Below, in pieces: positions 1 through 54,217 of a stretch of DNA of 54,217 bases (its first letter is position 1; each line of letters starts with the position of its first letter). A program made the translations under genes and the position numbers. Source of the stretch: a virus. The notes beneath the pieces are model-generated. The model ran no database searches. It saw only the letters and a list, made by a program, of their open reading frames with translations, and was not told where the DNA came from. The stretch lies in IMG/VR virus record IMGVR_UViG_3300014050_000030, positions 1-54,217 of that record; one strand, 5' to 3'.

Positions 1-72
1 GGCTCAGGGCTATCTGATAAGTCGGGGGCTCAGGGCTATCTGATAAGTCGGGGGCTCAGGGCTATCTGATAA
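1..72. repeat. 26-bp tandem direct repeat, about 2.8 copies
   Basis: The first bases of the window are three head-to-tail copies of a 26-bp unit that begin at 1, 27 and 53. The third copy stops after 20 bases at 72. The visible copies are identical, and each carries the core CTATCTGATAA. The array could extend to the left of the window. It lies upstream of the AAA+ ATPase operon, so it could be an iteron-like array, a regulator-binding array or part of a contig-end repeat. The sequence does not decide between these. Confidence 0.9.
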
Positions 73-302
73 CAGGCAGGCACAGGGCAGGCACACGCAT
101 TACCTACGCCTATTGGTGGCTCTACTTATTAGTAGGTGAAATCACCAAAGCGCCATTATTTTAGCCGACTAGGACTCGGGCTGTTAGGCTTGGGGCAACG
201 GCAAGAGCGAGAGAGTGACCCCCCGAATTACATGGTTCGGGAATAATGGATTATTCTCTGCTGTTGTCACTACCGACAAGTCCTAGAAAGGGGCATAACG
301 CT
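73..302 (+). other. Leader region upstream of the AAA+ ATPase gene
   Basis: No convincing gene is seen here. The stretch holds an imperfect direct repeat of GGCAGGCACA near 76-96 and two small adjacent inverted repeats: CTACT/AGTAG at 122-135 and GGTGA/TCACC at 135-146. A Shine-Dalgarno-like GAAAGGGG sits at about 286-293, just before the preferred start at 303. I could not pick a -10/-35 pair with confidence. An in-frame ATG at 246 exists but has a weaker ribosome-binding site. Confidence 0.4.
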
Positions 303-1631
303 ATGAGCGTAGCACTACTGATTGAGTCCGTTGTTGAGGGTGGCAAAATGCAGTCCCTCGTCACGGAGTACGGCAATTTCCACCGCACTTCCACAGGTGC
401 TCGTGGTCGCGGCGAGGCATGGAAGGCAGGCAACCATTCAGGCGCAAATCCTTCCGTGTCCAAGATTGTGGGCATGACCGTCCAGCCTGCTGACGAGCGC
501 GACTTGCGTATCGGCAAGGTCACAGGTCTTGCCACCAAGTTGGTCGGCATGGAGCCGACCATGGACACCTATCCTGAGGGCTTTGCTCGCCACCTGAACG
601 CAGTCCACAATTTGACTGAGGCGGTCAAGTCGCAGTCACAGGACTTGGTGGCTCCCTACTTCCGCTCTATGGTCTTGTTCGGTGGAGCGCAAACCATTCA
701 GGCGCAAATTATTCCTGCTCCTGTCATGGAGTCCGTATCCGTGGAGCGTCCTGTCATGGTCGGCGCTGCTCCTGTCATGGAGTTGGCAACCGTTCCACCG
801 ATTGAGATTGCCGACAGTTACATTCAGCGCAAGGTGGTCGGCAAAATCACGGAGTTTGATATTTACGATGTAGCCATGCGCGACAATAAAAATATCCTTA
901 TCAAGGGTCACGCAGGGTCGGGCAAGACCATGAGCGTTGTCGCCTACGCTGCCAAGCGTGGCTACCGCTACTACAACATCTCGTCCCACGCAGGCGTGGA
1001 TACCACGCAGTTGTTCGGCAAGTGGAACCCACAACCTGACGGCTCGCTTCGGTGGGTGGACGGCGCGGTCACTCACCTTGTCCGTAATGGCGGAGTGCTC
1101 CTTATCAACGAAATCAACTTCTTGCCTGAGCGAATTTCCACGGCGTTGTTCTCGCTCTTGGACGACAGGCGCGAAATCCAACTTGCCGACAAGGACGGCG
1201 AGGTAATCAAGGCTCACCCTGAGTTGCTTATCTTGGGTGACATGAACCCGAACTACCGTGGCACTCGCCCACTCAACCAAGCGTGGTCTGACCGCTTCGC
1301 TCTCGTCTTGGAGTTCCCATATGACCCAAGCATTGAGGCGAAACTAATCAAGAACAAGGCGGTCTTGGACTTGGCTGCCAAGTTGCGCCAGCAGTTTGAC
1401 AATGACGAATTGGAAACCCCGATTTCCACTCGCGGTCTTGTTGCCTTCCAGCACAGCATGGCGACTCTTGGATACGACTTCGCGGTCTATTCCTACCTGA
1501 ATAAATTCGCTCCGCATGAGCAACAGGCGGTCAAGTTGGTCTTTGACACCTACGCCGAAAACATCAAGCAGAACGCGACTGAGTTCGCCAGCGTGGACAC
1601 CTACGCCGACATGACTGAGGAAGGGCTCTGA
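303..1631 (+). CDS. AAA+ ATPase, CobS/MoxR-like
   Basis: A predicted AAA+ ATPase of about 442 residues. Walker A is GHAGSGKT at residues 202-209, and Walker B ends in LLINE at about 266-270, followed by the helicase-like second half typical of the AAA_5/CobS/MoxR group. The N-terminal 180 residues are not recognisable. ATG 303 is preferred over the in-frame ATG 246 because a GAAAGGGG site precedes it. The gene is two bases upstream of a gene for an HExxH plus VWA protein. MoxR-type ATPases commonly pair with VWA proteins to remodel or activate targets, and phages often carry CobS-named members. Cobalt chelation is not implied, because no other cobalamin synthesis gene is seen. The target is unknown. 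Confidence 0.85.
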   Translation: MSVALLIESVVEGGKMQSLVTEYGNFHRTSTGARGRGEAWKAGNHSGANPSVSKIVGMTVQPADERDLRIGKVTGLATKLVGMEPTMDTYPEGFARHLNAVHNLTEAVKSQSQDLVAPYFRSMVLFGGAQTIQAQIIPAPVMESVSVERPVMVGAAPVMELATVPPIEIADSYIQRKVVGKITEFDIYDVAMRDNKNILIKGHAGSGKTMSVVAYAAKRGYRYYNISSHAGVDTTQLFGKWNPQPDGSLRWVDGAVTHLVRNGGVLLINEINFLPERISTALFSLLDDRREIQLADKDGEVIKAHPELLILGDMNPNYRGTRPLNQAWSDRFALVLEFPYDPSIEAKLIKNKAVLDLAAKLRQQFDNDELETPISTRGLVAFQHSMATLGYDFAVYSYLNKFAPHEQQAVKLVFDTYAENIKQNATEFASVDTYADMTEEGL

Positions 1632-1633
1632 GC

Positions 1634-3607
1634 ATGGGCAAAAAATACACCAATGACGCTCGTGAGCGTTACTACCAAACCTACAACAACGCACGAATTC
1701 AGGCGCAGAACGAGGGCGTGGAATTTGTGGAGCCGTCCTTCGCGGATACGACTAAGACGCTCTTGGAAGTGGATACACTTGCCAGCGTGTATTCGCTCAC
1801 GGACAAGGTGCTCACCAAGAGCAACCCGACTGTGTACCTGACCGACTCTACTGAATTGACTGTGCCTGCCATGAATGACGGCAAGGACATTTTCATCAGC
1901 ACTAGAGGCTATGGTGACCGCGTTAATAATATGGACATTGCAATGTTCCACGGACTCAATTACCACGAGGTCGCCCACCTGCTCTACTCGCCGCGTCAAG
2001 GTGCTGAGTTGGGCAAGTGGCTCAAGGATAATGACGACTACCTTCGGGCTTTTAATATCCTTGAGGACGGACGCATTGAGGTTCTGCTCACCCACAAGCA
2101 CCCTTCGGTCATTCCGTTCCTGACCAATGCCGTGGTCAAACAATTAGTAAAAAATATTGAGCCCGAAAACTTTGTAATCACTCGTGGTCGGCGCTACCTG
2201 CCCATTGAGGTTCGGCGGTTGTTCGCAGGGCTCGCGGTGCAGAAGTTCGGCAAGGACAAGGTTCGCGCTCTTGCCGATTGCATTGACGAATTCCGCCTGC
2301 TTAATATTTTCCAGCAGCCCGACAAGGCTAAGGAAATTATTATCAGGTTCGCCAGCCTCATTGAGGACATGACACCGCCAGCCAGCCCGAACGGTTGCGG
2401 CAAGCCTGTCAAAGATGAATGGGGCAGGACTAGGGAGAAGGCGCGTCCTGTGATGAAGGCAGGTCGCACCGAAACACCCAAGAACATTCAGGAGTTGCTT
2501 GACCAAATCACCAAGAGCGACAGCAACGCTGAGGACTTGGAAAACCTAGAGGGTTGGGACAAGCCTGAGGACGGCGAGCAGCAGGACGGCGAGCAGCAGG
2601 ACGGCGAGCAGCAGGACGGCAAGCAGCAGTCGCAGCAGGAAGGCAGCACCCAACGCGAGCGCGAGCGTCAAATCATGGAGCAAAGCGTCAGCAATGCTGA
2701 GGGCGACCAAAGCATTAGCAACGAGGTCAGCCGTGTACGCAAGGTTGTGCGCGAGTCTGTCGGCAAGGCGGTGGTGAATAATATCAAGAAAAACAATTCG
2801 CCCACCTTCCCTGTGCAGCAGACAGCACGAGTCTCCGCTATCAAGTTCGCTCGTGAGTTGGAGCAGTTGCAGCAGCAGACAGACCCCTCGTGGGTTGTGG
2901 AGCAGCCAAGCGGTCGCGTCAATATCCAGCGATACATGAGGCGCGACCCTAACGGTCTTAATAAAATCTTTGACCGTTGGAGCGAGGGTAATTATTCCCA
3001 CGAGATTGAGTCAGTCGTCTTGACCGACTGTTCGGGTAGCATGGGTTCGGTCATGCAGCAGGCTAACGAGGCGACTTGGATTATCAAGCGAGCGTTGGAG
3101 TCCATTCAGGGCAGCGTCACTTCCTACGCATTTAATGAAAGCCCGAAACTAATTTACACGGCTGACGAGCGCACTAGTGCTAATGCATATCGCAACCCAC
3201 AATCCAGCGGTGGCACTAATCCGCTTGACTGTCTGCTTGCAGCGCAGCGTATTTTCATGGGCTCGCAAAAGACCACGAAACTATTATTCATGGTCACGGA
3301 CGGCATGTGGAGCAACGCGCAGCAATGCGACAGCCTGCTCCGTGAAATGGAAAAAGAAGGCGTTGTCACTATCCTGATTTACTTGGGCAACCCTTATTGG
3401 CGGCGTGGGCAGAACGGCAGCCCAATAAATATCAAAAGCAGTTGGTACGACTATTGCACCGACCCTGCTGACCGCGAGAAGGCATATGCCTACTCCATGA
3501 AAAATGAATTCCATGACGCGCAGATTAAGCACTACCTGACTGACGCTAAGGATATTGTGGAAGTGGCTAAGGCAGTTGCCAATACGCAGATTAAGGCGGC
3601 GATGTAA
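1634..3607 (+). CDS. VWA-domain protein with N-terminal HExxH metallopeptidase-like motif (CobT/DUF2201-like)
   Basis: A 657-residue protein. HEVAH at 111-115 followed by a conserved-looking LEDGRIE near 143-149 resembles a zinc metallopeptidase active site, as in the putative metallopeptidase region of DUF2201-type proteins. A central acidic, Gln-rich linker at about 313-332 is made of perfect five-residue repeats. The C-terminal half carries a VWA domain with the MIDAS motif DCSGSMGS at 465-472, later Thr/Gly-rich segments and an MVTDG motif. It starts two bases after the AAA+ ATPase and overlaps the WhiB start by one base, so the three are probably co-translated. Known AAA+/VWA pairs act as chaperone-like machines. 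Whether the zinc site is catalytic here is an inference. Confidence 0.85.
   Translation: MGKKYTNDARERYYQTYNNARIQAQNEGVEFVEPSFADTTKTLLEVDTLASVYSLTDKVLTKSNPTVYLTDSTELTVPAMNDGKDIFISTRGYGDRVNNMDIAMFHGLNYHEVAHLLYSPRQGAELGKWLKDNDDYLRAFNILEDGRIEVLLTHKHPSVIPFLTNAVVKQLVKNIEPENFVITRGRRYLPIEVRRLFAGLAVQKFGKDKVRALADCIDEFRLLNIFQQPDKAKEIIIRFASLIEDMTPPASPNGCGKPVKDEWGRTREKARPVMKAGRTETPKNIQELLDQITKSDSNAEDLENLEGWDKPEDGEQQDGEQQDGEQQDGKQQSQQEGSTQRERERQIMEQSVSNAEGDQSISNEVSRVRKVVRESVGKAVVNNIKKNNSPTFPVQQTARVSAIKFARELEQLQQQTDPSWVVEQPSGRVNIQRYMRRDPNGLNKIFDRWSEGNYSHEIESVVLTDCSGSMGSVMQQANEATWIIKRALESIQGSVTSYAFNESPKLIYTADERTSANAYRNPQSSGGTNPLDCLLAAQRIFMGSQKTTKLLFMVTDGMWSNAQQCDSLLREMEKEGVVTILIYLGNPYWRRGQNGSPINIKSSWYDYCTDPADREKAYAYSMKNEFHDAQIKHYLTDAKDIVEVAKAVANTQIKAAM
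2570..2629 (+). repeat. 15-bp tandem repeat coding for an acidic/Gln linker
   Basis: Four in-frame copies of a 15-bp unit (GACGGCGAGCAGCAG) occur here. The first three are identical and the fourth differs by one base, giving Lys for Glu. They encode DGEQQ repeats in the linker between the metallopeptidase-like and VWA parts. Perfect nucleotide identity suggests recent slippage expansion. Confidence 0.95.
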
Positions 3608-3924
3608 TGGCTACGAGCAAGCCTTCGGGCAGCACACGGCAGGGTATTCCCAACGATGATTTAATGTGGAATGTCAAGACACCAAAGTTTGACAACCCTG
3701 TCTGTGCTGACCCAACCATTGACCCCGAAATATTTTTTCCAATTAGTACGCAACCTAAATACGCAGAGCCAGCCAAGCAGGTGTGCCGTTCATGCCCTGA
3801 GGTGATGAAGTGCGCTGAGTTCGCCATGTCCGACCTGCGTATTCAGGGGGTGTGGGGTGCGCTCACTTGGGAGCAGCGTAAAGATTTAAATAGGCAAATT
3901 AAATTACAGAATGGGGATAAATAA
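3607..3924 (+). CDS. WhiB-family iron-sulphur transcriptional regulator (first copy)
   Basis: A 105-residue WhiB-like protein. The four cluster-binding cysteines are C33, C60, C63 and C69 in the canonical C-Xn-C-X2-C-X5-C pattern. They are followed by the family turn in the form GVWGAL and a basic helix (WEQRKDLNRQIK). WhiB proteins bind a 4Fe-4S cluster and partner the primary sigma factor in actinobacteria, and phage versions are known to alter host transcription. The start overlaps the stop of the VWA gene by one base, so it is expressed with the AAA+/VWA pair. This is one of two WhiB genes in the window and the one with canonical spacing. Confidence 0.93.
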   Translation: MATSKPSGSTRQGIPNDDLMWNVKTPKFDNPVCADPTIDPEIFFPISTQPKYAEPAKQVCRSCPEVMKCAEFAMSDLRIQGVWGALTWEQRKDLNRQIKLQNGDK

Positions 3925-4067
3925 TGTCTGCCTATTGGACTGACCACCTAGCCCACACTCTAAGCATTTCACAGCGGGTGGACGAGGACGGCAGAGCGGC
4001 GTATCAAATGTGGTGTACGGATTGCGATGTGTTGCTCTCTGATAATGAAGGTGAATTAAATTGGTGA
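3924..4067 (+). CDS. Small protein with a CxxC motif
   Basis: An unrecognised 47-residue protein. Its start overlaps the WhiB stop by one base, and its own stop overlaps the GTG start of the next gene by four bases. This coupling on both sides is the main evidence that it is real. It has one WCTDC pair and an acidic C-terminus. No function can be assigned. Confidence 0.65.
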   Translation: MSAYWTDHLAHTLSISQRVDEDGRAAYQMWCTDCDVLLSDNEGELNW

Positions 4068-4489
4068 ACACATTCCTGCCCTATGAAAGTTACAAGCAGT
4101 CGGCAGCCGTCTTGGACATGAGGCGGTTGGGCAAGCAGCGCGTAGAGGCTTATCAAATTCTGCGAGCGTTGTCGGGCTTGAGCAAGGGGTGGGTCAATCA
4201 CCCCTGCTCAAATATTTGGCGTGGGTATGAGCCAGCCCTCGCACAGTACGCGCTAGTTGTTTGTGTTGAGTGGCGCAAGCGTGGCTACCAAGATACCGTG
4301 TACGACAAGGTGCGAGCCATGTACCCTGAGGTGTCGGAGCACTTCGCCTCGTCCGTCCGTCCACCAATCATCGGACGCGAGGACTTTCACCTGTCCCACA
4401 GGAGCAATTTGCTTCGCAAGGACTTTATGCATTATTCTCAATTTGACGGCTTTGACATAGGTGCAGACCTGCCCTATGTGTGGGTATGA
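4064..4489 (+). CDS. MSMEG_6728-like / endonuclease V-type pyrimidine dimer DNA glycosylase family
   Basis: A 141-residue protein whose N-terminus (NTFLPYESYKQSAAVLD then RRLGKQRVEAYQILRAL) matches the MSMEG_6728 family, which belongs to the pyrimidine dimer DNA glycosylase superfamily (T4 DenV-like). Further family features are a WxNHPCSNIWRGYE block and SHRSNLLRKD near the C-terminus. The family's expected role is base-excision repair of ultraviolet damage, though the actinobacterial branch is poorly characterised. The GTG at 4064 is preferred over the TTG at 4061 because it forms a GTGA overlap with the previous stop. Confidence 0.8.
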   Translation: MNTFLPYESYKQSAAVLDMRRLGKQRVEAYQILRALSGLSKGWVNHPCSNIWRGYEPALAQYALVVCVEWRKRGYQDTVYDKVRAMYPEVSEHFASSVRPPIIGREDFHLSHRSNLLRKDFMHYSQFDGFDIGADLPYVWV

Positions 4490-4503
4490 AAGGGGAAAGA
4501 CCA

Positions 4504-4656
4504 ATGGATATGCCAACCGATTACCTGCCGTATGACGGCGAGGCTTGTAATGTCTGCGAGCGAGAGGCGACTCGTATCGTCTTGTTTGAGAATTCGCAAA
4601 TGGCTTTGTGCCGTAGTTGCAATGGTAAAGATGTCTATGAGAGAGAGGGTTACTGA
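4504..4656 (+). CDS. Small zinc-ribbon-like protein
   Basis: A 50-residue protein with two CxxC pairs (C15/C18 and C36/C39) spaced like a zinc ribbon. An AAGGGGAAAG ribosome-binding site precedes the ATG, and the stop overlaps the next start as TGATG. It is a member of the dense run of tiny genes that follows WhiB. Its target is unknown, and nucleic-acid binding is a guess from the fold type. Confidence 0.7.
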   Translation: MDMPTDYLPYDGEACNVCEREATRIVLFENSQMALCRSCNGKDVYEREGY

Positions 4657-4880
4657 TGAAAATTGTTCGGCAGTATGTCAAGGAGTACGACATTCAGGCG
4701 CACATAAATGTGGACGATGAATGGGTTGCTGAGTTTGTAAAGAAGTACGCTGCGGAAGCAGGAGAGGAACCGTCCATCAGCGAAATTTATGACGCTGCTT
4801 TGGAAAGTGATTTATTCACAGAGGAAATTGACTTTGAGGAAATTGGGGACGAGCGAGCCGTAGAAACTTGGAGAGACTAA
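4656..4880 (+). CDS. Small acidic protein of unknown function
   Basis: An unrecognised 74-residue protein, strongly acidic in its second half, with no cysteine motif. It is coupled to the previous gene by a TGATG overlap and followed after two bases by the next gene. Acidic small early phage proteins often bind host proteins, but nothing specific is visible here. Confidence 0.6.
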   Translation: MKIVRQYVKEYDIQAHINVDDEWVAEFVKKYAAEAGEEPSISEIYDAALESDLFTEEIDFEEIGDERAVETWRD

Positions 4881-4882
4881 TT

Positions 4883-5077
4883 ATGGACGAGGAAACTTAT
4901 TGGAAAGTAAAAGCCGATGCCGACATGGACGCATGGGCTGAAATGGAGTGCGAGAGTTGCAACGGCACTAATGCCGACCACGAGGAACAATGTGAGGAAT
5001 GGGAGTGCCGCGATTGCGGTGCTTCTTACCCTGACCAGCACGAGAATAACTGCGACTACATGAAAGACGAGGACTGA
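4883..5077 (+). CDS. Small acidic Cys-rich protein, zinc-ribbon-like
   Basis: A 64-residue, very acidic protein with CESC and CRDC pairs plus extra Cys and His residues, consistent with one or two zinc sites. ATG 4883 is preferred over an in-frame TTG at 4868, because the latter lies inside the upstream gene. It is tightly packed with both neighbours. Function unknown. Confidence 0.65.
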   Translation: MDEETYWKVKADADMDAWAEMECESCNGTNADHEEQCEEWECRDCGASYPDQHENNCDYMKDED

Positions 5078-5078
5078 C

Positions 5079-5561
5079 ATGGGTTTGGATATGTATTTAT
5101 CGGTAGGTAAATCTATTTCAGGCGAGCATTATTCTCCTGAAGCGGAGAGAGATTATTACGAGGGGCTAGTCTCTGTGGGAAAAGCGTCATTTATGAAAGG
5201 GCTCCCGCATTGCTCAAAACTTGCCCATGTGGAGTTACAAGTCGGTTATTGGCGAAAGGCTAATGCTATCCACTCGTATTTTGTAAACTCTGCCCAAGAC
5301 GGCGTTGATGATTGCCGTAGGTCTTATGTGCCGCGAGATACGATGAGAGAACTTGTAGATTTTTGCAAAGAGATTATTGACAGCAATTTTGACGCTGATA
5401 AATGCAATGAGTTGCTGCCGCCGTGCGAGGGCTTCTTCTTCGGCTCTAATGAAATTGACGAGTGGTATCAAGAAAACATAATTTACACCTACGATACGCT
5501 CAATTATCTTTTATCAGCCGTCCCCGATGAATGGTCGTTTTATTACCAAGCAAGTTGGTAA
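5079..5561 (+). CDS. Conserved phage protein beginning MGLDMYL
   Basis: A 160-residue protein that starts with MGLDMYLSV and contains YWRKANAIHSYFV. These two blocks mark a widespread family of uncharacterised phage proteins. No catalytic motif or membrane segment is visible. It starts one base after the previous stop and sits in the post-WhiB accessory cluster. The family is recognised, but its function is unknown. Confidence 0.75.
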   Translation: MGLDMYLSVGKSISGEHYSPEAERDYYEGLVSVGKASFMKGLPHCSKLAHVELQVGYWRKANAIHSYFVNSAQDGVDDCRRSYVPRDTMRELVDFCKEIIDSNFDADKCNELLPPCEGFFFGSNEIDEWYQENIIYTYDTLNYLLSAVPDEWSFYYQASW

Positions 5562-5563
5562 TA

Positions 5564-5770
5564 ATGGGCTCAAAGAAATTTGAGTGCGATAACAAGTCTT
5601 GCTACAAGACACCCGTAATCAGAGGGGAGCCCTCACCCTTCGGGTACTGCATGACCCACGACCACAAATTATGCAAAAAGCAGTTTAAGTATTATGATAA
5701 AACCTTCACCTGCTCTTGCACCTGCCACGAGAAAGACCCCGATGAAAGAGATACAAAACCCCTGCCCTAA
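5564..5770 (+). CDS. Small Cys/His-rich protein
   Basis: A 68-residue protein with many Cys and His residues, including CDNKSC, a CxxH-like YCMTHDH segment and a CSCTCH cluster, suggesting structural zinc binding. It starts three bases after the previous gene. Its C-terminus overlaps the start of the next gene in another frame, with the ATG at 5742. Function unknown. Confidence 0.65.
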   Translation: MGSKKFECDNKSCYKTPVIRGEPSPFGYCMTHDHKLCKKQFKYYDKTFTCSCTCHEKDPDERDTKPLP

Positions 5771-5897
5771 CCTTCTTAGGTACGAGGGCAAGAAAGTTCA
5801 GCATGAACGCGGTACAAAATACGGTAATTGCAGTCAATGTGACGCATACAACCGCCGACTAGATAGGAGAGCAAATAGTGGGAAAGCATTTAGATAA
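5742..5897 (+). CDS. Small basic protein with Cys pairs
   Basis: A 51-residue basic protein with one CSQC pair and a further Cys near the N-terminus. ATG 5742 lies inside the preceding gene, after a GAGAAAG-type site, giving a 29-base overlap. The C-terminus overlaps the start of the next gene by 20 bases. Support comes from packing and composition rather than homology. Confidence 0.55.
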   Translation: MKEIQNPCPNLLRYEGKKVQHERGTKYGNCSQCDAYNRRLDRRANSGKAFR

Positions 5898-6015
5898 AAT
5901 TTTAAAGGCGCTAGAAATTCGCAGACGCAATGCGCCCGACAAGAGAGGCTTCCACAAGCCGGGGTCTATGAACAAGAAAAAGACAGGCTATGCAAGCAGA
6001 GGAAAGAAGCGATGA
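5878..6015 (+). CDS. Very basic 45-residue protein
   Basis: It begins with GTG at 5878, preceded by a good AGGAGA site about 10 bases upstream, and ends with an ATGA overlap onto the methyltransferase gene. The product is rich in Lys and Arg (about one third of residues) with a Gly/Lys/Arg C-terminus, as in nucleic-acid-binding peptides. No homologue is recognised. Confidence 0.6.
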   Translation: MGKHLDKILKALEIRRRNAPDKRGFHKPGSMNKKKTGYASRGKKR

Positions 6016-6590
6016 CAGAGCCGTGGTTTGAGGGGGAGTTCCCTAATTGGTTTGAGGTCACAGGAGAGAGATTGTTTGAGACTCATGTGCCTAAGGACAA
6101 GCCGTTGAGAGTTTTGCAAATTGGCGCGTTCACAGGAGACGCTACAGAATGGTTGCTAAAAAATAGAGAGATTATTTGCGTACACGATGTGGACACATGG
6201 GAAGGCAGCGAAGAAGAGGCCCACGACGGCCTTGACTTCCAAAAAGTGGAAGCGCATTACGATAATAGATTTGAGAAAGAGAGACGCGTCACTAAATATA
6301 AAATGACCAGCGATGCGTTCTTTGCTCTTGAGGCTCCTAAGCATGGAGAGTTGTACGACTTTATTTATATTGACGGCGACCACACCGCCACGCAAGTTGC
6401 CATTGACGGATTTAATGCCTTCCGTTGGGTAAAGCAAGGCGGGCTGATAGCCTTTGACGATTTCACATGGAGCACAGGATTAGGAGAGTTTTATGAACCC
6501 GCCCTCGGAATTAGGTGCGTTTTGACAGTTTGGGAGAATAAGTATAAAATCGTGGAAGCAAGTTCACAAGTATGGGTAGAGAGGTTCTAA
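6012..6590 (+). CDS. Class I SAM-dependent methyltransferase
   Basis: A 192-residue protein with the Rossmann methyltransferase signature. Motif I is VLQIGAFTGDAT at about 34-45. An acidic turn follows the second strand (VHDVDTWEG), and FIYIDGDHT forms the motif IV region. QGGLIAFDDF follows. This arrangement resembles Methyltransf_24/TylF-type O-methyltransferases rather than DNA base methyltransferases, since no NPPY or PC motif is present. The substrate is unknown, with a small molecule or sugar more likely than DNA. It is coupled on both sides by start-stop overlaps. Confidence 0.8.
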   Translation: MTEPWFEGEFPNWFEVTGERLFETHVPKDKPLRVLQIGAFTGDATEWLLKNREIICVHDVDTWEGSEEEAHDGLDFQKVEAHYDNRFEKERRVTKYKMTSDAFFALEAPKHGELYDFIYIDGDHTATQVAIDGFNAFRWVKQGGLIAFDDFTWSTGLGEFYEPALGIRCVLTVWENKYKIVEASSQVWVERF

Positions 6591-6889
6591 TGGACAAAGA
6601 CAGAGCAGAGTCGCTCAAAGATATAATTGCAAGACTTGATAAGACTTTTGGCAAGAGAGCAAACTCTACGCCAGCCCCGACTGTAGAGGAAATAAGAGCA
6701 AGACAGCGTAGAATTGAGGCTGAAGACTTTTACACTTGGCTTAGTAAGGGCAAGGCAAGAGGTTGGGTTACTGACTCGTTTTGTAACACCCATGACGGCG
6801 ACCCGTACATGACACCTGAAGAAGAAAAAGAGTGGGACGAAGGCGGCGACCCTTGCATGGTTGTCATCAAAGTTCTGTTCGGACAATGA
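6590..6889 (+). CDS. Hypothetical protein
   Basis: An unrecognised 99-residue charged protein with an N-terminal helical, Lys/Arg/Glu-rich half and a C-terminal half with an FCNTHDGDPYMTPEE segment. The ATG at 6590 overlaps the methyltransferase stop by one base. An in-frame start at 6572 would run back into that gene. The function is not apparent. Confidence 0.65.
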   Translation: MDKDRAESLKDIIARLDKTFGKRANSTPAPTVEEIRARQRRIEAEDFYTWLSKGKARGWVTDSFCNTHDGDPYMTPEEEKEWDEGGDPCMVVIKVLFGQ

Positions 6890-6899
6890 GGAGAATAAA

Positions 6900-7139
6900 A
6901 TGGCAAATAAAGCGGTAACCAATCCCTGTTCAGGCGGTGGCAAGAAGCCTGAGGGAGTCGTAATTCCATTGGGCAGCAAGTCTGTGGCACAATGCTCTGA
7001 CTGCGCTCAAACAATTACGGTTAATAAAGCCAACGGAATGTTCCGTAGGCATAATGCTGCATTTGAAGTTCAGCCCGTTGTCCAGCAGGACAGCGGACTC
7101 GGTGAACCCGCGTTGGCTGAGGCGACAGCAGCAAACTAG
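6900..7139 (+). CDS. Small zinc-ribbon-like protein, last gene of the plus-strand operon
   Basis: A 79-residue protein with CSGGG, CSDC and an RRH segment, reminiscent of short phage zinc-finger proteins, followed by an Ala/Gln/Glu-rich tail. The ATG has an ideal AGGAG site 7 bases upstream. The bidirectional terminator lies 26 bases after its stop. Function unknown. Confidence 0.65.
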   Translation: MANKAVTNPCSGGGKKPEGVVIPLGSKSVAQCSDCAQTITVNKANGMFRRHNAAFEVQPVVQQDSGLGEPALAEATAAN

Positions 7140-7164
7140 AAAAAGCAAACTATAAAAGCGCAAG

Positions 7165-7204
7165 AACAAATAGCCCCCTGCCAATCAGCAGGGGGCTATT
7201 TGTT
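7165..7204. terminator. Bidirectional rho-independent terminator
   Basis: A perfect inverted repeat with 17-bp arms (7165-7181 and 7188-7204) and a 6-base loop. The GC-rich inner stem (AGCCCCCTGC/GCAGGGGGCT) is flanked by A-rich and T-rich ends, so it carries a terminal U-tract on both strands. It lies exactly between the convergent plus operon and the minus-strand nrdJ. Confidence 0.95.
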
Positions 7205-7210
7205 TATCTA

Positions 7211-9238
7211 TTACTTTTGCGGCATCTCGCAAGCGTCTGTGGTGCAGTAAGCCTCACCAGCTGCGTCCTTTGCATTACCAGCGTAGATAGAGGAGAAATT
7301 AATCGGCTTCAGTTTGTTTGTGTTGGCGTCATAATCCGCCTGTGTAATCTGCGTGTACGGCATCTGCGGATAAGTGGCATTACCCATAGGAAGGAAGGAC
7401 ACGGTTTTGAGTTGTCCGTCATACATATGGAGCACCTTACTCACATCACCGCGTTCTTTTTCCGCGTCAAAGGATACGGTCACAGACACGGAGTTGTCCG
7501 ACCAATGACGCTGAGAGAGTGCCGCAAGAGAGATTTTCTCGTAGATAGACACCTCGGACTCGGAGCGCTTGGCTTGGGACTTGATTGGGAAATACACAAC
7601 GCTGGTCGTGTCAGGCGACTCGGACGCGCTCTCGACCTTGTACCCCGCATTGCTGAACAACGAGAGCATCGGGTCATCGTTGGAAAATCTGATTGCCCGA
7701 AGGAAGTAAGCGCCGCCAGGAGTCCAGTGAACTCCAGGAGACTCCCCGGCAAGGATGGAGACAGTTCCGCTTGGTTTTACAGTCGTGGTTTTAATAGACT
7801 CACGAATACCCAGCCACTCAGAATACGAGCGGTCATAATAAGCAACAGTTTCGTAGCCCTCGTTCATCCAGTCCCGGAGAATTGTCAGGCCACGGTTGTC
7901 ACCGAAGTTGGCAATGCCAGACATGGAAGTACCGATGCGGCGGTTGCGCTGCATGATTGCATTTGTTTCTTCCCAGTGAGTTGGGAGAAGCGTCACGGTC
8001 TTGGCGTAGAGATACGCGAACTTCAGAGTGCGCTTGTAATCCTCAAGGCTCTCGTGGCGGTTCAAGTAAGTCTCGACCAAGGTGCAGCACTCGAAGGACT
8101 CAAGCGATTGCTCGGCGCAAGGGTTGTAGCCAGCGGCCCGCCAGTCTTTATTATTTGGCTGGTCAAGAAGCCGCCCATAGTTACGAGTAACATCCATCCA
8201 AATTACGCCGGGTTCGCCGTTAAGGGCGATGTTGTCCACAATGTGCGAGAGGTCGTCTCCGACCTTCACCTCAACGGAGTTGTTAGACATCCAACCCCAG
8301 CCCGGATTTTTTGCGCTGTAAGAGTTGCGGGCGGGGAAGCGCTTTGGGTTTTTGAGGTTGAGGAAGGTGTCATCATGGATAGAGCCCATGAGCAACTCGG
8401 CGGAACGGCGAACATTGCCCGACACCACACACACCCCAATGAGGTTTCCGATATCGGCAATATCGCGGGAGTCAATCTCCTCGCCTTCCCTACCCTCAAA
8501 AATCTTGGCAATAGCCTTGTGCAATTTAATAAGAGGTTCTGCACCAGCAGCCGTGCCCCCGAAAGTCTTGATGGGAGCTCCCGCTGGTCTAATCTGGCTG
8601 TAATCAAACACCACGGGATTTTGCGGTTCTGGCTTCAAATAAGAATTAATAACCAAAACAGTGCTTTCCACCCAACCCTCGCGAGTATCAGGGATGGCGT
8701 AGTGAATTGGCTCGCCTGTCGGCTTGCCGATAATAAATCCCTTTTCTACTCCCTTGGTGTCAAAACCAACACCCACACCCAGCATGGACGCTTCCATGAG
8801 AAAGGCGAACGGCTTGGCTGGGTTGTGGCGCGTCATCTCCGCTGTGGAGACGAAGGCGCAGTTCTGCAAAGCGGCGGAGTTCTTTTCTTCATTCACCAGT
8901 GGGGTGCCCATAATCCAAAGACCACGACCAGGCGGCGTCCACTTCAATTCAAACATACGCTCGAAGGCTTCCTTTGCGGAAACCTGAGCCTTCTTCTCAT
9001 TCCACGGCAGACGGTTAGTTTTGCAGTGGTCTTTCTGAATTGAATACATACCTTCAATTACGCGGCGGCATACATCAGCCCAAGTCTCCTTGGTGCCGTC
9101 CTCTTTGATGCGGGAGTAGGTTCTCAGGAACGTGATTTCGCCAAGGGAGTTGCCCCCGGCATCTGTGTACCCCCACGGGACTGGCCGACCCTCGTATTGG
9201 GAAACGAACTCATCAGGGAGTTTAAATGACAATGACAT
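7211..9238 (-). CDS. nrdJ: Adenosylcobalamin-dependent (class II) ribonucleoside-triphosphate reductase
   Basis: A 675-residue monomeric class II ribonucleotide reductase of the Lactobacillus leichmannii RTPR type. All key residues are visible. C127 and C385 form the active-site redox pair. N372, C374 and E376 in NPCAEQ form the catalytic triad, with C374 the thiyl radical site. C665 and C670 near the C-terminus form the shuttle pair. The C374-C385 spacing of 11 and the C665-C670 spacing of 5 match the known enzyme. It makes deoxynucleotides without oxygen dependence, using host vitamin B12. It is the last gene before the convergent terminator, with its own 124-base upstream gap. Expression together with replication genes is likely, but no clear promoter was identified. 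Confidence 0.95.
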   Translation of the reverse strand: MSLSFKLPDEFVSQYEGRPVPWGYTDAGGNSLGEITFLRTYSRIKEDGTKETWADVCRRVIEGMYSIQKDHCKTNRLPWNEKKAQVSAKEAFERMFELKWTPPGRGLWIMGTPLVNEEKNSAALQNCAFVSTAEMTRHNPAKPFAFLMEASMLGVGVGFDTKGVEKGFIIGKPTGEPIHYAIPDTREGWVESTVLVINSYLKPEPQNPVVFDYSQIRPAGAPIKTFGGTAAGAEPLIKLHKAIAKIFEGREGEEIDSRDIADIGNLIGVCVVSGNVRRSAELLMGSIHDDTFLNLKNPKRFPARNSYSAKNPGWGWMSNNSVEVKVGDDLSHIVDNIALNGEPGVIWMDVTRNYGRLLDQPNNKDWRAAGYNPCAEQSLESFECCTLVETYLNRHESLEDYKRTLKFAYLYAKTVTLLPTHWEETNAIMQRNRRIGTSMSGIANFGDNRGLTILRDWMNEGYETVAYYDRSYSEWLGIRESIKTTTVKPSGTVSILAGESPGVHWTPGGAYFLRAIRFSNDDPMLSLFSNAGYKVESASESPDTTSVVYFPIKSQAKRSESEVSIYEKISLAALSQRHWSDNSVSVTVSFDAEKERGDVSKVLHMYDGQLKTVSFLPMGNATYPQMPYTQITQADYDANTNKLKPINFSSIYAGNAKDAAGEAYCTTDACEMPQK

Positions 9239-9362
9239 GGCACTCTTTCTTTGTTAAAGGTCAAAGGTCTAGAATAGTGCGTAGCGTACAAACTTACATT
9301 GGGAGCTGTACAACAGGGGATGCTACAATTCATATAAGAAATGGCATCTTATATGATAAGAG
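9239..9362 (-). other. Intergenic region upstream of nrdJ with an 8-bp inverted repeat
   Basis: The gap contains CATATAAG (9331-9338) and CTTATATG (9348-9355) separated by nine bases. This AT-rich inverted repeat is either a weak terminator for the upstream gene or an operator for nrdJ. An AAAGAAAG site precedes the nrdJ ATG. No clear sigma70-like promoter was chosen. Confidence 0.45.
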
Positions 9363-10817
9363 TTAGTCCTCTGTTATCTCCTCAATCAAGGCGTCTGTCG
9401 CCTCTGCATCATAACCACCGCCGGGTAACTCCCGCAAGTTTTGGGTGGCTCTTTCACCAAAGATACTAGATAGAACGCCAGCCCCGCCCGACCTCTCAAC
9501 AGTCATTCTGATGAACTCTTTGGAGTCGTTCAATTCCTTAACCGTCTTTATAATTTTGAAAAGGCGGTCAATTTCTTGACTAAGGTTGGGGTCAGGGTAG
9601 CCACCGTTAATTTCCTCGGAAAACCTTGCAAATGCTACTCTTTGGCCCTGCATCTCAATGATTGCATTGATGAAAGATTGCATCTGTTCTTTGGTTCTCA
9701 ACTCCAACGGAAGGTTGAAGGAGCAAGCATTGTCCATCTTGAAAGCGGGGCACTTGGATGCTATGAAACATGTGTTGCACATGCGCAAAGAGTTGGCGGT
9801 TGAGGTGATTACCTGTCGCTCCGATATGACATCGCGGCCCTCTTCGTCAGGCTCTATAACCGTCTTATACTCCAGCCCAAGGACAGGCAAAGTGGTCATC
9901 TCGGAAGGATTTCTCGGGATTAACTTTCCACCTTTTTCCGGCTTCTTATCAACATCAGATGAGGCGGTTTCCGCTAAATCTGAAGAGGGCTCATTTCCGC
10001 TGTTATATGATAACTCTCGGTCCATCTTAGCCTCCAATTGCTCGTATGACCATAAGGCTAACTTGCAGACCTCAATATTATCATCATTTAAAATTTTATT
10101 AAAATCTAAATCTGCTTTCTCTGCCGCCGCCTTGCATCTGGGGCGGGCTTGGTCTTTCATGGCCTTGGGGTACCGCACAAGCTCCGCACCATCCCACATA
10201 ATGGTCTCGCCATGCATCATTGGAGATAGCCACGATAGGGTGGAAACAGATGTAAAAGGCGTTGATTTTAATTCACTGGGGTCAGCAAAAGCGGTAGTGT
10301 GGAACTCGGTGCCGTATTCCCGGATAGCTGCACGCATCCTGTGAATGAAGGATGTGGACTCCTCAAGACGTTCTTTAGGTACCAAGATATTTTTATAAGT
10401 TGATGCAAAATAATCTAATTTGCTGTCATCATATTGAGGGCGGAACACAGCTATAAATTTATCTGGCTCTTCTTCCCATGCTCCCCGACGCTGTTCGGTG
10501 GCCATCCGCTCGCTCAGCGACGCATGGTCTACCTCTACAAAATGGGATACACGGTCAATATTATTGACAATAAAATCTTCATAATCTGCGCAAAATTCTT
10601 CCATTTCCCGCTCTGAAAGCTGGGCCTTTGAGGGGATACCTGCGTAGACTGTAATATTCATGAAGGGGTTAAAATAATTAGACAACAGGTATTCTTTGGT
10701 TTTAGGCAGCCCGCGCTGGGATGCCCGCCAAAACGAAAACCCTACTTCTCGCACGCCCATGGTTTCCAGAATCTTCCGATTGCTGGGAACTTCAGCTCCT
10801 AAGTATATAAATTTCAT
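9363..10817 (-). CDS. Large conserved phage protein of unknown function with a Cys cluster
   Basis: A 484-residue protein that I do not recognise with confidence. The first 220 residues look like an alternating alpha/beta fold, opening with MKFIYLGAEVPSNRK. A low-complexity acidic linker (around 270-300) separates it from a C-terminal region with CNTC at 347-350 and two further cysteines nearby, which could bind zinc or an iron-sulphur cluster. The last 130 residues are mostly helical. The start overlaps the stop of the HAD-like gene by four bases. A multidomain DNA-processing or modification role is possible but unproven. Confidence 0.6.
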   Translation of the reverse strand: MKFIYLGAEVPSNRKILETMGVREVGFSFWRASQRGLPKTKEYLLSNYFNPFMNITVYAGIPSKAQLSEREMEEFCADYEDFIVNNIDRVSHFVEVDHASLSERMATEQRRGAWEEEPDKFIAVFRPQYDDSKLDYFASTYKNILVPKERLEESTSFIHRMRAAIREYGTEFHTTAFADPSELKSTPFTSVSTLSWLSPMMHGETIMWDGAELVRYPKAMKDQARPRCKAAAEKADLDFNKILNDDNIEVCKLALWSYEQLEAKMDRELSYNSGNEPSSDLAETASSDVDKKPEKGGKLIPRNPSEMTTLPVLGLEYKTVIEPDEEGRDVISERQVITSTANSLRMCNTCFIASKCPAFKMDNACSFNLPLELRTKEQMQSFINAIIEMQGQRVAFARFSEEINGGYPDPNLSQEIDRLFKIIKTVKELNDSKEFIRMTVERSGGAGVLSSIFGERATQNLRELPGGGYDAEATDALIEEITED

Positions 10818-11275
10818 ACGCGGTTATCTTCTTCGTATAATTTTTGCTGTTTGTCCAGCTCATGCACGATGTCGGACCAAGCTCTAATTCCTGATGGGCG
10901 GTCTGGGCGAAATTTGTGGTTGAAGTATTTTGGGTGCAAAAATAAAAATACAGACAGGCCCTCTTCCAACAAGCTCTTGGCCAGCTCTAAGTCATCTGTG
11001 ATGACATAATCCACCGGCCCTCTGCTGCGAGCGTGAAGGACCTGCCTGTATTTTTTTACATCTGAAAATGCTTCACCGGGATTATAATCTAAAATATCGT
11101 CTAGCTTTGAGGACAGATTGTTTTGCTTCATCCAGCGGTCTATATCGGTTTTATCGGTGCCAACCAATATAACGCGCTCTTTTTCGGCAAGGCTTTTATA
11201 TAGCCTGACGCCGTCGGGTATAGGGAGGTTATTCTCCCGCCGCATAACCCCGTCAACAAATACTAGGACAGGCAT
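10814..11275 (-). CDS. HAD-like phosphatase-family protein
   Basis: A 153-residue protein with the layout of a small HAD-like domain. It has an N-terminal VLVFVDGVMRR strand in place of the usual DxDGT, a VILVGTDKTDID second motif, and VDYVITDDLELAKS as the acidic motif IV. The first motif has only one aspartate, so catalysis is doubtful. It is coupled to the unknown 484-residue protein by a four-base overlap and lies next to the glycosyltransferase. Confidence 0.6.
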   Translation of the reverse strand: MPVLVFVDGVMRRENNLPIPDGVRLYKSLAEKERVILVGTDKTDIDRWMKQNNLSSKLDDILDYNPGEAFSDVKKYRQVLHARSRGPVDYVITDDLELAKSLLEEGLSVFLFLHPKYFNHKFRPDRPSGIRAWSDIVHELDKQQKLYEEDNRV

Positions 11276-11276
11276 A

Positions 11277-11999
11277 TCACATCAACTGCTCTAAACCTGT
11301 GCCTGCCTCATTGACTGATGCCCACTCTTTGTAGTGGTTTTCGTTCAACCACATAAACTTGTGGTGCTCGGCAATTGCTCCTGTGTGGGCGTGTACTGGG
11401 ATACCCACATTGTAAAGGCGCGAGAAAAAGCTCAAATCTTCGGACAACCAGCGGTTGCCGTTAATCGGGCCATCTTGGAACCAACACCAGTCAGGGCCGC
11501 AATTTTCATTTACAAACGCTTCCCGCATCTTCTCAAACACGGATTTGTGGATTAAAAGGAAACCTGTACCGGCTGCGGCGACTGGGATGACGGAGTTCTC
11601 CTCATAGTTGTCATAAGGCAGGGCTCCTTTACCTTCTACATCCTTAAAAATAAGCGGCGCGGGGCGAAGGTTGCCGTCAATCCACAAGGCGGCAAAATAA
11701 AGACCTGCCATGACGGGGCGCTTTTCCGCGTCTGCGGCATCTACCAACTTGTCAAATGCTTCAACTGAGATGCGCTCGTCCGCATCGAGCATAAGCAACC
11801 AGTCGCAATTTGAATATTCTAGAAAATGCTTGACGGCAATATTGCGGGATTTTGCCAAAAGGCCTGTGCCCTCTACACAATGGAATGAGCCAATGCGCGA
11901 AGTTCTAGACCGCATAATATCAAGCAAGCTGACCATAAAATCATTAGATACATGGTGGGTGTGGCACCAAGTAATGCAAACTTTTTCAGTCTTTTTCAT
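11277..11999 (-). CDS. Family 2-like (GT-A) glycosyltransferase
   Basis: A 240-residue protein with a GT-A fold pattern. It has an N-terminal ITWCHTHHVSNDF strand and loop, an LLAKSRNIAV segment typical of nucleotide-sugar binding, and the metal-binding DAD (72-74) in LMLDADERIS. An EDLSFFSR segment near the C-terminus supplies the catalytic acidic pair. It may transfer sugar to phage DNA, a virion protein or the host surface. No dedicated sugar-synthesis genes lie beside it. A clear AGGAG site precedes the ATG, just after a long hairpin that follows the endolysin gene. Confidence 0.8.
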   Translation of the reverse strand: MKKTEKVCITWCHTHHVSNDFMVSLLDIMRSRTSRIGSFHCVEGTGLLAKSRNIAVKHFLEYSNCDWLLMLDADERISVEAFDKLVDAADAEKRPVMAGLYFAALWIDGNLRPAPLIFKDVEGKGALPYDNYEENSVIPVAAAGTGFLLIHKSVFEKMREAFVNENCGPDWCWFQDGPINGNRWLSEDLSFFSRLYNVGIPVHAHTGAIAEHHKFMWLNENHYKEWASVNEAGTGLEQLM

Positions 12000-12019
12000 A
12001 TTGTTCTCCTAATATTGCG

Positions 12020-12065
12020 GGGCGGGAGCAGCCGGTCTCTTGTGAGCTTACGGTTGCTCCCGCCC
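12020..12065 (-). terminator. Long GC-rich hairpin after the endolysin gene
   Basis: The arms 12020-12034 and 12051-12065 form a 15-bp stem with a single non-Watson-Crick position and a 16-base loop. It lies between the endolysin stop and the glycosyltransferase ribosome-binding site. There is no U-tract on the minus-strand RNA, so it may be a partial terminator, an RNA-stability element or an attenuator. Confidence 0.6.
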
Positions 12066-12072
12066 AACTTTA

Positions 12073-12672
12073 TTACTTCTTGGGCTCTGGCTTTACAACC
12101 TTGGCGGGTTTGGGTGCGACAATCTTGGCAACCACTCCCGGCTTCTTAGTGCCCGCACCCTTGCGAACACCATTGGCGTCAATACCAAGGTCGGTTAAAA
12201 CCTTAGCAATATCTCCGGCGGTAACACCCGGCTTCAACGCATAGTGCATCGGGTCCCACGACCCCGGGCTGCTGTAATCGCCACCCTTGGCCTTGTCACC
12301 ACCCCAGATGACAATCTTGTAGCGCTTCTTAATTTCGGCGCACGCCTTAATCTGGGCGGCGTTCATGGTCTTCATGCCACCCTTGGGGCCCATGGCGCCC
12401 TCATGACCCCAGTTGAGGTCAACCGCCGTGCCCGAACTGTGGTCAGAGTAGAACTTGGCCTGCCGCGCCTTGCGGAACGCGTAAGCGCCGCACTCGCCGT
12501 TACGAAGCGGGGCAACTTCCTTGTGAAAATCTGCTGCAAGGGCGAGGAACAAAGGAAGAACCTCTGCACGCATTGTCAGCTTGACATTGGTGCCAGGGAC
12601 AATCTTCATCTTCAAACGCTTGTCAGAGCGCGAGGTGATGACTTCCCAGCCGTTAATTGACTCATCAGCCAT
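12073..12672 (-). CDS. Endolysin, peptidase M15-type (L-Ala-D-Glu or D-Ala-D-Ala peptidase)
   Basis: A 199-residue predicted peptidoglycan peptidase of the M15 family. The zinc ligands are H78 and D85 in SDHSSGTAVDLN and H143 in WDPMHYAL. These match the HxxxxxxD and xxH pattern of M15 enzymes. The N-terminal 60 residues set up substrate binding. The C-terminus is a Lys/Pro/Val/Ala-rich tail of about 30 residues, which could help wall or membrane binding. No signal peptide is seen, so release would depend on a holin, and none was identified nearby. The start overlaps the stop of the nucleotidyltransferase-like gene by one base. Confidence 0.85.
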   Translation of the reverse strand: MADESINGWEVITSRSDKRLKMKIVPGTNVKLTMRAEVLPLFLALAADFHKEVAPLRNGECGAYAFRKARQAKFYSDHSSGTAVDLNWGHEGAMGPKGGMKTMNAAQIKACAEIKKRYKIVIWGGDKAKGGDYSSPGSWDPMHYALKPGVTAGDIAKVLTDLGIDANGVRKGAGTKKPGVVAKIVAPKPAKVVKPEPKK

Positions 12673-13610
12673 TATTCATTTCCTTTTCTGGTTAATAAAG
12701 CGCGTCTCATCAACGTGCTGGTACTCGGTAACTCTACACCATAAGTGGACGTTTCAAACTCTCCTTGCGCCTTTTTTTGCAAATCTTTTAATTTTCGCAA
12801 CGCAGGAATTACACCACTGCTTTTACCGGCTTGCCACCGGTAATTGGCATAGTCTGAATAACCCTGACCTTCAGGGCTAAACGCTGTTTTTCTCCCCCTA
12901 TGAATATCTTCAAATAATGCTGTGCCCTGCTCAACAGCCTGCTGCATTGCCGTCTCGGCGTTTAATCGCGCAGCTTGGTTGGTTGACGCCTTTAATGACT
13001 GCACTGAAATATTATATCTATCTAAAATCTGCTTTGCAAATTTAGTTTCGGTCTCAGCTTGGGCTTGCCATGCCGGGTCGGCTTTAAACGGCTCCGTAGG
13101 AGGGTCCACAACCCATTCATCATCAGTCAAGGAATATGCTGCGTAAGGCTTGATGTCTCTAATATCCGACCTGACATTTACATAAAAGGTTAATTCATAT
13201 GCGCCCATAAAATTATCTGTCTGACCATTTAGGATGCTCAAGCCCTCATTTAGCTCGGCTGCAATCTCCGCGTCGCTAAAACCTTGGTATGCTGTATTTT
13301 GCATTCTAAAACGCGGGTAATCAACGCCAATTAAACAATCTAAATCTGCCGGGGCTCTGTGGGCTGACCACTGATACGATACCCCTGACCCGGCCAACCA
13401 AATGTGGCACCAGGACTCAGGATGTTTATAAAGGCCCGATAAATAATTGAGAAGGGTTGCCATGATTGACACTCTAATATTGGAATTAAGCCGTGTGTCG
13501 GAAAATAACTTTGGGTCAAGCTTTTTCTCAATTGGGCTCAATAACGATGTTTCCGCCGGTTCTGCCTCCAGAGTGGACGCCATACGAGAAAGCACCTCGT
13601 AGTAGTTCAT
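12672..13610 (-). CDS. Nucleotidyltransferase-fold protein (putative)
   Basis: A 312-residue protein with a short motif typical of the pol-beta-like nucleotidyltransferase fold: a GSG turn at 74-76, followed by a two-aspartate strand PADLDCLIGVD with D89 and D91. A third acidic strand (ELTFYVNV) follows. The C-terminal half is helical and Ala/Gln-rich. Substrates of such phage proteins are unknown, and it could be an RNA or protein nucleotidylating enzyme. It lies between the endolysin and a run of small unknown genes. Confidence 0.5.
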   Translation of the reverse strand: MNYYEVLSRMASTLEAEPAETSLLSPIEKKLDPKLFSDTRLNSNIRVSIMATLLNYLSGLYKHPESWCHIWLAGSGVSYQWSAHRAPADLDCLIGVDYPRFRMQNTAYQGFSDAEIAAELNEGLSILNGQTDNFMGAYELTFYVNVRSDIRDIKPYAAYSLTDDEWVVDPPTEPFKADPAWQAQAETETKFAKQILDRYNISVQSLKASTNQAARLNAETAMQQAVEQGTALFEDIHRGRKTAFSPEGQGYSDYANYRWQAGKSSGVIPALRKLKDLQKKAQGEFETSTYGVELPSTSTLMRRALLTRKGNE

Positions 13611-13611
13611 C

Positions 13612-13812
13612 TCACTCCTCTAACGGCATATCGCCAATTGGAACATCTAGCGTCTTAAGCGGGGCGTCCAACTCTTTCTTTATCGGCGTCACATAACCAC
13701 ACTTAACATGGGCGTCTAAAAAGCGTTGGATTATGAGCCACACAACTGTTTCATCCTGTTTTGCTTGGATGTGCAAAACAGCATTGCAGGAGCACTGCAT
13801 GTCATATTCCAT
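13612..13812 (-). CDS. Small hypothetical protein
   Basis: An unrecognised 66-residue protein that opens with MEYDMQCSC and contains a hydrophobic helix followed by a Pro/Asp-rich C-terminus. The ATG at 13812 follows a GAGGT site by about eight bases and is preferred over an in-frame GTG at 13821. It ends one base before the nucleotidyltransferase-like gene starts. Confidence 0.6.
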   Translation of the reverse strand: MEYDMQCSCNAVLHIQAKQDETVVWLIIQRFLDAHVKCGYVTPIKKELDAPLKTLDVPIGDMPLEE

Positions 13813-13860
13813 AGTACCCACCTCTAGTTAGCTGGATACTTATATTTTACCCGACTTTTA

Positions 13861-14403
13861 TTAGTTGTACAGGCCCTTCTCGGTGAAGGCCTTCTTCTGG
13901 TTGTACATTTTTACAGGGCAAAAATCGCATAAATAAATTTTTGGGCCCTTTGTTCCAGGTTTATCCAACCCAGCATCTTTGCGCTCGGCAGCGGTATCGG
14001 GCTTCAGTTGCTTCTTATCGGATTTATAATCCGGGCACTGCTCCTTGGGGCGGTTGTGCTGGCCCCAACAGGTCATGGCATCCTCATGGAACGTCATTTT
14101 GGTGTCATAAAATTTGGTGCCAAAAACGTCAAGACCCTCTGACCCACCGCGAATCTGTTTGACAATCTCTTCGCGGATTTTAGGGACGGCCCAGTATTTT
14201 AATGGAAACTTGAAAAGAAGCCCTGTATGGGCAACTGGGCGCTGATGACGCTCCACTGAAATGTTAAGAAGAAGGTCATCAGCCGGGTCGCCGTCGTAAT
14301 CAGGTAGCTCTTCAATTGTTTTGCAATCGCGGCAGACAAGCAGCCGAATTTGCGGCTCATTAGTTTCTGCGCCTTTGCTGAGTGTGCTTAAATCCATAAC
14401 CAT
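13861..14403 (-). CDS. Conserved phage protein with zinc-binding CxxC pairs
   Basis: A 180-residue protein. CRDC near residue 24 and CDFC near residue 159 probably join in one zinc site, with another Cys in CWGQH and CPDY. The segments TIEELPDYDGDPADD and FHEDAMTCW are suggestive of a conserved actinophage family, but no function is known. An AGGA site precedes the ATG. tRNA-Ile lies 18 bases upstream on the same strand. Confidence 0.6.
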   Translation of the reverse strand: MVMDLSTLSKGAETNEPQIRLLVCRDCKTIEELPDYDGDPADDLLLNISVERHQRPVAHTGLLFKFPLKYWAVPKIREEIVKQIRGGSEGLDVFGTKFYDTKMTFHEDAMTCWGQHNRPKEQCPDYKSDKKQLKPDTAAERKDAGLDKPGTKGPKIYLCDFCPVKMYNQKKAFTEKGLYN

Positions 14404-14421
14404 GTTGTTATCCTATCATAG

Positions 14422-14498
14422 TCCGCAGGGTGGGGCTTGAACCCACATATCGACCCAGTTTATAAGACTGGCGGCGTCACCAATTTGCCTACCTGCGG
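14422..14498 (-). tRNA. tRNA-Ile with anticodon UAU
   Basis: It folds as a cloverleaf of 77 bases without encoded CCA. The acceptor CCGCAGG/CCTGCGG is perfect. The anticodon stem CCAGT/ACTGG holds the loop CTTATAA, giving anticodon TAT. The T arm is GTGGG-TTCAAGC-CCCAC and the discriminator is A. The D stem is short (GGC/GCC) and the variable region is eight bases, longer than usual for a class I tRNA. UAU would read AUA codons directly. It stands alone among protein genes. Confidence 0.85.
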
Positions 14499-14517
14499 TT
14501 ATCCGCAGAGTAGCATA

Positions 14518-15750
14518 TTAGCCCAGGTTGTCCCAACTCTTTCGGCCTTCTCCGGGCTTGGGTTGAGTTTTTGGAACAACAGCCCCGCTGGGCCCAACAG
14601 TTTTTTCAACTGGGGCGGCGTCACCCGTCTTTCCAAACATCTCATCAACGTTCGCATGTATTCTTGCAGACTCTTCAGGTGATGTGTAAGCGCCTGGAAG
14701 GAAAAGATGCTTTAGAAATCTAGCTGCGCCTTCTTTGTACTCAGGGTCTCCCGGTCGAACACGTCGTGCGGAAGGGTCGGCAGGCGGAACATTAAGTATT
14801 TCTCCGCGAGGGGCTCTATCTGAAGAATCCCCTGCTAGAGCACCCGTTCGCATTCCTTCGTTACAAGCTGGGCAAAGTGTGGAATCTAATGGTTGCGTAG
14901 AAGGGTTTGCATCAGCTAAATCATACGCGGGAAAATGAGGCGAGTCGCAATCTGAACGTAAGCAAACTTGCATATCAGGAAGTGTACCGGGCGTTCTTTT
15001 AGAGTATCCTCTTTCTTTTGCAATTGGAAAATCAATGTGCTCGTCAACATCTCCCGCAGTAAGCTGGCGCTGCGATAGGTGAGCCGCAAACCTGGCCCGT
15101 TCCGCTTCCATTTTAGGCTTATCCCCATTTAAGCGGGCGGTTTCATAGCCTCTAGTAATAGCCGCGCCCTCTAAACGTGTACCGCCTTGCCGTCCAGAGG
15201 TGCCGTAAATAATGTTATTAAGGCGGGCCTGTTCTTTGTTTTCAGACTCGCTTAATTTAGGACCTTTGCCTGAGGCAGCCAAATTCTTTCTTGTTGATAA
15301 CTCTTGATGTTGTTCTTTAAGCGGTCCCCAAGTTTCCGCGTCTGGGGCAGACTCGTAGTGAGGGGAAGCCGCTTCTGTTGGAAAATCCATGGCTTCTGGT
15401 TGGCCAATGTCGCTAAGAACTTGATTAACGCGGTCTTCTCTATCCCAAGCAGCTTCTCCGCCCATCGCGCCGCCTGCTTCTCTTATATCAGTGGGCAGGC
15501 CTTTTGCTTTACGCGTTTTTGAAGCTCGGCGGGTTGTAGAAGTAGCAGGAGCAGCTCCAGCATCTTGAATCTCCTGCGTGATTCCCCTACCGCCAATATG
15601 CTGGACTCTTGCGGCTGCTTCGCGTCTATCAACGCCTTGTCTAATTAAATCATTGAAGGCGATGCCCATTTCATACTTTTTGTGCTCGCCTTTTTCTTGA
15701 AGCGCGGCTAATACATCTTCGCTAACAAGGTGGCTTTTATTGTAAGCCAT
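14518..15750 (-). CDS. Hypothetical protein with a Cys knuckle
   Basis: An unrecognised 410-residue, largely low-complexity, charged protein. The N-terminal 60 residues are helical and resemble an Ala/Arg-rich domain. A CLRSDCDSPHF segment and a later CPAC pair could form a zinc knuckle at about residues 265-300. The C-terminus is Pro/Gly/Lys-rich. It starts a chain of unknown genes read in the same direction and could be a virion-associated or host-interaction protein. Confidence 0.55.
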   Translation of the reverse strand: MAYNKSHLVSEDVLAALQEKGEHKKYEMGIAFNDLIRQGVDRREAAARVQHIGGRGITQEIQDAGAAPATSTTRRASKTRKAKGLPTDIREAGGAMGGEAAWDREDRVNQVLSDIGQPEAMDFPTEAASPHYESAPDAETWGPLKEQHQELSTRKNLAASGKGPKLSESENKEQARLNNIIYGTSGRQGGTRLEGAAITRGYETARLNGDKPKMEAERARFAAHLSQRQLTAGDVDEHIDFPIAKERGYSKRTPGTLPDMQVCLRSDCDSPHFPAYDLADANPSTQPLDSTLCPACNEGMRTGALAGDSSDRAPRGEILNVPPADPSARRVRPGDPEYKEGAARFLKHLFLPGAYTSPEESARIHANVDEMFGKTGDAAPVEKTVGPSGAVVPKTQPKPGEGRKSWDNLG

Positions 15751-16100
15751 TAGTTAGTCTCCCTCTCAGTTTCAGCGTGTACATCGCCGGTAAACGGGTC
15801 GGTGGTTACTTCCGGGTCTTCTGCGTCAGAGGTAAAAGAGGACGGGCCGCCCATGACATCAGGAGTTGTTCCAAAAAGAATCTCCTGCGCTTTGGCGGTT
15901 TTTTCTTCGCTTTCCTCTGCGCTCATGTAAGGATTGTCCTTAAAAATCGCAGCGACAAGATTGGCGTATGCTTGTGCGCGAGCCATATCTAATGGCTTCT
16001 TTTTTGAAGGCATTTTGCCAACTAAATGTTTGTCTGTCGGGCGGCCCGTTGAAAGGCTCAAATCTTCGCCGGTACGGCGGTCTTTAAACACGCCCATCAT
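15750..16100 (-). CDS. Hypothetical protein
   Basis: An unrecognised 116-residue acidic protein. It has a basic N-terminus, a helical DMARAQAYANLVAAIF segment in the middle and an acidic, Thr-rich C-terminus. The start and stop overlap both neighbours by a few bases, supporting translation in the chain of small genes between tRNA-Ile and the metallophosphoesterase. Confidence 0.55.
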   Translation of the reverse strand: MMGVFKDRRTGEDLSLSTGRPTDKHLVGKMPSKKKPLDMARAQAYANLVAAIFKDNPYMSAEESEEKTAKAQEILFGTTPDVMGGPSSFTSDAEDPEVTTDPFTGDVHAETERETN

Positions 16101-16303
16101 GCACCCGGATTCACTTTGGACGGCTCTTCGGAGTTGATGAAGCCGTAGTTCATGTACGGGTGGAGGTCGGCACGGTTCTTGACCACAATCTCATCACCCA
16201 TCCCACGGGCAATCGTGGTGTTCGGGCGACGCTTGCGGTACTTGCCGTCGGTGGCACCTTCAAAAAGCTCCGCGTTCTGAGAACGGGACACATTTACTGC
16301 CAT
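16097..16303 (-). CDS. Hypothetical basic small protein
   Basis: An unrecognised 68-residue protein with a central KYRKRRPN basic patch and a Tyr/Asn-rich C-terminus. It overlaps its downstream neighbour by four bases (ATGA) and its upstream neighbour by one base. No motif gives a function. Confidence 0.55.
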   Translation of the reverse strand: MAVNVSRSQNAELFEGATDGKYRKRRPNTTIARGMGDEIVVKNRADLHPYMNYGFINSEEPSKVNPGA

Positions 16304-16536
16304 TATCCAACCATCCTATTCTTAAATATTTTTCTCGCCTTTTTTCTGCTGCACCTTGGGCAGATGTCAGTCATCAACGTCGAGGGCGGGTCCATCTTCA
16401 ACCCGCACTCAATGCAAGGCTTGCTACCATTATAGTAGGTTTCGGCTAACATTTTCTGGGTATCTAAAGACACATCCATAGCACCGGCCATGCCATCGCC
16501 GGTGCCGTCCGTGAACATACCGGGGTCAATACTCAT
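16303..16536 (-). CDS. Small zinc-ribbon protein
   Basis: A 77-residue protein with CIEC and CPRC pairs spaced 20 residues apart, followed by a basic RKKARKIFKNR tail, as in small nucleic-acid-binding zinc ribbons. The ATG at 16536 is chosen because it overlaps the upstream stop as TAATG. A longer in-frame form from 16548 would run further into that gene. Target unknown. Confidence 0.65.
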   Translation of the reverse strand: MSIDPGMFTDGTGDGMAGAMDVSLDTQKMLAETYYNGSKPCIECGLKMDPPSTLMTDICPRCSRKKARKIFKNRMVG

Positions 16537-16889
16537 TAAACACCCCAACCTAAGCTGTTACGACTGGTGGACTCTTGTGTGTTCGGCTGCTGAGCATAAT
16601 CTGTGCGCTCGTAGGTCCGATGTCCGTATTCAATAATATCATAAATATCAATTTGCCCCTGCGGATAACCGTATCTTTGAGGGAACAATTCAACCTGAGG
16701 CAACGCAGGTCTTACAAACTCTTGAATCTCTTCGCTTGTCATAGTCAGCGATTGCAGGCTTTGAGTAAGCATCTGCTCTTGGCGGTTTGAGAAAGGGCCT
16801 ATGTAAGACTGAGGGGCTTCAGCAGCCTCTATAGGAGCAATCCACGGGGGTGCCTCCGCGTAACCTGACTCAAAGGGGTCTTGAGCCAT
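16536..16889 (-). CDS. Hypothetical protein
   Basis: An unrecognised 117-residue protein, Pro/Gln/Tyr-rich, beginning MAQDPFESGY. It has a central Ser/Gln helix and a Tyr-rich C-terminal half. It is packed one base from the upstream gene and overlaps the downstream zinc-ribbon gene by one base. No function can be assigned. Confidence 0.55.
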   Translation of the reverse strand: MAQDPFESGYAEAPPWIAPIEAAEAPQSYIGPFSNRQEQMLTQSLQSLTMTSEEIQEFVRPALPQVELFPQRYGYPQGQIDIYDIIEYGHRTYERTDYAQQPNTQESTSRNSLGWGV

Positions 16890-16890
16890 A

Positions 16891-17430
16891 TCAGGTCCAC
16901 GCTGGTCTCAAGCGGCCAAGCTGGGCCGCACGGCGTTGGTCAATCTCGCCCGGGGAGGTGCTGACCATATTTGCCTTGCCATCATTCGGTAGGTGTGGAG
17001 GCGGCACCATGTCGAAGTCGGGGGTATTCCTTGGCACCATCCATACATTGCCGTCAAGGACTGCCTGTGCTTGTCGTAGCAACCCTCTTTCAGGGCGCAA
17101 AAAATCCGGGTAAAAATAATCTGCGGGGTCAATGCGCTCGCCACGGTGAACTCCGCGTTGGTACGACCGTTGGCCTAAACGGATGCGAAGGCTGTCAAGC
17201 ATCCGTTCTGAGGTGCTATTAGGGCGGCCTTTGTCGTCACGGCGCGACCTGATAGTGCCTAAATAACCGCTGGGGTATTCGGCACTGGGCTCTCTACCAA
17301 TGCCCATACGCAACGAATCAAGCTCGGAGCGTGCGACAGCAACACCACCACCTCCATAGGTAGTGGCGGTGTCGTACATTCCACCGGCACCCAGATACTG
17401 GATATTTTGGTGGGGACTGCCTCCGGCCAT
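16891..17430 (-). CDS. Hypothetical Gly/Arg-rich protein
   Basis: An unrecognised 179-residue protein with a Gly-rich N-terminus and an imperfect internal repeat: two LDSLRxxxGxxxS segments (about residues 37-48 and 78-90). Pro/Asp-rich loops follow. It shares direction and close spacing with the chain of small unknown genes and could be a minor virion or scaffold-like protein. Confidence 0.5.
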   Translation of the reverse strand: MAGGSPHQNIQYLGAGGMYDTATTYGGGGVAVARSELDSLRMGIGREPSAEYPSGYLGTIRSRRDDKGRPNSTSERMLDSLRIRLGQRSYQRGVHRGERIDPADYFYPDFLRPERGLLRQAQAVLDGNVWMVPRNTPDFDMVPPPHLPNDGKANMVSTSPGEIDQRRAAQLGRLRPAWT

Positions 17431-17458
17431 ATCTATAGTTTACATGATATTTGCGGAT

Positions 17459-18658
17459 TTAGCGGTTGGTAGTTATGACACTAATGTCTTTTCTAGGGTC
17501 ATAATTCTCCCCAATTGTCAAGGTCAGTAACCCGGGCTTTGACTCAAGACCTTTGCGGTCACGGAACCAATCCGACCCTGCATCGGTGGTAGGAGCTTGA
17601 ATCCAGAAGCGCTCACCAATGTCTTTGGCTTGAAAATGATGGTAATGCCCTGAAAGCCATAGGTCTGCCATACCCAAAGCTGTCTGCCCAGTGGCCTGCC
17701 CGCTGATGTATTTTGTCACATCACCTGTGAATTGGTGCCCGTGGAACAAACCAAGCACAGTCCCGCAGACCTCCACGGCAAGCGTTTGATGCCCCTTTTG
17801 CGGGTAACGGAACTTGACATGTGACAATGAATCGTTTTCAGCGCAAATATCTTGCACTGCGCTGGCAATCTCGACATTCCAACCATCAGAAGGGTCTGTT
17901 GCTACCTGGCGTGTAACCTCGTCATGGTTCCCATTCACAACGGCAATAATCAACTCATCACACAAAGGCGCAAAAGCTTTGATTTGCTGCAACAACAGTC
18001 GTCTCGCAACTCGCACCTGTTCAGTCTGTCCTAAATCAGCGGCTGCCTGACTTTGCAGTTTTCCATTTTGGCTAGTGTTTCCTTCAATGTGGTCGCCCAA
18101 CATTGCAAACACTACAGTGCCCAGACTTCTACCAACCTTGCGAAGTTCTTTTAACCGCTGCAGCGCCTCGTCTGTGAGGAACAACAGGCGCTCCACCGCT
18201 TCTCCTGTTCCTCCGGAAGCGGCTTTCTTACCTAACTGCTGGTCGCTTAAAGCTACGACAAATGCGCCCTCTCCTGATGTTTTCTGCGACGGTTTGGAAG
18301 GCTTCCATTTTGAAATATCTTTAATTAACTGCTCAATGTCGTCTTTGTTTTGGGCAGCGATTGCTGGCACAAAGGTGACTCTGAATGCAGTAAGCATCTC
18401 GCCATCCCAACGTTGCCATTGGGAAAACCTCATACCGGTAACTTGCCATTCATCTGGGTTGAGGTTGTTGTCTTTCAAAATCTGCTCTGCGGGTGGAACA
18501 TCTGAAGCAGTGTAAAGCTTGGTGACAAGGAAGCCCCCCTCGGACGGGTCTATCTCAATTCGAGGGCGCCATTCATCTGTGATTTTCAAATCCCTGTAAT
18601 CAGAGCCGGTTTGACCGGGACTGGCTAATGAAGTCAACTTGTCTGCCAAATCTTTCAT
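17459..18658 (-). CDS. Calcineurin-like metallophosphoesterase
   Basis: A 399-residue protein whose C-terminal 270 residues carry the metallophosphoesterase motifs in order: an Asp in ALSDQQLG (D139), GDH at 188-190, GNHDE at 243-247, GH near 307 and GHYHH at 337-341. These bind two metal ions for phosphodiester or phosphomonoester cleavage. The N-terminal 130 residues are unrelated and may bind DNA or a partner. Members next to phage DNA-binding genes are often taken as SbcD/Mre11-like nucleases. No SbcC/Rad50 partner is seen here, so the substrate is open. Confidence 0.85.
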   Translation of the reverse strand: MKDLADKLTSLASPGQTGSDYRDLKITDEWRPRIEIDPSEGGFLVTKLYTASDVPPAEQILKDNNLNPDEWQVTGMRFSQWQRWDGEMLTAFRVTFVPAIAAQNKDDIEQLIKDISKWKPSKPSQKTSGEGAFVVALSDQQLGKKAASGGTGEAVERLLFLTDEALQRLKELRKVGRSLGTVVFAMLGDHIEGNTSQNGKLQSQAAADLGQTEQVRVARRLLLQQIKAFAPLCDELIIAVVNGNHDEVTRQVATDPSDGWNVEIASAVQDICAENDSLSHVKFRYPQKGHQTLAVEVCGTVLGLFHGHQFTGDVTKYISGQATGQTALGMADLWLSGHYHHFQAKDIGERFWIQAPTTDAGSDWFRDRKGLESKPGLLTLTIGENYDPRKDISVITTNR

Positions 18659-18659
18659 G

Positions 18660-18917
18660 TCACTTCCTAATCTTGGAGCAAACGCAACGACGTTGGATGT
18701 GGTGTTTAAAGGTGCTTATCCCAAAAGGAACTTCTTCGTTTTTAGTTAAAGCGTCTTCTTTTATGATGTCGTAAAACCGTTGATAATTTGGCAGCCCGTT
18801 TTCAATTGCAATTTTGAAAACTTTGTTAACACGCTCGTCTTGGACCGCAAGCCACCGTGAAACTGCGCATCCCGAGGACGGGGTTTGCACAACCTGCTCT
18901 AGCAATTCCGCAAGCAT
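18660..18917 (-). CDS. Small putative helix-turn-helix DNA-binding protein
   Basis: An 85-residue protein resembling short actinophage HTH proteins. It has an SRWLAVQDERV helix, a middle helical segment, and FGISTFKHHIQRRCVCSK at the C-terminus, which looks like a recognition helix followed by a Cys pair. The ATG at 18917 has a GGAAGG site ten bases upstream. A longer form from 18977 would read through the terminator hairpin, so it was rejected. It starts the metallophosphoesterase gene pair. Confidence 0.6.
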   Translation of the reverse strand: MLAELLEQVVQTPSSGCAVSRWLAVQDERVNKVFKIAIENGLPNYQRFYDIIKEDALTKNEEVPFGISTFKHHIQRRCVCSKIRK

Positions 18918-18967
18918 TCTCGCCACCTTCCAATTGTAGGTTGGTAAAAGGTAGCATAAAGCAACGA

Positions 18968-18991
18968 AGCCCGCCAAATCGATGGCGGGCT
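18968..18991 (-). terminator. Rho-independent-like terminator hairpin
   Basis: Nine-bp arms AGCCCGCCA/TGGCGGGCT (18968-18976 and 18983-18991) surround a six-base loop. On the minus-strand RNA the stem is followed by a moderately U-rich stretch. It sits 15 bases after the stop of the gene ending at 19007 and blocks the longer start of the HTH gene. Confidence 0.75.
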
Positions 18992-19006
18992 CCGTTACAA
19001 ACGGTG

Positions 19007-19336
19007 TCAGTCTTGGAAGTCGTCCGTGCCCTCTGAGAAAGAAAGGGTGGCAGAGCGAACCGTCTTAGGGTTCAAGATGACTCCGTTAGCCTGTGTGGGG
19101 GCGATGGTCGGGTCAACCGGCGGGTAACCATTGACCTGGACGCCGTAAGACGCGCCTGCACGCTCCTGCACCACCTGGCGGCGGGCAAGATGCGGCATGA
19201 GAGCCGGGTCAGACGCCTGGGTGCTGTGGCGTGGGACAAGGGTGGTGTAGGCGGAAGCAACGCCAGACTGGTTAGTAGTCGGGTTGCCCTTGTACGAGCC
19301 TACGCCCTCGGCGCCGGGGGCAATGTTCTTTGCCAT
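19007..19336 (-). CDS. Hypothetical protein
   Basis: An unrecognised 109-residue protein with a Gly/Asn/Thr-rich, Pro-containing sequence and few predicted helices, suggesting an extended or virion-associated protein. It has a GTGAGG site before the ATG and is followed by a terminator hairpin. It is the last gene before the SpoVS and replication block. Confidence 0.55.
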   Translation of the reverse strand: MAKNIAPGAEGVGSYKGNPTTNQSGVASAYTTLVPRHSTQASDPALMPHLARRQVVQERAGASYGVQVNGYPPVDPTIAPTQANGVILNPKTVRSATLSFSEGTDDFQD

Positions 19337-19397
19337 TAAAACCTCACTTTATTAGGGCCTACTTAAAGTAAACCGCATTTTTTTTAATTTGTCAGGC

Positions 19398-19676
19398 TTA
19401 ACTTGATTGAACTGTGAACACGATGGCGCTGATATCGCCGTCATGGCTTTTAATGCTTGCAAAGCCCGGAATGCACTTCAAATCAAGGCCTCTGGGGGCG
19501 GTGTAACCACGCGCAATGGCAATTGCTTTCACGGCTTGGTTTACGGCCCCGGCTCCCACGGCCCTGATTTTGCATTCTTTGTTCTCATAAATGCTGTGGG
19601 CAATGGCAGACGCAACTGACTGGGGGTTACTGCTGGCACTTACCCGCAGGACGTCATCATCTTTTACTTCGGACAT
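19398..19676 (-). CDS. spoVS: Stage V sporulation protein S (SpoVS) homologue
   Basis: A 92-residue protein that covers the whole SpoVS family. It shows VLRVSASSNPQSVASAIAHS, AVGAGAVNQAVKAIAIARGY, then LDLKCIPGF and a C-terminal IVFTVQ strand. SpoVS is an Alba-like small protein thought to bind nucleic acid, affecting sporulation and septation in Bacillus and Streptomyces relatives. The ATG at 19676 follows a GAGG site, and an in-frame ATG at 19721 would extend it without homology. It sits at the end of the recombination module and is preceded by a small inverted repeat. Confidence 0.93.
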   Translation of the reverse strand: MSEVKDDDVLRVSASSNPQSVASAIAHSIYENKECKIRAVGAGAVNQAVKAIAIARGYTAPRGLDLKCIPGFASIKSHDGDISAIVFTVQSS

Positions 19677-19689
19677 TTTTACCTCGTAT

Positions 19690-19719
19690 GGTAGAAGGAA
19701 TAGCTTTATTAATTCTACC
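19690..19719 (-). repeat. Inverted repeat in the spoVS leader
   Basis: GGTAGAA (19690-19696) and TTCTACC (19713-19719) flank a 16-base AT-rich spacer, just upstream of the spoVS ribosome-binding site. On the minus strand it is preceded by a T-run, so it does not look like a terminator. An operator or an mRNA structure controlling SpoVS is possible. Confidence 0.5.
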
Positions 19720-19741
19720 AAAAAACAGGCTTAAAATTGAC

Positions 19742-19936
19742 TTAATCCGAACAGGTTTGGTTGCCTTCATAACCTGGTTTTACCCAAGGGGCAGGGGCGG
19801 TAGCCAGACTCCCGCAGTTGGCGCATTCCATGTCTACAAAATAACTGACCATCTCATAATCCTCAAAAGTGGCCTTTACGTTCCAGACAAAGCACCCACA
19901 TATGCAAACATGGGTAGGCTCGCCGCGCAGGTCCAT
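19742..19936 (-). CDS. Zinc-ribbon protein
   Basis: A 64-residue protein that starts MDLRGEPTHVCICGC and has a second pair CANC, forming a rubredoxin-like zinc ribbon. It ends in a Pro/Lys tail. The same kind of short protein is common in actinophage replication blocks. The start is uncertain because the frame stays open upstream into the RuvC gene with no good ribosome-binding site. Confidence 0.6.
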   Translation of the reverse strand: MDLRGEPTHVCICGCFVWNVKATFEDYEMVSYFVDMECANCGSLATAPAPWVKPGYEGNQTCSD

Positions 19937-19988
19937 AGCATTTTCATAAGAGGGTTTTAACTCTGTGATATGCTTGGGGGCAAGCGGA

Positions 19989-20534
19989 TTACGCTCTATA
20001 TTTTTCGTCTCTAAGCTTATCGTAAACTTCTTTTTCGTAGGCCAAGGACCCCGTACCTGAAACCAATTTAGCCAAAGCATAAGAATCTGCCGCATTGTCA
20101 TCTCTAAACTCCACATTCCATTTCTTATAAACATATAGAAGCATCTGATTTTTTTGCACCCCTGTGCCTTTTCCAGTCACATATTTTTTAAGACTGGTTG
20201 GGGGGACAATTAACGGTTTTATACCGAACTCACCGTAAACCGCCAATTTTACAACGCCGCCAAGCTCTCCTAGCATATTTGCCATCTGAGAGCCGAACGC
20301 ATAACCCTCCATGGCAAAATCAGTTATATTTCGGCATAAAAGGGATTCTATATAAAATCTAATAGCTTGAAGGCGCTCTACGCCTTGGCCATCAAATTTT
20401 GCAACCCGAGTTTGGTAAGCACCGTCCTCAGCAAGGATGGTGGTAGCAAACCCAGAGTAAGATTGGTCAATGCCCATATAAACGGGTTTAGTGGGGTCAA
20501 TATCCGCCCCATATGTTTTTTCTGAGTAGCTCAT
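19989..20534 (-). CDS. ruvC: RuvC-like Holliday junction resolvase
   Basis: A 181-residue RNase H-fold nuclease. The catalytic acidic residues are D23 in GIDQSYSGFA, E76 in AMEGYAF, and D146 and D150 in DDNAADSYALA, in the order expected for RuvC. It should cleave four-way DNA junctions made during recombination-dependent replication. It overlaps the upstream gene by four bases, in the same block as RecA and two other nucleases. Confidence 0.85.
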   Translation of the reverse strand: MSYSEKTYGADIDPTKPVYMGIDQSYSGFATTILAEDGAYQTRVAKFDGQGVERLQAIRFYIESLLCRNITDFAMEGYAFGSQMANMLGELGGVVKLAVYGEFGIKPLIVPPTSLKKYVTGKGTGVQKNQMLLYVYKKWNVEFRDDNAADSYALAKLVSGTGSLAYEKEVYDKLRDEKYRA

Positions 20535-21028
20535 GTGATGAACTTTCTAGACCGCGATTTGTAGGTATCCCCGGCAGTGCGGCGGGTCAGCTCACGGCTT
20601 ACGAGCATAGCGTCGCGCTCGTAATTATCCAGCATTGACTCGATAATCTTTCTGTACGAATACGCCCCTGAATAAGCCTCCGCAGCTTCTACAACTGCAG
20701 GGTCTGCCGCTGCCTGAGCTTTGATTACGGAAACCTTGTCGCCCTTGGCAACGGGAAGGCTGGCGGTTACCTCGGCTTCTACTTGATTCAGGTACCGCTC
20801 ACTTTCACGCTCATCAATTTGAGCCAAGGCAACCTGCGTGGACAAGAAGTCAATGTAAGAAATTAGTTCCGTAAACAGGCGCATCAACTCCTCGTCTTCC
20901 AATTCCGTGATGTCCTCTGGAAGCTTTGGGGTATTCAAGTCGGCTTCGCGTACTACCGTAAGCCCTTGTGCGTGCAACTCTTCCAAGGCTGTTGTGGCGT
21001 GAACGGGCACCTTAAGTTTAATTGTCAT
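20531..21028 (-). CDS. Hypothetical helical protein in the recombination block
   Basis: An unrecognised 165-residue, mostly helical protein. The N-terminal segment (TIKLKVPVHATTALEEL) is followed by acidic and Ala-rich helices and a Lys/Arg-rich C-terminus (RRTAGDTYKSRSRKF). Its placement between the Cas4-like nuclease and RuvC, with overlaps on both sides, suggests a role in recombination. No motif confirms it. Confidence 0.6.
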   Translation of the reverse strand: MTIKLKVPVHATTALEELHAQGLTVVREADLNTPKLPEDITELEDEELMRLFTELISYIDFLSTQVALAQIDERESERYLNQVEAEVTASLPVAKGDKVSVIKAQAAADPAVVEAAEAYSGAYSYRKIIESMLDNYERDAMLVSRELTRRTAGDTYKSRSRKFIT

Positions 21029-21944
21029 TGTAACCTCGGCATTTCTGGCAGTCGGTCTTTCCGTACTCAGGGACGTTGCAGGGCAACGGGGAGTCGTTAT
21101 TCACGGCTTTTACAATCTTAGCAGCTGCCTCGAACAGCTCGTCAACTCCAAAGTTGCTCTTTGGGATGACAAGCTCTTTTACTTCGTCATTAGGTTTTCC
21201 GTGATAAATAAAAACTGCTTCTTGCGGCTTGTGCTCAATCTTTGGCATATCTTCAATCAAGCGCATATAAATTTGAGCCTGCAGATTATGACTCATAAAC
21301 GGCGTATCTATCTCTGACCACATCTTTGAGAAGTCGCCGTTGTGTTTGTAGAACAGGTCTGGCATTTCGTATCTAAACGACCCCGCACCAACGGTTTTAA
21401 TTTCCAGCAACAAAGGGGCGCCATAACCTACCAAAATGCCATCGCAATGGCCTGAAATTCTGTACTTGTCGTCGCTCTTCAGCGGGACTTCTTGATATTT
21501 TAACTGGCTATCTTGGCAGCTTGGGCATACTTCAAACCCAAGAGTGTTGCTGTAGGGGAAAGAGCACCTAATGCACCGCCAATTTCCGTACAAGGTTCCT
21601 TGTTTGTAGAAAAGGTCTTGCCACATATCGTGCATTCTGTGGCCTGTCTCAAAAATCATCTTGGTTTTGAAAGCATATGTTTTAACAGGGGCAGGGGCTC
21701 CCTTGAGCAAAAAATACGAAGCTCTGTGGCACCAATCGGGCTTGGACATCTCCGATGGGTGCAACACGTCCGTTTTACGCGGACTTTCCGGCGCGGATAG
21801 AACAAAACGCTCTACAGAAGGTAGCACGCGGCGTTTGTCTTTTCCTGCGTTGACAAAGTTTTTGAAGGCCTTGCTTGGCGCCACGCCCTTCTTTTTGTCG
21901 TAATTAAGGACGAAGTCCGAGCCATTGTTCAAGGGTTTTTCCAT
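21018..21944 (-). CDS. Cas4-like PD-(D/E)XK exonuclease
   Basis: A 308-residue nuclease. The RecB-type catalytic motif is GHCDG (D168) followed by LEIKT (E181 and K183). C72 near the N-terminus and C289, C299 and C302 near the C-terminus match the one-plus-three cysteine pattern that holds an iron-sulphur cluster in Cas4 and AddB. A zinc-ribbon-like insert, CIRC...CPSC at 124-143, is an extra feature. It likely resects DNA ends for RecA. No CRISPR array or other cas gene is present. It overlaps the WhiB gene at its start. Confidence 0.85.
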   Translation of the reverse strand: MEKPLNNGSDFVLNYDKKKGVAPSKAFKNFVNAGKDKRRVLPSVERFVLSAPESPRKTDVLHPSEMSKPDWCHRASYFLLKGAPAPVKTYAFKTKMIFETGHRMHDMWQDLFYKQGTLYGNWRCIRCSFPYSNTLGFEVCPSCQDSQLKYQEVPLKSDDKYRISGHCDGILVGYGAPLLLEIKTVGAGSFRYEMPDLFYKHNGDFSKMWSEIDTPFMSHNLQAQIYMRLIEDMPKIEHKPQEAVFIYHGKPNDEVKELVIPKSNFGVDELFEAAAKIVKAVNNDSPLPCNVPEYGKTDCQKCRGYNDN

Positions 21945-22209
21945 TCTTCTTGGCCTTCCTGACTAGGGCGTTTCTTTCTCTGTTGCTAAGTCCGCCCCAG
22001 ATTCCATAGGCAGTCTCTATATCCACGGCATAGGCTAAGCATTCTTTTCTTACCGGACAAGCGGGCTTGCCGTCTTTCCCAAAACAGATTCCCTTTGCCT
22101 TATCTGCAATCTCTTTGTATTGGTCTTTATCTCGGGGCGGAAAAAACATCTCCACATCCATGCCTTGGCATTTGGCGCGTTCACGCCATCTTTCATCCCG
22201 GCGCATCAT
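21904..22209 (-). CDS. WhiB-family protein (second copy) with widened cysteine spacing
   Basis: A 101-residue WhiB-like protein with FFPP, the GIWGG turn and a basic C-terminal helix. The cysteines are C14, C42, C51 and C57. The middle pair is separated by eight residues instead of the usual two, because of a GKDGKPA insert, which could alter the cluster. It overlaps the Cas4-like gene by 41 bases and the resolvase gene by four bases. Unlike the first WhiB it lies within the replication block. Confidence 0.9.
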   Translation of the reverse strand: MMRRDERWRERAKCQGMDVEMFFPPRDKDQYKEIADKAKGICFGKDGKPACPVRKECLAYAVDIETAYGIWGGLSNRERNALVRKAKKNGKTLEQWLGLRP

Positions 22210-22523
22210 TCTCCCTGCAATTCGTATCGAATTTCCAAGAAGTCATCCTCCGTTAAAACAACGTAGTTGTTGTTGTTCAATGAGAACCCCAATACAGGCA
22301 GTCGGCCATCGAGGATTGCCTCTGTGACAATCTTCTCCAGCACATCCGACTTCATTGTAAATGATTTTTTACCAGTCCATTTGTGCTCTATAAGCAAATC
22401 CGCAGACCTGACGTCGCCTTTGCGGCTCCAAAAGGCTCCTGAAGCAGCATTGACTTTTCCGTCAACCAACTTGGCCAGTCTTTTTTCGTGCTTCTTAGAC
22501 TGCTTCTGCCCTTCACTCTTCAT
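22206..22523 (-). CDS. PD-(D/E)XK resolvase-like nuclease
   Basis: A 105-residue protein with a Holliday-junction-resolvase-like core: an N-terminal acidic helix (HEKRLAKLVDG), then SRKGDV with D37, then LIEHKW with E46 and K48. This order matches archaeal-type resolvases of the PD-(D/E)XK superfamily. A second junction resolvase alongside RuvC would be unusual. It might instead act on a different DNA structure. It overlaps the RecA gene by 11 bases. Confidence 0.65.
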   Translation of the reverse strand: MKSEGQKQSKKHEKRLAKLVDGKVNAASGAFWSRKGDVRSADLLIEHKWTGKKSFTMKSDVLEKIVTEAILDGRLPVLGFSLNNNNYVVLTEDDFLEIRYELQGE

Positions 22524-23571
22524 TGTTGTCCTGTGCTATGCCCTTGGACTCTGATTTAATAACATCAAGAACATCTCGTTCAAGCGCCTCTTTTAAATCC
22601 ACATCCTCGCGAATAGCATTAACAACTGCCTCAGCACCTTGCCATTGCTGACCATCATAACGGTAATAGGCGCCCGCACGGACAATCACCTTATTCAGGA
22701 TGCCTAAGGCAACAATCTCCTTAGCGAAGTCGTAGTCTCCCGCTTTGCAGGAGTCTCCGTCTGCAAAGTAGAAATCAATGTACGCGACTTGACCTGGGGG
22801 CGCGGATTTATTTTTGAGTGTGCGAACTTTGATAGTCTGACCCACACGGCGCTTATCTTGTCCGCTACCCACATCAATCCAATCATCTCGCTTAACCTCA
22901 ACGCGAGTGAAAAAAGCGTAGTTTTTTGCTTCCCCTCCGGGAGTAGTCCTCGGGTCGCCATACATAACACCAATCTTCATGCGGTACTGATTGATTACAA
23001 GCCCGATGAACGGCCTTTCCACGTTGGTGAGGCTTCTTTTGCTTGCCTTACCCACTTTACGGAAAAACTTACCAGTAAGGAGAGCGCCGCGACCAACGGT
23101 TGCTTCATCCATGTCTTTTTCATCTTCCGCACCTGGAACAAGAGCTGGAAGAGAATCGATAACAACGCAATCGACAGCCTTAGATTCCACGAAACTAATA
23201 ACCGCTTCATATGCTTCCTCCATGATGTTAGTGTTGATGACGTAAACGCGGGAAAGGTCAACACCGCACATCTCCGCATATGCGGGAACCCATTGCTCAG
23301 CGGCAACCCATACAGTTGTGAACTCCGGGTCCCGTTCTTGATTGGCGGCGATTGTTTTAAGTGCAACTGCCGTCTTGCCATTACTGGCTTCTCCTAAGAT
23401 TTCATGCCATTGATTAGTAGGCCAACCGCCGCCAAGAACGACATCAAGAGCAAGAGTTCCGCTAGTCGTCCTGCCAACGATGTCATCTCTAATATCAGCT
23501 CCTAGGACAACGGTGTCAGTTCCAAACTTCTTGTTGAGGTCTTTAATAATTTTAATTATTTCAGCGCTCAT
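22513..23571 (-). CDS. recA: RecA/UvsX-type recombinase
   Basis: A 352-residue RecA-fold protein with Walker A GEASNGKT (60-67), a catalytic Glu in VWVAAEQ (E92) and Walker B VDCVVIDS, with D139. Loop regions consistent with DNA binding follow (GLVINQYRMKIG and TPGGEAKNYAF). It catalyses strand exchange and, with the neighbouring nucleases, supports recombination and repair. The C-terminus is acidic, as in RecA. The start overlaps the stop of the zinc-ribbon protein by one base. Confidence 0.93.
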   Translation of the reverse strand: MSAEIIKIIKDLNKKFGTDTVVLGADIRDDIVGRTTSGTLALDVVLGGGWPTNQWHEILGEASNGKTAVALKTIAANQERDPEFTTVWVAAEQWVPAYAEMCGVDLSRVYVINTNIMEEAYEAVISFVESKAVDCVVIDSLPALVPGAEDEKDMDEATVGRGALLTGKFFRKVGKASKRSLTNVERPFIGLVINQYRMKIGVMYGDPRTTPGGEAKNYAFFTRVEVKRDDWIDVGSGQDKRRVGQTIKVRTLKNKSAPPGQVAYIDFYFADGDSCKAGDYDFAKEIVALGILNKVIVRAGAYYRYDGQQWQGAEAVVNAIREDVDLKEALERDVLDVIKSESKGIAQDNNEE

Positions 23572-23954
23572 TACCGAATCCTATCTACAATGACATTCGG
23601 ATTCCAGCCGCCGCCTTCCGCTTGTCTAGCGGGTCTGGCAGGGCCATTTGAAGAAGAAGCTACACCTCCGGCACCGCTTCCTTGCTGGACTACAGGATAA
23701 CCGCAGTCATAGCATTGATAAGAATGCACGACACCGTTAGCGGTTGTTATCGAGCCGACCTTTGTGTAGTTGCCGCTTCTACAGCCTGGGCAAAGCTCAG
23801 CTGGCTGCGCCATGATAGGGGGCGTGGACGCGTTATAGACCTCTTGGTTTCCTTGGGTAAAAGCCTCCGGTCTTGTTTGAGGCTGCACAGGAGGGGTTGA
23901 TAGTGGAACTTGCGGAGTTCCAAGCTTTTGCGCCCACCAATTAGAATTTCCCAT
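23571..23954 (-). CDS. Zinc-ribbon protein with Pro/Gly-rich flanks
   Basis: A 127-residue protein with an N-terminal NSNWWAQKLG motif, a Pro/Gln-rich linker, a zinc ribbon (CPGC...CYDC) in the middle and a Gly/Arg-rich C-terminus. The short Trp-rich N-terminus looks like an interaction peptide. It lies immediately upstream of recA and overlaps a gene next to polA, so a replication-accessory role is likely but unproven. Confidence 0.6.
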   Translation of the reverse strand: MGNSNWWAQKLGTPQVPLSTPPVQPQTRPEAFTQGNQEVYNASTPPIMAQPAELCPGCRSGNYTKVGSITTANGVVHSYQCYDCGYPVVQQGSGAGGVASSSNGPARPARQAEGGGWNPNVIVDRIR

Positions 23955-24423
23955 TGTCTACCTCCTTGGCAACCACACCGCTGGGAAGAACAACCCCCAA
24001 AGAGAGGGCTGCTGAAAAAGCAGCAATCAAAGCTGACATTGAAACCTGACCAAGTATCTCTCTGGTAGTTTCCAAGACGTCGTCGGCTTCTTCATCGCTA
24101 AGATGCATTTTTGATTTGATGTTCTCATGTTGGAATTCGGTGACGACAATCGAGTTAATCTGAGCAAGTGATTGCAAGAAAGGAAGAATGGGGACAATGA
24201 GGTCGAGGCGTTTTGCGCTTGCCTCTTTCTCCATCTCTTCCACGTCTTCGCTTAACCCGCTCAACCCCAATTGGGCCGCTATCTTGTTAGGATTTGTAAT
24301 ATCCATGTCATAGCAGTACCAACGGAACAAGGTGCTCATGGGGATGACGGGTGATTCCGTTTCAATGGAGAACTCCACGTCTTTAATAACCTCTTTTGAG
24401 CGCTTCCAGAATTTCCAGCTCAT
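23941..24423 (-). CDS. Hypothetical helical protein after DNA polymerase
   Basis: A 160-residue protein beginning MSWKFWKRSKE. It has an ATGA overlap with the DNA polymerase stop, so it is translationally coupled to it. It is mostly helical, with a hydrophobic C-terminal half (SALIAAFSAALSLGVVLP) that could be a membrane-associated helix pair. It is not recognised. A polymerase- or membrane-linked accessory role would be inference. Confidence 0.6.
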   Translation of the reverse strand: MSWKFWKRSKEVIKDVEFSIETESPVIPMSTLFRWYCYDMDITNPNKIAAQLGLSGLSEDVEEMEKEASAKRLDLIVPILPFLQSLAQINSIVVTEFQHENIKSKMHLSDEEADDVLETTREILGQVSMSALIAAFSAALSLGVVLPSGVVAKEVDNGKF

Positions 24424-26405
24424 TTTGCCTCTCCCCACTTCTTTACAATTTTAACATCTGCGATTAGCGGAACGCGCAACACATCTACTCCTTCCATGGC
24501 AGAACGAATAGCCTCAGCCGTTTCTTCTGCCATATTTGATGGGCATAGGGTAACAAGCTCGTCATGCACGGTCAAAAGCAGCTTTGCCTCTTCTGGAATC
24601 AAAGTATGGGCAGACACCATTGCAATTTTTATAATGTCCGCCGCCGACCCTTGAATGCGCGTGTTAAACGCTTGTCTCTCTGCCTGAGACCTGAGACTTA
24701 CATCTCGGGATAACAACTCGGGCAAAAATCTTTTCCTGCCTAGCAGGGTTTTTACGCAAGGAACGGGATTCTTGCTTGATTTAGCAGCCCCGATGACTAG
24801 CGCTTTGTATCGAAGAACGGAGGGGAATTTATCATTAAAATTAGCAAGCAGGTCTTTTGCGTCTTTGGAAGAGCAGCCAATTTGCCGTGCGATTTTATCT
24901 GGGCCGACTCCGTAAGCCATTGAAAGCACCAAAACCTTACCGGCTTTTCGGTCAACTCCCATGACGTTTCCCACGGTTGTGTAAATATCCTCGCCGTTAA
25001 GGTAGTTATTCATCATAACCTCGTCTTGCGAAAAAGACGCAATGATGCGGGGCTCAATCTGGCTGTAGTCAGCCACCACCAACAAATGGTCATCGGGGGC
25101 TGCAAATAAGTTTCTAATTGCCCTACCGTGCTCGGTGTTGGGCGCCGGAACATTCTGCAGGTTCGGGTTGCGGCTGGAGAAACGGCCTGTCTCAGCGCCG
25201 TTTTGAATGAAGTCGCAGTACACCCGCCCATTGACCAACAAGCTGTCTTTTGTCTCCCGCTTTTCTTTACCCATAACTGTGCGAACTACTTCGCCGCCCT
25301 TGTAAGGAACTACATAAGCGGTATTTAATTTGTTAAGTTCTGAATAATGGAGCAAAGCATCCACCAATTCGTCTTTTCCTCGCCACGCTTCCAATGCTTC
25401 AGCGGAAACGGAATATTCAGACAAATCCGGCTTCTTGCCAGACTCTAGCTTTTCCTGCCCTTTGTTGGTCAGAATCTTGGGAGTCAGGCCTCTATTGCCA
25501 TCTTTCTTGGAACCGAAAAGAATTAACTGCTTGTCAGCATTTGAATTAATATTGAAAGGGCGCTTTGCAATTGAGAAAATAGCTGCCCTTGCAGCTTCGA
25601 CGTCCTCTTTCAATTTGGCATCTAATTCATCCAAAGCGCTCAAATCGATTGGGGCGCCGGTTAATTTCATATCGCACAGAACTTTGAGAACGTCCATCTC
25701 CAAGTCCATAACCAATTGAACATCGGCTTCAATGATTTTTGCAGCAACAGCTTTCCATAACAGAAAAGTGTATTTAGCATCAAGGTAAGCGTATTTAGCG
25801 ACTTCTTCAAAAGTGTGCTTTTCAACTTCTTTGCCGACGCCCTTGACCATCTCGTACCCAAATTCGCGCTTGAGGCAGTCGTCCAAACCGCATTTGTTCT
25901 TGTTGCGGTTGTCATAAAGAAACGAGCCAATCATCGTGTCAAAGTAAGGGCCTGTTGGTACTCGCCCGCCGTAGTATTTTGCAACAGAGCAAAGGTCAAA
26001 CACAAGATTGTGGCCAATTGTCAGAATCTTGTCATTGAACAACAACGGTTCTAGTGCTTTAAATACTTCTGCGGGGTAAAGTTGCATGGGTGGAGCACCG
26101 AAGACTTTGGTAGCGTTTTTCTCGCTTTTAGAGTAATCGCTTGGCTTCGGAGGTAATCCTTTTTCACGGCGTTTTTGACCAACGCTTGTAAGCGGGTAGA
26201 TAACATCTACAACATCTCCATTCGGGTGACCCATAGGAATGACATCGCACCGCCCATAGGTGGCAAAACTAATCCATAGGACCTCATTCACGGCAGGTGT
26301 GCCTCTGCGGGGTCCAACGGTTTCAACATCAAAAGCAAACGCATCTTGAGATAGGTAATAGGAAACCATGTCGTCAAGTTGTTCAGGCGTAAAAATGATA
26401 TTCAT
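24420..26405 (-). CDS. polA: Family A DNA polymerase with 3'-5' exonuclease domain
   Basis: A 661-residue DNA polymerase. The N-terminal exonuclease motif FAFDVETVG lies at about residues 23-31. The polymerase motifs are DYSQIEPRI (D446), the O-helix with R486, K490, L494 and Y498, QGSAADIIK, and TVHDELV with the second metal-binding Asp near 615. The residue equivalent to E. coli F762 is Leu (L494). No 5'-3' exonuclease domain is present. It replicates the phage genome with the primase and DnaB-type helicase. It overlaps its downstream gene and is preceded by an AGGGGAG site. Confidence 0.95.
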   Translation of the reverse strand: MNIIFTPEQLDDMVSYYLSQDAFAFDVETVGPRRGTPAVNEVLWISFATYGRCDVIPMGHPNGDVVDVIYPLTSVGQKRREKGLPPKPSDYSKSEKNATKVFGAPPMQLYPAEVFKALEPLLFNDKILTIGHNLVFDLCSVAKYYGGRVPTGPYFDTMIGSFLYDNRNKNKCGLDDCLKREFGYEMVKGVGKEVEKHTFEEVAKYAYLDAKYTFLLWKAVAAKIIEADVQLVMDLEMDVLKVLCDMKLTGAPIDLSALDELDAKLKEDVEAARAAIFSIAKRPFNINSNADKQLILFGSKKDGNRGLTPKILTNKGQEKLESGKKPDLSEYSVSAEALEAWRGKDELVDALLHYSELNKLNTAYVVPYKGGEVVRTVMGKEKRETKDSLLVNGRVYCDFIQNGAETGRFSSRNPNLQNVPAPNTEHGRAIRNLFAAPDDHLLVVADYSQIEPRIIASFSQDEVMMNNYLNGEDIYTTVGNVMGVDRKAGKVLVLSMAYGVGPDKIARQIGCSSKDAKDLLANFNDKFPSVLRYKALVIGAAKSSKNPVPCVKTLLGRKRFLPELLSRDVSLRSQAERQAFNTRIQGSAADIIKIAMVSAHTLIPEEAKLLLTVHDELVTLCPSNMAEETAEAIRSAMEGVDVLRVPLIADVKIVKKWGEAK

Positions 26406-26419
26406 ATCTCCCCTTAAAG

Positions 26420-26458
26420 GCCTGGGGCAGAGCGAAGGGGAGGCGCCCTGCCCCAGGC
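26420..26458 (-). terminator. Hairpin between the SSB-like gene and polA
   Basis: Perfect 11-bp GC-rich arms GCCTGGGGCAG/CTGCCCCAGGC (26420-26430 and 26448-26458) surround a 17-base loop. It follows the stop of the SSB-like gene and lies just before the polA ribosome-binding site. There is no long U-tract, so it may attenuate or stabilise RNA and set the SSB to polymerase ratio. Confidence 0.65.
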
Positions 26459-26468
26459 AGCTTAGGTG

Positions 26469-27134
26469 TCAGCTCAAGGATTCAGCGATTTCAAGGAGGT
26501 CCTGGTAAGGAGTCTCCCGAATAATGGAGGCGTCGTAGCACTCCATCTCTGCAATTGCTGCAGTTGCTGCGGCTTCATTGATACCCCAGTCCTCTTCAAG
26601 GTCGCGGCCCTTGACCGCATTGAAGTGGTAAACCGTGGTCTGCTTGACGCCAGTCCGGCTGATTGCCCAGAAGTTCTTGTTAAGAGGACCCTGGGGGGAG
26701 AAGTGCGCAGAGTGCATCGTCTTGTACAGACGCGGTGTTGCGATAAGCAACTGGCGCTCTGCGGGATTGACACTCAGATTTGCGATAGTGAACGCCCTCT
26801 TGACTTCAGGGCGGTGCTTCAAGATATCGCAGAGGGGGCAGTTGCTCTGCAGACAAACATACGAACGCTTGCCGGAGGTCTTCTGCTGTAGGAAGTGGAG
26901 CTTGTACGAAGCAAACGGACCATCCGGGTCAAGGACCTTGATAATCTGAAAGTCTTCGTTGTGCTTGAACTCAATCGGGTAATCGCCCGAAGGAGCGGTG
27001 AGTTTCTCTGCTGCGTCCCACCCGGAGCTGATAGCAGTGCTAGCAGCCTGTGAAGGGCGAGCGTCAACATCGAACTCGCTGTTTGCCGCGTCCACATACT
27101 TTGATGCAGCGGCTTCGTTCTTCTGGATTGGCAT
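26469..27134 (-). CDS. Probable single-stranded DNA-binding protein
   Basis: A 221-residue protein directly upstream of polA. The central region holds VCLQSNCPLCDIL, a CxxC zinc-like site, within a beta-rich domain (residues 65-160). The C-terminal tail ends in acidic and hydrophobic residues (LLEIAESLS), as in T4 gp32-type proteins. The layout and gene position fit a phage ssDNA-binding protein. The homology is not strong enough to exclude another DNA-binding role. Confidence 0.55.
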   Translation of the reverse strand: MPIQKNEAAASKYVDAANSEFDVDARPSQAASTAISSGWDAAEKLTAPSGDYPIEFKHNEDFQIIKVLDPDGPFASYKLHFLQQKTSGKRSYVCLQSNCPLCDILKHRPEVKRAFTIANLSVNPAERQLLIATPRLYKTMHSAHFSPQGPLNKNFWAISRTGVKQTTVYHFNAVKGRDLEEDWGINEAAATAAIAEMECYDASIIRETPYQDLLEIAESLS

Positions 27135-27146
27135 ATTCAGTCCTTT

Positions 27147-27623
27147 TCAGTCAGTCTCTTTTTCATCAGCGCGGATTTTGTTCCACGCTTCAGCAATCTC
27201 TACCGGAACTTGTGGATGATTCTTCCACTCGACCCGTGGTGTGTCAAATAGGCCTGCCTCTTTGAACATCTGGACTGCCGCGTCTATCATTGCCTTACTA
27301 TACAGACGCCTGCCTGCACGCGCAACCCCGTTTTTGTCAGGCTTTGTTGGAAGCCTGTATGGAGATGCCGGAAGGTGCCCCTCTTTAATCCATGTGCGGA
27401 TTGTGATGATGGGCCTGCCAAGCGCCTGTGCCAGAGAACCGATGGTATACATGGCAATCTTCTTGCCATTTGGGAGGGTCTTCTCATAGTAATTAGACTC
27501 CCACGAACCATCGGTTTCTTTGACAACCTGTGGTGATTCATCTACAGGGCGTCGTTTTTTCCTGCTGCCGGGATAAAACTCCTCAAGCTCGGAAAAAGTC
27601 CGCTCTATAAATGCATCGCTCAT
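27147..27623 (-). CDS. MerR-like helix-turn-helix protein
   Basis: A 158-residue protein with a central MerR/excisionase-type HTH (YTIGSLAQALGRP, then TIRTWIKEGHLP) at about residues 58-85, followed by a wing with GRRLYS. The N-terminus is charged and the C-terminus helical. It may regulate the replication operon or aid recombination. No integrase is seen, so an excisionase role is unlikely. It overlaps the downstream gene by four bases. Confidence 0.75.
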   Translation of the reverse strand: MSDAFIERTFSELEEFYPGSRKKRRPVDESPQVVKETDGSWESNYYEKTLPNGKKIAMYTIGSLAQALGRPIITIRTWIKEGHLPASPYRLPTKPDKNGVARAGRRLYSKAMIDAAVQMFKEAGLFDTPRVEWKNHPQVPVEIAEAWNKIRADEKETD

Positions 27624-28021
27624 TTTAAATTGCTCCCCTTCGACTTCTGATATTGCAACAAGTCATCTAATGTGAGTAGATAACCTTTGCTCGGATTCGG
27701 GGGGATATTACATGACACTTCTCGGATAGTGCCCGCTATGTGTTTAGCGGCAATCACGGCCTTGATATGTCCTGTAGGTACAATTATAGCAGATTCTCCA
27801 AGGACAAAAGCCCAGTGGCTTGCTTTAGTTACCTCAATTCCGCTTGCAAGATACGTTCCTTGCAAAGTGTTATAGCAGGACCGTTCAATATAAAGGTTTC
27901 CTGTATCAAACCACTTCAAATCCCTTTTTACTTCAACGGTATCAATAGACAGCAGGGATGAGACGTACTCCTCGCCTTCTTTGCCTACTGATAAATCTAA
28001 ATCAAAGTCGGAATTCTTCAC
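27620..28021 (-). CDS. Small PD-(D/E)XK-like nuclease or resolvase family protein (putative)
   Basis: A 133-residue protein. An N-terminal SVGKEGEEYVSSLLS helix, a following D27 and VEVK (E30, K32) suggest a PD-(D/E)XK fold, as in several small phage nucleases. The GTG start overlaps the upstream stop as GTGA. The middle (IEVTKASHWAFVLGESAIIVP) forms the rest of the core. The catalytic activity is not proved. Confidence 0.55.
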   Translation of the reverse strand: MKNSDFDLDLSVGKEGEEYVSSLLSIDTVEVKRDLKWFDTGNLYIERSCYNTLQGTYLASGIEVTKASHWAFVLGESAIIVPTGHIKAVIAAKHIAGTIREVSCNIPPNPSKGYLLTLDDLLQYQKSKGSNLK

Positions 28022-28473
28022 TTAATCACCGTCGCCCAAGTGACTTTCTCAGGAAACATCTTGTCAATATCTTCGTCGGTTAGCAACCCTTCATTGTATG
28101 CAGCCATGACGGCTTCTTCATCAAGAACTGCGACAGTCTTGACGCATCTTTCAATTAAGTCTTTTTCTTTCAAAATAGCGTGGGCTTCTTCTTCATTAAA
28201 GTTTTTAGACACCCTGCGCTGGCGTGTGACTTTTGACACCCCGGAAACAGTGTCGTTGAGTTCGACGACAATGTGCCCCTTTGCATCTTCTTTGCCAAGC
28301 TCTTCCGTCATGCGGTCAATTTGCCCTCTGACAAAAGTTTTCCGCTCCGTAAGCATGTCCATGTTGGATTTAATTTGCTCATGTTGACGGACATAGTTGA
28401 TAAGGCCTTCTAATCCTTCATCTTCCGCCATAGGCATGATGGAGGTAAAAGCTTCTGAAATTTGCTCGTTCAT
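28018..28473 (-). CDS. Hypothetical coiled-coil protein
   Basis: A 151-residue, highly charged, helical protein with a long central segment (KSNMDMLTERKTFVRGQID onwards) that looks coiled-coil. It is coupled by ATGA to the SNF2 helicase stop and by GTGA to the nuclease-like gene. It is not recognised. A small accessory of the helicase is a reasonable guess. Confidence 0.6.
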   Translation of the reverse strand: MNEQISEAFTSIMPMAEDEGLEGLINYVRQHEQIKSNMDMLTERKTFVRGQIDRMTEELGKEDAKGHIVVELNDTVSGVSKVTRQRRVSKNFNEEEAHAILKEKDLIERCVKTVAVLDEEAVMAAYNEGLLTDEDIDKMFPEKVTWATVIK

Positions 28474-30056
28474 GTTGATTCCCCTTCTAGGAATTTGGTG
28501 AGGCTGCTTAGTGTAAGGGACAGCCCCCCTTGGTCGTCAAATCCATCCCCGTCAATAATTGCAGACGCCACGGAGCTTTTCTGCTGCAGCATCTCATATT
28601 GGCGTTGCTCGATAGAGCCGCCTGTTAGCAAATCTTGAATTACGACAATCGGCCATTCTGAAGAGGCCCGTTTGATTCTGCCGTTTCTTTGCTCTGCAGT
28701 TCCTGCACTCCAAGGAAGGTCGTAATTTATAAGAAGATTAGCAGCAGGCAGGTCAACGCCATAGCCCCCAGCATCAGAGCTAACAAACACCCTGATGGCG
28801 GGATTGGTGTTGAAAGCAACTTTTCTAGCTTCTTTTGTTTTAGCATCGACTTCTCCTGTGTAAGCCACGCAAATATCTTCCCCCAAAGATTTTACTATTA
28901 TGTCTACCATATCGACATAAGAGGAAAATATAACTAGTTTATTGGCCTCTGATGAGCTTAAAAAGTCTTTTACATACCCGATTAAATAATCTAACTTAGG
29001 GGTTGATTTTAAAGTATCAAGAGCCCCCTCTTCCGCCAACATATAAGCATACGCCGACCCGCCGTTTAAAGATTCAAACCGCTTGGCGCTGTTACGGAGC
29101 AAATCCGGGTGGCTACACAGCATCCTCATGCACATGACCTTTGACATGATTTTGCCTCTGGCTTCATCCATCTCTGAGAATCGCTTTGACGTCGTGGAAG
29201 CCCCGTAATGCTCCGATAAGTTAAAAGAGGAGCCAAAATGCTCCATGGCTTCTTTTATGTCTTGCACCACTTCGGTTGATATCTGTTTGTAAAGTTTTGA
29301 AGCGGCCCTGTCTAGCGAAATCATTACTGGTGCTTTGTGGATTGTTTTAGGAAGATAGGGCGAGACATCCGGGTCTGTTTGAGTTTTTCTCACTGAAGCT
29401 TTGCTCATTAAATCGTGGAAGGTGTTCAAATTTCTGTACCCTTCTACCCAGCCATTCCATCCCCGCACTATGAACATCTTGTCAAACTTGTCGAACCTTC
29501 CTAGTACGGATGAATCGACAAACTGCATGATGGAGAACAATTCCTCTGGGCGCCCGTTTTCTATCGGAGTTCCGGTAAGAGCAAATCTAAAAGGCGCGTT
29601 TCCAAGTTTCTTAACATGCTTTGAACGTTTTGACTTGAAGCTTTTGATGGCCGTCGCTTCATCAAGAACCACAAAACCGCGAGGAAGCTTAGAAACGTAA
29701 GCCCAATCATTGACCACCTGCTCGTAGTTGAGGATGACATAATCTACTCCTGTCTTGCGCCAATCAAGCGCTGCTTGATATTGCTCTGCTCTTTTAGAAG
29801 GAGTGCCGTCAATAACTAAGGCGGTGCTCCCGTTGGTAAATTTCTCTATCTGGCTTTTCCACTGATATTTAAGGCTGGATAAGCAGATAATCAAACCAGG
29901 TTCGTTAATTTCTTGTTCGTCCATTAACCGCTCGATTGCGGCGATGGTCAGCACTGTTTTGCCCAGCCCCAAATCGTAGGCGACCAACATGGAGCCGCGC
30001 TCGCACATGCGGTCAACAGCTTCAGGCTGGTAAGGCAACAAAGTGCCGGTGAACAT
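28470..30056 (-). CDS. SNF2-family DNA helicase/ATPase
   Basis: A 528-residue SNF2-like superfamily 2 helicase. Motif I is DLGLGKT (28-34), motif II is DEAT (132-135), and motif III is LTGTPIE (160-166). The C-terminal domain has a VSSDAGGYGVDLP segment and a QRNGRIKR motif VI. It translocates on double-stranded DNA without unwinding in most family members, and phage homologues may remodel replication forks. It is coupled to an upstream 54-residue Cys-containing gene by a one-base overlap. Confidence 0.92.
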   Translation of the reverse strand: MFTGTLLPYQPEAVDRMCERGSMLVAYDLGLGKTVLTIAAIERLMDEQEINEPGLIICLSSLKYQWKSQIEKFTNGSTALVIDGTPSKRAEQYQAALDWRKTGVDYVILNYEQVVNDWAYVSKLPRGFVVLDEATAIKSFKSKRSKHVKKLGNAPFRFALTGTPIENGRPEELFSIMQFVDSSVLGRFDKFDKMFIVRGWNGWVEGYRNLNTFHDLMSKASVRKTQTDPDVSPYLPKTIHKAPVMISLDRAASKLYKQISTEVVQDIKEAMEHFGSSFNLSEHYGASTTSKRFSEMDEARGKIMSKVMCMRMLCSHPDLLRNSAKRFESLNGGSAYAYMLAEEGALDTLKSTPKLDYLIGYVKDFLSSSEANKLVIFSSYVDMVDIIVKSLGEDICVAYTGEVDAKTKEARKVAFNTNPAIRVFVSSDAGGYGVDLPAANLLINYDLPWSAGTAEQRNGRIKRASSEWPIVVIQDLLTGGSIEQRQYEMLQQKSSVASAIIDGDGFDDQGGLSLTLSSLTKFLEGEST

Positions 30057-30220
30057 TAGAAACCTTCCCAGCCGTTCAAGGCTGCATCCACGCCGCGTTT
30101 ATAAGCCGCTTTTAATGCTTCGCACATTACGCACTCGCCAGTAGTCCAATTGACAGCCAACCGGTGCATGGGTTTGCCATTCAAAGTGGCTCCTGCGCAC
30201 TCTGGTTCTGCGTCGCTCAT
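30056..30220 (-). CDS. Small CxxC protein
   Basis: A 54-residue protein with a single CVMC pair and another Cys near the N-terminus. Its stop overlaps the SNF2 helicase start (TAATG), and its start overlaps the upstream zinc-ribbon stop by four bases. Coupling supports expression. The function is unknown, and a short zinc-binding accessory is possible. Confidence 0.65.
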   Translation of the reverse strand: MSDAEPECAGATLNGKPMHRLAVNWTTGECVMCEALKAAYKRGVDAALNGWEGF

Positions 30221-30390
30221 GCTTTTCCTCCCCATCCCCCACCTTTGAAAGCTATGGCTGGCGGAGTGTACAAGCGCTTCATCACACCTTTGCAGTTGTT
30301 ACAAAGTTGCGGGTCGTTGCACTCGGAAATCGGTTTGCGAACCTCTAAGTGCGTATCGCACGCCATGCAATAGTAAAGATAAGTAGCCAT
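30217..30390 (-). CDS. FmdB-like zinc-ribbon protein
   Basis: A 57-residue protein with two Cys pairs (CMAC and CNNC), then a basic stretch and an AFKGGGWGGKA tail, which matches the FmdB/CxxC-CxxC putative regulatory family seen in many phages. It is coupled to both neighbours. It may bind nucleic acid or act as a regulator, but no target is known. Confidence 0.75.
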   Translation of the reverse strand: MATYLYYCMACDTHLEVRKPISECNDPQLCNNCKGVMKRLYTPPAIAFKGGGWGGKA

Positions 30391-30779
30391 TAGTGCTTAG
30401 GCCACTTTCCTCGCTGAACCATGAGAGCGATAATGGAATAGTTAATCATGTCAACAAGGGTGTCTTCGATTGATTCATACTTAGGTGCCTTTTTGCCAAG
30501 AATGAGCGTCTTCAATCGCTCCATCTTGTCGTGCATACGAACAAGTAGACCGTTGATTGCGCCGCCAGGGGCGTTGTTGATGTTATCCGGGCCGTAGTCC
30601 TGATGCTTTTTGATTAAAATGTCGGCAGCCTCTAATGCAATCTTCGCAACTGCTTCCTCAAATGTCTCAGGCTTTTCAATAGCAGTGAGAGGGTCCCATT
30701 GCTTATCTTTGCGGTTCATGCGACGTTTCCATTCTTGATATTCTTTTTCGCGGGCGTTCTTATAAAATTCTTTATCCAT
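30390..30779 (-). CDS. DUF1599 / nucleotide-modification-associated domain 1 protein
   Basis: A 129-residue helical protein with KKHQDYGPDNI, GLLVRMHDKMERL and EDTLVDMINYSIIA, the signature of the DUF1599 (Nmad1) family, which is linked to MazG-like nucleotide metabolism. It is associated with modified-base phages in other genomes, but no base-modification pathway is evident here. It lies between the primase and the zinc-ribbon gene. Confidence 0.8.
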   Translation of the reverse strand: MDKEFYKNAREKEYQEWKRRMNRKDKQWDPLTAIEKPETFEEAVAKIALEAADILIKKHQDYGPDNINNAPGGAINGLLVRMHDKMERLKTLILGKKAPKYESIEDTLVDMINYSIIALMVQRGKWPKH

Positions 30780-30787
30780 GATTTCTC

Positions 30788-31729
30788 CTAACGTAGGTGG
30801 CGTAAGTGTCTTAGAACATGGCGGGCTGTGTCAAGCCCGGTTGCAATCTCGGCTTTGCTCATCCCCCCAATGTCTTTCTGGTCGGTGTACTCGTAATTAA
30901 AAAACCAAGAATCAAAATTATTGGAAAACCCCATTTTTGCCAAATTATAAGAAGTTGACCTTCCCGCGTCGTCATTATCTAGGGCAAAAATAATGCGGTC
31001 CGCCCCCTTGATAATATTGACCTGCTCGCGGCTTGGGGACGCCCCATAAATGGCCACACCCCCGTAAATGCCCACAGAACGCATTCTAACGGCATCTAGG
31101 GGCGATTCGACTACTATCATGTCCCCTCCCTCATAAAGCCCGTAGCCGAAGACTGAGAGGCTTTTTTTCACGCCAGTGGGGTAATTTTTAAAATATCTGG
31201 ACCCATAACCCTTTTCCTGCCACCCCATCAGCGCCCCTGTGTAAGGGTCTCTAATCGGAATTATCCAATTTTTATTCCTTGTATCCCAACGGATACAATA
31301 TGCCTCAGCAGCCTCTAAGGTCAGCCCTCTGGACTGGAGAGCCTCCAAGGGAGGGGTATCAAAGGCGGCCAATGTCGCTTCTGACAAATAATTTAAATCA
31401 TCAAAAGCTGGTTTTTTTGATTCCGCCCGCGTCAAGGCCTCTGTCAGGCCTTCATCCAAATCCCCAAGCCATTCCTTGGCTTTAGAGAAGTCAGCCCCAT
31501 CCTGCCCAAAAAACCCATTGACATAACAGATAAGATAGTAGAGGCTACCTTTAAACCCGCAGGAAAAACATATGTGGGCGCCAGTTTCCATATTTATGTA
31601 CCACGATGGATTGTGGTCCGGTTTGCCAGTTCTATCCAAATGCCCGGGGCACAGAGCCCTCAGCTCATTCCCCATCTCTGCTATGACATCTATGCCTAAG
31701 CGAGCAAGGGTGCTTTCTACCCCCGTCAC
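30788..31729 (-). CDS. dnaG: DnaG-type DNA primase with zinc-binding and Toprim domains
   Basis: A 313-residue protein. The N-terminal CHC2-like zinc site is CPGH (C27, H30) with a distant CFSC (C54, C57). A TOPRIM domain follows, with VVESPLDAV and ALDNDDAGR carrying the acidic metal ligands. It primes synthesis for PolA and works with the adjacent DnaB-type helicase. The GTG at 31729 overlaps the helicase stop (GTGA). An ATG at 31777 would add 16 residues that run into the helicase gene. Confidence 0.87.
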   Translation of the reverse strand: MTGVESTLARLGIDVIAEMGNELRALCPGHLDRTGKPDHNPSWYINMETGAHICFSCGFKGSLYYLICYVNGFFGQDGADFSKAKEWLGDLDEGLTEALTRAESKKPAFDDLNYLSEATLAAFDTPPLEALQSRGLTLEAAEAYCIRWDTRNKNWIIPIRDPYTGALMGWQEKGYGSRYFKNYPTGVKKSLSVFGYGLYEGGDMIVVESPLDAVRMRSVGIYGGVAIYGASPSREQVNIIKGADRIIFALDNDDAGRSTSYNLAKMGFSNNFDSWFFNYEYTDQKDIGGMSKAEIATGLDTARHVLRHLRHLR

Positions 31730-32955
31730 AGGTCTGTCTCGTCTAGCTCGCGGAAGTGCCCGGTCTCCCAATCCCATAGCATTGAAACCTCACCAGGGCC
31801 GCAATTTCTACTGGCAAGAATCTTGAGGACGCGAGTGTCGTCCACCTCTTCATCTTCTCGGTGAAGCCCGAAGATTACATCGGAATCTTGCACGAATGAC
31901 GACGAGTAACCAATGCCATCTGTGCTGAGTTTGCCGCCTTTGAGTTTCCAACTCAACACCTGTGTTGTTATGACAATTGGAATTTGGTATTTCTGCGCCA
32001 GTTTTTTCAATGAGCGGGTGATGTTGGTCAATGCAATTGACTCGTTCATCTTGCCCGTCATCTCGTCAATCATCAAATACACGCCGTCAATGAAAAGCAC
32101 GTCGGGCTGATGCATCTCTAGTTTGGCGTCAATACCGGAGACAGTAGATGCCGTGGATGACTCGGAGAACCAGAACTTAGTCTCCATCTTCTCAAGATTA
32201 CGGAGCTTTGTTTGATAGCGGGCTTCTTCATCTGCAGTCAAAGAGCCTGTGGTCAAACGGTGATGCGAGATGCGGGCTCTCATGGAGTCATAACGGCTTA
32301 CCTGCTCGTGATTAAGCATCTCAAAAGATTGGAACAACGGCACAACCCCTCTAAGGTGGATGTTGTGCGCAATCTGCAACGCCAGCGTGGATTTTCCAGT
32401 CTTGGGAGTTGCGACAATAGTAATCAGTTGGCCCTTTTGCAGACCACTTGTTGCTTTGTCAATCGTGGCAAAGCCCGTCGGATATCCGCGCAAACCGTCT
32501 GGAAGGTTCTTAAGTTCTAGGTAATCCTCCCACCGTTGCATCGGCATGTTGGTGATGTCAACATCTGTGGCAATAGATGTGGAGTCTTGCTCAAGCTTCA
32601 ACAAGCCCGCCCGCAGCGTTGAAAGAGCCGCTTCGTGGTTGTGGTCTTTCTCAATGTTGTTGATTGCCTCATGCATCATGAGGCTGGTGGCGACTTGCCG
32701 CCGCCGTGCTACAACATCATCAAGAAGGAAATCAATAGGGTCTTCAACATCAATAAGCTTGTAGGCAGGGAAGTTGGAACCCAAGACTTCCATGCTAGGC
32801 ATTTGACCGTATTTGCTGTTGTGGTCTCTGATAAACGCCCAGATTCGACGGTCGTCTTCATCTGAGAACCAAGTCTCATTAACGCCGCGTTGGTATAACT
32901 TGACAAGGCTTTTGTCTGCTATTGCCCGATGTAGTAGTCGCGTTTCGCTGTTCAC
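31726..32955 (-). CDS. dnaB: DnaB-type replicative helicase
   Basis: A 409-residue protein with the DnaB layout: a helical N-terminal domain (residues 1-110), a linker, and a RecA-like C-terminal domain with Walker A ATPKTGKST and Walker B VLFIDGVYLM, then a VVITTQ strand and a late Arg finger region. It unwinds DNA ahead of PolA. The GTG at 32955 has an AAGGA site seven bases upstream. A longer ATG start at 32982 is inside the previous gene. Confidence 0.9.
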   Translation of the reverse strand: MNSETRLLHRAIADKSLVKLYQRGVNETWFSDEDDRRIWAFIRDHNSKYGQMPSMEVLGSNFPAYKLIDVEDPIDFLLDDVVARRRQVATSLMMHEAINNIEKDHNHEAALSTLRAGLLKLEQDSTSIATDVDITNMPMQRWEDYLELKNLPDGLRGYPTGFATIDKATSGLQKGQLITIVATPKTGKSTLALQIAHNIHLRGVVPLFQSFEMLNHEQVSRYDSMRARISHHRLTTGSLTADEEARYQTKLRNLEKMETKFWFSESSTASTVSGIDAKLEMHQPDVLFIDGVYLMIDEMTGKMNESIALTNITRSLKKLAQKYQIPIVITTQVLSWKLKGGKLSTDGIGYSSSFVQDSDVIFGLHREDEEVDDTRVLKILASRNCGPGEVSMLWDWETGHFRELDETDL

Positions 32956-32963
32956 CGTAATCC

Positions 32964-33359
32964 TTACAGGTCTAGTCCCCAATGGCCGTACATTAACTGC
33001 TTGTCAGGAAGGTCCAACACCCCCAGCACTTCTGGTCGGTAAGGAAGCTCTTTGACCAGAGCGCCCACATTATCGTATGAGGAGTGGTATCTAAAAGGAT
33101 TCACGCCCGCCCTGTCAAGCTCATTGTACAGGCGAGTCACCTCGTCTTCATCCAAGTCGTAGGAAACAAGCTCCAGGGTGACCCCTGCCGTCACCGTGTA
33201 GTGGTATAGCTTGTTTAAAAGCAACTTGTCATAAGCGACGTTTTTAAAGCTTTTCTTTTTAAACCATTTTCGGGTAATCGTTTCGGTGTAGTCAGTGAAC
33301 AAAGCATCGACTACTAACACCCGCTTAGGCATCTCATTGCTTAAGTCCCCTTTGTACAT
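32964..33359 (-). CDS. Hypothetical protein with possible HAD-like core
   Basis: A 131-residue protein beginning MYKGDLSNEMPKRVLVVDALF. The hydrophobic VLVVDALFTD strand with a later VLGVLDLPDKQL strand hints at an alpha/beta fold like a degenerate HAD or PIN domain, but no full motif is present. The ATG at 33359 follows a GAGG site. It lies between the SWIM protein and the DnaB-type helicase, consistent with a replication role. Confidence 0.5.
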   Translation of the reverse strand: MYKGDLSNEMPKRVLVVDALFTDYTETITRKWFKKKSFKNVAYDKLLLNKLYHYTVTAGVTLELVSYDLDEDEVTRLYNELDRAGVNPFRYHSSYDNVGALVKELPYRPEVLGVLDLPDKQLMYGHWGLDL

Positions 33360-33360
33360 T

Positions 33361-33672
33361 TTAAAAAACCTCGACTTTTCCAAACTTCAAAACAAATTCC
33401 CGGAAAGCCGTGTTGGACTCGAATGACTTATCGAGCTCTTCTTGTGGAGCTTTGTTTGAAATCTCCAGCGGGTAGGTCCCGAAGTTTGCGTCAATACGGG
33501 CCCTTACGAATTTTATGTGCTTGCAGGAGCCCTTGCCGTTGTATCCGGGGCAGGTGCAGTGGAGGTTGTTGTCTTTTTTGATGCTGACCTCAAAAACTGC
33601 GGGGTTGGATGATTGGCTCAAGAACACCTGCACCAACCGCAAATCGGTGTCGTTCATCTCTACATCCTTCAT
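33361..33672 (-). CDS. SWIM zinc-finger protein
   Basis: A 103-residue protein with the SWIM motif CxC...CxH: C39, C41, C50 and H52 in HCTCPGYNGKGSCKH. SWIM domains bind DNA or protein and are often coupled to SNF2 helicases or recombination mediators. It is in a block containing a DnaB-type helicase and a SNF2 helicase, and overlaps the helicase-loader gene by four bases. Confidence 0.83.
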   Translation of the reverse strand: MKDVEMNDTDLRLVQVFLSQSSNPAVFEVSIKKDNNLHCTCPGYNGKGSCKHIKFVRARIDANFGTYPLEISNKAPQEELDKSFESNTAFREFVLKFGKVEVF

Positions 33673-34361
33673 CGGCGCAAATCCCCCTTAGTAGATTCTA
33701 GAACAATATAGGCAAAGGCTTCTCGGGCAAACGACTCCATTGCGGGCCCATAAGTAGCCGCCCACTTATTTAATTCAATATTCGTGGTCACAATTGTCGG
33801 CAAGCCATTATTGAACCGCGTCCGGATAATGTGGTGCAGAAGGGATTGCTGCCAGCCGGAGCCCGATAAATGCTCTTTGCCCACGTCATCCATGACCAAG
33901 ACCCTGACATTGTAGGCGTCGTCTTCGGCCTCTCCCAGCAAGCCATTGAAACGTTGAATATCCTCGTAGGTTTTGTCTGCCGACATAGTGACGCCCTTCA
34001 AATCAAGGATGTCATTGTAAGTAGCAAAATAGCAAGGCATTATTAATGTGTGGTCGGGCTTCACATTAAAAGCTTCCAAAGGCGCGTCTTTTATCAACTG
34101 CTGGATGATGCTCAGGGCAAGGGTGGTTTTGCCTTGACCGGGGGTTCCGTACAGCAGGATTCCCTTGCCGCAAAGCGGGTCCCCCACGGAGCGGATAACC
34201 CGCCCTTGCTTGACGCGCTCCACCCACCTGCCAATCCTGTCCAAATCGTTGGGGAACAGGTCTTTGCAGTCTTCCAGAAGCCAGCCTTGGCGGGCTTTGG
34301 GAATGCTGGCAATCTTCATCCACGAACGCCTGCGAACTGGGAGCGACTCCAACTCGTACAT
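33669..34361 (-). CDS. DnaC-like helicase loader ATPase
   Basis: A 230-residue AAA+ ATPase with Walker A YGTPGQGKTT (71-80) and Walker B VRVLVMDDVG (151-160), followed by the sensor-1 strand IVTTN typical of DnaC/IstB loaders. It likely loads the DnaB-type helicase. The ATG at 34361 has a GGAGGG site nine bases upstream and a TGATG overlap with the upstream gene. Its position just before the SWIM and DnaB-type genes supports a loader role. Confidence 0.85.
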   Translation of the reverse strand: MYELESLPVRRRSWMKIASIPKARQGWLLEDCKDLFPNDLDRIGRWVERVKQGRVIRSVGDPLCGKGILLYGTPGQGKTTLALSIIQQLIKDAPLEAFNVKPDHTLIMPCYFATYNDILDLKGVTMSADKTYEDIQRFNGLLGEAEDDAYNVRVLVMDDVGKEHLSGSGWQQSLLHHIIRTRFNNGLPTIVTTNIELNKWAATYGPAMESFAREAFAYIVLESTKGDLRR

Positions 34362-35221
34362 CAGATTTCCCTCCAAGACTTGTCAGCCTGCTCTTTGGCC
34401 TCCACAACCTGCTCTTCTGACGTTAGCATTGAGCGGGCTTTGACGGCAAGTTCATTGAACCGTGCTAAAAAGGTGCGCCAGAGACGCTCAGAATCAGTGT
34501 GCTTTTGGAAGTCCATGGATTGGAAGAACAACTCCAGCATCTTGAACTCCAACTCGCCGTCGGTATTATGCTTCAAGCGGGCATCGGCAAGAGCTGGGAC
34601 AAAACGGCTTTCCACCAAGTTGAGCGGGCGGATGTGCCAATGCTCTTCCAGCCGGTCAGCGAACTCCCGGGCAACATCCAAAGGACGCCAGAGGTTCAAG
34701 GCCATCTCCTCGCGTCGGATGAACTTGCGCTTCTCCCGCTTCTCTGCCTGCTTGCGTTCGTATAACTCACGTTTGGCGTCCATTTTTTTAGCCAGATACT
34801 TCTCACGCTCGCGCATGGCGTCGTCGTCGCTTGAGGTCTTCTCGAAAAAGTCGTAAGGCATCGTTTCTTCCCCTCGTGAGAGAGATTTTGTTACTAAATT
34901 AGCATCTAAAAGACTATTGCTAGTCTGCAGTGTCTGCTCATACAGGAACCGGAAAACACGGTAGTTAGCGTCTGATGACAGGCTGCCGAACAAAGGCTCC
35001 ATAGCCGCTTTGATTCCCGACTCCGTTACCTCGTAATAGCTGACAACCCTGTCATTTATCTTGCTTTTATGCAAGACCGCATAACCATTATCGCGCAAAA
35101 ATTTCAGGTCTTTTTGCAGCAGGTCTCTTCCCACCCCATGACGGTTCATCATATCCTTAACGGTGGGCGACTCTGTTGAAATTAAGGATACAAGAACACC
35201 AAATGCTCTTAGTGGAATCAT
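34361..35221 (-). CDS. Winged-helix replication-associated protein
   Basis: A 286-residue protein with an N-terminal winged-helix domain (LVSLISTESPTVKDMMNRH, then the DLLQKDLKFLRDNGY recognition region), a long charged coiled-coil (KMDAKRELYERKQAEKRE) and a helical C-terminus. Together with the adjacent loader ATPase it resembles an origin-binding or DnaD-like helper. The ATG overlaps the upstream stop by four bases. The family is not named with certainty. Confidence 0.65.
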   Translation of the reverse strand: MIPLRAFGVLVSLISTESPTVKDMMNRHGVGRDLLQKDLKFLRDNGYAVLHKSKINDRVVSYYEVTESGIKAAMEPLFGSLSSDANYRVFRFLYEQTLQTSNSLLDANLVTKSLSRGEETMPYDFFEKTSSDDDAMREREKYLAKKMDAKRELYERKQAEKREKRKFIRREEMALNLWRPLDVAREFADRLEEHWHIRPLNLVESRFVPALADARLKHNTDGELEFKMLELFFQSMDFQKHTDSERLWRTFLARFNELAVKARSMLTSEEQVVEAKEQADKSWREI

Positions 35222-35859
35222 TTACCCATAATTTTCTTTAATTCAAGGGCAACTTCCCGCGCAAAAATCTGAGCAATATAGGTTATGGCATCGGTCAAAA
35301 CCTCTTCAACCTCCACCTCTTCCTCGTCGTCTTCTTCCTCTTCTTCCTCTTCTTCAAAGTCGCTGTCTTCTTCTACCACCGGCACGGGGGGGTTTACCAC
35401 AATCTCCTGTTTAGGCATAACCGGTTTTTCAACAGGCTTGATGTTTTCGGTAGGTGTAATTTCATACAATCCCGACGTCAAATCAAAACACCTTACTTTT
35501 GCGGCTTTACACAGCCGCAGAACCTCTGTTGATTCTGTGTCTTCGTCATCCCACAATAAAAATGCGGCGTTTTCTTTATCGGCAATAAACGCTACCGCAT
35601 CTTCAAACGGGGTATCTGTCTCTATCTGCTCGTCTCTTTGACAGTCTACGTTTTTTGAGTCTGGCAACGAGTATAGAATAATTTTTTTGTCATTATCTTT
35701 TGCGTACTGAGCCGCCCATTTTTGACCCAAAGTAGGGGTCCGCTCAAAAGGCAGAACAACCACTGAGTCTTTGTTCAAAATAAAGTAATCATCAATCAAA
35801 GCCTCAACATTTGCCCGGGTGGTATTGCCGTTTCCAGCAATCAGGATGTAGTATTCCAT
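35218..35859 (-). CDS. Rossmann-like protein with acidic C-terminal tail
   Basis: A 213-residue protein. The N-terminus YYILIAGNGNTTRANVEALI looks like a Rossmann/SLOG nucleotide-binding start, followed by a second domain-like part with IILYSLPDS. The C-terminal third is a Glu/Asp-rich stretch of about 35 residues (including a run of acidic residues) and an amphipathic end. A strong AAGGAGA site precedes the ATG at 35859. It is the first gene of the minus-strand replication block. Function unknown. Confidence 0.6.
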   Translation of the reverse strand: MEYYILIAGNGNTTRANVEALIDDYFILNKDSVVVLPFERTPTLGQKWAAQYAKDNDKKIILYSLPDSKNVDCQRDEQIETDTPFEDAVAFIADKENAAFLLWDDEDTESTEVLRLCKAAKVRCFDLTSGLYEITPTENIKPVEKPVMPKQEIVVNPPVPVVEEDSDFEEEEEEEEDDEEEVEVEEVLTDAITYIAQIFAREVALELKKIMGK

Positions 35860-35884
35860 GTAGTCTCCTTCATTAAGAGCCCGA

Positions 35885-35914
35885 ACTATAAACACAGGAA
35901 AGTCAGTCTAGCAA
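35885..35914 (-). promoter_or_regulatory. Putative sigma70-type promoter for the replication block
   Basis: On the minus strand, TTGCTA (35909-35914) and TATAGT (35885-35890) are separated by 18 bases. They match four and five of the six consensus bases. The gap to the next ATG is short (about 25 bases). It lies between the divergent tRNA cluster and the replication genes, so it could drive the long overlapping operon down to spoVS. Confidence 0.5.
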
Positions 35915-35921
35915 ATCGACC

Positions 35922-35993
35922 CCCCTCGTAGCTCAGAGGAAGAGCATCAGACTTCTAATCTGTTGGTCGCTGGTTCGAATCCAGCCGAGGGGA
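35922..35993 (+). tRNA. tRNA-Arg with anticodon UCU
   Basis: A 72-base cloverleaf with acceptor CCCCTCG/CGAGGGG, a D stem GCTC/GAGC, loop CTTCTAA giving anticodon TCT, a T arm GCTGG-TTCGAAT-CCAGC and discriminator A. CCA is not encoded. It reads AGA and AGG, which are rare in many actinobacteria, so it may support translation of phage genes. Confidence 0.92.
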
Positions 35994-36025
35994 CTAATAT
36001 CAATGACAGTCTTTAGGAGAGAGAT

Positions 36026-36220
36026 ATGAGTTCAGGCGTCAGACCTAGTTCCGATAAACCCGCAGAAGATTACTACTTCCAACCGTGGTGGGCCAAAGAG
36101 TTTATCCGCATTGTTGAAATCATGGAGAAAGCGGACTTGGCAAGGCTCAGCGAAAAGGATACAAAGGCCATGACAAAGGCTGCTGCGTCCCTTGCTAAGA
36201 TGTTCCCAGAGCGCCATTAG
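36026..36220 (+). CDS. Small hypothetical protein between tRNA genes
   Basis: An unrecognised 64-residue, helical, charged protein whose ATG follows a good AGGAGAGAG site. It is the only protein gene inside the plus-strand tRNA cluster. Its last codons and stop (36211-36220) overlap the first ten bases of tRNA-Lys, so translation and tRNA processing share sequence. Confidence 0.65.
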   Translation: MSSGVRPSSDKPAEDYYFQPWWAKEFIRIVEIMEKADLARLSEKDTKAMTKAAASLAKMFPERH

Positions 36221-36283
36221 CTCAGTTGGTAGAGCTGCGGACTTTTAATCCGTAGGTCGTAGGTTCGAGCCCTACATGGCGCA
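36211..36283 (+). tRNA. tRNA-Lys with anticodon UUU
   Basis: A 73-base cloverleaf. The acceptor GCGCCAT/ATGGCGC is perfect. The anticodon stem GCGGA/TCCGT holds loop CTTTTAA (anticodon TTT). The T arm is GTAGG-TTCGAGC-CCTAC and the discriminator is A. CCA is not encoded. The 5' end overlaps the stop of the 64-residue gene by ten bases. Confidence 0.93.
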
Positions 36284-36287
36284 CCTA

Positions 36288-36362
36288 TCCCCGGTAGCTC
36301 AACGGCAGAGCAGCCGACTGTTAATCGGCTGGTTGTTGGTTCGAATCCAGCCCGGGGAGCCA
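36288..36362 (+). tRNA. tRNA-Asn with anticodon GUU
   Basis: The cloverleaf spans 36288-36359 with acceptor TCCCCGG/CCGGGGA, anticodon stem GCCGA/TCGGC, loop CTGTTAA (anticodon GTT), T arm GTTGG-TTCGAAT-CCAGC and discriminator G. The CCA end is encoded at 36360-36362, unlike in the other tRNAs here. It lies four bases after tRNA-Lys. Confidence 0.93.
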
Positions 36363-36363
36363 A

Positions 36364-36436
36364 GCCCTTGTAGCCCAGCGGTAGAGGCAAGCGACTTAAA
36401 ATCGCTCAAGCGTGGGTTCGAATCCCACTGGGGGCA
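36364..36436 (+). tRNA. Class I-shaped tRNA with anticodon UAA (would be Leu)
   Basis: A 73-base cloverleaf with acceptor GCCCTTG/TGGGGGC (three wobble pairs), anticodon stem AGCGA/TCGCT and loop CTTAAAA, giving anticodon TAA. The T arm is GTGGG-TTCGAAT-CCCAC and the discriminator is A. The variable region is only five bases, so it lacks the long arm normal for leucine tRNAs. UAA reads the rare UUA codon. The true amino acid is uncertain. Its 3' end abuts the convergent tail gene. Confidence 0.85.
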
Positions 36437-39400
36437 CTACTCCGAGTAGGTCAAGCTATATAAAGCCGACCATCCAGGCCCGACTCCAATAGTTCCGGAA
36501 CCGTACAAGATTGCATCCGGCAACGTGTCCTTCAACCTAGCTTGCGCTGTCACAAAGTCTTTGTAGTAATAAGACTTTGAAGCATCCGCAGTACCAGCCC
36601 ATTTGGTGTCTCTATCAGATGCATCATACAAAGAATGGCCGTCGTAGTGGCCGTCAAAGTAAAACTTTCTAGACGCGCCTTTTTCAAACAACGCATTGTC
36701 AATGTAAATTGAGTAAGTACCGCCTGTGTTGGAAGTGTCAAAAGACTGCGCCACATATAAACCGACAATTGCACGAGTGTAGTTATTTGTGCCCAATGTG
36801 CCGCCCACCGAATTGCCTGGGACCGACATTCTTGTCCATGAAGAGGACAAATCCCACATGACATAAGGCAAGGTAGTTGTTTCAAAATAAGCTTTGGACA
36901 AGTCTGTATCAGACATTGATGTTGTTCTAGTAGCGGTGAAATACCTGTTACCTACAGCAGTAATCGTGTAAACAGTGTTTGCGTTAGTTGTATTGAATGC
37001 TGAAAAAGCAATTGTGTTCGCTACGTTTGCATACTGGGTAGACGGCAACCCGAATATATGCACTTTATCCCCCGCCAAAAATTGATGCGGGGTGTTGGTA
37101 TAGAAAGTCGCCACGTTGTTTTTGCAATAGACGCCTTTTAATGTGGGCGCATTGTCTATTCTGTAATTAGAACTAGCATCACCTGGGTTTGTCAAAATAT
37201 AAGGAAGCGCCGCCACACCAATGCCGCTTGGCAAAGATGGGATTTTTGCGCTAACGCTGAATACGTACTGCTCGTCTGCGTTTACAACCACGCCAGCTGT
37301 TGTTCCGCTTGTCGAATCGCCGTTAAAGTAGATGTTCTTTCCTATAAAAAAGTCCAGCACTATTGTTGAAAACACATACGCATTGTTATCAAATAAAGAG
37401 CTAGTGTTAGTGCCAGACGAGGAAACAGTAAATGACGTGGGGCTATTGACAGTTTGAATTGTAGACGATATATCTTCTGTATTGGTAACATCATTAGCAA
37501 CAGTTGAACCGCCGGTTATAGTTTGCCCGCTTGAAACATTAATAGGCCATGCTGTATTTACTACTATATCCCCGTTTAAATCATAAGAAGCACTTGACAC
37601 AGGAACCAGTTCGTAGAAAGAAGGGACTATTCCTCGTACATTTGAACTTCCAGTTCCTGCTTTGTACATTTTTACAGAGCCGCTATAAGGGACATTGGTC
37701 GGTTGGCCGCCTATAGTAAAAGTAGTGGTGCTAGTAACCGTAATAGAACCCTTTGCATAGCGCTCACTTGTCACAATGTAATCACCTGTTGTGTACCCGT
37801 GGCCACCTGAAACAGTGATAGTCGCGGTCGAGCCAGCAATATTTTTTGATATGGTTCCAGATATAGTGCTTGGAGTTGTAAGCGTCACAACTCCTGCGTA
37901 AGAACCCGTGACATGCGCAGCGGTAGTACGGGTTGTTATAGCGCTATTAGCAGGGTTTGGATAAACCATCGGAGCGACTGCGTCCGTCATATACCAAAAA
38001 TTAGTGTTGGTCTCAAAACTTGGATTAAGAACTTGATTAACTCTGTTTGGATGAACAGTTATGTTCACCACTCGGGCGTCTTGGTACGCGCTGGCAGACG
38101 AGCCTGCTTCAAATTGCGCAGCATCCATGTACATAATGTCACCATTAGAGCAGCTTAAGAACGTGACAATTGGAACCGCGTACCTGCTGTTTGATGGAGA
38201 TGTTGCCGTGACTGTGGCTCTTTGCCAGGTATTCGCAGAGCCTGACGCAGTGTTTAGAGTTGTTCCATAAGAAGATGTGCTCAGCAAAGTGCCTGTTTTG
38301 TCATACCACCGTATGGCAAGTTTAACGCTCTTACCTGTATAAGAGTCCCTATTAAAAAACGCGCTAAATGTGTAAGCAGTGCTTGCTGATATAGGGATGC
38401 AGGCCTCTAAAGCAGACCTACGGTCAAGAGCCACGGAGGAAAATTGAACTTCAGCCCCGCTAGCTATGTTGGTAATGAGCTTTTGAGACAATGTTAAAGA
38501 CGCAGTTGTCGTGTTAACAGCCTCAACATAAGTGCCTGTCGGCACAGCGGAGGATAAAACATAGTCTCCAACCTCAGCAATGAGAGGTTTGCATATTATT
38601 GAAGTTGCGGAGGTGGCTGCGCTGGTAGCCGTGACAGTTCTTTTTTGCCCTAGCCGCAAAGTAACATCTTGCGTGCTTCCTAAAACAGCATTTAATTTCA
38701 AGAACCCTTTTTCCTTAAAAGGCCCTTGATAGGTGTCACTGCCGCTATGTCCATACGGGTAAACAGAGTTTTCATTTGTCAAAACCCACGAGATGAAAGG
38801 AGCATAAGGAGCGGTGCTGGCGTAAGCTGTTTCACCGCCGTTAATCTCCGGATACCAGCTTCCTAAAGATTCCACAAAACTGGAAGAGTTGTAATCCAAC
38901 AATCTGTTCACTCCACCGCCTGCAACAGGAGTGGAAGCTATGGTCGAGCCGTAGCCGGTGTAAAGCTCTATAAAATTTTTAATTCCGTCGATAGACCCTG
39001 ACTTTGTATATGAATCTATCAAGTTTGCAAGCAGCACACGCCCTTGCGCAACACTCATATCTCCGTACAACGAAGCCCCAAATTGCTTCAATAAAGCAGT
39101 CAAAAGCTTGGAGTCGACTGTTGAAGGGTTGTGCATGTCAAAAACATTGGTGGTTTGCTGTTTGTACAAAGAAAGATGAAAAGCAAAAAGGGCGAGAAAA
39201 TCTTTCAAATCATCGTTTTCCGATTTATATACAGAGGGAATACTTGCCATCAATGTGTCTAGCATCCCGTCATCTTTGACGACAAGCGTGGTTTCCACGG
39301 CGCTTCTGCTGACATATTGGTTTGAGCTGACGGTGTATGTCATAAACAGCGCGTAATAAGCGGTTTTACCCTGAAGGTAATCCCCCGTGACCCCCTTGCC

Positions 39401-39682
39401 GGGATTAGCGGTGCTTGAAGTAAGCGAGTCGCCAGTATCAAAGAAATGGTACTTTGAGCTGACTCCAAGGTATGTGACCGCTTGAGCAGGGTCGGATGTC
39501 CAAACATGCAAGGTCTCTCCGTCTGTTATAGACGTCGGATACCCGTCAAGGTTCCTGACCAAAGTGATGCTATCCCAGCCGGTTGATATAAACGACCAAT
39601 ATAAGTGCGTGACGCCGTAGTTAGACGGGCGTGCATATAAAGTCGTTTTAGCTGAAGCAGCTAAAGCAGAAGCATCTGTCAT
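36437..39682 (-). CDS. Tail protein I-like baseplate protein with carbohydrate-binding-like repeats
   Basis: A 1081-residue protein, the last of the baseplate genes. Residues about 135-260 match the tail protein I pattern, including SIPSVYKSENDDLKDFLALF and SIDGIKNFIELYTGYG. The rest is a Ser/Thr-rich, beta-strand-rich region, including an AYTFSAFFNRDSYTG segment followed by a YMDAAQFEAGSSAS end, which resemble carbohydrate-binding jelly-roll modules. A gpI-like anchor fused to fibre-like domains could bind host surface sugars. It overlaps the baseplate J gene by four bases. Confidence 0.8.
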   Translation of the reverse strand: MTDASALAASAKTTLYARPSNYGVTHLYWSFISTGWDSITLVRNLDGYPTSITDGETLHVWTSDPAQAVTYLGVSSKYHFFDTGDSLTSSTANPGKGVTGDYLQGKTAYYALFMTYTVSSNQYVSRSAVETTLVVKDDGMLDTLMASIPSVYKSENDDLKDFLALFAFHLSLYKQQTTNVFDMHNPSTVDSKLLTALLKQFGASLYGDMSVAQGRVLLANLIDSYTKSGSIDGIKNFIELYTGYGSTIASTPVAGGGVNRLLDYNSSSFVESLGSWYPEINGGETAYASTAPYAPFISWVLTNENSVYPYGHSGSDTYQGPFKEKGFLKLNAVLGSTQDVTLRLGQKRTVTATSAATSATSIICKPLIAEVGDYVLSSAVPTGTYVEAVNTTTASLTLSQKLITNIASGAEVQFSSVALDRRSALEACIPISASTAYTFSAFFNRDSYTGKSVKLAIRWYDKTGTLLSTSSYGTTLNTASGSANTWQRATVTATSPSNSRYAVPIVTFLSCSNGDIMYMDAAQFEAGSSASAYQDARVVNITVHPNRVNQVLNPSFETNTNFWYMTDAVAPMVYPNPANSAITTRTTAAHVTGSYAGVVTLTTPSTISGTISKNIAGSTATITVSGGHGYTTGDYIVTSERYAKGSITVTSTTTFTIGGQPTNVPYSGSVKMYKAGTGSSNVRGIVPSFYELVPVSSASYDLNGDIVVNTAWPINVSSGQTITGGSTVANDVTNTEDISSTIQTVNSPTSFTVSSSGTNTSSLFDNNAYVFSTIVLDFFIGKNIYFNGDSTSGTTAGVVVNADEQYVFSVSAKIPSLPSGIGVAALPYILTNPGDASSNYRIDNAPTLKGVYCKNNVATFYTNTPHQFLAGDKVHIFGLPSTQYANVANTIAFSAFNTTNANTVYTITAVGNRYFTATRTTSMSDTDLSKAYFETTTLPYVMWDLSSSWTRMSVPGNSVGGTLGTNNYTRAIVGLYVAQSFDTSNTGGTYSIYIDNALFEKGASRKFYFDGHYDGHSLYDASDRDTKWAGTADASKSYYYKDFVTAQARLKDTLPDAILYGSGTIGVGPGWSALYSLTYSE

Positions 39683-41151
39683 GTCGGGTCCTTGACCAAG
39701 ATGAAGTTGTCATTAGTCAACGGAATCGGAATCTCATCTACTGCGTATTCCAATTTTGTCGTTGCGGTAACTGTTCCATCCGCAGATGTAGGGTCAGTTT
39801 GAGTAGACTGGTTTTCCATGCGGGTAATCTTCAAAGCCTGCACGCCTGGAATCGAATATGTTCCGGCAGCCGTGTATATATCCTCTTGCGTTATAGTGTC
39901 GTTGAAAGTCACGTTATCAAAAGCGAACAAATCAAACAGCGCTGCTTTAACCTGTTCCTTGACTTCAGTAGAGTCGTAACCTGCTCTGACAGTCACTTCA
40001 ACGTGGACCACTGGGTAGATTGGCGTGTAATCAGACACATTCAACGTAGTATTCGGCGGAATTTTATCGACAAAGTAATCTTTAATTGTTTGCTCAAGAC
40101 CTGTTTGAGAGCTTAAAGAAGCTCCGTCAAAGCACGCTACATAAAGGTTGACTGATGTGAACACATCTGCAGCGGCAATCGCCTTTGCAACTCCCGTGAT
40201 TTGAACGGCAAGCTGCGCATAGTCCAGCAACGAGACAGCACGGTTCACGGTTCTAAGAGCCGCAGGAGCATTGAGTCTTATAGAATCCGTGGACTCTGCA
40301 TCGGCACCCCCGGATGTCTCCAGTTCTTGAGTTACTTCAACCCCGTAAAATCCATCGGTGACAATCGTTGTTATAGAACCAGACCCCAAGTTGCCCAGCT
40401 TACCCCCGCCGTAACGATAGGTCGCGTACACCGACGACCCAATGGGCGGAATCTTGCCGGAGACACCGTTTCCAAAAACAATGTAGGTGTAGCCCGCGCC
40501 GTCGGTGATAAGCGAGCACACCTCGTCAGTTGCGTCGTAATCAACTAAATGCTGGACAATCGTGTAAGGGCGGTTTGCCACCGTCACAGCAAGGCTTGAT
40601 TGAATAACAGGGGTGTTGCCAATTCTAAAAAGCTGGTTTGGGTTTCCATCAGAAACGCCAAGCTCATCTTGCTTTGCCGTAATACCTTGGAGAATATTGA
40701 TTGCCGAGGATTGAGCCCCGGATGCCAAACCGGATACGGCGGTTTGCGTTTCAAAAAGCACCCTGTTGCCGTCTTGGTCTGGCTCAGTTGCCACAAGAGT
40801 GTTTGCCGGTATATCTATAGCAGCGTTCGTGTCATTGAAAAACTTAACTTGTCCTGATGCGGCTAAGACATTTGTAGGCGTGTAGTTCAACAACCGCGCA
40901 ATATTTATAACAGTTTCGCGCTGGGTTGCTGTGCTCAGGAATGCCTCATTGGCGGCGCGGTCAATGTAGTAATTAAGAAGGTCTCCCATATATGAGAATA
41001 ACTCAATTAAAACAACGCCAAAATCAGAACTGTCGCGAGAAGTCCATTGGGGGGCAAAATTATCAATTAAGCCAATCATGTCATCGCGGATAGCCTGATA
41101 ATCCCGCGAGGTATAATCAACCTGCGGAACAGGGGGTAAGTTGGACGCCAT
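39679..41151 (-). CDS. Baseplate J-like protein
   Basis: A 490-residue protein matching the baseplate J family (P2 gpJ / T4 gp6). It has an N-terminal TSRDYQAIRDDMIGLIDNF segment, SDFGVVLIELFSYMGDLLNYY and AANEAFLSTATQRETV, then a beta-rich middle and C-terminal strands. It forms the wedge of the contractile baseplate. It is placed between the gp25-like and tail protein I genes, as in myoviruses. Confidence 0.92.
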   Translation of the reverse strand: MASNLPPVPQVDYTSRDYQAIRDDMIGLIDNFAPQWTSRDSSDFGVVLIELFSYMGDLLNYYIDRAANEAFLSTATQRETVINIARLLNYTPTNVLAASGQVKFFNDTNAAIDIPANTLVATEPDQDGNRVLFETQTAVSGLASGAQSSAINILQGITAKQDELGVSDGNPNQLFRIGNTPVIQSSLAVTVANRPYTIVQHLVDYDATDEVCSLITDGAGYTYIVFGNGVSGKIPPIGSSVYATYRYGGGKLGNLGSGSITTIVTDGFYGVEVTQELETSGGADAESTDSIRLNAPAALRTVNRAVSLLDYAQLAVQITGVAKAIAAADVFTSVNLYVACFDGASLSSQTGLEQTIKDYFVDKIPPNTTLNVSDYTPIYPVVHVEVTVRAGYDSTEVKEQVKAALFDLFAFDNVTFNDTITQEDIYTAAGTYSIPGVQALKITRMENQSTQTDPTSADGTVTATTKLEYAVDEIPIPLTNDNFILVKDPT

Positions 41152-41161
41152 AATTTTTTAC

Positions 41162-41581
41162 CTAGTAAACCTCTCCAGCTATTGAAAAACTACCCGACCT
41201 AATTTTAACAGATTCCTGGTCTCCTCCAGGAGCCGTAAACATCACCGTCAAAGTAACCGTTCCTGTTTGATAATTATAAGAACCTTCCACGTCGTCAAAT
41301 TTAACTTCAGGCAGCCAACGACGCAGCGATTCGCTCAAAGCCTCCGTTATAGAACTCATTAAAGAGCCTGTTGGTTCAAAGGCAGTTAATGAAGTTACGG
41401 AAGCACCATATAGAGGGCGCCATACCCGCTCGCCCTTTTCTGAGCCAATTACTGCTGCAACTTTATTTTGCCAATATTTTTTATTGTCCTTTGATACATA
41501 GCCAACGCTCCCTCCAATAAATCTAAAAGGAACATCAATAGCAACGTATTTAGTCGGTTTTGCCGGATATGTATATGCCAT
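41162..41581 (-). CDS. Baseplate wedge protein, gp25/gpW-like
   Basis: A 139-residue protein in the position of the T4 gp25/P2 gpW lysozyme-like wedge. The segments ALSESLRRWLPEVKFDDV and YQTGTVTLTVMFTAPGG match the family's central and C-terminal part. The N-terminus (FRFIGGSVGYVSKDNK) is longer than usual. The ATG at 41581 overlaps the spike stop (TGATG). It starts the sheath-baseplate contact in contractile tails. Confidence 0.8.
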   Translation of the reverse strand: MAYTYPAKPTKYVAIDVPFRFIGGSVGYVSKDNKKYWQNKVAAVIGSEKGERVWRPLYGASVTSLTAFEPTGSLMSSITEALSESLRRWLPEVKFDDVEGSYNYQTGTVTLTVMFTAPGGDQESVKIRSGSFSIAGEVY

Positions 41582-42366
41582 CAGAACACTCCCATCCATA
41601 CTGGAAAGTTAGGGTCTCCACCCTCGTACATAACCCACACCCCGTTACCAGCGGCGGAAAGGGGAGTGGAAACCGGGTCAACAGTGACAATAAGGCTGGC
41701 CGTGGTAGGTCGTGTCGGGCTGGTACCGGCGGTATAGTAGTGGAGAGAAACCGCCGCATTGTCCGTTGACCAATAAAATTGCAAATAATCATCTTTGTTG
41801 ACATTAAGTAAATAATTCCAGCCGGAAACAATGTGTCCGTCTACGCCGCCGTGGCTGTTAGGGACGGAAATAAAACCCGTGCTACCTGCAACATCAGCGC
41901 TAGCCCCGCCGTCATTGCCAAGTCGAATCCAGATAGAAACATCGTGAAGTTGAACAGATGTGTTTTGGAACTGGCCGGACCATTGGATGTTGTAAAGCCC
42001 TGCCTGCTCAAAAACAATTTTTGATTTATTTGTGGTCTCGCCAGTATCAGCTGTAAGAGTCACGCCATTAGAAGCATCAACCTGGTTAAGCGTCATTTTA
42101 GTAGCCACATTTGCCGTGGTGGTTTGGCTAACAAAACTTTGAAAAGACCCATAAGCACCGTTGGCAAAAGAGTTGGCCACGCCTGCAACAGTCAGACAAG
42201 GCCATGCCCAGTTGGTTACAGCCTCACCAGTAACCTGAGGAACTTTTACCTTCAACCGATTTTTTTGCAAAGGGTCGTTAGTGTCCATGACAACGCCTCT
42301 GTAAATGCCAAAGAATCTTTTATCCGAGGGGTCATTGAACAAAGTATTATAAAAATTAGATGACAT
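41581..42366 (-). CDS. Baseplate spike protein (gpV/gp5 OB-fold) with an inserted jelly-roll domain
   Basis: A 261-residue protein. The ends fit a gp5/gpV/VgrG OB fold: residues 17-58 contain FGIYRGVVMDTNDPLQKNRLKVKVP and NWAWPC, and residues 238-261 contain GNGVWVMYEGGDPNFPVWMG. Between them, at about residues 70-232, is a separate beta-rich segment with C1q/TNF-like features (GLYNIQWSGQF, IRLGNDGG, YLQFYWSTDNAAVSLHY). This layout suggests a jelly-roll domain inserted in a loop of the OB fold. It would form the tip or central spike of the baseplate. Confidence 0.75.
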   Translation of the reverse strand: MSSNFYNTLFNDPSDKRFFGIYRGVVMDTNDPLQKNRLKVKVPQVTGEAVTNWAWPCLTVAGVANSFANGAYGSFQSFVSQTTTANVATKMTLNQVDASNGVTLTADTGETTNKSKIVFEQAGLYNIQWSGQFQNTSVQLHDVSIWIRLGNDGGASADVAGSTGFISVPNSHGGVDGHIVSGWNYLLNVNKDDYLQFYWSTDNAAVSLHYYTAGTSPTRPTTASLIVTVDPVSTPLSAAGNGVWVMYEGGDPNFPVWMGVF

Positions 42367-43678
42367 TCTTAGCCTTCAATCTTGCAACTGTACCCGGCAA
42401 TCTAGTCGAGTTTAACAAAACGCGTTTTAAATTACTGGAGTCGCTGGTCCAATATCTTCGCGTAACAGCACTTTGCGGCCTATTTGTTGCTTCGGTAAAT
42501 CCAGTACTTTCCAATGCGTTCACTGGAGTTTTTGTTGATGTAAGTCTAGATGCGGGCGTAACTGTCTCAGTATTTTCGTTTTTCAATATAACGCGTGCGC
42601 TGCTAGTAGGCTCCGCTATTGTTTTGCCGTCATCCCAAATCAACGACCCGCCTATTGAGTCCGCACCAACCTCCAGTTCAGTTACATACTTGTACACATT
42701 TCGAGTTTCTTCGACAACTTTGTGAGAAGCCGACAGAATCACCCAATACCCGTCATAGTATTTATTGATTCCTTGTAAATAAACCGGCATATCCGGGCGC
42801 AGTTGAGGGTCGCCAATAACAAGAGCAGTTGCTCTGTACGGAAATCTGTTTCTAGCGTCTGCCGCTAACGCCTCGCTTTGCGCAATTGCATATGAAGGCG
42901 CGACTATATTTGTTGCAAAACTATCAAAAAACTCACTAGATGAAATATTGCGGCTAGTTGCAAGCCGGTCTTTGTTGGTTTCTCCCAGCGCAAGGGCAGA
43001 CGATGCGTCTACGCCGGACACCTTCACAGCTGATTTAAAGGCGTCCTCAAACAATATAGACTCACCCGCCAACAAGCTGAAGGAATATAAAGTCGAGCCT
43101 TCTGGGTCATTAGCCTCGCGCATAACAAACGAAGGGGCGTTTGCCCTCATTGAAGTGTAGTCAGTCATCAAAGGCGAGAAATAAATCTCAGTGTTTTGCA
43201 GCCTTAATGAGTAGCCAGATTGACGGGCTAAACGAACCATAAGCTCTAAATCAGTGTGCCCTGCTTGGGCAATTTGCTCGTACACACGGGGGTGCGGCTC
43301 CGTGTAGTAAGCAAATTTGTGCCTCTCTGCAATCTGCTGAATCACTTTATCAGCCGTTATGTTCGTGTAGATTTTCTGGTCAGCCTGCTTTAATTTATAA
43401 GAAGCCCCAATTAAAAGCAGTTCTGCAAAATTATTTCCGGGGGTGCTATTTGTCTCTATGTTGTGAACATAGCCATAAAACATCCTTGAGGAAGCAGTGC
43501 TTTTTAAATTAATCTGAACAGGCGTCCCAGGTTTTATAGAGAGAAAGTTGACATCCCAATCACGAAAAGAAAGCTTGACCATCTCATGGGCGTAGCGTTC
43601 TGTATATAGCTCAAACTTATAAACGCGCCCAGGCCCGATATTTGATAACGGGAAATCGATGGTCAAGTAATCAAACAT
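42356..43678 (-). CDS. Tail hub protein, gpD / late-control D-like
   Basis: A 440-residue protein resembling the tail hub gpD (T4 gp27-like) family. The N-terminal half contains KFELYTERYAHEMVKLSFRDWD, FYGYVHNIE and ADKVIQQIAERHKF. DLELMVRLARQSGYSLRL follows, a typical hub segment. It links the tube to the spike. The ATG at 43678 overlaps the LysM gene by eight bases, and the order after LysM is as expected. The C-terminal region is less conserved. Confidence 0.85.
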   Translation of the reverse strand: MFDYLTIDFPLSNIGPGRVYKFELYTERYAHEMVKLSFRDWDVNFLSIKPGTPVQINLKSTASSRMFYGYVHNIETNSTPGNNFAELLLIGASYKLKQADQKIYTNITADKVIQQIAERHKFAYYTEPHPRVYEQIAQAGHTDLELMVRLARQSGYSLRLQNTEIYFSPLMTDYTSMRANAPSFVMREANDPEGSTLYSFSLLAGESILFEDAFKSAVKVSGVDASSALALGETNKDRLATSRNISSSEFFDSFATNIVAPSYAIAQSEALAADARNRFPYRATALVIGDPQLRPDMPVYLQGINKYYDGYWVILSASHKVVEETRNVYKYVTELEVGADSIGGSLIWDDGKTIAEPTSSARVILKNENTETVTPASRLTSTKTPVNALESTGFTEATNRPQSAVTRRYWTSDSSNLKRVLLNSTRLPGTVARLKAKNVI

Positions 43679-43952
43679 TTGGAATCCGCAATACCGTTCC
43701 GGCATCTATATTGAAGAAGTCTTTTATTTGCGGGTTGTATTCAGCAATAGCCCACCATAAATCGGGGCGGTTGAAGTATTTGTTTGCAATGCTTTCCAAC
43801 CGCTCCCCTTCTTTATAAATGTGCTCTACATAGTTAATTTTTAATAAAGAATCAGGGCGGTAAAAAACAATTGGAGTGAAGGGTCCATCAGCCTCTTTTT
43901 GAACGTAACCAACGTTTGATGTGTAATACCTAGACTGCGGATTGATAGCCAT
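43671..43952 (-). CDS. LysM-domain baseplate protein
   Basis: A 93-residue protein whose C-terminal 50 residues form a LysM-like domain: EHIYKEGERLESIANKYFNRPDLWWAIAEYN, then AGTVLRIPN. Similar short LysM proteins (P2 gpX/T4 gp53-like) sit between the tape measure and hub genes and help anchor the baseplate to peptidoglycan or to the tube. It is coupled to both neighbours by overlaps. Confidence 0.88.
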   Translation of the reverse strand: MAINPQSRYYTSNVGYVQKEADGPFTPIVFYRPDSLLKINYVEHIYKEGERLESIANKYFNRPDLWWAIAEYNPQIKDFFNIDAGTVLRIPNV

Positions 43953-44980
43953 TATTGAGACACCAACTTTCCTTTGGACGCCTTCCCTGCAGTTGCCATC
44001 AAGTTGAAGCTTAGAGATACGTCGGTCTCAATTGGAATCATTCCTTTTGTGAACGCATTGTGGGAAACAACCATGTTGCTGACATAGCCCAAATAAGAAA
44101 TAGGGCCGATGTCGATTCTTAAAAGAGTCGGGGTCAAGAACCCGATATCAGAGCTCTCAGCCATCTCTTTGGACAGAGCGTCATTTCTCCAACCCGGCCC
44201 ATTAATTGCTTTATAGAGATACTCAATATCTGCAACAGTTCCGCGCCTAGCCAGCTCTGTTAATTTTGCCTTAAAGGACTCATTAGTTTCTTTTGAATTT
44301 AAACCATGTTTATAAGCATTGCGCAAATCATTGAGGTTGGCATCGCTTATATTAAATTTCTGAGCGGAACCTTCGTTTGTACGGCCAGAACGCAAAGCAA
44401 AGAAATCATTTCGGCGGTCAAGTTTTATTGTCACGCTGAGCGCCTCACCGCTTGGAAAGGCGCCAACAACTCCCACAAATTTATCATAAGACGTGGGGGT
44501 GATATCTAAATTAACAGACACAGAAGTTTGAAAGTTTTGAGGATTCCAAAGAAATTGGAACCCGTATCTTGGGTCGTTTTTGTCCTTGCTTTGAAACGCC
44601 CCCGAGTAGGACGTGTTTACACGAGAATAGTAAAAAATTCTTCCGCGACGTTTTCTGTGCGTGGCATCCTCATCTTTAATACCAACGCTATCTACGGTTA
44701 AGTCGTCAAGATAAGTGTTGTCCACAGGCAAGCTTGAAATATGCGGGGGCAGGTTCCAGCTGTAGTTTTCTTGTATTTCCGCATACGTTGGTTTAGTTTC
44801 CGGAATGTCAGACTCAGGCTTTCCAGCGCCAGCAACACCGGGAAGTTTATCTGGGGCAAATCCCAGGCTTCCTCCAGAAGCATAACTAATCAATGCTTGA
44901 GCTTCAAAAGAATCAGTAGGCACACCGGCTGTTGTCGTCGCCTCATAATTAACAGCTGTGCTTTTTCCTAATGCAGCCAT
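43952..44980 (-). CDS. Baseplate/tail tube-adaptor-like protein
   Basis: A 342-residue protein between the tape measure and the LysM protein. The N-terminal 100 residues are low complexity. The middle and C-terminal parts are beta-rich, with FQFLWNPQNFQTSVSVNLDITPT and LLRIDIGPISYLGYVSNMVVS, as in the tube-to-baseplate adaptors of contractile systems. No catalytic motif is seen. It overlaps the tape measure stop by one base. Confidence 0.65.
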   Translation of the reverse strand: MAALGKSTAVNYEATTTAGVPTDSFEAQALISYASGGSLGFAPDKLPGVAGAGKPESDIPETKPTYAEIQENYSWNLPPHISSLPVDNTYLDDLTVDSVGIKDEDATHRKRRGRIFYYSRVNTSYSGAFQSKDKNDPRYGFQFLWNPQNFQTSVSVNLDITPTSYDKFVGVVGAFPSGEALSVTIKLDRRNDFFALRSGRTNEGSAQKFNISDANLNDLRNAYKHGLNSKETNESFKAKLTELARRGTVADIEYLYKAINGPGWRNDALSKEMAESSDIGFLTPTLLRIDIGPISYLGYVSNMVVSHNAFTKGMIPIETDVSLSFNLMATAGKASKGKLVSQ

Positions 44981-46473
44981 TATCCTCTACCCGCTCCCTT
45001 TTTAACCCAGTCCCAACTTATGTTTACATTTATAGGCTTTGTATTTAAAAACCCGGCAGTAGCTGGATTTATTGGATTAGGAATATTTGCACCAATACCT
45101 GGCGCCATTAAAGCCGAGCCGATTCCCACAACACCGCCTAATATGTCGGAAGCGCCCGTTGAAAAAGTTCTACCATATTTATTTATTTGGAATAGGTCTG
45201 TTAAAGAGGTTGTTGTGCTTGCCAGCAAACTGATTAACCCAGCTCCCGCACCATTTCCGGCACCTGCAAGAACCTCTAAAAATGATTGAAGTGCTGTAAC
45301 ACCTTTTATCATATCCCTATCAGCCAAGTTTGACAGTAAATCACTAATGCCTGAGACAACGGTATTTGCCTGAATAGTTCCCACATTCACGGGCGTGGCA
45401 AAATTCTGGGCAAGACGAGTGCCGACGGCATTCCTATTTGCGGTGCTAATCACAGTTTGGGTAAGGCCGCCGGTTTTAGCAAGCTCTGCTTTAGTGCCTA
45501 TTCCAGCCATTTTTGCGCCTTTGTTTCTTGCCTTTTGAATCAAAGCGGCAAGCACTGATTGGCGAAGATTTTCATCATTGCCAAAATATTGGTTGAGTAA
45601 GCTATCTAAAGCATTGCCGGACATTGCCGATACTGCAATAGCCTGCTCTGTCGGTTCTTCACCTGCGGCGTTTTTAAGAATGTCATACAAGTCATCAATA
45701 ATGGCAGGTATGTCCCGCATACCCGTGCCTTCTTCATTTCTGACATTGATACCAATCATTCGAAGCCTGTTCACACTTCGAGCTTGGTTTAATGCGGCAA
45801 CGGCTCCCATACCGCCTTGAAGACCAATGCCGGGGCTCAAATTAGAGAACAAAGAGGCGCCGCCCATGACACCGCCAAATTGTTGGGTTGCCCCAAAGTT
45901 TTTTAAACCTGGCAACAGCCCCGAACTTGCGGCGACATTTGATGCGTACATTGCGTCCATGTCGCTTGTAGCCAAGCCTAAAGAGGCGGCATTTAGCTGC
46001 ATGTTATACGCGTTTTCAAGAGAGATATTCCGGTTGTAAAAACCCATGCGCGAGCCGAACATCTCGGTATACATTGCCTTTTGCGGAGAGGGCGCAATCA
46101 TTCCCATAATTTGCTGAAGGCCTATAGATAAACCTCCGGCAGTTCCGATAATTCCGGAAATAGTCCCGGGGACAAATCTATTTTTATTTGTTTTAGGGTC
46201 TATATCTTGATAGTCACTGACGTAGTCTCTAGTTGTTCCGCCTACCCCACCAGCGCTAAGGCCAAACCCCTCATCATTTGGAAACGGGGTGGAGGTGCTG
46301 TAACCGCCTCCACCGCGACCGCCTCCGCGCCCGCCATAAGATAAGGAATTAACAGCATCTAAAACTGTTGAAAAATTAGCACTGATGTTGCCGGAGAACT
46401 GTTGCAGCTTCTCCATGAAACCGTTGAGAGACGCCAGGAAATTTATATTCCTGAGCTCATCATCATCAGCCAT
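44980..46473 (-). CDS. Probable tape measure protein
   Basis: A 497-residue protein in the tape-measure position: after the tube and tail-assembly chaperone and before the baseplate genes. It starts with an acidic, Gly-rich N-terminus (GRGGGRGGGG), followed by long hydrophobic and Ala/Gly-rich helical stretches (TISGIIGTAGGLSIGLQQI, LAGAGNGAGAGLISLL), as expected for tape measures that span the tail lumen. It is short for this class and would fit a tail of about 70-80 nm by the usual length rule. The start overlaps the frame-shifted chaperone by eight bases. Confidence 0.7.
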   Translation of the reverse strand: MADDDELRNINFLASLNGFMEKLQQFSGNISANFSTVLDAVNSLSYGGRGGGRGGGGYSTSTPFPNDEGFGLSAGGVGGTTRDYVSDYQDIDPKTNKNRFVPGTISGIIGTAGGLSIGLQQIMGMIAPSPQKAMYTEMFGSRMGFYNRNISLENAYNMQLNAASLGLATSDMDAMYASNVAASSGLLPGLKNFGATQQFGGVMGGASLFSNLSPGIGLQGGMGAVAALNQARSVNRLRMIGINVRNEEGTGMRDIPAIIDDLYDILKNAAGEEPTEQAIAVSAMSGNALDSLLNQYFGNDENLRQSVLAALIQKARNKGAKMAGIGTKAELAKTGGLTQTVISTANRNAVGTRLAQNFATPVNVGTIQANTVVSGISDLLSNLADRDMIKGVTALQSFLEVLAGAGNGAGAGLISLLASTTTSLTDLFQINKYGRTFSTGASDILGGVVGIGSALMAPGIGANIPNPINPATAGFLNTKPINVNISWDWVKKGAGRG

Positions 46474-46624
46474 TGCTCTTACCTCTAACCGCTCTTAAAA
46501 TCCAATTTTGGCGTTGTCTGAAAGAAAGGCCGCGAATATCAGATAGCGACCAGCCCGTGAAGACTCTTGTCAAGCCTTCGTATTGGTCCATTAAGCTCTC
46601 AAAGTATTTTTCACCAAATTCGAA
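46466..46624 (-). CDS. Frameshifted C-terminal part of the tail-assembly chaperone (reached by +1 shift)
   Basis: In the +1 frame, an open segment begins after a stop near 46645 and continues from the Phe codon TTC (46622-46624) into GEKYFESLMDQYEGLTRVF and a basic end (RQRQNWILRAVRGK). It overlaps the chaperone gene and the tape measure start. It has an internal ATG at 46591 that would give a 41-residue independent protein, but its lack of a good ribosome-binding site and its position between the tail chaperone and tape measure favour a fusion made by frameshifting. Confidence 0.65.
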   Translation of the reverse strand, partial: FEFGEKYFESLMDQYEGLTRVFTGWSLSDIRGLSFRQRQNWILRAVRGKSNG

Positions 46625-47408
46625 ACAAAGACTGAAGGCTTAACGGAATCATAATCTCGTTCCCGCAAGCCCCACATGCCTTCTTCACCCCCCCGAGGCG
46701 TGGACCCGGAGCTCCAGCTGAAATCAGGTCTATAACGGTAGACCTATCCTGGAGCCCTAGGCTTAATGCCACGGAGTTGCCCACAACCGGTTCCCCGTTC
46801 AAAGAGAGAATGCATCCGGCTAGGACAAGGGTGACCAACTCGGCTGTTGTTTTGTTGACAGCCTCGGCCACTTTTCTTTGGGTGATTCCGTTTGGATAAG
46901 CAACTACTAGCTTTCCTAATTTAGTATCGACTGAAAAAGTCTTGGAAAAACCTTCTTCATTATTGAATGTTTTTACTTCAATATCATTCAACAAGTCGAT
47001 GTTGACCGATTGATGCGTCGAGCAGCTAGGGCAGTTGATATTAAAAGCTTCAACTGTTCCGAATGTTACGCGTCTGATAGCCAAAAGCAGGGTGTCCCTG
47101 TCGCCTGCAAGCAAGGAGTCGAGTTCCAATTCGCCCGGAATGGTGTTGCCTAGCTTCACCACACCGCGCTGGAGGATTACATTTAATTTTGCGCCTGGAT
47201 TTTCAATGACGGAAATTACTTCTTCATCGGCTCCGTTAAGTTCCCGTACTTCGGCGGTTTTTACAAACTCGCCATTTGGAAGCCTGACCCCGCCAGGTAA
47301 ACTTACCAGCGTGTCCGTAGGCGGAGTCGTTTTCACGGCCTCCGTGTAATTTGTTACACTCTCAGCTAATTGTGTGACAATATTAGGGTCGGTAATTATT
47401 TTACTCAT
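46611..47408 (-). CDS. Tail-assembly chaperone (T4 gp26-like / Mu gp41-type), zinc-ribbon containing
   Basis: A 265-residue protein in the tail-assembly chaperone slot between tube and tape measure. The middle contains LLAGDRDTLLLAIRRVTFGTV, as in gp26-like baseplate/chaperone proteins. Two CxxC pairs, CPSC (126-129) and CGAC (245-248), could bind zinc. Its C-terminus ends in QSLFRIW just where a second frame opens. In phages this region is normally extended by programmed frameshifting, so two products are likely. The ATG follows an AAGGTG site. Confidence 0.75.
   Translation of the reverse strand: MSKIITDPNIVTQLAESVTNYTEAVKTTPPTDTLVSLPGGVRLPNGEFVKTAEVRELNGADEEVISVIENPGAKLNVILQRGVVKLGNTIPGELELDSLLAGDRDTLLLAIRRVTFGTVEAFNINCPSCSTHQSVNIDLLNDIEVKTFNNEEGFSKTFSVDTKLGKLVVAYPNGITQRKVAEAVNKTTAELVTLVLAGCILSLNGEPVVGNSVALSLGLQDRSTVIDLISAGAPGPRLGGVKKACGACGNEIMIPLSLQSLFRIW
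46620..46625 (-). promoter_or_regulatory. Putative programmed +1 frameshift site UUU_CGA
   Basis: In the zero frame the mRNA reads TTG TTT CGA ATT TGG TGA. A tRNA-Phe on UUU can slip forward to UUC, after which GAA is read and the open +1 frame continues. The slow Arg codon CGA in the A site and the nearby stop (UGA) would favour slipping. This resembles the UUU_CGU site of influenza PA-X. The fusion would join the chaperone at Phe262. Confidence 0.6.
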
Positions 47409-47416
47409 GATTCACC

Positions 47417-48055
47417 TTAGGTCAGGACGTTATACGCAGGAGCTCCGGTTGCGCTGGGGGCAGGCTTGCCCTTTTCATCAGTGAAATATACACCAAGACC
47501 CTCGTGGACGAAGGTCATAGTCTCGAAATGCAGTTCGTTGCCGCCCGCGTTTAAACCACGGTATTGAACGCCGCTGAGCCATGCATTGCGGACCAAGAAC
47601 GCCATGCGAGGAGCTGCGTCATCGCTTTGGCCAGCAGCAGGGTGGTCGAGCACCGTGATTTTAATATCGCACCGGAAGTCCTTTAAAGTACCGGTCTTCT
47701 GCGGCCCTGTGGTAACCGGAAGGGCAATGCCCTCACCCGTCGTAGCCGCAAAAAGACCGCGCATCCAAGTGATTGCCTGGTCCTGCCCGTAGAGCACACC
47801 ACGGCTCATGGTAATCGGGCTGTAGTTGACCATGCCCGGGACGTTATGCACGGTGGCGTTGTAGCCGCCCTCACGGTAGGTGATTGGCTGCACAACGGTA
47901 GCCAGACCGTCAATATTTGTGAAGCCTCCCGTGAAAGTGAAGATGCTTTCATCAAAAATAGGGTTTCCATTGGCGGGTTTTAAAAACTGCGCACGGAATC
48001 TAAACCCTCTTAACGGGTCTGTCTGGATAGACGAGAACGCGCTGATATTGCTCAT
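47417..48055 (-). CDS. Tail tube protein
   Basis: A 212-residue protein with the beta-rich gp19/Hcp-like tail tube pattern. It contains GFRFRAQFLKP, ITYREGGYNATVHNVPG, ITMSRGVLYGQDQAITW and RCDIKITVLDH. It follows directly after the sheath gene, as in other contractile phages. It forms the inner hexameric rings through which DNA passes. No unusual features were noted. Confidence 0.9.
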   Translation of the reverse strand: MSNISAFSSIQTDPLRGFRFRAQFLKPANGNPIFDESIFTFTGGFTNIDGLATVVQPITYREGGYNATVHNVPGMVNYSPITMSRGVLYGQDQAITWMRGLFAATTGEGIALPVTTGPQKTGTLKDFRCDIKITVLDHPAAGQSDDAAPRMAFLVRNAWLSGVQYRGLNAGGNELHFETMTFVHEGLGVYFTDEKGKPAPSATGAPAYNVLT

Positions 48056-48061
48056 AATTTA

Positions 48062-50053
48062 TTATCCTACCGTTGAGATGGAAGCGCCAGTGTTGGTCTG
48101 GCCGATTTTGATGATGATGAATTCAGCAGGTCTGGTCAGAGCCACGCCCACCTCGATGTTCAACTCGCCGTTGTTAATGGAATTAGCAGTGTTGTTCGTG
48201 TCATCGCATTTAACATAAAATGCCTGCTGAGCGGTGGAGCCAGCAAGCCCGCCATCAGTCCAGAACTTGTAAAGGAAACTGTTTACCGTGTTAGTAACCG
48301 CGTCCCAAAGCAATTGGGTATTGGGCTCAAATACATATGCAGCAGTCAAATCTGACAGTTGCTTGCCCAAGTAAATAAGCGAGCGCCGAGTTGAAACATA
48401 CCGTTCCGTGCTTGTGGAGCTGAGAGTTCGGGCACCCATGATGCAGAATCCGGACCCGGGCACCGTCTTTATGATGTTGATGGAGACAGGGTTGTTGTTC
48501 AACTTGGAGTAATCCGAGGTTGAGATTCCCTTGACGGCAATGGCATCTTGGACAATCGATTTTGTGCCTGCAGGTGACTTATAGACACCGCGAGCAACGT
48601 CCGTCGATACATACGCTGCCGAGACAGCCCCGCCTGCAGGAATTGTCTTTGGAGTTGGCGACCCCGGGTATTTGGCATCGGCAACTTGAATCTGCGGATA
48701 GTAAGCCGCGCCATATTTGGCGCTTGCTTGCGAGTAGCTGTTCACCGTGGCAAGAACATTGGTGACGGTGTCATTGGCGCAGTCAATTACCGCAAATGCG
48801 TCTTTTCTTCCGGCAGCATAGGCAAGAATCTTGTCAATATTTGTCTTGCTGGTGATGTTGGGGAAGTTAAACACAAGAGGTCCTGATACACCGTCAAGAC
48901 GGGCAAGCTGCTTGTCAAGGTCGGAATCTTGCGTGCCATTGCTTCCGGACGTGACAGCGCTGGCATTTGCGGTAGCAGCCGTGCCAACTTTAATAGCGGT
49001 CTTAGTAAAATTCTGAACATTGTAGTTCAGTTTTCCGTCCCCGCTACCGGCTGCAGTGATATTTGCAGATGTAGTGGAGGTTGACCAAGTTCCGGTGAAC
49101 ACCGGAAGGCGGAATCGGCTGGTCGAGCTTGCCGCAGTTGTGCCAAGAGTAACCGTAATCCAATTAGAGTTAATTACTTTCAAAAAGTAATTATTATCGT
49201 CGGAGTTCATGCTGAGGTTGAACCAGCGCTCCACAACCTTTGAGTTAGCCGCGTCGATGTTCAAATCCCCGTATGTTGTTGCTGCCGTTGAGTAATAGAC
49301 AACCAGGTCAAACAGCAACTCGCTTCCACTGTTCGGGTAAATACCGACCCACAAGCTGTTGCCCCAAGTGCCGTGGTCCTTGGCAGAGACGACAAGAGAA
49401 GTTGTGGTGCTGTTTATCGCACCAGTAACCGTGATGCCAGAAGCCTGTGTGGCAGTAGTGACGTCGGTAGAACCGGTCCACACCAAAGTAGCCACAGTGT
49501 TTGTGTTGGTTGACACCACCCAGTCGCCGGTGTTCAAGAAAGTAAAGCCTGTTGCGGTAACACCGGCAAAGTCAATCGCGGTTCCCGAAGCAAGGTTGGC
49601 AAACGGTGTTCCTGATGCAGCTGTGATAGTCAGTTGGTTAGACGCGGTAGCAGTTGCAAAAGTCCAGTTGACGCTGCCTTGCGTGATGGACGCGTTCTGG
49701 TCACGCAATGAGGAGCTTGCTTTTGCAGCGTTTGTCGCAACAATGTCGCGGATGATGTACGCCTGACCGCCGCCATTGTCAAAAAACGATTTAACCGCGT
49801 ATTTAAGGTCGGTGGCATTTGACCAGATGTCAGCATTTGATGCCGAGCTGCCATAGCTGAAGTAGGTCTTGAAGTCCTCAAAACTGGTGACAAGCGTAGG
49901 AACGCCAACAACAGTGCTGTTGTCGTCCACCGTCGTCGGGCCCCTATCGGAGCTGCCCACAAAGGCGGCAACAGAGGTAATATTATTAATAGCCGTGGTT
50001 CCGCCCAAAATAGAGATTTCCTCCACTGTGACTGAGCCGGGGGTCTGAGCCAT
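48062..50053 (-). CDS. Contractile tail sheath protein
   Basis: A 663-residue protein whose C-terminal region carries the phage tail sheath signature: ARTLSSTSTERYVSTRRSL, LSDLTAAYVFEPNTQLLWD and GELNIEVGVALTRPAEFIIIKI. The N-terminus PGSVTVEEISILGG also matches. The middle is Thr/Ser-rich and beta-strand-rich, likely the variable surface domains. ATG 50053 follows an AGGAGA site and is preferred over the GTG at 50056. It is the main contractile component of the tail. Confidence 0.95.
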   Translation of the reverse strand: MAQTPGSVTVEEISILGGTTAINNITSVAAFVGSSDRGPTTVDDNSTVVGVPTLVTSFEDFKTYFSYGSSASNADIWSNATDLKYAVKSFFDNGGGQAYIIRDIVATNAAKASSSLRDQNASITQGSVNWTFATATASNQLTITAASGTPFANLASGTAIDFAGVTATGFTFLNTGDWVVSTNTNTVATLVWTGSTDVTTATQASGITVTGAINSTTTSLVVSAKDHGTWGNSLWVGIYPNSGSELLFDLVVYYSTAATTYGDLNIDAANSKVVERWFNLSMNSDDNNYFLKVINSNWITVTLGTTAASSTSRFRLPVFTGTWSTSTTSANITAAGSGDGKLNYNVQNFTKTAIKVGTAATANASAVTSGSNGTQDSDLDKQLARLDGVSGPLVFNFPNITSKTNIDKILAYAAGRKDAFAVIDCANDTVTNVLATVNSYSQASAKYGAAYYPQIQVADAKYPGSPTPKTIPAGGAVSAAYVSTDVARGVYKSPAGTKSIVQDAIAVKGISTSDYSKLNNNPVSINIIKTVPGSGFCIMGARTLSSTSTERYVSTRRSLIYLGKQLSDLTAAYVFEPNTQLLWDAVTNTVNSFLYKFWTDGGLAGSTAQQAFYVKCDDTNNTANSINNGELNIEVGVALTRPAEFIIIKIGQTNTGASISTVG

Positions 50054-50072
50054 CACTTCTCCTTGATAAGTT

Positions 50073-50696
50073 CTATACCGCTGTCATACCATCTGGTATA
50101 GACAGTGTACCTTGGTTTATTAGCACTTCGTCTACTGTACGAATGCTTGCTGCTGCCTCAGGAGTCATTTCGCTGACCACCCGCACCGTGTAAATATTCC
50201 TCAAAAGCCGTTTATTTCCCGAGGTGGCGTCATTGTCCACCGTGTCCCGTTTTGCAAACATATCCAAGAACATGTGCCTATAAGCAGTCTCTGTTCCCAA
50301 ATCATTCTCAACCGGCAAAAATCCGTATTTTGACGGAAATTTGCGGTGCATTTGTAAAATTATCGCCCGGTCATGCCGAGGATGCCGGGAGTAAGTCGTC
50401 AGCTGGTACTCCAGGTCATATGCCACAGGAGTTGTATATTGGTACAGATAATTATTTTCTGGCGCAATAGTTCCCATGTAATCATTGTCTTTATTGATAC
50501 CATAAGTCTGGCGCTCATTGGCCGGACGGATATCAATCAAGTCAATTGTGACAAAGGGGAAAATCTGCTGCCGGAGTTCCACATCCGGGTAACCAAACCA
50601 GACGCCAACAGGGCGGCTTGCGCTTTTCTCGTCAGACACGGTCATGCCGGAAAGATAGGTCTTAATAGCCGCGTCTTCAGCAAGGGCAAAAGTCAT
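50073..50696 (-). CDS. Putative tail terminator / neck protein
   Basis: A 207-residue protein just upstream of the sheath gene, the usual site for a tail terminator or completion protein. The N-terminal half includes VWFGYPDVELRQQIFPFVTIDLID, and the middle YDLEYQLTTYSRHPRHDRAIILQM, which suggest a compact alpha/beta fold found in such proteins. Its ATG overlaps the previous stop by four bases. Assignment is from position and composition. Confidence 0.6.
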   Translation of the reverse strand: MTFALAEDAAIKTYLSGMTVSDEKSASRPVGVWFGYPDVELRQQIFPFVTIDLIDIRPANERQTYGINKDNDYMGTIAPENNYLYQYTTPVAYDLEYQLTTYSRHPRHDRAIILQMHRKFPSKYGFLPVENDLGTETAYRHMFLDMFAKRDTVDNDATSGNKRLLRNIYTVRVVSEMTPEAAASIRTVDEVLINQGTLSIPDGMTAV

Positions 50697-50998
50697 AGCA
50701 TTTTCCTCATAATATCTATGACCTTGCTTGCAGCGGCATCGTTGACAGCGTTGCCGATATTTGCCGTGAACCGACGCATGGCAGGTCGCGGTTTCATGGT
50801 CTGGTTGCCGTATTCCAAGTCATCAATTTTAGATTTCAAATCGGGTTTATAACTAAGGCAAATTTTATTGTCTTTTACTTTTACCTTTATTTGGTCTATG
50901 ACGTCTTCAGGCCAGCCAGCCGTTTCTGCGTATTTTTTAAATGCCTTTTGAAGGCTAGGTTCTAATTTCTTGAAATGAGAGGGGGTCTTATCTTCCAC
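50693..50998 (-). CDS. Hypothetical small structural/neck protein
   Basis: A 101-residue basic, helical protein (SHFKKLEPSLQKAFKKYAE near the start). A GTG at 50998 is preferred because it overlaps the stop of the 42-residue gene. The alternative ATG at 51061 would add about 20 hydrophobic residues that conflict with that gene. It sits in the neck gene position, before the tail terminator-like gene. Function unknown. Confidence 0.55.
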   Translation of the reverse strand: MEDKTPSHFKKLEPSLQKAFKKYAETAGWPEDVIDQIKVKVKDNKICLSYKPDLKSKIDDLEYGNQTMKPRPAMRRFTANIGNAVNDAAASKVIDIMRKML

Positions 50999-51116
50999 GG
51001 CCCACCGCCCCGGCAATAATAAAAAGCCAGGGCATAAACTCTGCCCTTGCGTATTCATCACCGCTGATTACACCATGGAGGAAGTCTGCAGGGGATGCTT
51101 TAGAAACATCATACAT
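50988..51116 (-). CDS. Small hydrophobic 42-residue protein
   Basis: It has a strong GGAGGTTGCC ribosome-binding site and ATG at 51116. The product ends with a hydrophobic helix (FMPWLFIIAGAVGRGR), so it could insert in a membrane or act as a capsid/neck helper. It overlaps the next gene by 11 bases. No homologue is recognised. A holin is conceivable but nothing shows it. Confidence 0.55.
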   Translation of the reverse strand: MYDVSKASPADFLHGVISGDEYARAEFMPWLFIIAGAVGRGR

Positions 51117-51160
51117 GGCAACCTCCAGAGGAGCGGCAATAATCAGCAAGGTATTTCCGC

Positions 51161-51187
51161 CACTGCAGTGTGGCTAATTTAATTATA
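51161..51187 (-). promoter_or_regulatory. Putative late promoter with palindromic operator
   Basis: On the minus strand, a perfect TATAAT (51182-51187) lies just after the terminator. A 10-bp perfect palindrome CACTGCAGTG (51161-51170) lies about 11 bases further downstream and would sit close to the transcript start. No good -35 hexamer is seen, so a phage-modified RNA polymerase or activator may be needed. It would drive the neck, sheath and tail genes. Confidence 0.5.
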
Positions 51188-51190
51188 AAG

Positions 51191-51213
51191 GAAAAAGCCC
51201 CCTTTCGGGGGCT
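51191..51213 (-). terminator. Rho-independent terminator
   Basis: On the minus strand, AGCCCCC-GAAA-GGGGGCT followed by TTTTT makes a strong seven-bp GC stem with a GNRA-like tetraloop and U-tract. It follows the stop of the gene ending at 51221, separating it from the tail transcript. Confidence 0.9.
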
Positions 51214-51220
51214 CAATCCA

Positions 51221-51781
51221 TCAATCAAATGGGTTCAAAGTATGGTAGATATCCTTGAACTGTTGGCCCACCCAACTAGCCCCTTGTTCAAACTCTTCTC
51301 CAATACTTTTTCCGGTTTCGCCCAAAAGTTTTGCCGTGTTAAAACCAGTTGCCGCATCAAGCCCTACAACAAAAGCAACGCCGGGAAGAGCTTTTCTTGC
51401 CCCATGCACAATTCTTCCGCCCGCGCTCCCGTACCTACGGTAACGTTGCCCTTGTTTTTGAAGGCTTTTATCTATTTTTGGAGCATTAACAATTTCAGCA
51501 GCGGCAATGTCTTCCCGAGCTTGTTTAGCTTTATCCGCCGTTTTTGTAATTTTGGCAGAAGCTTTCTGTTGTCTAACTTCCGCCCTAGCCTTCCCCCTGC
51601 GCTCAGCTTTAAGTTCTTTTTGGCCCTTTTTCATCATGCCCTCTAATGACAAAGGTCTACGACCACCACTGCCTGGACGCCCGCCTTTTGGCCCACCGCC
51701 AACACGAGCGGCAGCACCTGTATCGCTTCCGCCTTTTTGCTCTCCGCCGGAAGCCCCTTCATCTGGGTCTGTAAAAGCCAT
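51221..51781 (-). CDS. Hypothetical Gly/Lys-rich protein
   Basis: An unrecognised 186-residue protein. The N-terminal third is Gly/Arg/Lys-rich and disordered-looking (GGGPKGGRPGSGGRRP), followed by a Lys-rich helical coil and a hydrophobic C-terminal helical part (VHGARKALPGVAFVVGL). It could be DNA-binding or virion-packaged. It ends just before a strong terminator and follows a Cys-rich mini-protein. Confidence 0.55.
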   Translation of the reverse strand: MAFTDPDEGASGGEQKGGSDTGAAARVGGGPKGGRPGSGGRRPLSLEGMMKKGQKELKAERRGKARAEVRQQKASAKITKTADKAKQAREDIAAAEIVNAPKIDKSLQKQGQRYRRYGSAGGRIVHGARKALPGVAFVVGLDAATGFNTAKLLGETGKSIGEEFEQGASWVGQQFKDIYHTLNPFD

Positions 51782-51790
51782 TTTAAATCC

Positions 51791-51898
51791 TTATTTCTTA
51801 GTTGCTTTTTTAGCCGCAGGCTTGCATGTCGCGCATTTGCACTTGCAGCCCTTGACAGGGGCGCCCTTCTTGCACTTACATCCACATCCAGCGCACAT
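51791..51898 (-). CDS. Metallothionein-like Cys-rich mini-protein
   Basis: A 35-residue protein with eight cysteines at 2, 5, 7, 9, 18, 20, 22 and 25 in CxC and CxxC patterns, all in the first 25 residues, and a Lys/Ala-rich tail. This density and pattern resemble metallothioneins, which bind zinc or copper. Its ATG overlaps the previous stop as TAATG, and a GAAGGG site precedes it. No similar short phage protein is certain, so a small zinc-ribbon variant is an alternative. Confidence 0.65.
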   Translation of the reverse strand: MCAGCGCKCKKGAPVKGCKCKCATCKPAAKKATKK

Positions 51899-52059
51899 TA
51901 TTTTTTACCCTTCTTTCGGGCCGCAGCCGCGTTGTCTACTAAATTGGGGTACGGACGCCCCGCTGCCTTGGCTTTAGCTTTAGCAGAAGCCTTCTGCTTG
52001 GGAGACAGTTTCTTGTCCTTGCCAGAAGGGTCTTTCTTGTCCCAGAATGCCTTAGCCAT
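51898..52059 (-). CDS. Small Lys/Ala-rich protein
   Basis: A 53-residue, very basic protein starting MAKAFWDKKDPSGKDKKLS and ending with AGRPYPNLVDNAAAARKK. Similar short Lys-rich proteins occur in other phages near the neck genes, and may bind DNA or the virion. It overlaps its neighbours as ATG/TAA and TGATG. Function unknown. Confidence 0.65.
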   Translation of the reverse strand: MAKAFWDKKDPSGKDKKLSPKQKASAKAKAKAAGRPYPNLVDNAAAARKKGKK

Positions 52060-52274
52060 CAGCCGTTCTTCCTATGGTAGTTCTTGGTGGCCTTGACACC
52101 CTGAGAGATGGTTTTAGCCCCGGCTTTCTTTGTAAGATTAATTCTATCCCATTTTCCGCTTTTTTTCCCAAGATGGTCAACGACAATATCGCCGCCTTTT
52201 TTGTAAACGGCATGGCCTTTACCATCGGGAGCAGTGAACTTTGCCACTTTTTTGGGGGTTTCTTTTTTTGCCAT
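52059..52274 (-). CDS. Small basic protein
   Basis: A 71-residue Lys-rich protein (AKKETPKKVAKFTAPDGK at the start). The ATG at 52274 has an AAGGAA site upstream. A longer in-frame form from 52352 is rejected because it runs into the next gene. Coupled by TGATG to the next small basic gene. A DNA-binding or head-associated role is possible. Confidence 0.6.
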   Translation of the reverse strand: MAKKETPKKVAKFTAPDGKGHAVYKKGGDIVVDHLGKKSGKWDRINLTKKAGAKTISQGVKATKNYHRKNG

Positions 52275-52284
52275 TTTTATTTCC

Positions 52285-52800
52285 TTATTGTGCGTAGCTC
52301 TGGAACTGCGGGTCGTTGACCATTTCTTCCGGCATAATTTGCTGGCAGTCAAACGAGATGATTGTGAATCTTTCTGAAATTATACCGTGCATCTGAGACG
52401 CGTATGGGCGAAATACCTCGTCTTTCCACACCACGCGGTCACGGTTCAAGGGGTCTGGATTATCCAGAACGTCCGGGATATAACGCATAAGCTCGTCTTT
52501 ATCCAGAGTCAGGTGCAGATAGTCAGCGTTGTAGAAACCGCGCTCGATAAACGGCGTGGCACCCTGCTTAATGACAGCTCTAATCACAGGAACCTGAATT
52601 GGCTCTCGCCATTGACGGCCTTCCCCGTCGTCAGTGCCCACATCATAAATAGGGTCAACGTGACTAACCGGAGGCGCTTCCCAGACATACCATAAAACAG
52701 AGGAGCCAACGGGAACAGTTAAATCCGCCGAAATACCTTTTAATATGTCATTAGTCTCAAAATCAGAATCAAATCTGCCGCCGGGAGTATATGACCTCAT
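52285..52800 (-). CDS. Putative neck / head-closure protein
   Basis: A 171-residue protein in the neck region. It has a beta-rich start (SSVLWYVWEAPPVSHVDPIYD), a QVPVIRAVIKQG strand and a C-terminal part (RFTIISFDCQQI). The start at 52800 overlaps the adhesin stop (ATGA). It may be a head-completion or connector protein. No motif is definite. Confidence 0.5.
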   Translation of the reverse strand: MRSYTPGGRFDSDFETNDILKGISADLTVPVGSSVLWYVWEAPPVSHVDPIYDVGTDDGEGRQWREPIQVPVIRAVIKQGATPFIERGFYNADYLHLTLDKDELMRYIPDVLDNPDPLNRDRVVWKDEVFRPYASQMHGIISERFTIISFDCQQIMPEEMVNDPQFQSYAQ

Positions 52801-53711
52801 TGCTGCCACCTAACCAATACATACCCAGACGCCCCAGCCCCTCCATTGGTCGAATTTAAGTTGGAGGTATGTCGACCGCCGCCTCCGCCCCCAGAGCCAT
52901 AGCCAGAGGTATTTGCAACAATTGTTGCAGCGGAGCCGTTATTTGCACCCGTGCCGCCGTTTCCACCTCCACTGGCTCCAGAGCCTGCGGTTCCAGTAGA
53001 CAAAGCTCCACCGCCGCCTCCGCCCGCTACAAGAATAGAGCTAGTCCCTGCTGAGGTATTTATAGCAACCCCGGAAGCCCCATCAGTCCAATAAAAAGTT
53101 TTTCCGGCGCCACCAGAGCCCGAGGTTGTGGTCGAGTTGGTTCCTCCAACCGCATTAGCACCGCCGCCGCCACCAGCAGTACCACGAGTGGTGGCGCCAC
53201 CACCGGCATTGGCGTACCCCGTGCCGCCGGAGCCTGCCGAGGCGGTTCCGCCAGAACCGGATGTGGTCGCACCGATGACAGTTCCCGTGGGGTCGTAAAA
53301 ATAACCGCCTCCACCGCCGGAGCCGCCGTTGTTACCTGCGGGAGCGTTTCCGCCGCCGCCCCCGGTTGCGATGACCGATGCGCCGAAAGATGAGTTTCCA
53401 CCATTACCACCGGCTGCTCCCGCAGTTCCCGCTGTTCCGGCAGCTCCTACAGTAACGGTGACGTTTCCAGTGACTGTGACCGCTGAGGCATAAACAACAC
53501 CTCCGGCACCGCCACCACCGCCGGAAAAATCATTAGCGGGAGCAGTGGTTTGGAAGTACCCACCCGAGCCGCCGCCACCGCCTGCAACGACAAGCACTTC
53601 AACCGTTGAAACGCCAGCTGGTTTTGTCCAAGTGCTAGCTCCGGCAGTTGTGAATACTTGCGACGTCCAAGTAAGGCTTTGAGCTGCAATATTAAGTAAT
53701 CTGCGGCTCAT
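52797..53711 (-). CDS. Glycine-rich adhesin-like tail-fibre protein
   Basis: A 304-residue protein. The N-terminal 50 residues form a beta-rich lead (QSLTWTSQVFTTAGASTWTKP then VEVLVVAGGGG). The rest is made of Gly-rich blocks (GGGGGAGGVVYASA, AGGNGGNSSFGAS and many more) separated by Ser/Thr/Ala strands, consistent with a polyglycine-II sandwich adhesin like T4-like gp38. The C-terminus is YVLVRWQQ. It could be the receptor-binding tip. The gene overlaps the neck gene by four bases. Confidence 0.75.
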   Translation of the reverse strand: MSRRLLNIAAQSLTWTSQVFTTAGASTWTKPAGVSTVEVLVVAGGGGGSGGYFQTTAPANDFSGGGGGAGGVVYASAVTVTGNVTVTVGAAGTAGTAGAAGGNGGNSSFGASVIATGGGGGNAPAGNNGGSGGGGGYFYDPTGTVIGATTSGSGGTASAGSGGTGYANAGGGATTRGTAGGGGGANAVGGTNSTTTSGSGGAGKTFYWTDGASGVAINTSAGTSSILVAGGGGGGALSTGTAGSGASGGGNGGTGANNGSAATIVANTSGYGSGGGGGGRHTSNLNSTNGGAGASGYVLVRWQQ

Positions 53712-54217
53712 TATGCAAACGCCTTGCCAGCTAAGAAACCATACACGGCAGAGGTAGAACCGCCTGAGCGGTTCACCACCAGGGTCACAATATCAGTGGC
53801 ATTAGCGGCAGTAGATAATGTTGGCGCAGTGCCACCAGCCCACTTGGTTCCAGTAGGCCAAGTAACTGTTTTACCTCCAGTGCCATCTTGGGTAATGATA
53901 AGAGTCAAAGTAATAGAGCCATCAGACGGCAGGTTACTAAAAGTTAAAGCGGTGCCGATGGAACCTGTGAGGGTGACGGTGTGAGTGGTGCCAGCGCCCG
54001 CGTCAATGGCAAAGGTGGCGGCTTGGTTGCCATTTGCCTTGATGGTCTCCACGGCGGTCGCGGATGCCGCGTCAGCGATGACGGTGACGCCACCCGATGA
54101 GCCGCAATACTTCAGCGCTCCCGACTCCACATACAGGTAGCCGCCACTTGTCGGGATTGCACTAGGGGCGGGTTGCTTTGTGAAAAAAAAGAAAAACGGG
54201 AACCTCTCAAAAAGGCG
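53711..54217 (-). CDS. Tail-fibre or adhesin-associated protein, 5' end cut by the window
   Basis: The frame stays open to the window edge, so the start is missing. A GTG at 54130 is possible, but upstream PAPSAIPTSGGYLYVES looks coding. The visible 169 residues are beta-rich (TFAIDAGAGTTHTVTLTGS, ITLTLIITQDGTGGKTVTWP) and resemble a domain common in phage tail and fibre proteins. It overlaps the adhesin start by one base, so they may form one fibre unit. Confidence 0.65.
   Translation of the reverse strand, partial: RLFERFPFFFFFTKQPAPSAIPTSGGYLYVESGALKYCGSSGGVTVIADAASATAVETIKANGNQAATFAIDAGAGTTHTVTLTGSIGTALTFSNLPSDGSITLTLIITQDGTGGKTVTWPTGTKWAGGTAPTLSTAANATDIVTLVVNRSGGSTSAVYGFLAGKAFA

Follow-up and report, generated by a model that had tools for sequence, protein, structure and literature searches.

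A single tail gene in the window, by which we mean the whole 54,217-nucleotide stretch of viral DNA analysed here, very probably encodes both a short and a long tail assembly chaperone, the long form being made by programmed +1 frameshifting at UUU_CGA. The frameshift site itself is, on comparative sequence evidence, almost certainly real, since it is retained by every one of the 181 different relatives examined. A +1 shift at this position, giving an extended tail assembly chaperone, had been proposed in a preliminary description of the window, and the comparative evidence strongly supports it. The features concerned are as follows.

48062 to 50056, minus strand: tail sheath protein, by profile match to PF17482
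47417 to 48055, minus strand: tail tube protein and upstream neighbour of the chaperone gene, by profile match to PF06841 gp19
46611 to 47408, minus strand: zero-frame gene for the short tail assembly chaperone, 265 aa, PF12322 T4_baseplate and phrog_150, with an AlphaFold2 model
46623 to 46628, minus strand: E-site codon UUG (46628-46626) and predicted P-site slip codon UUU (46625-46623), from conservation in relatives
46622, minus strand: base that would be skipped in the +1 shift, the first of the A-site codon CGA; C in 172, U in 9 and A or G in 0 relatives
46622-46620, minus strand: A-site codon CGA
46611 to 46613, minus strand: zero-frame stop UGA, four codons past the UUU (1-8 codons in relatives)
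46466 to 46621, minus strand: +1-frame extension, 51 aa plus stop, the putative T-like domain of the long product, from dN/dS (~0.13) and codon-position differences
44980 to 46473, minus strand: next tail gene, 497 aa, with a tape measure role suggested by position only

The 265-aa chaperone ORF ends in ...CTT CAG TCT TTG TTT CGA ATT TGG TGA (protein end S-L-F-R-I-W-stop), and the octamer TTGTTTCG occurs a single time in the whole 54,217-base record, at the slip site. The open +1 stretch begins 14 nt upstream of the UUU and ends with the TGA at 46468-46466; translated past the slip it reads EFGEKYFESLMDQYEGLTRVFTGWSLSDIRGLSFRQRQNWILRAVRGKSNG (51 aa), and its last 8 nt are shared with the start of the next ORF (ATG at 46473). 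The zero-frame end at UGA and the +1 frame open to 46466, both described before, were confirmed in the window and are conserved in the relatives, while the described overlap with the start of the tape measure gene holds as an overlap with the next ORF, whose tape measure identity comes from its position only. Taken by itself, the window's run of 51 open +1 codons is only mildly unusual (P ~0.045 in shuffles), and it is its conservation in relatives that places it beyond chance. In the main ORFs of the window, C-first codons follow 9.6% of UUU codons vs 28.9% of UUC codons (Fisher P ~1e-7), which is consistent with avoidance of slip sites and could also be caused by general codon context.

Relatives were searched in viral contigs, bacterial genomes and phage records, yielding 190 distinct junction sequences. 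A profile of the extension matched the +1 frame in 181 of them, the −1 frame in 2 and the zero frame in none; no junction matched by the profile had the single continuous frame that the preliminary description had set against a shift. The 7 junctions that the profile did not match belong to distant jumbo phage relatives, to broken or cut-off contigs and to one Ramlibacter locus. The 181 +1 relatives are distinct sequences from IMG/VR contigs, actinobacterial loci and cultured Streptomyces phages, and every one of them carries an in-frame UUU followed by a pyrimidine (C in 172, U in 9), 1-8 codons ahead of the zero-frame stop. When the region open in both frames was intersected over the relatives, it shrank to −5 to +6 around the UUU, which bears out the earlier placing of the slip site at this codon. 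The E-site codon was UUG in 111 relatives, CUG in 45 and another codon in 25, and the A-site codon was CGN in 132, CAR in 22, CUN in 16, a stop (all three kinds) in 6 and another codon in 5. Of UUU_CGN, for which conservation among related phages had been suggested as a check, the UUU and the pyrimidine were retained throughout (181/181) and CGN in only 132/181.

In the Streptomyces phages BRock, LuckySocke, Alone3, GiJojo and pSt2308 the site reads CUG UUU, then CGC or CAG, then GAA CUC and UAA or UGA, and the extension lies in +1; for Streptomyces phages, the part downstream of the site is given in GenBank as separate small genes or is unannotated. A +1 frameshift is also probable in Bacillus phage SP-15 (L350 34990-35930), which lies outside the 181 and in which UUU_CAC is followed by a +1 frame through the separately annotated SP15_046, read by eye from a similar W...M...ER pattern. 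Two further contigs were noted. In IMGVR_UViG_3300037189_007925 (L006/L100) the zero frame of the chaperone is broken upstream of the site, probably by an assembly indel, and LR756508 (484 kb), whose extension was missed by the profile and which stands outside the count, probably shifts at UUU_CUA.

Across a tree with 180 tips, 0 changes fell on the third base of the UUU, 39-54 on each of the neighbouring upstream third codon positions, 15 on the E-site codon's third position and 20 on the Phe codon within the conserved TFG motif. The class of the A-site codon changed at least 15 times, always with C or U as its first base. UUU was present at the site in 17 of 17 members of the actinobacterial and Streptomyces phage set, as against 16% of the Phe codons in the same genes, and UUG encoded the preceding Leu in 94 of 101 members of the environmental clade, as against 13% of the Leu codons in the same genes; binomial P values for these biases take no account of relatedness among the sequences. 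The constant pyrimidine after the UUU favours a +1 over a −2 shift, since re-pairing of tRNA-Phe to UUY needs a pyrimidine and a −2 shift does not. As had been pointed out previously, and as we agree, a −2 shift here, such as that of phage Mu, would reach the same frame; its product would have one extra residue (Leu-Phe-Phe-Glu), and sequence alone gives no formal separation of the two. We nevertheless regard a −2 shift as very improbable: the tRNA-Phe in UUG UUU cannot re-pair two bases upstream, the base after the UUU would be left unconstrained and yet is a pyrimidine in 181/181 despite varied residues there, and mass spectrometry assigned the closely similar UUU_CGU site of influenza PA-X to +1 (PMC3498833).

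As judged from differences of 0.19/0.10/0.38 at the three codon positions and a median dN/dS of ~0.13, the extension is under purifying selection. The W, R, E, R and W of its motif GWxLxDIRxLSxRERxxW are near-invariant. In Pfam and PHROGs it had only weak matches, most often to P2 GpE (8 of 34 members at E ≤1, best 0.0038), a resemblance compatible with the T-like domain of tail chaperones, and no PDB sequence matched the fused family. That the +1 ORF might be an independently started small gene, as GenBank has it for several Streptomyces phages and for SP-15, would suit these database annotations of small downstream ORFs and the ATG that lies 10 codons into the window's own extension. However, ATG is absent from 100 of the 181 extensions (and from 41 of 64 in an earlier set), and 59 of the 181 have no ATG, GTG or TTG ahead of the RER motif, so that independent initiation cannot be the general route. 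Since a separate gene would also leave the frozen UUU-Y site and the strong UUG bias before the UUU unexplained, we give this reading very little credence. Sequence comparison establishes, for the +1 shift, that the +1 frame is conserved as coding sequence, that the conserved slip site narrows to the UUU and that a usable start codon is often lacking.

Single-base indels are common in IMG/VR-type virus records such as the window, and a sequencing error or indel at the site had been named as what would refute the shift. Such an error, or decay of the gene through a real indel, was refuted by the comparison with relatives and retains practically no probability, as the one-base offset recurs in cultured phage genomes and, over many samples, in 181 distinct sequences, with a dN/dS of ~0.13. 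Transcriptional slippage, which would give the same protein from a second mRNA one base shorter, is scarcely credible either, as bacterial RNA polymerase is known to slip on runs of about eight or more and the run here is only UUU in most relatives, between G and C.

The product of the chaperone gene matched PF12322 T4_baseplate at 39.3 bits (curated cut-off 24.5), a model that T4 gp26 and gp51 also match, and in addition phrog_150 baseplate hub; the tail chaperone identity proposed earlier was upheld and is amended specifically to the T4 gp26/gp51 family. An AlphaFold2 model of the zero-frame product only had a mean pLDDT of 91.9. Its best PDB match was the HK97 tail assembly chaperone 2ob9, both in Foldseek (prob 0.85, E 0.33) and in VIA-align (Z 4.8, rmsd 3.4 over 88 residues), the latter below the level that is safe alone; a fold of the short product like that of the HK97 tail assembly chaperone is suggestive only. 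The zero-frame product also has four conserved cysteines in two CxxC pairs (Cys126, Cys129, Cys245 and Cys248), and weak structure matches to zinc-binding domains suggest a putative zinc site.

The gene order in the window is sheath, gp19-like tube, chaperone gene, 497-aa ORF, LysM, hub, injector OB-domain, gp25-like and baseplate J. The PF12322 gene lies between the tube and tape measure genes, the position by which tail chaperones are recognized, with the tape measure gene assigned by position only; the 497-aa ORF downstream of the chaperone gave no Pfam or PHROG match. In one relative (L179), the gene after the chaperone encodes 995 aa with M23 and lysozyme-like domains. The tRNA genes of the window comprise a cluster of Arg(UCU), Lys, Asn and Leu(UAA) at 35922-36437 and a tRNA with anticodon UAU at 14421-14498.

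That slippage takes place in cells, and how efficiently, we infer. One gene would give two chaperone products in a fixed ratio: most ribosomes would pass UUU_CGA in frame and terminate at the nearby UGA, producing the short form, and some would skip one base at the UUU, producing the long form. The P-site tRNA-Phe would slip from UUU to UUY, a step favoured by the codon in the E site and by pausing at the A site. If the two forms divide their work as lambda gpG and gpGT do, the tape measure protein may be coated by the short one and tail tube subunits recruited by the long one. No Shine-Dalgarno-like or purine-rich element upstream of the site was conserved in the base frequencies of the relatives, and downstream RNA structure was not above background, with a mean z of −0.34 (+5 to +65) and −0.94 (+8 to +108) and of −0.74 in a control gene region. 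A stop codon occupies the A site in only 6 of 181 relatives. CGA is the rarest Arg codon in the main ORFs of the window (48/609), and a slow Arg codon had been taken as a property of the site; the comparison did not bear this out in general, as the A-site codon of relatives is usually CGC, a common Arg codon, and CAR, CUN and stops also occur, so a rare A-site Arg codon found no support as the general cause.

With these findings, tail-chaperone frameshifting, so far described chiefly as −1, would also cover a broad set of contractile-tailed phages within the T4 gp26/gp51 family. Its many naturally occurring site variants amount to ready-made mutagenesis of the effects of E-, P- and A-site codons on +1 slippage, and the presence of the site in cultured Streptomyces phages makes it directly testable. 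As regards annotation, what is listed as small downstream genes in BRock, LuckySocke, Alone3, GiJojo and SP-15 very probably encodes the C-terminal part of the chaperone.

Within the PF12322 family, short and long forms appear to be made in three ways. Besides the +1 sites, a −1 frameshift is probable in the jumbo phages PA5oct (L088 2971-3825) and Atu_ph07 (L089 2983-3825) and in the environmental locus L267, where U_UUU_UUC stands just ahead of the zero-frame stop and the continuation lies in the −1 frame. This continuation is unannotated in PA5oct and Atu_ph07, where it was judged by eye (AWSLSYQER and AWTLSPYER, respectively) and the extension profile gave no significant score. Lysobacter and Ramlibacter contigs (L182-L185) likewise carry PF12322 genes with U_UUU_UUU and a −1 extension, and in L182 the PF12322 gene is preceded by one that Pfam assigns to the tail sheath. 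In PA5oct, Atu_ph07 and the Lysobacter and Ramlibacter contigs the shift would occur at the same Phe codons that end the short form, with −1 instead of +1. T4 gp26 and gp51 belong to the same Pfam family but are encoded by two separate genes on opposite strands; gp51 consists of a gp26-like part and a C-terminal tail that resembles the +1 extension by eye, and an HMM comparison of this tail with the extension profile was not significant (E 0.19). A frameshift in PF12322 also bears on the T4-like phages, for which an article by Vladimirov et al. (2022, in Virology) reportedly proposes a non-frameshift mechanism. On balance, we favour the view that the +1 sites form a large natural bacterial class defined by nothing more than three codons (UUG or CUG as E-site codon, UUU as P-site codon and any C- or U-first codon at the A site), without a Shine-Dalgarno element or RNA structure, and that PF12322 has, at one and the same residue, three routes to its short and long forms (+1 at UUU_Y, −1 at U_UUU_UUY and two genes in T4).

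Tail assembly chaperone frameshifts were reportedly treated by Xu, Hendrix and Duda in 2004. The arrangement in the window resembles lambda gpG/gpGT, reviewed with other tail-chaperone frameshifts in PMC5009743, in that a short and a long chaperone would come from one gene with a shift near its 3' end and a small C-terminal domain on the long form, and in that the gene lies between the tail tube and the tape measure position. It differs in the shift, which is a −1 at heptamers in lambda and most others and −2 in Mu, whereas here it would be +1 at a single UUU codon, and in the chaperone, which here is a PF12322 protein whose cysteine pairs are reminiscent of a zinc ribbon. UUU_C slippage has been established experimentally for influenza PA-X, with further UUU_C members predicted by Firth et al. 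(PMC3498833), and UUU_CGN is the motif of plant amalgaviruses too (PMC5052127). Common to these and the present site is a P-site UUU that would slip +1 to UUC ahead of CGN; they differ in having eukaryotic ribosomes and unrelated genes, and, unlike in them, stops, CAR and CUN also occur here in the A site and the E site is usually UUG or CUG. The likeness to PA-X drawn in the preliminary description stands for the UUU and pyrimidine in the region open in both frames (181/181) and fails for a rare CGN in the A site (CGN in 132/181, with CGC common). The same description had given the known tail-chaperone frameshifts as −1 in lambda and −2 in Mu, to which we add that +1 shifts in phage tail genes are already known: they occur at CCC_UGA and CCC_UAA in tail proteins of the Listeria phages PSA, A118 and A500 and of SPP1, and a putative one lies in a tail gene of the haloarchaeal myovirus HSTV-2 (PMC5009743, PMC6316719, PMC8211752). 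The Listeria phages and SPP1 share with the site described here +1 P-site slippage in phage tail genes, and differ from it in having the proline codon CCC as the slip codon and in that the genes concerned are those of tail tube proteins.
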